36,590 bases of DNA from the NCBI GenBank assembly GCA_007117515.1, contig SKGQ01000003.1, positions 1-36,590 on the forward strand, given 5' to 3'. The stretch comes from Ectothiorhodospiraceae bacterium. GTDB taxonomy: Bacteria > Pseudomonadota > Gammaproteobacteria > Nitrococcales > Aquisalimonadaceae. Of this stretch, positions 1-36,590 are shown in pieces. Under the pieces are notes generated by a model. The model ran no database searches. It was not told the DNA's origin and worked only from the letters and a program-made list of their open reading frames with translations. A program made the position numbers and the translations under genes. Within the stretch, counting starts at the first letter, position 1; every line of letters starts with the position of its first letter.

Positions 1-1439
1 AGGGCGCTGGAGAAGTGTCGGGTCAGGCAGCGGCCCTGGCGCCGGGCATCGCGCATGGCAAGCTCGACGAAGCGGAGTAAATCCGAAGCTTTCCGTGCAT
101 CGTTCGGGTAGTGGCAGGCACCGGTGCTGAAGCCCGGATTCAGCGCGTGACCGGCAAGCAGTACTGGTGCCATCAGCGTGTGCAGAATGCCGGCGAGCCG
201 ATGCGAGATGTCCTCCGATGTCTGAATATTATCCAGAATCAGCATGAAACCATCATTGCCCCAGCGAGCGACCATCTCTTCGGCCCCAAGCCGTTCGCCC
301 AGGCGACCCGCCAGAACCGACAGCAGGCGATCCATCGCATCCTGATCCAGCAGGTCGCGCAGGGTGTCAGCATCGTCCAGATCCACCAGCACCACCGAGA
401 AAGGCTGCGCCGGCGCCTGCTCCAGGCGTGCCTCCAGACGTTGACGCAGTGCGTCCCGGTTGCGCAGCCCGGTGACCGGATCGAAAAACATCATGCGATG
501 CAGGCTGCGACCATTGTGTTGTCGCAGCAGGCCAATCGTCAGCAGCGTCGCCGCCGCCTGCAGTAACTGCAGCTGTTCCGTCGACCAGGGATGCGCCGGC
601 ACGCAACGGTCCATGGCAAGAAAGCCGCGTAGCAGCCCGCTATGACGGATTGGAATGATGATCAGTGACTGTATGCCCTCTCGGGGCAGCAACGCCCGTT
701 CAGCCGCCGCGGACTTTGGCAGCTCATCAGGGCTGTGCAGCAACACGGTCTCGCCGCAGCGCAATCGCTCGCGCAACCACGGCAACAGCTCCAGGCTGTG
801 CGGGCCTTTCTGCAGAGGGGGCTCAGCGGTGCGACGCTTCCAGGCGGCGCAACGGCTGAGAATGTGTCGTGCCCCCTTCAGCCCCATCAGATACACGCGA
901 CCCGCGCCGGTGTGCTGACCTACCGAGCTAAGACTTTCACGAATAGCCTCGGGCAGGTCCGCAAGCGGGCGGTTACCGAGATCGTCCGCGCTGCTTTGCA
1001 GCATGCGGTGAATGTTTGGGTCAATCGCCTTACCGATGGCGAGCGTCGGAACAACGGTGGGGATCACCAGATCATTGATCGAGCCAATCAGGTGCTCGGC
1101 ATCGAGTCGGCGTAGCGTCAGGCTGAATTCCCGGTCCTGGGCGACCCGTGCCAGCCGGAGCGACAAGTTGACTGATTCCCGCTCGCCATCCCGGCAGCGG
1201 CAAATCCCGGTCCGTAACGGAACGCGGTCTTCGTCGCGCACCAGGTCGGTTATCAGACAGGCTTCTGAGGGCGACGACAGGCTCGTGGCCGGCCGTCCCC
1301 CGATACTCAGCAGCCGACCGTCCTGGCTCGCCAGCACCAGCAGTGTTTCCCGGCCTGCCAGCAGGCAATCGGCCAGGATGCTGTCCGCGGACTCCTCGGG
1401 TTGCGCGGCGTTTGAATCCTGTCCAGGTCGATCGCTCAT
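1..1439 (-). CDS. GAF domain + degenerate GGDEF (diguanylate-cyclase-like) protein, truncated by the window edge
   Basis: Open reverse frame from ATG at 1439 (MSDRPGQDSNAAQPEE...) running off the window start; contains FFDPVTGLRNRDALRQRL and ARWGNDGFMLIL, i.e. a GGDEF domain with a non-canonical signature. Not in the ORF track because its stop lies outside the window. Confidence 0.8.
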   Translation of the reverse strand, partial: MSDRPGQDSNAAQPEESADSILADCLLAGRETLLVLASQDGRLLSIGGRPATSLSSPSEACLITDLVRDEDRVPLRTGICRCRDGERESVNLSLRLARVAQDREFSLTLRRLDAEHLIGSINDLVIPTVVPTLAIGKAIDPNIHRMLQSSADDLGNRPLADLPEAIRESLSSVGQHTGAGRVYLMGLKGARHILSRCAAWKRRTAEPPLQKGPHSLELLPWLRERLRCGETVLLHSPDELPKSAAAERALLPREGIQSLIIIPIRHSGLLRGFLAMDRCVPAHPWSTEQLQLLQAAATLLTIGLLRQHNGRSLHRMMFFDPVTGLRNRDALRQRLEARLEQAPAQPFSVVLVDLDDADTLRDLLDQDAMDRLLSVLAGRLGERLGAEEMVARWGNDGFMLILDNIQTSEDISHRLAGILHTLMAPVLLAGHALNPGFSTGACHYPNDARKASDLLRFVELAMRDARRQGRCLTRHFSSA

Positions 1440-1507
1440 ACTGCGCTCTCGTCGTCCCTAGCCTGGACGTTCCTGTGCTCTCGCATCTGTTGTGCCCTGC
1501 TCCAGCC

Positions 1508-1529
1508 TAAGGAAACACTGGTTCATTTA
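1508..1529 (+). repeat. Possible solo end of the TAAGGAAACGCTG terminal-inverted-repeat element
   Basis: TAAGGAAACACTGGTTCATTT closely matches the left end of the 22446-22630 element (TAAGGAAACGCTGATTCATTT). Confidence 0.4.
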
Positions 1530-1692
1530 GCCGGATTTCTTGTTCGCGGTTGGTCGTGACAGCGCGCCGTTCCGGGTCCGACCGCTTTTCGAGGAGACGC
1601 TTTTCCGTTCGCGCGTTGCCGTCCCCGGGCGCTATTTGCCCGACCGTCAAACCGTCGGACAAACCTGTGTTGATGGTCGAGTATGTCCAACT

Positions 1693-2970
1693 TTACTCAC
1701 GATCACAATTGCTTGGCGTGTGAACGTCGTGTGAAGTCTCAATTTCCGGATGTGGGCCCTGTTCCTGATTTCTGGCGGCTAGGGCGGCTCGTATGCTCGA
1801 TGCCAGACTGGTTGGTTGCAGGCTCATCAGCAGACCGAACAGCAGAACCGGTAGCAACGCCAGGCGCGGTTCGGACAGGCTGTCAGCGAGGGCGCCGCCG
1901 ATGAGGGGCACAAGAAAGCAGGCACCGTAGCCAATGGTGAACATGCCTGCGGCCATCGCCGCGGTTTCGCCACGCCGGGCCAACGCTGGCGGTAACGACA
2001 GCAGCAGGATCAATTGCACCCCACTGGCCAGGCTGACGAGAAAACCGAACCAGAGTGCCAGCCAGCCGCTGGCCACCAGAAACGGAATCAGGGCCAGTGA
2101 GGCGGTTGCCATCATCAGGATGATCGGCCCGCTGCGCAGGACCAGGCGGCCTGCCAGTACCAGCATCAGCAGTGAAGCAATGACCTGGGCCGTATTGAAC
2201 AGGAGCAGACCACCGGCCAGCAGATCGCCTTCTCCGCGTGATTCGAGAATGCTCGCCATATAGGCATTGGTACCGAAGAAGAGACCGGCGGTGGCGCCCA
2301 TGAGCAGACCGAGGCGCCACAAAAGCGGATCACCCCAGCGCGGCATCCACTGCCGGATATCAGCCTTTATGGCGGCGGTGTCTTCGCGGTCGCCGTGCCG
2401 CAGCAGGGCGAACAGGAGAGGAATTGCGGGCAACGACCAGAGTGCGACCGCAATCCGCCAGTTTTCACCGCTGAGCGGGACAAGCAGGGGCAGTGTCAGA
2501 CCGGCCCCGATGACCTCGCCCACCAGCATTCCGTTGGTGTAGATAGCCGTTGCCAGGGCCACCCGGCCGGCGCAGTGTTCCCTCACCATTGCCGGCAGGG
2601 TCGGCTGCAGCACGGCGATGCCCAGGCCCATGACCGCGGTTGCCGCCAGCAGCCACAGTAGATTGGGCGATAGACCCCGCGCCGCCGATGCGGCAAGCAC
2701 CAGGAACAGCGCGAGGCTGGCGGTATTGCGGACACCCAACCGCGCGACGATGAACGAACCGGCCATGGCCGCCGCCGCAAGCATCAAAAGGGGCAGCGTC
2801 GTAAGCGCGCCGGTTGCCGACTCGCCCAGAGCGAGCTCCTCCCGAATCATTGGCGCCAGCGGGGCCGCCGCCATCAGGGTAATACGCAGGTAGATGCCCA
2901 GGCCCCAGAGCAACAGCAGGCTGGGAAGGATCGGGCGCAGATCTCCCAGCGCCCGCTTCAGGCCAAACAA
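1693..2970 (-). CDS. MFS transporter, CynX/NimT-like
   Basis: 425 aa, multi-TM; LAPMIREELALGESATGALTTLPLLMLA motif typical of CynX-like MFS proteins. Confidence 0.8.
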   Translation of the reverse strand: MFGLKRALGDLRPILPSLLLLWGLGIYLRITLMAAAPLAPMIREELALGESATGALTTLPLLMLAAAAMAGSFIVARLGVRNTASLALFLVLAASAARGLSPNLLWLLAATAVMGLGIAVLQPTLPAMVREHCAGRVALATAIYTNGMLVGEVIGAGLTLPLLVPLSGENWRIAVALWSLPAIPLLFALLRHGDREDTAAIKADIRQWMPRWGDPLLWRLGLLMGATAGLFFGTNAYMASILESRGEGDLLAGGLLLFNTAQVIASLLMLVLAGRLVLRSGPIILMMATASLALIPFLVASGWLALWFGFLVSLASGVQLILLLSLPPALARRGETAAMAAGMFTIGYGACFLVPLIGGALADSLSEPRLALLPVLLFGLLMSLQPTSLASSIRAALAARNQEQGPHPEIETSHDVHTPSNCDRE

Positions 2971-3012
2971 GGTGATGCATCCATCAATCGGAGTTTGTGC
3001 ATGCGCATAGCA

Positions 3013-3100
3013 TAGGGAAACCCTGCGCTATCCGCGCGCGTCTTGCCAGGTGACCAATACCTGTTTCGGTCACGCACTCGGGAAGCAATCGACGTCTCTC
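3013..3100. repeat. Possible decayed copy of the TAAGGAAACGCTG element
   Basis: TAGGGAAACCCTG followed by CTTGCCAGGTGACCAATACCTGTTTCGGTC...CGGGAA, resembling CTTGCCAGATGACCAAAACCGGTCTCGG...GGGAA of the 22446 element. Confidence 0.35.
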
Positions 3101-3340
3101 TGGCGGACAGCGAAAGTTTTATCAATCTCACAAAACGGGATATTCATGTGCCCATAAGCCACGGAAAAAAACGAATATCCTTTCGTTGTACGCACTAAGT
3201 TGAATTGGCAGCCAGCAACCTTCCTGAAAGTCTGCGGTATCCGGCCTATTCACGTTCTCCGATCCGGGCCGGCCCTCTGAGCCGAACAATTTTTCCGGGA
3301 TCACAGCACCGGAAGCTTCATAACCAGGAAGGATTTTGTC

Positions 3341-3615
3341 ATGGGACTCATGCAACACGTGAAATACGTCCGCTGGCTCCTGTTTGCCTTCGCGCTCGCG
3401 CTGGTGCTCGCCGGGTGCGGCGGTGGCGGCGGTAGCAGCAGTAGCAGCAACGGCAATGGCTCTACCTGCAAGCCTCCGGCGACGAGGCCTCGGCGACGGA
3501 TCACAGTCTGCCGTCCGGCGTGCGCAGCCGTATCTAGCAGCGATATCTGGACAGTTTCGAGTACCCGATCCCGGGGCTGTTTTTCGATGTCGACCAGCGG
3601 GCAACGCGGCGGTGA
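3341..3615 (+). pseudogene. Probable disrupted small lipoprotein ORF upstream of the TadG-like gene
   Basis: MGLMQHVKYVRWLLFAFALALVLAGCGGGGGSSSSS has a signal peptide and LAGC lipobox; downstream coding-like sequence (YLQASGDEASATDHSLPSGVRSRI*QRYLDSFEYPIPGLFFDVDQRATRR) is in another frame, contains an in-frame TAG, and its TGA overlaps the GTG start of the next gene. Confidence 0.4.
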
Positions 3616-5285
3616 CAATCCGCAGGGATTCCCGTGGCGGTCGTGAGCGCGGGGCGATGGCCATCGGCTTCGCCGTCGTGCTGCTGCTCGGCGTCCTGGT
3701 CGTGGCCCTGGTGCTGGATGTGGGCCGCTGGTACATGGAGGACCGGCGCTTGCAGAAGGCGGTGGATACGGTTGCCATGCAGTACGCGATGCACGACGGC
3801 TATTGCGCCGGCCAAGGCATGGGCCCGGATCCGGCGGCAGGCGAGGTCGAGGCGGCGCTGGTGAACCAGGATCTGCGCAATCCGGTAACCGTGATGAACG
3901 CGGTCTTCGGATTCATGGATCGCGAGGATGGGGTGCGCCAGTTCGTCACTGAAAGCGATCAGCCAGAGGCCTTCCTGCTGCGGGCCCGGCAGGAGGTTCC
4001 CCGGAGTATCGTGGCAAGCGGACTGTTTCCCGGCACGGTGACGCTGGAGAAGACGGCTGTCGCAAGGCGGGTGCCGGTGGCGACATTCTCTGTCGGTAGC
4101 TGGCTCGCCCGGATTGACAGCAGCAATGTCGGCCTGGTGAATGCACTGCTCGGCGCCCTGGTAGGCGGATCGGTTGATCTTGATCTGGTGTCGTATCAGG
4201 GGTTGGCGGCGGCGGACGTCAGCCTCGGTGATTTGCTGGGTGCTGGAGAGACGTTTCTCGGAGCGGGCGTTGGTACGCCGGAGGAACTCCTGAATGCGGA
4301 TCTGACCCTCGGTCAACTCGGGGATATCTTCGTCGAGGCATTGAGTCGGTCCGGGCAGTCAACTGCCGAGATTCAGGCATTGCTGGCTGATGTGGCAGTC
4401 GGTGCCCTCGGCACCATTCGGCTGGCGGATGTGCTCTCGGTCGATGACGGCACGGGACAGTCGGCGCTGGATGCTGCTGTCGGTTTGGGGGACCTGTTGG
4501 TGGCCAGTCTGATGCTGGCGAACGAACGATCCGCTCTCGAACTGGATCTGGATGGACTGAACATCAGTATTCCCGGGGTAACAAATCTGCGATCAGATGC
4601 TCGAGTGGCGGTGATCGAACCGCCACAAATCGCTATTGGCCGACCCGGCGAGGCGGTTGCCCGAACGGCCCAGGTGAGGCTCCAGTTGAACAACGAACTG
4701 GACGTGACCCTGCTCGGCATACCGCTGGCGGACGTGCCGTTGAATGTTGCCTTGGGCGCTGCCGAAGGCGAAGCAGCTTTGGACGGAATTCGCTGTCGTA
4801 GAATAACCAACGATGCCTTCGGTGTTGATCTGTCGGTAGCAACCACGGCGGTGGGATTGCAGCTTGGGCAGTTCGACAATATGGAATCGTCCGGTAGTGT
4901 TACCGGTCAGTCCGCCGTGACCATCGGAGGGGGGTTATTGAACATTCGTCTTACGATGCAGCTCGATGCGACCCCCTCGCCGGGATCACAGAGCGCCATT
5001 TCGTTCGATGTCAGTCGTGACGCGCTGCCCCAGAGCGGGACGACTGGCGGCGGAGGACTGTTCGGCGGGATTGGCAGCGATCTTCAAATCAACCTGACGA
5101 TGCTTGGCGTTGGGCTTCTGCCCGGCGGACTGCAGAGTCTGCTGGGAACGCTGCTGCGCGATCTGCTTAACTTGCTGGTCGCGACTATTATTGATCCATT
5201 GCTGGAACTGCTGGGTCTGAGATTGGCAGGTGCTGACGTCGAGTTGATCGACGTCAGGGAAGGTCCCATCGAACTGATTCTTTGA
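3612..5285 (+). CDS. TadG-like pilus-assembly-related protein
   Basis: TIRRDSRGGRERGAMAIGFAVVLLLGVLVVALVLDVGRWYMEDRRLQKAVDTVAMQYAMH is a TadE/TadG-type N-terminus; GTG start at 3612 proposed (the track ORF begins at 3384). Confidence 0.65.
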   Translation: MTIRRDSRGGRERGAMAIGFAVVLLLGVLVVALVLDVGRWYMEDRRLQKAVDTVAMQYAMHDGYCAGQGMGPDPAAGEVEAALVNQDLRNPVTVMNAVFGFMDREDGVRQFVTESDQPEAFLLRARQEVPRSIVASGLFPGTVTLEKTAVARRVPVATFSVGSWLARIDSSNVGLVNALLGALVGGSVDLDLVSYQGLAAADVSLGDLLGAGETFLGAGVGTPEELLNADLTLGQLGDIFVEALSRSGQSTAEIQALLADVAVGALGTIRLADVLSVDDGTGQSALDAAVGLGDLLVASLMLANERSALELDLDGLNISIPGVTNLRSDARVAVIEPPQIAIGRPGEAVARTAQVRLQLNNELDVTLLGIPLADVPLNVALGAAEGEAALDGIRCRRITNDAFGVDLSVATTAVGLQLGQFDNMESSGSVTGQSAVTIGGGLLNIRLTMQLDATPSPGSQSAISFDVSRDALPQSGTTGGGGLFGGIGSDLQINLTMLGVGLLPGGLQSLLGTLLRDLLNLLVATIIDPLLELLGLRLAGADVELIDVREGPIELIL

Positions 5286-5381
5286 CCCTGTCCGAAAACG
5301 CGATCGTGCCGATTTGCCGCCGCCCGCCGGTGCGCTAGCATGCAATGCAGCATCCGGCTGCAGCGAGGCGCAAGCCCCACC

Positions 5382-7889
5382 ATGTTCCTGATCTATCCAA
5401 TACGTTTTCTGGCGGCTGCGTCTCTCGGGCTTATCTTCTTTCTTTGTGCAAATCAGTTCGCTTTTGCCGAGGAGGCTTTGTCCTTCGACCAGCGGCTGCA
5501 AATCTGGGAGCGCACTCTGGATGAAGTGGAGGCTGCGTTGGAGGCGGATTTCGCGCAGTCCGACGTTAGTGAGGTGCGGAAGGACTTGCAGCGCGTCATT
5601 GACGAGGCCGAGAAGAAACGGGTTCAGGTGCGCAGCCGCGCCGATGCGATCCAGCGCCAGCTCGATCAGCTCGGCGCGGCGCCCGAGGACGACGATCCGG
5701 ACGAGGAAGCGTCGATTTCCCGCATTCGTGATGATCTCAAGCGCGGGGCCAGGACTTACACTGGCCAGGTCGCACGAATTAAACTGGTTGAACAGCGTGC
5801 CGCTGATTTGCTCGAGGATATCGCCTGGTGGGAGCAGCGCCTGTTCCGCCAGCAGATTCTGCATCGCGTGCCGATGCCCCTTTCGCTGGAGATCTGGCGG
5901 GTGGCCGCTGCGTCCGGCGCGGAACTGGCGATGGTCGTGTTGCGCGCTCCCGCGGAGTGGTGGGGCGAGCGAAGGGAAGACGAGCACGACACGATTGCCC
6001 TTGCGCTTCTCCTGTCGATGCCGGTCCTTGGTCTGTTGCTGGGCTGGCCCGTTAGACGCTGGCTGATTCGCCATCTGGGCCGTGACCCGGAGGAGCTGCA
6101 GCCCAGTTATGCGCGGCGGATCATCGCTGCGGTCGGTGACGGTCTGGCGAACGCGGTGGTGCCGGCGGTCATCATCGGTCTGGTGATCACGTCGCTCTGG
6201 TCTCAGGACGTCCTCACCGGCGTCTTTGGTCATCTGCTGACCGTGGCAGGTGGTGCCCTTGCCGTTTATCTGGTTTTGGTCGGGCTGAGTCGCGCGGCCC
6301 TGTCACCGTATCTTGTCGCCTGGCGCATCCTGCCGGTGGAGCCTGCCTACGCCAATGAACTGCTGCTGGCGATTCGGGCGACCTTTGCCGTTGTCACGAT
6401 CGCCATGGCGATACTGGTGCTGTCATTGGAAATCGGCGCTTATCCGGATGAATTCATGGCAGCGTTTTTCCTGATCCAGACATCCCTCGTGGCCGGTTTG
6501 TGTCTGTGGATGCTGGCACCACGCTACTGGATCGACTCACTGGCTGCTTCCCAAGGGGCCGGCACTGTCAGCGAGGCGGATGCGCCGGCTGAAGATGAGG
6601 GTCCAGCGACGTATGCCCAGGCGGATGAATCGGCCGGCCCGCATTTGCTGGAGCGCGGCCGTGCCCTGTTACGTTTCGCCCTGGCCTTTGCGCCGGTTCT
6701 CGCGCTGGCGGGGTTTGGTCGGCTCGGCTATTTCCTGCAGACACGACTGCTGGCCACCATGGCCCTGATCGGCCTGGGAGTGCTGCTTTGTGCTGCGGTT
6801 CGCGAGGGCCTGGAACGACTCTATCGCAGCGGATTTTCGCCATTTCAGGGTCGCCGTGCGGCCGGCAGCCCGCCGCCATCGGACCGATCGGTGCGAGCAC
6901 TTGTGTTCTGGTCGTCGCTGGTAACCAACGTGCTGGTGTTCGTGCCGCTGGTTTACCTCGCGCTGCTGCTCTACGGCGTACCGCCGATCGCGCTGGCGAT
7001 ATGGACCCGTGATTTCTTCTCCGGTGCGGAGATCGCCGGATTGACCCTCTCGCCGGCCAATCTGCTCCTGGCCGTCGGAGCCCTGATGGCGACTGTCTTT
7101 GTGACCAATCTCGTGCGCCGCTGGCTGAATCGCAAAGTCTTGCCCAACACAAGACTGGACGATGGCGCGCGCAACTCGATTTCCGCCGCCACAGGTTACG
7201 TTGGGGTTGGCATCGGCATCCTGCTGGCATTGTCCGTGGTCGGCCTCGACTTCACCAATCTGGCGCTGGTGGCCGGCGCCCTGTCGTTGGGAATCGGTTT
7301 CGGCCTGCGCAATGTGGTCGAGAACTTCGCTGCCGGGCTCCTGCTGCTGATCGAGAGGCCGGTCAAGGTCGGTGACTGGATTATCGTCGGTGGCAACGAG
7401 GGAACCGTGCGACACATTTCCGTGCGATCAACGGAGATCGAGACCTTCAACCGGGCCTCGGTCATCGTGCCCAATTCCGAACTGATCTCCACGGCGGTGA
7501 CCAACTGGACGCACAAGAACCGCATGGCCCGGGAGATTCTCAAGGTCGGCGTCGCCTACGGCAGCGATACCCGGCAGGTGGCGCGCATCCTCGCGGGTTG
7601 TGCCGAGCAGCATCCGCGCGTGCTCAAGGTTCCGCCGCCGGTGGTCTATTTCCTCGGTTTCGGTGACTCGTCCCTGGAGTTCGAATTGCGGTGTTTCATC
7701 GGCGATACAGATGATTTCGTTGTGGTTTTGAGTGATCTGCATTTCGCTGCCGATCAGGCGTTCCGCGAGGCGGGTATCAAAATCCCGTTCCCGCAGCGGG
7801 ATCTCCATTTGCACCAGTCACCGGCTGTTGGCCCTGAAGCACCGGGGCCGGTTGACACGAATCAGCAGCGAGGGGCCAGGGATGAATAG
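5382..7889 (+). CDS. MscS/MscK-like mechanosensitive ion channel
   Basis: C-terminal MscS core: LVAGALSLGIGFGLRNVVENFAAGLLLLIERPVKVGDWIIVGGNEGTVRHISVRSTEIETFNRASVIVPNSELI; signal-peptide-like N-terminus from ATG 5382. Confidence 0.88.
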   Translation: MFLIYPIRFLAAASLGLIFFLCANQFAFAEEALSFDQRLQIWERTLDEVEAALEADFAQSDVSEVRKDLQRVIDEAEKKRVQVRSRADAIQRQLDQLGAAPEDDDPDEEASISRIRDDLKRGARTYTGQVARIKLVEQRAADLLEDIAWWEQRLFRQQILHRVPMPLSLEIWRVAAASGAELAMVVLRAPAEWWGERREDEHDTIALALLLSMPVLGLLLGWPVRRWLIRHLGRDPEELQPSYARRIIAAVGDGLANAVVPAVIIGLVITSLWSQDVLTGVFGHLLTVAGGALAVYLVLVGLSRAALSPYLVAWRILPVEPAYANELLLAIRATFAVVTIAMAILVLSLEIGAYPDEFMAAFFLIQTSLVAGLCLWMLAPRYWIDSLAASQGAGTVSEADAPAEDEGPATYAQADESAGPHLLERGRALLRFALAFAPVLALAGFGRLGYFLQTRLLATMALIGLGVLLCAAVREGLERLYRSGFSPFQGRRAAGSPPPSDRSVRALVFWSSLVTNVLVFVPLVYLALLLYGVPPIALAIWTRDFFSGAEIAGLTLSPANLLLAVGALMATVFVTNLVRRWLNRKVLPNTRLDDGARNSISAATGYVGVGIGILLALSVVGLDFTNLALVAGALSLGIGFGLRNVVENFAAGLLLLIERPVKVGDWIIVGGNEGTVRHISVRSTEIETFNRASVIVPNSELISTAVTNWTHKNRMAREILKVGVAYGSDTRQVARILAGCAEQHPRVLKVPPPVVYFLGFGDSSLEFELRCFIGDTDDFVVVLSDLHFAADQAFREAGIKIPFPQRDLHLHQSPAVGPEAPGPVDTNQQRGARDE

Positions 7890-8292
7890 GACCGTGGGCG
7901 AAACCGGCAAGCGCCAGCCGGTCGGTGATCTGGCCGTGCGCACCATCGCCATGCCCGCCGATACCAACCCGGCCGGAGACATTTTCGGTGGCTGGTTGAT
8001 GGCGCAGATGGATCTGGCCGCGGGCAATGCGGCCGCCCGGCGGGCTCGCGGGCGCTGCGCCACGGTGGCGGTGGAGAGCATGAGTTTCATCAGCCCGGTG
8101 CTGGTGGGTGACGAGGTCAGTCTCTATGCCCGCATTGTCCGCGAAGGGCGCTCGTCAATTCGGATCGCCGTCGAGGCCTGGCGTCGTCCGCGCGCCACCG
8201 AGGAGATGATCCGGGTGACCGAAGGTCAGTTTACCTTTGTTGCCATTGACGCTGACGGCCGCAGTCGGCTCATACCTCGCGACCCGGCCTGA
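7882..8292 (+). CDS. Acyl-CoA thioesterase (hot-dog fold, YciA-like)
   Basis: MPADTNPAGDIFGGWLMAQMDLAAGNAAARRARGRCATVAVESMSFISPV; overlaps the end of the preceding gene by 8 nt. Confidence 0.85.
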   Translation: MNRTVGETGKRQPVGDLAVRTIAMPADTNPAGDIFGGWLMAQMDLAAGNAAARRARGRCATVAVESMSFISPVLVGDEVSLYARIVREGRSSIRIAVEAWRRPRATEEMIRVTEGQFTFVAIDADGRSRLIPRDPA

Positions 8293-8309
8293 GACTGCGA
8301 GGGAATCGA

Positions 8310-8723
8310 TCAGCTTTTCTTCTGCCACTGCCCGAACAGCCACATGCCCAGCAGCATGGCGGCGACAAAGACGAAGGCCTTCGATTCGCCGGCGCCCAGT
8401 GCCGTGATCGCCGGGCCTGGACAGAAGCCGGCCAGACCCCAGCCCACACCGAAACCAAGCCCGCCGATGACCAGCGGTCGATCGACATCGCGGCGAGTGG
8501 GCAAGCGCATGGGTTCACCGAGAACGCTTCGCTGGCGCTGACCGAACAGGCCAAAGCCCACCAGCCCGACGCCGATGGCGCCGACCATGACCAGCGCCAG
8601 CGAAGGATCCCAGTCACCTGCCAGATCCAGAAAACCAAGGACCTTGGCCGGGTTGATCATGCCCGACAGTAGCAGGCCCAGACCGAACAGCAGGCCGATG
8701 AGGAATGCAGAGAGAAGGGGCAT
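8310..8723 (-). CDS. YeeE/YedE-family (DUF6691-like) membrane protein
   Basis: [52 protein letters not shown] and [17 protein letters not shown]. Confidence 0.85.
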
Positions 8724-8726
8724 GAC

Positions 8727-9161
8727 TCAGCCTCCGAACAGGTGACGCATGACAAAGACCGTGGCGAAGCCCGCGGCCATGAAACTCAGTGTCGCGACCA
8801 GCGAGCGCGGCGATAGACGCGACAGGCCGCAAACGCCGTGACCGCTGGTGCATCCGGCACCCAGGCGGGTGAAGAAGCCCACCAAGAGCCCCGCGAGAAT
8901 GAGCGTCGGATAGCCGGCATCGACCTGAATGCTTGGCGTGCCGACGGACAGGGCCCAGAGCAGCGGTGCCGCGATCAGGCCACCAAGAAAAGCGATTCGC
9001 CAACGGTGGTCGCCGTCCGGTGTCTGCAACAGACCGCCGACGATGCCGCTGATGCCGGCGATGCGGCCATGCAGAATCAGCAGCAGGCTGGCGGCCAGGC
9101 CGATCAGCATGCCTCCCGCGAGTGCGCTCCAGGGTGTAAAGGCCGACCAGTCGATGCTCAT
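8727..9161 (-). CDS. YeeE/YedE-family sulfur-compound transporter-like protein
   Basis: GLLVGFFTRLGAGCTSGHGVCGLSRLSPRSLVATLSFMAAGFATVFVMRH. Confidence 0.87.
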   Translation of the reverse strand: MSIDWSAFTPWSALAGGMLIGLAASLLLILHGRIAGISGIVGGLLQTPDGDHRWRIAFLGGLIAAPLLWALSVGTPSIQVDAGYPTLILAGLLVGFFTRLGAGCTSGHGVCGLSRLSPRSLVATLSFMAAGFATVFVMRHLFGG

Positions 9162-9496
9162 GTTCCGGCTCCTTTGTTGTCACAGAAGATGCTGTAGAGG
9201 GTCTGCAGCAGGCGCAGTGTTTTGGCGTCGGCAATGCGGTAATACACGTGCCGCCCGGCGCGACGGGTGTCTACCAGACCCTGGCGTCGCAGCACGCCGA
9301 GCTGCTGCGACAGATTGGGTTGATGCAGATCGAGCAGCTCTTCCAGTTCGCCGACGCAGGCCTCGCCCTGACTGAGCTGACATAACAACAGCAGGCGATC
9401 CGGATGCGCCAGGCCACGCAGGTGGTCGCTGGCGGCCTGCGCCGCCTGGCGCATGCTGGTGATGTCGATCTCGGCCGTACTCATATCCATATCCAC
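9158..9496 (-). CDS. ArsR-family transcriptional regulator (BigR/SqrR-like)
   Basis: LRGLAHPDRLLLLCQLSQGEACVGELEELLDLHQPNLSQQLGVLRRQGLVDTRRAGRHVYYRIAD winged-helix ArsR sequence with two cysteines; adjacent to YeeE/YedE and an MBL persulfide-dioxygenase-like gene. Confidence 0.87.
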   Translation of the reverse strand: MDMDMSTAEIDITSMRQAAQAASDHLRGLAHPDRLLLLCQLSQGEACVGELEELLDLHQPNLSQQLGVLRRQGLVDTRRAGRHVYYRIADAKTLRLLQTLYSIFCDNKGAGT

Positions 9497-9500
9497 CCTT

Positions 9501-9536
9501 GAATTAAATTATATTATTATTCATATTATATTTAAG
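9501..9536. promoter_or_regulatory. AT-rich divergent promoter/operator, candidate BigR-type site
   Basis: GAATTAAATTATATTATTATTCATATTATATTTAAG, AT-rich with dyad-like TTATAT/ATATTA blocks, between the ArsR gene and the divergent MBL gene. Confidence 0.55.
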
Positions 9537-9559
9537 TTGCAACCAAGAGGTCATACGCC

Positions 9560-10420
9560 ATGATCCCCATTATCAAGGCTTTTCTCGATCAGGACTCCGA
9601 AACCTTCAGCTATGTGGTCTATGACCAGGAGGGTGGCCACGCCGCGGTGATCGATCCGGTTCTGGATTACGATCACGCGGCCGGCCGCACGTACACTACC
9701 AGTGCTGAGGAAATCGTCGCCTTCGTCCGCGACGAGGGTTTGACCGTGGATTGGGTGCTGGAGACGCATGCTCATGCGGACCATCTGTCCGCGGCACCCT
9801 TCATACGGGAGCAGCTTGGCGGGCGTATCGCGATTGGCGAGCATATCCGGGATGTGCAGGAGATCTTCCGCAAGGTCTTCAATCTGGAGAAGGAATTCCT
9901 GCCCGACGGTGCCGATTTCGACCATCTTTTCAGCGAAGGCGATACCTTCCGCATCGGTGAGTTGGAGGGGCGCGTTCTGCATACCCCGGGACACACACCG
10001 GCGGATCTGAGTTATATCATCGGTGACGCGGTGTTCGTCGGCGATACCCTGTTCATGCCTGACGCCGGCACGGCACGCTGTGATTTCCCCGGCGGTGACG
10101 CAGCCACGTTGTACCGCTCCATCGGCAAGTTGCTGGCCCTTGCCGACGACACCCGCATGTTCGTCTGCCATGACTATCCGGGTGAGAGCCGGGACCATGC
10201 CTGCGAGACCACGATTGCCGAACAACGGGAACACAATATCCATGTTGGTGCCGGGGTGACCGAGGCGGACTTCGTCGCCATGCGCACGAAGCGGGACGCG
10301 ACCCTTGGTATGCCGCGCCTGATTCTGCCGTCGATTCAGGTCAACATCCGCGCCGGCCGCATGCCCCCGCCGGAGGCCGATGGTCGCAGCTATCTGAAGA
10401 TTCCGCTGAACACGCTTTGA
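9560..10420 (+). CDS. MBL-fold persulfide dioxygenase-like (ETHE1/Blh-type)
   Basis: THAHADHLSAAPFIREQLGG, HTPGHTPADLSYIIGDAVFVGDTLFMPDAGTARCDFPGGDAATLYRSI, MFVCHDYPG. Confidence 0.88.
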   Translation: MIPIIKAFLDQDSETFSYVVYDQEGGHAAVIDPVLDYDHAAGRTYTTSAEEIVAFVRDEGLTVDWVLETHAHADHLSAAPFIREQLGGRIAIGEHIRDVQEIFRKVFNLEKEFLPDGADFDHLFSEGDTFRIGELEGRVLHTPGHTPADLSYIIGDAVFVGDTLFMPDAGTARCDFPGGDAATLYRSIGKLLALADDTRMFVCHDYPGESRDHACETTIAEQREHNIHVGAGVTEADFVAMRTKRDATLGMPRLILPSIQVNIRAGRMPPPEADGRSYLKIPLNTL

Positions 10421-10440
10421 GGCCAAGTTAACTTCCGATA

Positions 10441-10684
10441 GCGTCGGGGCCAGTGCAAGCTTTCGTCTGGCCTGGCGTCGCTTCGCTCCAACAGGGCCAG
10501 CCGAAAACTTCCACTGTCCCTGCCAGGCTGCGGATGGCGTTGCTTCGCCGGGACTGTGGATGTTGCCAGTTCCAATATTTCGGAATGCACTGAGTGCCGG
10601 GGGAGGAGAAGGTTTTTCTCCGGCCCTGTTGAACCGAAGGTTCCCCAGGACGGAAAAAAGCTTGACCTGACGCGGCACGGGGCC
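10441..10684. repeat. REPIN-like dispersed repeat family B, copy 1
   Basis: GTCGGGGCCAGTGCAAGCTTTCGTCTGGCC...CAGGACGGAAAAAAGCTTGACCTGACGCGGCACGGGGCC; the left arm, reverse-complemented, resembles the right arm; close match to 26429-26687. Confidence 0.8.
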
Positions 10685-10734
10685 AAATAGCGATCCGAGC
10701 ACGGGGCCTGATATAACGCCGACGCGGTTCGGTT

Positions 10735-13700
10735 TCAGTCAAGCGCCGTGTGCGGGCCGTCCAGGCTTCCATGATGGGCGGACGGGCGATGCAGATAAAA
10801 GCCCTGGGCATGACTGACGCCCATTTCATCCAGCATCTGCAGGGTTGCCTCGTCTTCGACGCATTCGGCGATGATGATTTTATCCAGGCCTGAGGCGACG
10901 TCGATCATGGCCTTCACGAAGGCCTGGTTATCCCGGTTATTGGGCAGGTCGCGAACGAACATGCCGTCGATCTTGAGGATGTCCACGGCCAGATATTTCA
11001 GGTAGGCAAAGGTGGCGAAGCCGGAGCCGAAATCATCCAGACAGACCTTGCAGCCGGTGCGCTGCAGGGCCTCGATGAAGTTCTGCGCGTCCTGCATTTC
11101 CGCCACGGCCGCGGTTTCGGTTACCTCGATCAGCAGCCGCTCGGCCGCCACTCCGTGTTCCACCAGCAGCTGCTTGACGTAGTGCGGCAACCCGGAGTCA
11201 TCCAGGCTGCGGGCCGAGAGATTCACCGCAAGTCCCTGCAGCTCGGGATGCTGCGCCAGCGTGCGGATGCTTTGGTGCAGCACCCATCGGTCGATCTCCA
11301 GAATCTGGCCGGTTTTTTCCGCCACCGGAATGAACTGGCCCGGCATCAGCAGGCGCTCCGGATCCCTGGGGTCGCGCATCCGCACCAGTGTTTCCAGGTG
11401 ACTGAGACTGCGATCCCGCACCCGGTAGACACCCTGAAAGTGCAGTTCCAGCAGACCGTCTTTCAACGCCATGGCAACGCGCCGACCCCAGGACAGCCTT
11501 TGCAGGTCCGCCTCGGCCTGGTCCTGCGTCGCATCATAGACAGCCCAGGTGTTCTTGCCCTGCTTCTTCGCCTGGTACATGGCCACGTCGGCGTGCGCGA
11601 CCAGGGTCTCGGGGTCACGTCCGTGATCCGGAAACACCGCGATGCCGACACTGACGGTGAGCCGGTAATTGCTGCCCCGGAAGCGCAACGGAATGCTGGA
11701 GATCGCGTGGACGATGCGTTCCGCCAGTTCCCTTGGCAGATCGCCGCGGCCCAGTTCGGTGAGGATGGCGAACTCATCACCACCCAGGCGGGCCAGCAGG
11801 TCGCCGCCCCGAACCAGGGCCGAAATCTCTCCAGCGGTCCGCACCAGCACGGTGTCGCCGGCGCGGTGGCCGAAGTTGTCATTGATGTGCTTGAAATCGT
11901 CCAGGTCGAAATACAGCAACGCGAAGCGCTGATCCAGACGCTCCGAAGTCTTCATCATCCGCTCCAGATGTTCCTGGAAACGGTGCCGATTGGAGAGCCC
12001 GGTCAGCGGATCGTGTTCGGCCAGGTAAACAAGCTGTTTCGCGGTCTGGCGTTCGTGGGTGACGTCTTCGTAGATCCACAGACGGCCGATGACCCGACCC
12101 TCGCGGTCATGTACCGGGTAGGACAACTGGGTCAGGATGCGGCCGTCATGCAGGTCCAGTTCGAAGCGTTCGCTGATTTCGTGGGTGTCGAGCACCTGCA
12201 GCGCAAAGCGCGAGGCATGATCGGGGCGGGCGAACTCGTGGGTGGAGTGGGCGAGCACGTCCCGCGTGGGTTTGCCCGCCAGGTCCAGGGTTTCGGCCAC
12301 GGCCCACATGTTGCGAAATGCCGGATTGACGTATTCGACTCGCCCGCCGCTGTCCTCGAACAGGATGCCGATACTCATTCCCGACAGCAGAGCTGCCATG
12401 CGGCTTTGTTCCCGCTCTGCCAGATCCCGCAGTTTGCGCTCGCGGCGTTCCGCTTCCCGCAGTTCATGCAGCACCTGTTCCCGTTCAGTGACGTCCTGCA
12501 GCGTGCCGAGCAGGCGGACCGCGCCATCGTCAGCTGACAGCCGACGGATGGTCAGTGAAAGGTATGACACTGAGTGCTGCGCCGGCTCGCCCCGCAGGGT
12601 GCGCTGCTCGCCGGTAGCGCTGTCCAGACAGCTCGCCAGCGCCTCATTCAATATGGTTTGATCGTCCGGGTGAAAGGCAGATCGAAAGCGCTCGATGGTT
12701 GCCGGCTCGTCATTCGTGCCCAGATGCAGCAGTCGGCGGAGCTCCGCCGACCAGATCATCGCACCGCCTTCCGGTTCCAGTTCCCAGTGCCCCAGCGCGG
12801 CCACCCATTCAGCCTGTTCCAGCCGGATGTTTGCCTGCTTCAGTGCTTGTTCCGCTTCCAGTCGCGCGCTGATTTCATGCACGATGGCGACGAATCGGGG
12901 CGTTTCCTCGGTCGGCGCCAGATACTGCAGGAAGATCTCCACCGGCAGCTGCCCGCCATTCTGTTGCCAGAGTTCGGTCTGGAAGCGCAGGGATGCGTCA
13001 CCGCCATCAAGAAGGCGCTCGATCAGTTGGCGGAATTCCCGTTCCGCGTGATTGCACAGTAGTTCACAAAACGACTTGCCACGGAGTGATTCCACATCCC
13101 GCCCCGTCTGCAGGGCGGCGCCTTCGTTGGCGTAGATCATGCGCAGGTCTACCGGATCAATGATCAGCACGCCGTCCAGCACCTGATCAAGACTGCGTTT
13201 GAACTGGTCTGCATCCGCGCGTGCCTCCTGCAGCGCCGTGGCGTCCACCATATGGCCTTCCAGAAACTTCAGCCGGCCGTCGGCATCGTAGATGCCGCTG
13301 CCATGATCGTGCAGCCAGAGCATCTCACCTGACTGGCGAAACGCCCGGAATACCACTTCATAATGACCGTTTCGATCCAGGCCATCCTGAACGGTCTGCC
13401 AGACTCGGGCCTTGTCGTCTGGATGGATGAAGTCGTCCACGTTGGCCTCGCCATTCATGAACGCCGAGGCCGCCAGACCATGCAGACTCTCAATGTCGCC
13501 GGCAATGTAGATGGCGCTCCAGTCCAGGTCATTGTTCACTCGATAGACATAACCGCGCACGGTTTCGAGCACGCGTGTCAGATCGCGATTCCCCAGATCG
13601 TTGAGCACACGCACCAGACCGAACAGGGATACGGTAATGGTCAACGTCGCCACCGCCCGCATCAGGCGCACCGGGAAACCGACTGTCGCAGCGAATGTCT

Positions 13701-14307
13701 CTTCCACCGGTAGCCAGGCAAGCAGGCCGGTTGCCGGGACGGAGAGCACCGGCATGACCACCGCATACACGGCGGTGCCGCCAGCCGCGAGTAACAGCCA
13801 GGGACGACCGTACCGGCGCACGTCCGAGTCATGGATCGTCAGTGCGCCCGCGAGGAAAACCATGGCCACGACGGTTGCCGCCGGGAAACCGATCAGCAGT
13901 CGCGAGACGGGTTCGATGGCCGCGCTGTTGATCCCCTGGCTCAGCATCAGGAATGTGGCCGGGAGAAGCAGCAGGGGATAGAGACCCAACGATACACGAC
14001 CCTCGACAAAGCCCTGCGCGGTAAGGCTGCGGCGGCCGAACTCCAGCAAGGCCAGATAGGACAGCGGCAGCAGTATGTTGCGGGCGATGGCCACCAGCGC
14101 GGAGGGGGTATGCATTCCATGCCAGCTGGCGAATACGGCGAGGCCGTGGGTGATCGCGAACAGGCCCAGCAGCCACAAGTTGGCGGCCAGCCATGGGAGT
14201 GTGCCGTGGCGACGTGGCAAAAGCAGCGCCACGGTACCGAGGATCAGGAAGGCAACGCCCTGAACCTGGTAAATCATGGCAAGCTGCTGGGGGCTTACGT
14301 CGGGCAC
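10735..14307 (-). CDS. Membrane-anchored PAS-GGDEF-EAL cyclic-di-GMP protein
   Basis: 1190 aa: N-terminal TM segments, PAS-like repeats, DPLTGLSNRHRFQEHLERM, ARLGGDEFAIL, EAL domain with LETLVRM, VNLSARSL, CLDDFGSG, ILKIDG, AECVEDEATL, AQGFYLHRP. Confidence 0.92.
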   Translation of the reverse strand: MPDVSPQQLAMIYQVQGVAFLILGTVALLLPRRHGTLPWLAANLWLLGLFAITHGLAVFASWHGMHTPSALVAIARNILLPLSYLALLEFGRRSLTAQGFVEGRVSLGLYPLLLLPATFLMLSQGINSAAIEPVSRLLIGFPAATVVAMVFLAGALTIHDSDVRRYGRPWLLLAAGGTAVYAVVMPVLSVPATGLLAWLPVEETFAATVGFPVRLMRAVATLTITVSLFGLVRVLNDLGNRDLTRVLETVRGYVYRVNNDLDWSAIYIAGDIESLHGLAASAFMNGEANVDDFIHPDDKARVWQTVQDGLDRNGHYEVVFRAFRQSGEMLWLHDHGSGIYDADGRLKFLEGHMVDATALQEARADADQFKRSLDQVLDGVLIIDPVDLRMIYANEGAALQTGRDVESLRGKSFCELLCNHAEREFRQLIERLLDGGDASLRFQTELWQQNGGQLPVEIFLQYLAPTEETPRFVAIVHEISARLEAEQALKQANIRLEQAEWVAALGHWELEPEGGAMIWSAELRRLLHLGTNDEPATIERFRSAFHPDDQTILNEALASCLDSATGEQRTLRGEPAQHSVSYLSLTIRRLSADDGAVRLLGTLQDVTEREQVLHELREAERRERKLRDLAEREQSRMAALLSGMSIGILFEDSGGRVEYVNPAFRNMWAVAETLDLAGKPTRDVLAHSTHEFARPDHASRFALQVLDTHEISERFELDLHDGRILTQLSYPVHDREGRVIGRLWIYEDVTHERQTAKQLVYLAEHDPLTGLSNRHRFQEHLERMMKTSERLDQRFALLYFDLDDFKHINDNFGHRAGDTVLVRTAGEISALVRGGDLLARLGGDEFAILTELGRGDLPRELAERIVHAISSIPLRFRGSNYRLTVSVGIAVFPDHGRDPETLVAHADVAMYQAKKQGKNTWAVYDATQDQAEADLQRLSWGRRVAMALKDGLLELHFQGVYRVRDRSLSHLETLVRMRDPRDPERLLMPGQFIPVAEKTGQILEIDRWVLHQSIRTLAQHPELQGLAVNLSARSLDDSGLPHYVKQLLVEHGVAAERLLIEVTETAAVAEMQDAQNFIEALQRTGCKVCLDDFGSGFATFAYLKYLAVDILKIDGMFVRDLPNNRDNQAFVKAMIDVASGLDKIIIAECVEDEATLQMLDEMGVSHAQGFYLHRPSAHHGSLDGPHTALD

Positions 14308-14369
14308 TGCTTGTTTCCTCCCTGGTCTTTGCCTGCTTTCTTGCCCGACGATGGCCGCGGGATTCGGTC

Positions 14370-15041
14370 CTAATGCAGACCGCTTGTGGGCGGAATTTCG
14401 CCGTCGATGGCGACCGCCGTTGTCTCCATTTCTTCGGCTTCATCGGTCAATTGGTCCGGGGCCAGACGGATCTGACCCAGCACAAGACAGAGCTCGACAA
14501 TGAATTCATCGGGAATTCGTTCCCTGGCGCCGCGCTCGTCCAGAGCCCGAACGAGGACGCCGTCCGGTCGGGAACCGATCATTTCCATCAGCACCGGGAC
14601 GTCCTCGCCCTGCAGCAACACCAACACGTCGTCGCCTGGGTAGATCGTTGCCAGTGGATCCAGCAGCACCAACTCGCTGTGTCGGTAGCGGGGTTCGTAC
14701 AATCCGGTGTCCAGCCGCAGGCCGAAAACTCCCGGTGCCGTAATCGCCGGCTGCTGCAGGGACCAGCGGGGAAGATCCGGGCGGGTGATGGCTTCCAACC
14801 CGTCATAGACAGCGAGCGCTGCAGGTCCCTCGCCAGCCAGCAGCCAATGGCTGCTGACCTTCAGGGTCTGAGCGACTTCGGCCAGCATCAGTGGTGCAAT
14901 CTCGCCATGCTCGAGCCAGCGCCGGACCGTTCTGTCGGTTACGCCGATCTCGCCGGCCAGGCGTTGTACCCGGCCTGCTTCATCGCCTTCCCATTCGGCC
15001 AGCGCCTGTTGCAGGCGCGCCGCCAATTGTTGCTGTCTCAC
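14370..15041 (-). CDS. HTH + S24 (LexA/CI-like) transcriptional regulator
   Basis: HTH GRVQRLAGEIGVTDRTVRRWLEHGEIAPLMLAEVAQTLKVSSHWLLAGEGP and C-terminal S24-like ELVLLDPLATIYPGDDVLVLLQGEDVPVLMEMI. GTG start at 15041 with GGAGG 9 nt upstream preferred over the longer 15095 start. Confidence 0.7.
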   Translation of the reverse strand: MRQQQLAARLQQALAEWEGDEAGRVQRLAGEIGVTDRTVRRWLEHGEIAPLMLAEVAQTLKVSSHWLLAGEGPAALAVYDGLEAITRPDLPRWSLQQPAITAPGVFGLRLDTGLYEPRYRHSELVLLDPLATIYPGDDVLVLLQGEDVPVLMEMIGSRPDGVLVRALDERGARERIPDEFIVELCLVLGQIRLAPDQLTDEAEEMETTAVAIDGEIPPTSGLH

Positions 15042-15329
15042 GGGTGAAAACCTCCGGCCGCAATGGACGGTCCAGACCAGCCCGGACCGTTGCACGAGAC
15101 CTACAGAATGTCACGGAACATGGTCGCAGGGCAGTTAATCGATGCCGCGCTCCGGGGCCCTACTGGAAGATAGTGCCCCGGTGGTTGTGCCATATCCTGA
15201 TAGAGTTACGGGCCTGACCGCCAGACGTGTGATCCATGGTATCCATGTGCCGCCAGCTGTTCCTTGCCGGGATCGTGTGCCCGGCAAGCATTCAGCGTTT
15301 GGCCGAGGTGACGAAAAGGTGGTTCCCGG

Positions 15330-15689
15330 ATGACCGAACAGGTGAATCTCGAGGAGTTTCGTGAGCGTCTGCACCAGTTGCTGACCGAACTGGAGGGCAA
15401 TGCCGCCGTGCGACATGCAAGCAGTGAAACGGTGGAACTGGACCAGACTCGTACCGGCCGCCTGTCGCGCATGGATGCATTGCAGGGACAGGCCATGGCC
15501 AAGGCCAGTGCGGCGCGCGCAGAGCATCAGATCCTTCGAATCAGGGCGGCGCTGAGACGTCTTGGCGACGGTAGCTTCGGTGACTGCCTCGTTTGCGAGG
15601 AGCCGATCAACCCGGCGCGATTGCGCGCCGATCCGGCAGCGACGATCTGTATCGACTGCGCCGAGAAGCGTGAACAGGGGGTCAGGTAG
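15330..15689 (+). CDS. DksA/TraR C4-type zinc-finger protein
   Basis: IRAALRRLGDGSFGDCLVCEEPINPARLRADPAATICIDCAEKRE (C-x2-C...C-x2-C). Confidence 0.87.
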   Translation: MTEQVNLEEFRERLHQLLTELEGNAAVRHASSETVELDQTRTGRLSRMDALQGQAMAKASAARAEHQILRIRAALRRLGDGSFGDCLVCEEPINPARLRADPAATICIDCAEKREQGVR

Positions 15690-15727
15690 GGGAACCCTGG
15701 CGGGCTACACAGCGCACACTGTGCCAA

Positions 15728-15904
15728 CTACCCTGGGTCTTCGGCACCTTTGCCATGCACGGTCCAGACGTCCTGTAATGCGTTCAGCTCCCGCGCAACA
15801 TTGGCACGCCTGGCGCTGTCCTGACTGCGTTCCGACTTGATCTCGAGAATGGTGAGCTTGTCCACAAGCTCGCCCGGTGCGACCGGGACTGGAATGCGTT
15901 CCAT
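15728..15904 (-). pseudogene. DUF6165-like protein, apparently C-terminally truncated
   Basis: MERIPVPVAPGELVDKLTILEIKSERSQDSARRANVARELNALQDVW matches the DUF6165 N-terminal pattern but terminates early (WTVHGKGAEDPG*). Confidence 0.45.
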
Positions 15905-15968
15905 CGGTTTTCCTTCCCCAAAAGAAAGCGTTTCCTGCATCCGAGACACGACGTCCTACGTGAATTTC

Positions 15969-16731
15969 ATGCGCCAGAACAGGCATTTCCTCGCCTTCGG
16001 TGCCTTGCTTGCGGGCTTGTCGTCCATTGGCCAGACTTTCTTTCTGGCGCTGTTCGGCGGCACCTGGCGTGAGGCCTTCGAGCTAAGCCACACCGCCGGA
16101 ACAGGCCTTTGCCGCGGACCTGCAACAGCGAAGCTGGACCCGCGCCGACGTGCTGCGGGATGGCCGTTTCTATCGGCTCTTGCCGGCGGCACTGGCGCCG
16201 GGCTTTCTGATCACTGCCCTGTTCTTTCATCAGGCGACCATCGCCGACGCCCAGGGCTGGAGCCTGTCCTGGCTTGCCTCCAGTTTCGTGGCCTTCGCAG
16301 CGGGCCACGTCACTGGCCTGCTGCTGGCCGGCACCCTAGTGGACCGCTTCGGCGCCCTGCGCCTGGTTCGCGTCTTTCCTCTGCCCCTCATCGTCGGGAT
16401 TGCCCTGCTGGCGGTCGGTAACCATCCCTGGATCGCGCCGCTCTATCTGCTGCTGGCGGGCTTGAGTGTTGGTGCGACCGGCCCGATATCCAGCGCCCTG
16501 CTGGCTGAACTCTACGGCACGCGGCGTCTGGGTGCGATTCGTTCGCTGGCCTATGCCGCGGCAATCCTGATGACCGCCCTGGCCCCGGTCAGAGCCGGTC
16601 TGCTGCTTGATGCAGGGATCAGCGTCACCGACTTGAGTCTGAGTTTCGCCGGTTACGGCATCGCTGGGTCGCTGTTGGCTGCCACGGTCGGTCTCGGCGG
16701 CAAGCCTGGGAATCGATCCGCTTTTCCTTGA
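15969..16731 (+). pseudogene. MFS transporter pseudogene with internal frame-disrupting deletion
   Basis: Frame 1: MRQNRHFLAFGALLAGLSSIGQTFFLALFGGTWREAFELSH; then from about 16093 the sequence continues only in another frame: PPEQAFAADLQQRSWTRADVLRDGRFYRLLPAALAPGFLITALFFHQ...GLGGKPGNRSAFP*. Confidence 0.75.
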
Positions 16732-17138
16732 AGCCCTGGGGGCAACGCGTCAATTGCTATGGAGCAGGATCATTGCTGATCCGCGTGCAACCAGGATCCC
16801 GGCGATCGATTCCTTTCAGGCACGACAGTTATTCGCTGCCAGCCCGGCCTCATTCTTGCGGCGATGCAGCAGAGCCCGTATCCTCCGCCGCCTTGCGCTT
16901 GTGCTGCGTTAGCAATCTGCTTCTGCAGCACGAAAGGCGCCAGCTGTTCACTCGCTGGGCTCGGTGAACCCGGGATTCTCGCGATATTTCCCTAACTTGT
17001 ACGCAAGGCTGCGCCCGCTGGGCGACCTGTAATGACTGAACGGCGCTTCGTTTTGGGACGCGCCACCGGCATCGAAGGTTTCGATTGCACCGGCTCAGTC
17101 TTCGCCAGGTCCCGCGGGTAGCGGCCTATTTGGCATGG

Positions 17139-18656
17139 ATGAAAACAATGCAAGCTGACACCGCCAGACAATGGGCGCAGGATCTCAAGCGTTCCTGGCT
17201 GGGCAACGTCCGCGGTGATCTGATCGCCGGTATCGTCGTGGCACTGGCGTTGATCCCGGAGGCAATCGCGTTCTCGATCATCGCCGGCGTCGACCCGAAG
17301 GTCGGCCTTTACGCCTCGTTCTGTATCGCGGTGGTGATTGCCTTCACCGGTGGCAGGCCGGGCATGATCTCGGCGGCCACCGGTGCCATGGCGCTGTTGA
17401 TGATCACCCTGGTTGCCGATCACGGCCTTGAGTACCTGTTTGCCGCCACCATCCTCACCGGGGTGCTGCAGATCCTGTTTGGCTATCTGAAGCTGGCGCG
17501 GTACATGATGTTCATCCCGCGCACGGTGATGCTGGGCTTCGTCAATGCCCTGGCGATCCTGATCTTCATGGCCCAGGTGCCGCATTTCGTCGGCCACGGC
17601 ATGCCCACCTATATCGCCGTCGCGGTGGGGCTCGGCATTCTCTATGGCTTTCCCTACATCAACCGCACCGTTCCGTCGGCGCTGGTGGCGATCGTCGTCA
17701 TCACCGTCGCCGCCGTGTTCTTCAATCTGCCGCTGGGTACCGTGGGCGAGATGGGCGACCTGCCGGAGGGGCTGCCGTTCCTGCATATCCCGATGGTGCC
17801 GTTCACCTTTGAAACGCTGCAGATCATCCTGCCCACCGCGTTGACGCTGACCATCGTTGGCCTGCTGGAAACCCTGCTGACCGCATCCATTGTCGATGAC
17901 CTGACCGATACCGGCAGCAAGAAGAACCGTGAGTGCAAGGGTCAGGGTATCGCCAACATCACCAGCGGCTTTTTCGGCGGCATGGCCGGTTGCGCGATGA
18001 TCGGCCAGTCGGTGATCAACGTGAAATCCGGCGGCAGGGGTCGCCTGTCGTCGCTGGCGGCCGGGTTGTACTTGTTGTTCTTCATCGTCGCCCTCGGCGA
18101 CCTGGTGTCGCTGATTCCGGTGCCGGCCCTGGTTGCAGTGATGATCATGGTATCCATCGGCACCTTTGACTGGACAAGTTTTTCCATGCTGCGGAAGATG
18201 CCGCGCACGGACGCGGTCGTGCTGATCGTTACCGTGGTCACGGTCGTCGTCACCCATGACCTGGCCAAGGGCGTGTTCGCCGGCGTGCTACTGAGCGCGA
18301 TTTTCTTCGTCCGCAAGCTGGCGACCCAGATCCGTGTGCGCCACGAGGACGGCCATGACGACGAAGGCAACATTTCTCATCGGCGCTACATCGTGCGCGG
18401 CGTGCTTTTCTTCGTGGCCGTGGACAACTTCATGGAAGGTTTCGACTTCACGGCGAAGATCCCGAAGATCACCATCGATCTGTCCCGGGCAACGATGTGG
18501 GACAGCTCAGCCGTGGGCGCGGTCGACAAGGTGGTCGGCAAGCTGCGCCGGAATGGGTCCGAGGTTAAGGTGATCCACCCAGAGGGTGAAGGCGCCAGAT
18601 TGATGGATGATATGGCCGCCTACGACGATCCGAACGCGGGAAATCAGCTGCACTAG
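17139..18656 (+). CDS. SulP-family anion transporter (STAS C-terminus)
   Basis: [66 protein letters not shown]-terminal [29 protein letters not shown] 17139 preferred over the 17085 start. Confidence 0.9.
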
Positions 18657-18682
18657 GCCGGATCGCTGAATCCTGAAAACGT

Positions 18683-18708
18683 CGAAGCCTCCAATGTTGG
18701 AGGCTTCG
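18683..18708 (+). terminator. Perfect hairpin downstream of the SulP gene
   Basis: CGAAGCCTCCAATGTTGGAGGCTTCG; no strong T-tract. Confidence 0.5.
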
Positions 18709-18720
18709 TTGAACCGCATA

Positions 18721-18738
18721 TGGCGCGCCCGGCAGGAT
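18721..18738 (-). repeat. Duplicate of the tRNA-Arg 3' end (direct repeat of 18904-18921)
   Basis: TGGCGCGCCCGGCAGGAT is identical at 18721-18738 and 18904-18921; includes the CCA end and acceptor/T-stem segment. Confidence 0.85.
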
Positions 18739-18903
18739 GACTCGGCTTCGCCTCGCCCAGCGGGTCGCCCTCGCGCTGCTCGGGCGTTGTCCCTACGCTG
18801 CGCTGCGGGACTCGAACCTGACTTTGTTTATCGTCGCAGGTTCGAATCCCGACTTCGGTTTGGGGCAGTCAAAGCATCCGCTTTGGGAAACTTCGAAAGT
18901 AAA

Positions 18904-18981
18904 CTGGCGCGCCCGGCAGGATTCGAACCTGCGACCCTCGGCTTCGGAGGCCGATACTCTATCCAGCTGAGCTACGGGCGC
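18904..18981 (-). tRNA. tRNA-Arg(CCG)
   Basis: Reverse strand GCGCCCGTAGCTCAGCTGGATAGAGTATCGGCCTCCGAAGCCGAGGGTCGCAGGTTCGAATCCTGCCGGGCGCGCCA: cloverleaf, anticodon CCG, encoded CCA. Confidence 0.95.
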
Positions 18982-19162
18982 TTTGAAAAATCGCCCCAAG
19001 GATAGCCTGATCGGGGGCTGGCGTCCATGATTCCGGGTGATTTCAGAAAAAGCGTGGGTGCTTGGTTCGCTTTGCCGGACAAGGCTTTGCGGCTATACTC
19101 GGCCGCTGATTTCCGTCAATTGTCGGCGTCCGTCGGCGCCCAGTAAGCAAGGGAGAGGTCTC

Positions 19163-19792
19163 GTGAGCCAGGCCGAAAACGAATCCGCAACAATTCGTAA
19201 TTTTATCATCGCCGGCGTGCTGCTCACGATCGGCACATTGATCCTGTTCTCGCTGGCCCTGTTCATGGGCACGTTTGATACCTCCACTCGTGAAGCGCGT
19301 GAAGTATTCGAGCGGCATCAGCTCGAGCGGCGGTTGCAGACCGTCGGTGCAGTGCGAGTAGCTGACGATGCGGCCGATATCTCTCTGGAGGCGGAAGACG
19401 ACCCCGATGCGGCCGAGGCGGCAGCCGAAGAAGCGGCTGATGTGGATACCGACACTGACGTCGCCGAAGAAGAAGTGGCCGATGTGGATAACGACGCAGA
19501 GGTTGCCGAGGATGAAGCAGAGGACGTACAGCGCGGTGAAGACGTCTATGCATCTGTCTGTATGGCCTGTCACGCAGCTGGCGTGATGAATGCGCTCAAG
19601 CTTGACGATGAAGAGGGCTGGATCGCATTGAAGGAAGAGCGCGGTGGTCTGGAAGAGCTCGTCCATAATGCGATCAACGGCATCGGTGGTATGCCGGCGC
19701 GGGGTGGCAACAGCAATCTGTCGGACGACGAAGTGCGATTGGCCGTGGTCTACATGCTCGAGGAAGCCGGGCTGGATGTTGATGGCGACTAA
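19163..19792 (+). CDS. Membrane-anchored cytochrome c5-like protein with acidic linker
   Basis: N-terminal TM, acidic linker, GEDVYASVCMACHAAGVMNALKLDDEEGW...NAINGIGGMPARGGNSNLSDDEVRLAVVYMLEEAG (CxxCH, c5-type). Confidence 0.87.
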   Translation: MSQAENESATIRNFIIAGVLLTIGTLILFSLALFMGTFDTSTREAREVFERHQLERRLQTVGAVRVADDAADISLEAEDDPDAAEAAAEEAADVDTDTDVAEEEVADVDNDAEVAEDEAEDVQRGEDVYASVCMACHAAGVMNALKLDDEEGWIALKEERGGLEELVHNAINGIGGMPARGGNSNLSDDEVRLAVVYMLEEAGLDVDGD

Positions 19793-19822
19793 TCGGGCGC
19801 ACGATTCTTGATTGTTCTTCGC

Positions 19823-19846
19823 AGCCGGCTCCCCAGCCGGCTTTTT
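19823..19846 (+). terminator. Rho-independent terminator
   Basis: AGCCGGCTCCCCAGCCGGCTTTTT downstream of the cytochrome gene. Confidence 0.85.
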
Positions 19847-19938
19847 CATGTCTGGCTTAATTCTCCATGCTGCGGTTCCCGCCCCTCCTGAGCCGTTTTC
19901 CGCGATGTTGCATCGCAGCAGTGCGCCCCGACTTTTCT

Positions 19939-19955
19939 TGCCCCGTGATGGTGCG
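19939..19955 (+). promoter_or_regulatory. Candidate NtrC-like enhancer site
   Basis: TGCCCC-GTGAT-GGTGCG, similar to TGCACC-N5-GGTGCA, about 78 nt upstream of the GG of the downstream sigma-54 element. Confidence 0.5.
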
Positions 19956-20030
19956 GTTTTTTCTGGCTGTAGGGTTTTCGCAACAGCGGGCATATTTATA
20001 AACTTTTGTTTTTTAAAAACCTTTTTTGTT

Positions 20031-20048
20031 TTGGCACAGCCTCTGCAT
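20031..20048 (+). promoter_or_regulatory. Candidate sigma-54 (-24/-12) promoter for the TorF-like porin gene
   Basis: TTGGCACAGCCTCTGCAT, GG-N10-GC spacing. Confidence 0.7.
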
Positions 20049-20127
20049 GTAATTGGTAAGGCAGTCGTTGTATTAATGCAACGGCCCAGTCTTGAAACGC
20101 TTAATGTTCTGATAGAGGAAACCTCAG

Positions 20128-20826
20128 ATGAAAAAGACACTCTCTGCTCTTGCTGCTGCCGGCCTGTTCACCGCTACCGCCCCGACTACTGCAACCGCCA
20201 ATGACATCGGTGGTGGTTTCAGCTGGAGCGGGAACCTGACCCTGACCTCAGATTACGTGTTTCGTGGTTTTACCGAATCATCTGCCGGCCCGGCCGTGCA
20301 GGGTGAGTTCATGGTCGAGCATGAGACCGGATTCTATATCGGTAGCTGGAATTCCAGCTTTGATGCTGGCGACGATGGCAACGGTCTGGAAACCAGTGTT
20401 TATGGCGGTTTCGAAACCGAATTTTACCCGGGTCTAACCCTGGACCTTGGCATTTACCGGTACATTTTCACGCGCACGGAGAGCAACGAGGACTTCAACG
20501 AATATTACATTGGCCTTGGCGCGGCAATCGGCGATTTCGACGCGGCCGTTTACTACAGTTATGCCGATGATTACCTGAAGTCTGACGAATCGACGCACAT
20601 CTTCGAGCTGTTCACGACTTACAACGTTCCGAACTCGGACGTCTATCTTTTCGGTAACGTCGGCTACCTGGATTCGGATGCCTTCGAGCCGGACGATGAC
20701 AGCTACACCTACTGGGAGCTTGGTGTCGGCACTGAAATCGTAGGCCTCGACTTCAGCGTCATGTACACCGACCAGGATCTGGACAGCCGCCGTCGCTTTG
20801 CTTTCATGGTTGGCGCTGATTTCTAA
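20128..20826 (+). CDS. TorF-family putative porin (TIGR02001/Gcw_chp-like)
   Basis: Signal peptide followed by NLTLTSDYVFRGFTESSAGPAVQGEFMVEHETGFYIGSWNSSFD...; terminal RRRFAFMVGADF. Confidence 0.87.
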   Translation: MKKTLSALAAAGLFTATAPTTATANDIGGGFSWSGNLTLTSDYVFRGFTESSAGPAVQGEFMVEHETGFYIGSWNSSFDAGDDGNGLETSVYGGFETEFYPGLTLDLGIYRYIFTRTESNEDFNEYYIGLGAAIGDFDAAVYYSYADDYLKSDESTHIFELFTTYNVPNSDVYLFGNVGYLDSDAFEPDDDSYTYWELGVGTEIVGLDFSVMYTDQDLDSRRRFAFMVGADF

Positions 20827-20912
20827 GTAACGTCCGACTGATTTTTCCTCCCCCCTTAACGGACCCGCGGCAGGGATGCCAAAGGTCCGTTTTTCCTTGT
20901 TCGTATCGGGGC

Positions 20913-22412
20913 TCAGGACATCGGCAGGCGGCGATAGCTCAACGCCTCGGAAAGCGACTCCGTGCTGACACGCCCCTCTTCCGAAAGATCGGCAATGGTG
21001 CGTGCAACGCGCAGAAGCCGATGGTAACCGCGGGCCGAAAGGCGCATCTGCTCCAGGGCACCGCGTGCAAACTGCATTTCTCCTGGGCCCAGGGCGCAGG
21101 CCGCATCCAGTTCAGCCGCATTCAGCTCGGCGCTGGGTTTCCCAGACTCCGTCATGCGGCGCTGATATGCCGCGCGAACGCGTTCCGCAATCCTGTGGGA
21201 GGGCTCCGAAGCCCGCGCACCCTGCAAATCCTCGGCCGGCAGGCGAGTGACTTCCACATGCAGGTCGATTCGATCCAGCAGCGGGCCTGACAGGCGGCTG
21301 CGATAGCGACTGATCTGCTCGGGTGCGCAGCGGCAGGCCTCGACGGTGTCGCCGAGAAATCCGCAGGGGCAGGGGTTCATGGCGGCAATCAGCTGGAAGC
21401 GGGCCGGGTAGACGACCTGACTTGCCGCCCGCGAAATCGTGACCTCGCCGCTTTCCAGCGGCTCACGCAGAATTTCCAGCGATTGCCGGCTGAATTCCGG
21501 CAATTCGTCCAGAAACAGCACACCATTGTGAGCGAGCGAGATTTCACCGGGACGCGGGCGCTGACCGCCTCCCGCCAGCGCGACATGAGAAGCGGAATGA
21601 TGGGGTGCCCGGAAAGGCCGATGGCCCCACTTCGCAGGTGCGAAGCCACCGTGTGACAGTGAATGCACGGCCGCGGTCTCCAGGCATTCGGCCTCCGCCA
21701 TCGGCGGCAGGATTCCGGTAATCCGTGTCGCCAGCATGCTTTTGCCGGTTCCCGGTGGACCGGCAAGCAGAATGTTGTGACGACCGGCTGCAGCAATCTC
21801 CAGACCGCGGCGGGCCCGAGCCTGGCCGCGCACATCCGCCAGATCCGGGACCGCTACCGTCGGCGATTCCCTGTTGGCGTGTGGCACTAACGGCAAGGGC
21901 CTCTCGCCGGCGAAGTGGGCGCAGACTTCCAGCAAGTGCGAGGCGGCATGGCAGCCATCCGGAAAGACCAACGCCGCCTCGGTCGCATTAGCCTCTGCGA
22001 GAATCAGTGCCCGTTCAGCGCTACGCGCCTGCACGGCTGCCGGCAACATGCCGGAAACGCCCCGTAACTGTCCGCCAAGGCTCAGTTCTCCGGCCAGTTC
22101 AACCTGCTCCAGGCAATCTGGAGGCACCTGGCCCGAGGCAGCGAGAATGCCCAGTGCGATGGGCAGGTCAAAGCGTCCGCCGTGTTTCGGCAGGTCTGCT
22201 GGCGCCAGATTGACGGTGATCCGCCGTGCCGGGAAATCAAAACCGCTATTGATGATGGCACTGCGGACCCGGTCCCGGCTTTCCTTGACCGCCGTTTCGG
22301 CGAGACCAACGATCGAGAACGCCGGCAGACCATTGGCAAGGTGCGTTTCGATGGTTACGAGTGGTGCCTGAATGCCGCATTCCGCGCGGCCAAGCGTAAT
22401 GGCAAGTGCCAT
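20913..22412 (-). CDS. comM: YifB/ComM Mg-chelatase-like AAA ATPase
   Basis: MALAITLGRAECGIQAPLVTIETHLANGLPAFSIVGLAETAVKESRDRVRSAIINSGFDFPARRITVNLAPADLPKHGGRFDLPIALGIL; GPPGTGKSMLA; AMNPCPCGFLGD. Confidence 0.95.
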   Translation of the reverse strand: MALAITLGRAECGIQAPLVTIETHLANGLPAFSIVGLAETAVKESRDRVRSAIINSGFDFPARRITVNLAPADLPKHGGRFDLPIALGILAASGQVPPDCLEQVELAGELSLGGQLRGVSGMLPAAVQARSAERALILAEANATEAALVFPDGCHAASHLLEVCAHFAGERPLPLVPHANRESPTVAVPDLADVRGQARARRGLEIAAAGRHNILLAGPPGTGKSMLATRITGILPPMAEAECLETAAVHSLSHGGFAPAKWGHRPFRAPHHSASHVALAGGGQRPRPGEISLAHNGVLFLDELPEFSRQSLEILREPLESGEVTISRAASQVVYPARFQLIAAMNPCPCGFLGDTVEACRCAPEQISRYRSRLSGPLLDRIDLHVEVTRLPAEDLQGARASEPSHRIAERVRAAYQRRMTESGKPSAELNAAELDAACALGPGEMQFARGALEQMRLSARGYHRLLRVARTIADLSEEGRVSTESLSEALSYRRLPMS

Positions 22413-22445
22413 GAGCTGCCCTCCCTGGCGTCATGGTGGTCGGCG

Positions 22446-22630
22446 TTAAGGAAACGCTGATTCATTTGCACGCCTGCGTTGGCCCAACCGAGGGGCCCGG
22501 CCGGTTTTGGCCCCTGGCGACGTTGCGCTGCCGGCCCGATAGCGACGGCTACCGAACCGGCACCGCGCCTTGCCAGATGACCAAAACCGGTCTCGGGCGC
22601 AGACGTGGGAATAAAGCAGCGTTTCCTTAA
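22446..22630. repeat. 185-bp element with perfect 14-bp terminal inverted repeats (family A, MITE-like)
   Basis: TTAAGGAAACGCTG ... CAGCGTTTCCTTAA ends; internal long hairpin CCGGTTTTGG...CCAAAACCGG; second copy from 36343. Confidence 0.85.
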
Positions 22631-22641
22631 CTCCCGGCGGC

Positions 22642-22911
22642 TCAGCTTTCCTCGGTCTGGCCGCCTTCGGCGGTTCCTTCCAGCGCGCTCAAACGGGCCT
22701 CCATGGCCTCGAGCTGGTTGCGGGTGCGTGCCAGCACCTTGGTCTGGGCATCGAATTCCTCGCGTGTCACCAGATCGAGCCGGTTGAAGGTGCTTTGCAG
22801 GCCGCTGCGAACGTTACGTTCCACTTCCTGCTGCATTTCGCGGACACCCTCCGGCAGGCTCTCGCTGAAGCGGCGAGCCAGATCGTCCAGGGTTTTTGGA
22901 TCAAGCATCAT
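22642..22911 (-). CDS. ubiK: Ubiquinone biosynthesis accessory factor UbiK (BMFP/YqiC-like)
   Basis: MMLDPKTLDDLARRFSESLPEGVREMQQEVERNVRSGLQSTFNRLDLVTREEFDAQTKVLARTRNQLEAMEARLSALE; AAGGAGTT SD upstream. Confidence 0.88.
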   Translation of the reverse strand: MMLDPKTLDDLARRFSESLPEGVREMQQEVERNVRSGLQSTFNRLDLVTREEFDAQTKVLARTRNQLEAMEARLSALEGTAEGGQTEES

Positions 22912-22949
22912 AACTCCTTGTAAATAGTTTGCACCGAGATCGCGCGCCG

Positions 22950-22966
22950 TGCGCGGTGTTGGTGCG
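22950..22966 (+). promoter_or_regulatory. Candidate NtrC-like enhancer site upstream of glnK
   Basis: TGCGCG-GTGTT-GGTGCG; a second TGCACC half-site at 22930-22935; about 77 nt upstream of the GG of the sigma-54 element. Confidence 0.5.
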
Positions 22967-23040
22967 GCAATCTCGTCGTGGCCGGAAAAAAACGATTTCA
23001 TTGTCCCGATAAAACCATGTTTTATATATAAAAACAATAA

Positions 23041-23058
23041 GTGGCACAGCTCGTGCTT
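23041..23058 (+). promoter_or_regulatory. Candidate sigma-54 (-24/-12) promoter for glnK-amtB
   Basis: GTGGCACAGCTCGTGCTT, GG-N10-GC spacing. Confidence 0.72.
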
Positions 23059-23112
23059 TTGCACTCCCCGAGTCGGCTCTGACTCTGTCTCATGATGCCT
23101 GAAAGCACGTGA

Positions 23113-23568
<456 letters not shown>

Positions 23569-23599
23569 GTGGGCACTGGCTCTCTGAGAGGACTCAACG

Positions 23600-24847
23600 A
23601 TGAATGACGCAACCATAGAAATCGCATACGCGCTAGACACGTTTTATTTCCTGATGTCCGGTGCCCTGGTCATGTGGATGGCCGCCGGCTTTACCATGCT
23701 CGAGTCCGGGCTGGTGAGATCCCGTAACACGGTGGAAATCCTGACCAAGAACGTGGCGTTGTATTCCATCGCCTGCATCATGTACTTCGTCATCGGCTAT
23801 CAGATCATGTATGCCGGTAGCGCCAGCGGATTCATTCCCGGCTTCGCCTTCGGTCTCGATGCCGAAAACACCGTTGCAGAGGTGCTGGGCAGTGATGGCG
23901 ATATCTACTACTCCAATACCTCGGACTTCTTCTTCCAGGTGGTGTTCGCCGCGGCGACCATGTCCATCATCTCCGGTGCCGTTGCCGAGCGCATGAAGCT
24001 CTTCAGCTTCCTGGTCTTCGCGGTGGTCATGACCGGTTTCATCTATCCGTTCCAGGGATACTGGAGCTGGGGCGGCGGCTGGTTGGATGCCATGGGCTAT
24101 TCTGACTATGCTGGTTCTGCCATCGTGCACATGGCTGGCGCCGCTGCAGCTCTTGCCGGTGTGATTCTCCTTGGTCCGCGTAAGGGCAAGTACGGTCCGA
24201 ATGGTGAAGTGCGCGCCATTCCGGGCGCCAACCTGCCGCTGGCCACGCTGGGCATGTTCATCCTCTGGATGGGCTGGTTCGGCTTCAACGGTGGCTCCGA
24301 ACTGAAGATGTCCGATGTGGACTCGGCCAACGCCGTGGCCCTGGTGTTCGCCAACACCAACCTGGCCGCTGCTGGCGGTCTCGTCGCCGCACTGCTGGTG
24401 TCCCGTGCCATGTTCGGCAAGTCTGACCTGACGATGCTGTTGAACGGTGCACTGGCGGGTCTGGTGTCCATTACTGCGGGCCCGGACGTCGGCTCCACGC
24501 TGCTGGCCATCGTTATTGGCGCTGTCGGTGGCGTGCTGGTGGTGTTCTCCATCGTGTTCCTCGACAAGCTGAAGCTGGACGATCCGGTGGGTGCCATCTC
24601 GGTGCACGGCACCTGCGGTATCTGGGGCGTGCTCGCGGTGCTGCTGTGGAACGGTGATGCGACCTTCGTCGGCCAGATCACAGGTATCGTTGCCATCTTC
24701 CTGTGGATGTTCGTGGTCAGCTTCATCGTCTGGGGCATTATCAAGGCGGTGATGGGGTTGCGCTGCAGCGAGGAAGAAGAAGCTCAGGGCATGGACATCA
24801 CAGAGTGCGGGATGGAAGCCTACCCGGAATTCACCAAGCAGAACTAA
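23600..24847 (+). CDS. amtB: Ammonium transporter
   Basis: MWMAAGFTMLESGLVRSRNTVEILTKNVALYSIACIMYFVIGY; LGMFILWMGWFGFNGGS; SVHGTCGIWGVL. Confidence 0.96.
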   Translation: MNDATIEIAYALDTFYFLMSGALVMWMAAGFTMLESGLVRSRNTVEILTKNVALYSIACIMYFVIGYQIMYAGSASGFIPGFAFGLDAENTVAEVLGSDGDIYYSNTSDFFFQVVFAAATMSIISGAVAERMKLFSFLVFAVVMTGFIYPFQGYWSWGGGWLDAMGYSDYAGSAIVHMAGAAAALAGVILLGPRKGKYGPNGEVRAIPGANLPLATLGMFILWMGWFGFNGGSELKMSDVDSANAVALVFANTNLAAAGGLVAALLVSRAMFGKSDLTMLLNGALAGLVSITAGPDVGSTLLAIVIGAVGGVLVVFSIVFLDKLKLDDPVGAISVHGTCGIWGVLAVLLWNGDATFVGQITGIVAIFLWMFVVSFIVWGIIKAVMGLRCSEEEEAQGMDITECGMEAYPEFTKQN

Positions 24848-24877
24848 TCCCCCAAGATCTGCAAGGTGAAATGTTCA

Positions 24878-24905
24878 GGGGCGCCCACGGGCGCCCCTTT
24901 TTTTG
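24878..24905 (+). terminator. Rho-independent terminator after amtB
   Basis: AGGGGCGCCCACGGGCGCCCCTTTTTTT. Confidence 0.9.
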
Positions 24906-24971
24906 TGTCAGGTTCCAGCACAAGGCGGCCTCCCCTACAATGCGCACTGATTCCTGTCCAGGGACGGTCGC

Positions 24972-25574
24972 GTGTCCGAAAGCCCTTCTCTTCGCCTGCA
25001 AGACGTTGCCATCGGTGAACTGCAAGCGGTCAATCTGACCGTGGCACCAGGAGAGATCGTCTGTCTGTCCGGTGCATCCGGTTCCGGCAAGAGCCGTCTG
25101 TTGCGGGCAGTCGCCGATCTGGAGCCACACGACGGTGAGATCGCGCTCCGTGAGCTGGTCCAGGGGCGGATTCCCGGTCATCTCTGGCGCGCCGCGGTGA
25201 TGCTGGTGCCGGCGGAAAGCCAGTGGTGGGCAGAAACGGTAGGCGAACATTTTTCGCCAGGAATGCACCTCGATCTGGCGCCTCTCGGCTTTGATGATGC
25301 CGTCATGGGCTGGTCGATCAGCCGCCTGTCCTCGGGCGAGAAGCAGCGCCTGGCACTGGCCCGTGCGGTTGCCCGAGAGCCGAAAGCCCTGCTGCTGGAT
25401 GAACCCACCGCCAACCTCGACCCGGACAGTATCCGGCGGGTCGAGGACTGGCTGCAGGATCTGATCCGGCAGCGGAGTCTGCCGGTACTCTGGGTGGCTC
25501 ATGATCAGGCGCAGATCGAACGTGTCGGCCAGCGCCATTTCCGCATTTTCAACGGCAGCCTGGAGCAGGACTGA
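24972..25574 (+). CDS. fetA: ABC transporter ATP-binding protein, FetA (YbbL)-like
   Basis: GASGSGKSRLLRAVADL Walker A; LSSGEKQRLALARAVAREPKALLLDEPTANLD; coupled to the FetB-like permease. Confidence 0.82.
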   Translation: MSESPSLRLQDVAIGELQAVNLTVAPGEIVCLSGASGSGKSRLLRAVADLEPHDGEIALRELVQGRIPGHLWRAAVMLVPAESQWWAETVGEHFSPGMHLDLAPLGFDDAVMGWSISRLSSGEKQRLALARAVAREPKALLLDEPTANLDPDSIRRVEDWLQDLIRQRSLPVLWVAHDQAQIERVGQRHFRIFNGSLEQD

Positions 25575-26374
25575 TGGATGTCATTGATCTGAGCTGGTGG
25601 GAGCTGGGGCTGGCCTCGTTGCTGGTGGTGGCTCTGGCCGCCGTGGCCCATCTGGCGCGACTGGGGCTGGGCAAGGACATCCTGATCGCCGCCGCGCGCA
25701 CGGTGCTGCAACTGGCACTGATTGGCCTGGTGCTGGAGGCGCTGTTCTCGGTCGGTTCATTGCACTGGGTTGCATTGATGGCCGTCGCGATGCTGCTCAT
25801 TGCCGGCCGCGAGGTGATGGCGCGGCAGAAGCGTCGGCTGTCCGGTGGCTGGGCCTTCGGTATCGGCACGGTTTCCATGTTTCTTTCATCGTTCACGGTC
25901 ACCGTGCTCACCCTGACCGTAATCATCGGCCCCGACCCCTGGTTCACGCCGCAGTATGCGATCCCGCTACTGGGCATGATGCTGGGCAACACGATGACGG
26001 GTGTCGCCCTTGGCCTCGACCGTCTGACTGATGGCGTCTGGCGTCAGCGGCAGTTGATCGAGAATCGCCTGATGCTGGGCGAGAGCTGGAGTCAGGCGGT
26101 TGGCGACATTCGCCGCGATGCAATGCGCAGCGGCATGATCCCGATCATCAATGCCATGGCGGCCGCCGGCGTGGTCAGCCTGCCGGGCATGATGACCGGC
26201 CAGATCCTGGCCGGCAGTCCGCCGGCGCTGGCGGTGAAATACCAGATCCTGGTGATGTTCACGATCACGGTGGGCACCGGCTTCGGTACCGTGGCTGCGG
26301 TGATGGCTGGCAGCCGCCGCCTGTTCGACGAGCGCGAACGGCTGCGTACGGATCGTTTGCACACGGTTGCTTAG
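25574..26374 (+). CDS. fetB: FetB (YbbM/UPF0014)-like permease
   Basis: VLQLALIGLVLEALF; YAIPLLGMMLGNTMTGVALGLDRLTD; MMTGQILAGSPPALAVKYQILVMFTI. Confidence 0.87.
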   Translation: MDVIDLSWWELGLASLLVVALAAVAHLARLGLGKDILIAAARTVLQLALIGLVLEALFSVGSLHWVALMAVAMLLIAGREVMARQKRRLSGGWAFGIGTVSMFLSSFTVTVLTLTVIIGPDPWFTPQYAIPLLGMMLGNTMTGVALGLDRLTDGVWRQRQLIENRLMLGESWSQAVGDIRRDAMRSGMIPIINAMAAAGVVSLPGMMTGQILAGSPPALAVKYQILVMFTITVGTGFGTVAAVMAGSRRLFDERERLRTDRLHTVA

Positions 26375-26428
26375 CGCGCATCGCCGCAGGCCATGGGTAA
26401 GCTTTCCCCACGGTGCTGTTCTGGGAGT

Positions 26429-26687
26429 GTCGGGGCCAGTGCAAGCTTTCGTCTGGCCTGACGAACGTTCCGTTCAACAGGGCCAGCCGAAAACTTCCAC
26501 TGGCCCTGCCGGGCTGCGGATCGTGTGGCTCCGTCCGGACCGGGCCTCGATATACAACGCGGTTCGGTCAGGAACCTTCATGCCAGTTGCCGTTGAGTGC
26601 CGGGGGAGGACAAGGTTTTTCTCCGGCCCTGTTGGCGCGAAGCGCCGCCAGGACGGAAAAAAGCTTGTCCTCACGCGGCACGGGGCC
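26429..26687. repeat. REPIN-like dispersed repeat family B, copy 2
   Basis: GTCGGGGCCAGTGCAAGCTTTCGTCTGGCC...CCAGGACGGAAAAAAGCTTGTCCTCACGCGGCACGGGGCC; same inverted-arm organisation as copy 1. Confidence 0.82.
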
Positions 26688-26756
26688 AGGTGCAGTTCTG
26701 AGAGCGTCCGGGCCAGGTGTCCAACGCGACCGGGACTACCACCGCATACCTGTCTG

Positions 26757-26803
26757 CACCGAGTGCGGGGGGAGAAAAAGCTTGTCCTCACACGACACGG
26801 GAT
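26757..26803 (+). repeat. Family B fragment (internally deleted arm)
   Basis: CACCGAGTGCGGGGGGAGAAAAAGCTTGTCCTCACACGACACGGGAT resembles the right arm with the hairpin removed. Confidence 0.6.
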
Positions 26804-26849
26804 CTGGTGCGGGCCCCGGTGTGCCCCCGCCAAACCGAGAGCAGATTGC

Positions 26850-27719
26850 CTACTTTGACTGCTCCGAGAAACGATGCTGGCAGAACGGCGGGGCTGTAAG
26901 CGCCGCGCGATGCATGTCTGCACTATAATAGTGCGTCCCCAGATCGGCCTTGCGGGCGTCATCTTCGCGGAAGCGATTCAGATCCGCACCCTTGCTGGCC
27001 ATGGTGGCGGACCACCAACCGGTGGGGTAGCTGACCACCGGGAACTGCATGGTGGCCAGGCGGCTGAAACCGGCGCCGCGCATGGCTTCGTGGAGATCCT
27101 TGATCAGGCTGTCCACATGCAGGATCGGTGACTCGCTCTGTTGTACCAGCAGGCCGTCGTCGGTCAGCGCCCGGTGGACGTCCCGCAGGAAGCTCTCGCC
27201 GAACAGGCCCTCGGCCGGGCCGACCGGGTCCGTGCTGTCGACGATGACCACGTCCAGCGAACCGGCCTCGCAGTCCTTCAGGTATTGCAGACCGTCCTCG
27301 AAACGCAGCTCGGCGCGAGGGTCGTTGTTGGCGGTGCACAGCTCGGGAAAGTAATCGAGCGCTGCGCGGGTCACGCCCTCGTCGATGTCCACCTGCACGC
27401 AGCGTTCGACGCCGGAGTGCCTGAGGACTTCCTGCAGCACGCCGCAGTCGCCGCCACCGATGATCAGCACCCGCTTCGGCGCCGGGTGGGTGAACAGTAC
27501 CGGATGCGACATCATCTCGTGATAGGTGAAGTTGTCGCGGCTGGTCAGCATCATGCAGCCGTCGATCACCAGCAGATTGCCCCAGCGCTCGGTCTCGAAC
27601 ACCTCGATCTTCTGGAACGGGGTCTGTTCCTCGTGCAGCTTGCGTCGGATCTGCAGGGAGAAGGCGATGCCCTCGTCGCCGAAGGGTTCGCTGAACCACT
27701 GCCTGTCATCGAGTGCCAT
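26850..27719 (-). CDS. speE: Spermidine synthase
   Basis: FQKIEVFETERWGNLLVIDGCMMLTSRDNFTYHEMMSHPVLFTHPAPKRVLIIGGGDCGVLQEVLRH. Confidence 0.94.
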   Translation of the reverse strand: MALDDRQWFSEPFGDEGIAFSLQIRRKLHEEQTPFQKIEVFETERWGNLLVIDGCMMLTSRDNFTYHEMMSHPVLFTHPAPKRVLIIGGGDCGVLQEVLRHSGVERCVQVDIDEGVTRAALDYFPELCTANNDPRAELRFEDGLQYLKDCEAGSLDVVIVDSTDPVGPAEGLFGESFLRDVHRALTDDGLLVQQSESPILHVDSLIKDLHEAMRGAGFSRLATMQFPVVSYPTGWWSATMASKGADLNRFREDDARKADLGTHYYSADMHRAALTAPPFCQHRFSEQSK

Positions 27720-27844
27720 AGGCCTGCTCCGCTCAATTATGTTGAATGGCGCGGATTATCGCGAAGCCCGGTGCGGTCTGTCACCCGTTGTCTGACCGCG
27801 GCCGGTGATACCATGTGCGGCCGCGAACAGGGGGTTTTTCGGCA

Positions 27845-29728
27845 ATGGCTGACTGGGACGTTGCGCAGGCGCGCGACATCTACAATGTGCGTCGCTGGGG
27901 CGGCGGCTATTTCGATATCGACGAGCAGGGTCGGATCGTCGTGCATCCCGATCGGGATGCCGGGCGACCCGGCATCGTGCTCTCCGACCTGGCGGACAGC
28001 CTGCAACAGCAGGGTCTGTCGCTGCCCGTGCTGGTGCGTTTTACTGACGTGCTGCGTGATCGCGTGGATGCCCTCTGCGGCGCGTTCGGAGACGCCATCC
28101 GCCGGCACGATTACCAGGGCGGCTACACTGCGGTTTATCCCATCAAGGTCAACCAGCAGCGGCGCGTGGTCGAAGACATCCTGCACGCTGGCGGCGAGCG
28201 GGTCGGGCTTGAGGCGGGCAGCAAACCGGAACTGATGGCGGTGCTGGCCATGGCAGCGCCCGGCTCACTGGTGATCTGCAACGGCTACAAGGATCGCGGC
28301 TATATTCGTCTGGCCCTGCTGGCCCAGCGCCTGGGGCTGCGGGTCTTCATCGTGCTGGAGAAGCGTTCCGAGCTGGATCTGGTGCTGCGGGAGGCCCAGG
28401 CCATGGGCGTGCGGCCGCAACTGGGCATGCGCCTGCGCCTGGCCTCGATTGGCACCGGCAAATGGCAGAACACCGGTGGCGAGAAATCGAAATTCGGCCT
28501 GACTGCGGCACAGGCCCTGTCGGTGGTCGAGCGGCTACGCGCCGATAATGCGCTGGACATGCTGACGCTGCTGCATTTCCACCTGGGTTCGCAGATCCCC
28601 AATGTCCGCGATATTCGTCGGGGCATGCGCGAGGCCGCGCGCTATTACGCGGAGCTGCATCGTCTGGGCGTGCCGGTACAGGTGCTCGACGTGGGCGGCG
28701 GGCTTGGCGTCGATTACGAAGGCACACGCTCGCGCAATTACTGCTCGATGAATTACAGCATCGGCGAGTACGCCAACAACATCGTGCATGCCGTATGGGA
28801 GCTGTGTGCCGAGCAGGGCCTGCCGCATCCGGATCTGATTTCAGAGTCAGGTCGCGCCCTGACCGCCCATCACGCCGTGCTGATCAGCAATGTCATCGAT
28901 CACGACAGTGGTGGCACCGATGGTGAACCGGCGGCACCCGCCGAGGACGCGCCCCAGATCCTGCACGACCTCTGGCGCTGCGCCCGGGGCGAGCATGCCG
29001 GCTCGCCGCTGGAGCTGTATCACGATGCCATGCATGGACTGCAGGACGCGCAGGATATGTATGTCCACGGTGTACTGGACCTGCCGCAGCGGGCCCAGGC
29101 CGAGCAGCTCTACCGGGCCGCCTGTCATCGCGTTCGGCCGTTGCTCAATGCCACCGCCCGCAATCACCGCGAGGTCATGGACGAACTCAACGAGAAGCTG
29201 GCCGACAAGCTGTTCTGCAATCTCTCGATCTTTCAGTCCATGCCCGATGTCTGGGCGATTGATCAGGTGTTCCCGATCCTGCCGCTGGCGGGGCTTGACC
29301 AGCGCCCGGAGAGCCGTGCCGTGCTGCAGGATCTGACCTGCGATTCCGATGGCTGCATCCGCCTTTATGTGGACGGCGAGGGCGTGGAGAGCACCCTGCC
29401 TCTGCCGCGGTATCGGCCGGGTGAGCCGTATCGCCTGGGCATCTTTCTGGTCGGCGCCTATCAGGAGATCCTCGGCGATATGCACAACCTGTTCGGGGAT
29501 ACCGATTCAGTGAATCTGGAGCTGAGCGCCGACGGTTACCAACTCAGCGAGCCGGCCCGGGGCGATACCGTGGCCTCGGTGCTGCGCTACGTGCATTTCG
29601 AGCGCGATTCCCTGCTCGACGCCTATCGCCGCCGGGTCGAGTCCGCCGAACTCACGGGGGAAGAACGCGCGGCGTTCCTGACCGAGCTGGAGGCGGGGCT
29701 GGACGCGTACACCTATCTGGAATCCTGA
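27845..29728 (+). CDS. speA: Biosynthetic arginine decarboxylase
   Basis: YTAVYPIKVNQQRRVVEDILHAGGERVGLEAGSKPELMAVLA; LHFHLGSQIPNVRDI; SESGRALTAHHAVLI. Confidence 0.95.
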   Translation: MADWDVAQARDIYNVRRWGGGYFDIDEQGRIVVHPDRDAGRPGIVLSDLADSLQQQGLSLPVLVRFTDVLRDRVDALCGAFGDAIRRHDYQGGYTAVYPIKVNQQRRVVEDILHAGGERVGLEAGSKPELMAVLAMAAPGSLVICNGYKDRGYIRLALLAQRLGLRVFIVLEKRSELDLVLREAQAMGVRPQLGMRLRLASIGTGKWQNTGGEKSKFGLTAAQALSVVERLRADNALDMLTLLHFHLGSQIPNVRDIRRGMREAARYYAELHRLGVPVQVLDVGGGLGVDYEGTRSRNYCSMNYSIGEYANNIVHAVWELCAEQGLPHPDLISESGRALTAHHAVLISNVIDHDSGGTDGEPAAPAEDAPQILHDLWRCARGEHAGSPLELYHDAMHGLQDAQDMYVHGVLDLPQRAQAEQLYRAACHRVRPLLNATARNHREVMDELNEKLADKLFCNLSIFQSMPDVWAIDQVFPILPLAGLDQRPESRAVLQDLTCDSDGCIRLYVDGEGVESTLPLPRYRPGEPYRLGIFLVGAYQEILGDMHNLFGDTDSVNLELSADGYQLSEPARGDTVASVLRYVHFERDSLLDAYRRRVESAELTGEERAAFLTELEAGLDAYTYLES

Positions 29729-29745
29729 GCAACATGGAGTTGGCA

Positions 29746-30630
29746 ATGAACACCGGAGTCATTGGTCTTGGCGCGATGGGCGCCGGTATGGCACGCAACC
29801 TGGCGGCTGACGGACTGCTCGCCGCGGTCTGGAACCGGACGGCTGCAAAGGCCGAGGCGCTGGCCGCCGAGCTCGGTGTTCCCGTGGCCGCGGATCCGGC
29901 CGATCTGGCAAACCGCTGCGAGGTGATCGTCAGCTGTGTGTCCCGGGATGCGGATGTGCTGGAGGTCATACAGGCATTGCAACCCGCGCTGACCGCCGGC
30001 AAGACGGTGGTGGATTGCTCCACGATCGCAGTCGACACCGCGCGGCAGGCGGGGGCATTGGTGAGTGAGACCGGCGCCCGGTTTCTCGACGCGCCGGTCT
30101 CCGGCGGTCGGGAAGGGGCCGAGGCCGGTCAACTGGTTTTCATGGTGGGCGGTGAGGCGGAAGCCGTCGACGCCCTGGCACCGGTGTTCCAGGCCATGGG
30201 TAAGCAGACCACCCATATGGGGCCTGTCGGCAGCGGCCAGGCCACCAAGGCGGTGAACCAGATCATGGCGGCCGGCATCAATCAGGCGGTGACCGAGGCA
30301 CTGGCCTTTGGTCAGGCCTCGGGGCTGGACATGGGCAAGGTCATCGACGTGGTGGGTGGTGGTGCCGCCGGCAACTGGTTCCTGCAGAAACGCGGCGCGA
30401 GCATGGTCGACGGGGTGTTCGAGCCGGGCTTCAAGCTGGCGCTGCATCACAAGGACCTGTCCATCTGCAAACGCATGTCCGCGGAAATGGGCGTCGCGTT
30501 GCCCATCATCGAGATGACGCTGAAGCACTACGAGCGTTTGATGGAAGCAGGTTTCGGCGAGGAAGATATCTCGGCGTTGTTCCGGGCCAAGCGGGATTTG
30601 TTCGAGAATGGAAATATGAAATCGCTCTGA
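29746..30630 (+). CDS. 3-hydroxyisobutyrate dehydrogenase / beta-hydroxyacid dehydrogenase family
   Basis: MNTGVIGLGAMGAGMARNLAADGL; FLDAPVSGGREGAEAGQLVFMVGG; GSGQATKAVNQI. ATG 29734 is an alternative start. Confidence 0.9.
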   Translation: MNTGVIGLGAMGAGMARNLAADGLLAAVWNRTAAKAEALAAELGVPVAADPADLANRCEVIVSCVSRDADVLEVIQALQPALTAGKTVVDCSTIAVDTARQAGALVSETGARFLDAPVSGGREGAEAGQLVFMVGGEAEAVDALAPVFQAMGKQTTHMGPVGSGQATKAVNQIMAAGINQAVTEALAFGQASGLDMGKVIDVVGGGAAGNWFLQKRGASMVDGVFEPGFKLALHHKDLSICKRMSAEMGVALPIIEMTLKHYERLMEAGFGEEDISALFRAKRDLFENGNMKSL

Positions 30631-30642
30631 CGGATGTCAGAG

Positions 30643-30710
30643 CGCGTTTTACGTTTTAAGTTTTAGGTTTTACGTTACGTAAAACCTAAAACGTTACACC
30701 TAAAACGCGT
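30643..30710. repeat. AT-rich heptamer-based palindrome between convergent genes
   Basis: CGCGTTTTACGTTTTAAGTTTTAGGTTTTACGTTACGTAAAACCTAAAACGTTACACCTAAAACGCGT; near-perfect dyad with core arms GTTTTAGGTTTTACGT / ACGTAAAACCTAAAAC at 30660-30692. Confidence 0.85.
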
Positions 30711-30720
30711 ACCCGCCGTT

Positions 30721-31413
30721 CTAACCACGGGTACGCAAAAGAATACTATTGACGTTTTCCTCTTCCAGCCGGGCGCGGACGCGGTCGGCGCGAGCGCGGT
30801 CGGTGATCGGGCCGACGCGCACGCGGTGCCACGTTTCACCGCCGTCAATCTGCACGCTTTGGATCTCGGCCTCGACACCCATCAGCGCCATGCGCGCGCG
30901 CAGCCTGTCGGCATCGTCCTGATTGCGGAATGACCCGGCCTGAATCAGGTACTCGATTGCCGCCTCCGGCTCGGGGGCAGTTTCGGCGGTTTCACGATCC
31001 TGGCGGGGTTGTTCGGTGGCTGCGGGTGGCTCGCTCGGCGGTGTGTCCCGGATTGGCTGATCCTCCAGCGCCACGCTCGACTCCTCCTCGTCCACCGGAC
31101 GCCGGCGGAGCTCCACTGGCTCATCCGGCACCACGACTTCGGATTCCGACAATAGCTTGTAGAACTCGAAACGCGGTCGATCGTCGTCGTCGCGGCTGGT
31201 GGCCACATCATCCGCCTGGGTCACGGATTCGCTGTCGACAACTTCGTCCCGAGCGTCGCCGACATGGTGATTATGCACCAGCCACGCGATCGCCAGGCCG
31301 GGGAGGAAGCCCAGCAGCACGTAAAACCATGCTGGTGCGCTGCCGCGGTTGCGGGACTTGCGCCGGGGCTGGGCGCCGCGTTTTGCCGGTTTGTTACGGT
31401 TGCTGGCCGCCAT
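30721..31413 (-). CDS. SPOR-domain membrane protein (FtsN-like)
   Basis: Basic N-terminus + TM (FYVLLGFLPGLAIAWLV), acidic/Pro linker, C-terminal YLIQAGSFRNQDDADRLRARMALMGVEAEIQSVQIDGGETWHRVRVGPITDRARAD; next to argS. Confidence 0.85.
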   Translation of the reverse strand: MAASNRNKPAKRGAQPRRKSRNRGSAPAWFYVLLGFLPGLAIAWLVHNHHVGDARDEVVDSESVTQADDVATSRDDDDRPRFEFYKLLSESEVVVPDEPVELRRRPVDEEESSVALEDQPIRDTPPSEPPAATEQPRQDRETAETAPEPEAAIEYLIQAGSFRNQDDADRLRARMALMGVEAEIQSVQIDGGETWHRVRVGPITDRARADRVRARLEEENVNSILLRTRG

Positions 31414-33174
31414 TCACATTGCCTCGGGGGCGCCGACGCCCAGCACGCCAAGCCCGTTCCGCAGAACCTGTCGGGCCGATGCCACCAGGCAAAGTCGGGC
31501 GTCGCGCAACGGTGCGTCATCGACGATGAACTGATGTGCGTTGTAATAGGTATGCACCGCATTCGCGAGGTCGCGCAGGTAGTGGGCGAGTTGATGCGGC
31601 TCACGGGCCAGCGCGGCATTACTGATCAGTTCGGGGTACTGGCCGATCGCCGTCACCAGGGCCTGCTCATGGTCGTTATCCAGCCGCTTGAGATTGGCGC
31701 GTCCCTGTGCCTCATCGTAATGCAATCCTTTCTCGGTCAATTGCCGGAAGACGCTGCAGATCCGCGCATGCGCGTACTGCACGTAGTAAACGGGGTTATC
31801 CGCCGAGCGCGATTTCGCCAGCTCCAGATCGAAATCCAGATGCTGCTCGGGCTTGCGCATGACGTAGAAGAAACGGGCCGCATCGGTACCCACTTCATCA
31901 CGCAGTTCGCGCAGTGTCACGAACTGTCCGGACCGGGTGGACATCTGCATGCGCTCGGAACCGCGATAAAGGATCGCGAACTGCACGAGGCGCACGTCCA
32001 GCTTGTCGGCGTCCGCGCCGCTTGCGGTCAAGGCCGCCTTCACCCGCGGAACGTAGCCATGGTGGTCGGCGCCCCAGATATCGATGATCTGGTCGAAGCC
32101 GCGGTCCAGCTTGTTCAGATGATAGGCGATGTCCGAGGCGAAATAGGTGATGGCACCATTATCACGTCGGACCACGCGGTCCTTCTCGTCGCCATAGGCA
32201 CTGGAGCGGAACCAGATGGCACCGTCCTGTTCGTAGAGTTCGCCCCGCTCCTGTAGCCGCTGCAGGCCCTGATCCACGGCGCCGTTGCTGGTCAGCGAGC
32301 GCTCGGAGAACCATTCGTCGTAGGTCACGCCGAAGCCGGCAAGATCGTCGCGGATGTCATCCAGTACGGTGTTCAATGCACGGTCGAACACCAACTGATA
32401 GTCCGATTCACCCAGCAGGGTGCGGCAGCGGCCGACCAGGGCATCGATGTGTTTTTCCTTGTCCCCACCGTCTGAGGCATCGGGCGGCAGGTTGCTCATA
32501 ACTGTAACCGCCGGGTGGCGCAGGCGGTCGCCTTCGCTGCTTGTCAGAGACTCCGCGATCTCGCGCACATAGTCGCCGCGGTAGCCGTTATCCGGGAAGC
32601 GAATCGCCTCGCCGTTCGCTTCCAGATACCGCAGCCAGACGCTGGTGGCGAGAATATCCATCTGGCGGCCGGCATCATTGACGTAGTATTCGCGATGCAC
32701 GCTGTGGCCGGCTGCATCCAGCAGATTGCACAGCGCCCCACCGAAGGCGGCACCGCGCCCATGCCCGACGTGCAGCGGTCCGGTGGGATTGGCGGAGACG
32801 AATTCCACCAGCAGCTTCCGACCGCTGCCGGGCTCGGCGTGGCCGTAGTCCTCTCCGCGATCCAGTGCATCGCGTACCGGCTGGAAGGCCGCGTCCGCGC
32901 TGAGGAAGAAATTGATGAAACCCGGGCCAGCGATCTCGACGCGCTCGACGATATCGCTCTGCGGAAGGGCCGCCACCAGGGCTTCAGCGATCTCACGCGG
33001 CTTGCGTCGGGCGGGCTTGGCCAGCATCAGTGCGGTGTTCGCGGCGAAATCGCCGTGGGCCTTGTCCTTGGTCCGATCCAGCTGGATCGCGACCTGGGTG
33101 TCCGCGGGCAAGGTGCCATCTCGGGTCAGTTGCTGGACTGCGCCCTGCAGCAGGTCGTGAATCTGATCTTTCAT
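31414..33174 (-). CDS. argS: Arginine--tRNA ligase
   Basis: [55 protein letters not shown]. Confidence 0.96.
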
Positions 33175-33289
33175 GAAGGTGGTGGGATCGGTAGCGGATG
33201 TGGACCGGTATTATCCGTTGTGAACAGGTGGATTCAAGGGCCGGTTTCGGCCGCCCATGCTGGGCCCGGCCAATTTGCCGGGACAGGCC

Positions 33290-35491
33290 TTACAACATGT
33301 CCTGGGGATCCACGTCCAGCGACCAGCGCACCTTGCGTGCCAGTGGCAGATCGGCGAGGCCGGGACGCAGCCTGGCCAGAAAGCGTTGCAGCATTCGCCG
33401 GTCACCACACTGCACCAGCAGTTGTGCCCGGTAGCGACCCGCACGGCGTTCCATCGGGGCCGGCACCGGGCCAAGCAGGGACAAGCCTTCTCCCGCCAGC
33501 GGTCTGCCCAGTTCCCGCGCCTGTTCCAGAAAAGCCCTCGGTGGCCCTGCCGCCGGTGCTTCGGCCCGCAGCAGGGCCAGATGACCGCAGGGTGGCAGGC
33601 CCATCAGTTCGCGCTCCGTCAGCGCCTCTTCGGCGAAAGCGCGGTAACCGTCACGCAGCAACCGCACAAGCAGGGGATGCTCCGGGTGGTGGGTCTGCAG
33701 AAAAACCTCGCCCGGGCGCTGCGCCCGGCCAGCGCGGCCTGACACCTGGACGATCAGTTGTGCCATGCGTTCGGTGGCACGGAAATCCGCACCAAACAGA
33801 CCCTGATCACAATCAAGGATGCCGACCAGGCTGACATCCGGCAGATCGTGGCCCTTGGCGAGCATCTGTGTGCCCAGCAGGATACGCGAACGACCGCTGT
33901 GGGCATCGTCCAGCAAGGCTTCCATGGCACCCTGCCGACGGGTCGTATCGCGATCGATCCGACTCACCGCATGCTCGGGAAAAAGTTCCTGCAGCGTGGT
34001 TTCCAGCTGCTCGGTTCCTTGTCCGACGGATAGCAGGGCGGTGCCTCCGCATTCGTGGCAGGCGGTGTCCATGAGCCGTTCGTAGCCGCAGTGGTGGCAG
34101 CGCAGCCGGCCTGCCGCCCGGTGGTAGGTCAGCCGCGCGTCACAGCGACTGCACTCGGCCACGGCGCCGCAGTCGTGGCACAGCAGCACCGGGGCGTAGC
34201 CACGCCGGTTGAGAAACAGAAGTACCTGGCCAGCCTCCTCCAGATGCCGCCGCATTTGCCGGATAAGCTCCGGCGACAGCCCGGCCTGCAGTGGCTGCCC
34301 GCGGAGATCCAGCAGGTGAATCTCAGGTGGGCGGGCAGCACCGGCACGCCGGTTGAGGTGGAGGTGGCGATAGCGGCCCTGTCGGGCGTTGTGCAGGCTT
34401 TCCAGCGATGGGGTGGCCGATCCGAGCACCAGCGGGATTCCAAGCTGGGTCGCGCGCACGACCGCCAGGTCCCGGGCGTTATAACGGAAGCCGTCCTGTT
34501 GCTTGAACGACAGGTCGTGTTCCTCGTCGACAATGATCAGGCCGGGGCGTGCCAGCGGCGTGAAGAGGGCGGAGCGTGTACCGATCACCACCTTCGCGCT
34601 GCCGTTACGGGCTGCAAGCCAGGCGCGGGCGCGGTCGCCGTCGGCCAGCCCGGAATGCATGACGGCGAGCCTGGTGCCGAGGCGCTGACGGAAGCGCTGC
34701 ACGAGTTGCGGGGTCAGGCCGATCTCCGGTACCAGCACCAGCGCCTGGCGTTCGTTACGCAGCGTGGCCTGCAGGGCGGCGAGATAGACTTCCGTCTTGC
34801 CGCTGCCGGTAATGCCATCGAGCAGGAACACGGCATGCTCGCCGAGGGTGGCGCGGATAGCGGTTACTGCCGCATCCTGTTCCCCGTTAAGGGCCGGGGC
34901 CTCACTGGGAACAGCGACAGACTCATGGTCGGAGATCGGCTCAAGCAGTTGCTTGTCCACCAACTGCTTTACGGCACCGCGCCAGTCGCCGTCCAGATCC
35001 TGTAGTTCCGTGACCGAGGCAGTGCCGCCAAGGTCGGCAATGTGGGCCAGAATCTGAGCCTGTCGCGGCGCGCGCTGCACGCTCCGCAAGCGCTCCTCGT
35101 CCGGAATATCGCGATTGATGCGCCAGGCGTGGATAGCCTGGGCGGCTGGCCATTGGCCGCGCCGCAGGCTGGTGGGCAGACAGCCGGCAAGGACCTCGCC
35201 AATGGGGTGGTGATAGTAGCGCGCGGCCCATTGCGCCAGACTCAGCGTGGTCGTGTCGAGTAGCGGCTCGCTATCCAGTACTTTCGTCGCTGCGCGCAGT
35301 CGATTTCTGGGGTGATCCGAGGTATCCGACAGACCAATGATCACACCGGTTTCGCGGCGCGATCCGAGCGGCACACGAATGCGCGCGCCCACCGTTGGCG
35401 ACGGCCCGTCACCCTGGGGGGGCAGGTAGTCCAGCGGGCCGGCAAAGGGACCGGCAACCGCGATCCGCAGAATGGATGGAGCCTTGTTCAC
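33290..35491 (-). CDS. priA: Primosomal replication protein N' (PriA helicase)
   Basis: LLDGITGSGKTEVYLAAL; LIIVDEEHDLSFKQQDGFRYNARDLAVVRA; zinc-binding CHDCGAVAECSRCDARLTYHRAAGRLRCHHCGY; ILLGTQMLAKGHDLPDVSLVGILDCD. Confidence 0.96.
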   Translation of the reverse strand: MNKAPSILRIAVAGPFAGPLDYLPPQGDGPSPTVGARIRVPLGSRRETGVIIGLSDTSDHPRNRLRAATKVLDSEPLLDTTTLSLAQWAARYYHHPIGEVLAGCLPTSLRRGQWPAAQAIHAWRINRDIPDEERLRSVQRAPRQAQILAHIADLGGTASVTELQDLDGDWRGAVKQLVDKQLLEPISDHESVAVPSEAPALNGEQDAAVTAIRATLGEHAVFLLDGITGSGKTEVYLAALQATLRNERQALVLVPEIGLTPQLVQRFRQRLGTRLAVMHSGLADGDRARAWLAARNGSAKVVIGTRSALFTPLARPGLIIVDEEHDLSFKQQDGFRYNARDLAVVRATQLGIPLVLGSATPSLESLHNARQGRYRHLHLNRRAGAARPPEIHLLDLRGQPLQAGLSPELIRQMRRHLEEAGQVLLFLNRRGYAPVLLCHDCGAVAECSRCDARLTYHRAAGRLRCHHCGYERLMDTACHECGGTALLSVGQGTEQLETTLQELFPEHAVSRIDRDTTRRQGAMEALLDDAHSGRSRILLGTQMLAKGHDLPDVSLVGILDCDQGLFGADFRATERMAQLIVQVSGRAGRAQRPGEVFLQTHHPEHPLLVRLLRDGYRAFAEEALTERELMGLPPCGHLALLRAEAPAAGPPRAFLEQARELGRPLAGEGLSLLGPVPAPMERRAGRYRAQLLVQCGDRRMLQRFLARLRPGLADLPLARKVRWSLDVDPQDML

Positions 35492-35765
35492 GCCGTGCAG
35501 CCTAACCGATTGTGTAAGGTGTCAGGATGTTGGCACGCAAACTGATTCAGGCGGCGATTATTGTGGATAAGTCTGTGGATGAATTGCGGATAGAGTGTCC
35601 CATCCGCCTTCCCGTTTCGGGGTTTCGTGGAGCCAGTTTGCTGATATCTTAAAAATAACTGAAAAAACAATGAGATCGCGCCCCTTTCTGTCTGCTCATC
35701 TCGGCCGTTGCAACGGCGGGGTGCACAGGCCGGAAAAGACGATTGTGCATAAAACGGCGGAAACC

Positions 35766-36344
35766 ATGCAGATTCTTGACACGGCAGCAGACGGTGAGGA
35801 CATCTGGCAGCAGATGGTGCATCTCTATCAGCAGCCGGGGGTTGCCGATCATTGTCTGCACTGCCAGGACCGGTTCCGCCTCAGCATCACGGCGATGTTG
35901 AGTCTGATTCTGCTAGCCGCCGCGGGCAGGGGCGCCATTCGCCCGCCGGCAGCCGCTGATATCGCAGACGAATCGGAGCGCTGGCAGGCAGAAGTTCTAC
36001 GCCCGCTGCGCCAGGCGCGCAACGCCCTGAAGGCCCGTCTGCAGACCGGCGCGGCGTCTGATCTGACCGACTTGCGACACGGTCTGCTGGCCCGCGAACT
36101 GGACGCCGAGCGGATCGAGCAGCGGCTGATTCTCGCCAAAGCCCTCGCGCCAGGGGCAATGGTGCCGGCTTCCGACCCATTGGCCGATGCCGCTTCGGCG
36201 CTGGCGCGCTACCTATTGGCCCTGCCCTGCTCACCCGACATCGAAAGCCGCCAGCGCCTCGGTCTGATCCTGAGTGCCGCGCTGCCGGACTACGATGGCC
36301 TGGACATTGTCCAGGCCCTGGATCTGGCCTTACGCATCGGCTAG
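35766..36344 (+). CDS. TIGR02444-like (DUF2390) protein
   Basis: MQILDTAADGEDIWQQMVHLYQQPGVADHCLHCQDRFRLSITAMLSLILLAAAGRG...WQAEVLRPLRQARNALKARL; ATG 35766 chosen over the 35595 track start. Confidence 0.65.
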   Translation: MQILDTAADGEDIWQQMVHLYQQPGVADHCLHCQDRFRLSITAMLSLILLAAAGRGAIRPPAAADIADESERWQAEVLRPLRQARNALKARLQTGAASDLTDLRHGLLARELDAERIEQRLILAKALAPGAMVPASDPLADAASALARYLLALPCSPDIESRQRLGLILSAALPDYDGLDIVQALDLALRIG

Positions 36345-36590
36345 GGAAACACTGATTTATTCCCGCGTCTGCGCCCGAGACCGGTTTTGGTCATCTGGCA
36401 AGGCGCGGTGCCGGTTCGGTAGCCTTAGCTACCGGGCCGGTGGCGTAACGCAGCCAGAGGCCAAAACCGGCCGGGGTCTTCGACTTGGGCCGCATTTTTC
36501 CCGATTGCGGCGTTGCGCTGCTTGACCGCAGAATGACTGCGGCGCTGCACAGCGCGCCTTGCCTCGGAAAAAATGCGGACTCCAACGCAG
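36343..36590. repeat. Family A TIR element, second copy, running off the window edge, with an added nested palindrome
   Basis: AGGGAAACACTGATTTATTCCCGCGTCTGCGCCCGAGACCGGTTTTGGTCATCTGGCAAGGCGCGGTGCCGGTTCGGTAGCC closely matches the reverse complement of 22446-22630; then CCGCATTTTTCC...GGAAAAAATGCGG around CCGCAG-AATGA-CTGCGG. Confidence 0.8.

Follow-up and report, generated by a model that had tools for sequence, protein, structure and literature searches.

The window analysed here, a stretch of 36,590 nucleotides, carries two copies of a palindromic element 16 kb apart, each an inverted doublet that lies between convergent genes and has no strand of its own. Copy 1 spans about 10430-10690, slightly more than the 10441-10684 assigned to it in an earlier note made from the letters of the sequence, and is enclosed by the ORFs 9560-10420 (+) and 10735-14307 (-). 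Its left arm is a long hairpin of ~79 nt on the minus strand, the L unit (10446-10524, covariance model E 2.8e-20), and its right arm a long hairpin of ~86 nt on the plus strand, the R unit (10594-10679, placed by alignment and fold), with ~60 nt separating the two inverted units. Copy 2 (26417-26700), between the ORFs 25574-26374 (+) and 26850-27719 (-), has the same composition, with an L unit at 26432-26510 (-, covariance model of the L unit) and an R unit at 26597-26682 (+, alignment and fold). A decayed extra R unit, of which only the 3' half is left (model positions 73-110), follows at 26774-26811 (+) and also appears as a direct repeat. Direct repeats between the two copies of the window extend over 122 nt at 84% and 95 nt at 89% identity, far above chance.

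Direct reading of 10430-10690 and 26417-26700 confirmed the four arm tips as first reported, including the imperfect first stem: GGAGC-GAA-GCGAC (10477-10489, -) and GAACC-GAA-GGTTC (10631-10643, +) in the L and R units of copy 1, and GAACG-GAA-CGTTC (26463-26475, -) and GGCGC-GAA-GCGCC (26634-26646, +) in those of copy 2. These 13-nt tips with 5-bp stems are real, but the hairpin is the whole unit of ~80 nt with 29-34 pairs, of which the tip forms only the end. Alignment of the four arms separated two subtypes, L (left arm, minus strand) and R (right arm, plus strand), which have a common centre (GGCCCTGTT...CAGG, AAG...GCTTG) and differ in the outer stem. The initial description as two inverted ~85-nt units thus holds for the inversion, but not in the sense of two copies of one unit.

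Is the doublet a repeat of the genome or a local duplication? A blastn search of copy 1 against its own genome (2.4 Mb in 210 contigs, 97% complete) gave about 90 matches, the best non-self match at E 1e-74. The stretches around the blastn matches in this genome and in the congener G002 yielded 45 L and 34 R units of full length in total, with at least 33 L and at least 25 R units in the window genome (other contigs may hold more) and 12 L and 9 R units in G002. The two copies within 16 kb could by themselves have come from a passive duplication of intergenic DNA inside the window, a reading that retains virtually no probability given dozens of copies across the genome and in a congener; the family is a dispersed repeat, as had been proposed. 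The proposed constancy of the GAA loop did not survive the larger sample, since GAA is the commonest loop but occurs in 40 of 77 full units, the remainder having GGA, AAC, GCA and others. Two or more hairpin designs exist for the L tip, since some tips (L033, L060, L044, L034, L062 and L167, with GGCGTCGTTGGACCAACGGGACGTCGCGCC or near variants) can pair in a shifted register, CGTTG-GAC-CAACG. Three truncated L units (L187:3004-3048, L189:6088-6132 and L195:1839-1878) all break off immediately ahead of the tip, at model position 47, and continue into the linker that leads to the following R unit, so that half a hairpin has been lost repeatedly.

Every unit forms a single long imperfect hairpin of 73-87 nt. 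For L, with 29 pairs and 94.7% of alignment cells paired, both sides changed in 12 pairs, and the 75 cells with changes on both sides compare with 16.9 in shuffled alignments (0 of 500 reached 75) and 4-16 in slid controls; these counts lean on the structure chosen, to which tip pairs were added by hand, RNAalifold having omitted the pairs 54-64 and 55-63. Both omitted pairs rank among the top 'non-structure' pairs in the tree test described below. For R, with 34 pairs and 91.9% paired, both sides changed in 8 pairs, and 49 such cells were observed against 16.7 in shuffles when the fold of 26597-26682 was taken as the structure, on which the counts lean. Because the units are related to one another, we added a phylogenetic null, in which changes were placed by Fitch parsimony on a FastTree tree and re-dealt over its branches in 500 replicates. 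Here, L showed 13 compensatory branches in 11 pairs (null mean 2.0, maximum 6 in 500) and seven pairs with E<0.05, while R showed 3 compensatory branches (null mean 1.3, maximum 5) and did not exceed the null, with two pairs in the tree test. The L units thus have support for covariation above the phylogenetic background, the R units no more than a hint of it. The covariation test proposed in the earlier note came out positive for the L units and not significant in branch counts for R alone, and its statement that the fold is maintained stands. Among single-side changes of Watson-Crick pairs, 18 led to G.T and 8 to A.C (p 0.076), an excess that is suggestive only.

Compensatory changes can also arise by mutation, with neither selection nor mobility keeping the fold. 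Template switching, known from long inverted repeats that are imperfect (compare PMC7202029), copies one arm of a quasi-palindrome onto the other and yields compensatory changes in single events. Many of the compensatory changes observed here arrive as blocks. However, such copying would erase mismatches, yet a G.G mismatch persists at 14-70 in 41 of 44 L units and at 15-73 in 30 of 33 R units, and it leaves dozens of dispersed and oriented pairs unexplained. We therefore regard template switching as a rather unlikely account of the fold.

The persistent mismatches coincide with a pronounced difference between the strands. The energy of the single-stranded DNA fold was lower on the same, displayed strand in 44 of 44 L and 32 of 33 R units, with a mean gap of about 8 kcal/mol. 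This results from mismatches at fixed places that differ between the strands: beside the two G.G sites, L 35-49 is T.G in 42 of 44 units, so that the displayed strand has G.G or G.T at the fixed sites where its complement has C.C or A.C. Since L and R face in opposite directions, each DNA strand of a doublet contains one strong and one weak hairpin. As the units share ancestry, polarity in 76 of 77 units does not amount to 76 independent observations, and it may go back to a common ancestor instead of repeated selection. Strand polarity together with stem mismatches is the situation described for REPs, where the TnpA_REP of E. coli recognises the single-stranded REP, not its complement, and requires the conserved stem mismatch (PMC8266576). 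The units of this family would probably be recognised as strand-specific single-stranded DNA hairpins.

The units are arranged in a recurrent manner. An inverted L/R combination is present in 26 of 44 clusters (own count from the table), nearly always with the same polarity, L reverse and then R forward; alternating arrays occur as well (LrL, LrLrL, L*rLrL), and the remaining clusters are single units, same-orientation pairs or fragments. The family is a multicopy, imperfect and intergenic palindrome with 58 full units in its own genome, and 32 of the 37 clusters with genes on both sides lie between convergent (17) or co-directional (15) genes, the other 5 being divergent. The window's own 24 intergenic spaces comprise 5 convergent, 13 co-directional and 6 divergent ones, which leaves a modest excess of convergent sites (17/37 versus 5/24, Fisher p 0.059, with simple gene calls). 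REPs likewise favour the space between convergent and co-directional genes (PMC3733652).

A position mostly downstream of genes is also what a structured RNA would show, for example a 3'-UTR hairpin, an attenuator or a transcript-stability element kept for its function in the transcript, with dispersal being secondary. The excess of G.T over A.C changes and the RNA fold, for which the same strand is again the better one in 74 of 77 units, point in the same direction. However, the two units of a pair occupy opposite strands, so that any transcript contains the 'good' strand of one and the 'bad' strand of the other; among 13 co-directional clusters L has the sense orientation in 8 and the antisense orientation in 5 (own count), no U-tract follows the hairpin, Rfam has no match and orthologous gene pairs in congeners lack the doublet. 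We consider a function in the transcript unlikely, and an oriented RNA element was rejected as the main reading on account of the absent orientation bias and the opposite strands within each pair. Of the two possibilities raised initially, a structured RNA or a REP/REPIN-type repeat, the mobile-repeat side fits better, while opposite-facing units and the lack of orientation bias leave the structured RNA not favoured.

The Rfam search gave no match at the element at the gathering threshold; in a search of five loci at E<=0.1 three matches appeared, every one below its gathering score. The initial impression that the family is not a recognised named class is borne out to the extent that no Rfam family covers the element. 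Its range is narrow. Among 59 relatives, sequence matches were confined to its own genome and G002, plus one fragment in the congener G001, and the L-unit covariance model found the family in the window genome and G002, with no family in G001, the congener G003 or 50 other genomes of the order. None of the other 368 genomes sampled from the whole class contained it, under the stricter filters used at that scale, and plasmids, phages and viral contigs contained no match to the element. From these searches, the family is seen as restricted to a small number of species within a single genus. For one flanking protein, the closest named relative comes from a Pseudomonadales-labelled MAG, CSSed162cmA_84 (73% identity).

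Orthologous sites in the congeners showed presence/absence variation for both window copies. The intergenic space of copy 1, ~337 bp in the window, measures ~118 bp in G002 and <100 bp in G001, both without the element. At the site of copy 2, G001 has ~40 bp and no element, G003 is apparently empty and G002 carries a single L unit. Insertion junctions and target-site duplications were sought in the congeners, and none were readable in flanks too diverged for this. As exact junctions are unreadable, absence in the congeners may in part be loss; given the narrow range of the family, gain in the lineage of the window appears the simpler reading.

Which enzyme could have moved the units? The PF01797 (Y1_Tnp) profile had no match in the 97% complete window genome (positive controls: 5 of 14 known genomes). 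Among the congeners, it found no gene in G001, one in G002 and one in G003, where the family is absent, and the G002 gene has no unit of the family at a distance of up to about 3 kb. Outright membership in the REP/REPIN class, as initially suggested, is not supported on these two points, a window genome without a RAYT and a RAYT-type gene in G002 without nearby units, and the name 'REPIN' would denote a resemblance in architecture. A RAYT may have been lost after spreading, may have fallen into an assembly gap or may never have been the enzyme in use. Its absence is not fatal to the analogy with REPs, since REPtrons are deleted in some species and CGTC REPs apparently have no dedicated transposase (PMC3733652).

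How closely does the family match known repeats? In the BIMEs of enterobacteria, the REP/PU mosaics of y, z1 and z2, two subtypes of imperfect palindrome with conserved stem mismatches likewise alternate in opposite orientation, joined by linkers, in intergenic DNA (PMC8266576 and PMC2817692). REP units measure 20-40 nt, whereas those observed here, with ~79 and ~86 nt, have about twice the usual length, and the BIMEs also differ in foot tag and in the missing RAYT. Directly 5' of the stem, GTAG is found in 14 and GCAG in 18 of 45 L units (32 of 45 together), while none was seen by eye at R. REPINs, REP doublets that form hairpins (PMC3116915), resemble the family in the inverted pair as the apparent unit, in singlets and tandem arrays and in intergenic location, but here the arms are different subtypes, each itself a long hairpin, and no RAYT is associated, whereas that of a REPIN is typically flanked by the repeat. 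With the GTAG/CGTC REP superfamilies (PMC3733652) the family has in common sub-families with alternative complementary stem residues, G.T pairs and convergent or co-directional locations; known GTAG REP stems, however, have 6-13 bp against 29-34 pairs here, and in most of their families >90% of members keep the tag (PMC3733652), against GYAG in 71% of L units and no visible tag at R. The family is thus at most a candidate GTAG-tagged REP, the tag being about half GCAG and half GTAG and seen on L only. The self-complementary TIR families of tyrosine transposases (TIRYT; PMC3733652) also form dimers and clusters, but no transposase gene flanked by L/R units was found here.

Taken together, the family is very probably a genus-restricted, non-autonomous and dispersed palindromic repeat with a BIME/REPIN-like architecture. 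It is REP/BIME-like in every tested respect save unit length, tag and transposase, and is therefore a variant of the REP/BIME kind and not a proven member. Its building blocks are the paralogous L (~79 nt) and R (~86 nt) hairpins, each folding markedly better on one strand. They usually form an inverted L-linker-R pair, at times alternating arrays, and lie mainly on the 3' side of genes. The L-R pair would be the unit that spreads, and the mover most likely a transposase acting in trans, either no longer encoded by the window genome or unrecognised. By analogy with REPs, a RAYT/Y1-type enzyme appears the likeliest candidate, and nothing here ties one to the family.

In some L and R units, an insert of about 155-275 nt splits the tip (model positions 53-62). 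The insert is family A, a ~270-nt element with the ends GGAAACACTGA...TCAGTGTTTCC, which is abundant in all four congeners, with at least 40 copies in each of the window genome, G001 and G002. In the window, family A occurs as MITEs of ~190-270 nt at 22442-22634 and 36342-36575, with ends GGAAAC(A/G)CTGA and flanking TTAA or CTAG. Outside the tips its copies mostly have TTAA or CTAG on both sides, a YTAR-like duplication that we take to recall IS5-group elements. With such a MITE as neighbour, the palindromic family itself could be a classical MITE of a DDE transposon, palindromic by chance; it is dispersed, non-coding and intergenic like family A, which has terminal inverted repeats and TTAA/CTAG duplications. 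In contrast, the outer end of L is not clearly an inverted repeat of that of R, solo L, solo R and alternating arrays are common, no duplication was seen (in flanks too diverged to read one) and no L/R pair encloses an ORF in the fetched stretches, which makes a DDE-type origin improbable.

Among 30 family A loci, five with >=95% identity to the query and one with 86% (in G001) all lie in tips, against 0 of the 24 others (Fisher p 1.7e-6, with the query itself a tip insert and the copies related). Loci of this subfamily in L/R tips are L222:2683-3060, L201:3355-3737, L189:754-1139, L211:2937-3311, L186:2525-2784, L199:3872-3925 and L268. It is present in both species and beside the only G001 fragment, and both L and R units were hit; a further tip insert in G002 (L209) is a general family A copy. 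The similarity of the junctions, with CTC[CA]AGCGACG on the right side in several, suggests that at least some tip inserts are copies of one composite and not separate insertions. A mobile element repeatedly found at a fixed site of a palindromic repeat is known from the REP-targeting insertion sequences ISPpu9, ISPpu10 and IS1397 (PMC1525189), whereas the insert observed here is a short non-coding MITE and, judging by its junctions, the pattern may in part reflect copying of a composite instead of repeated insertion. One could further imagine a mobile hairpin system outside both the RAYT/REP and the DDE-MITE classes, in which an unrecognised enzyme moves long strand-specific hairpins, a second MITE subfamily has the hairpin tip as its dedicated landing or cargo site and the nested composite spreads; we give this reading a small chance.

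The BIME/REPIN-like repeat represents no new principle, being in its looks an oversized and transposase-less relative of REP/BIME repeats. Its roughly 80 aligned hairpins form a clean natural collection of long DNA hairpins that show compensatory changes, mismatches at fixed sites and a strand polarity, set in a genome with no recognisable RAYT. Two questions thereby become testable: can a REP-like repeat persist or spread when no RAYT is present, and do other MITEs insert preferentially at hairpin tips?

Two further repeats were observed in the window. Two 42-nt tandem copies (81%) lie at 19427-19510 inside the ORF 19037-19792. Between convergent ORFs ending at 30630 (+) and 30721 (-), a 33-nt AT-rich inverted repeat with a 1-nt spacer, 88% complementary and with TTTTACG-like motifs (30643-30709), may act as a bidirectional terminator.
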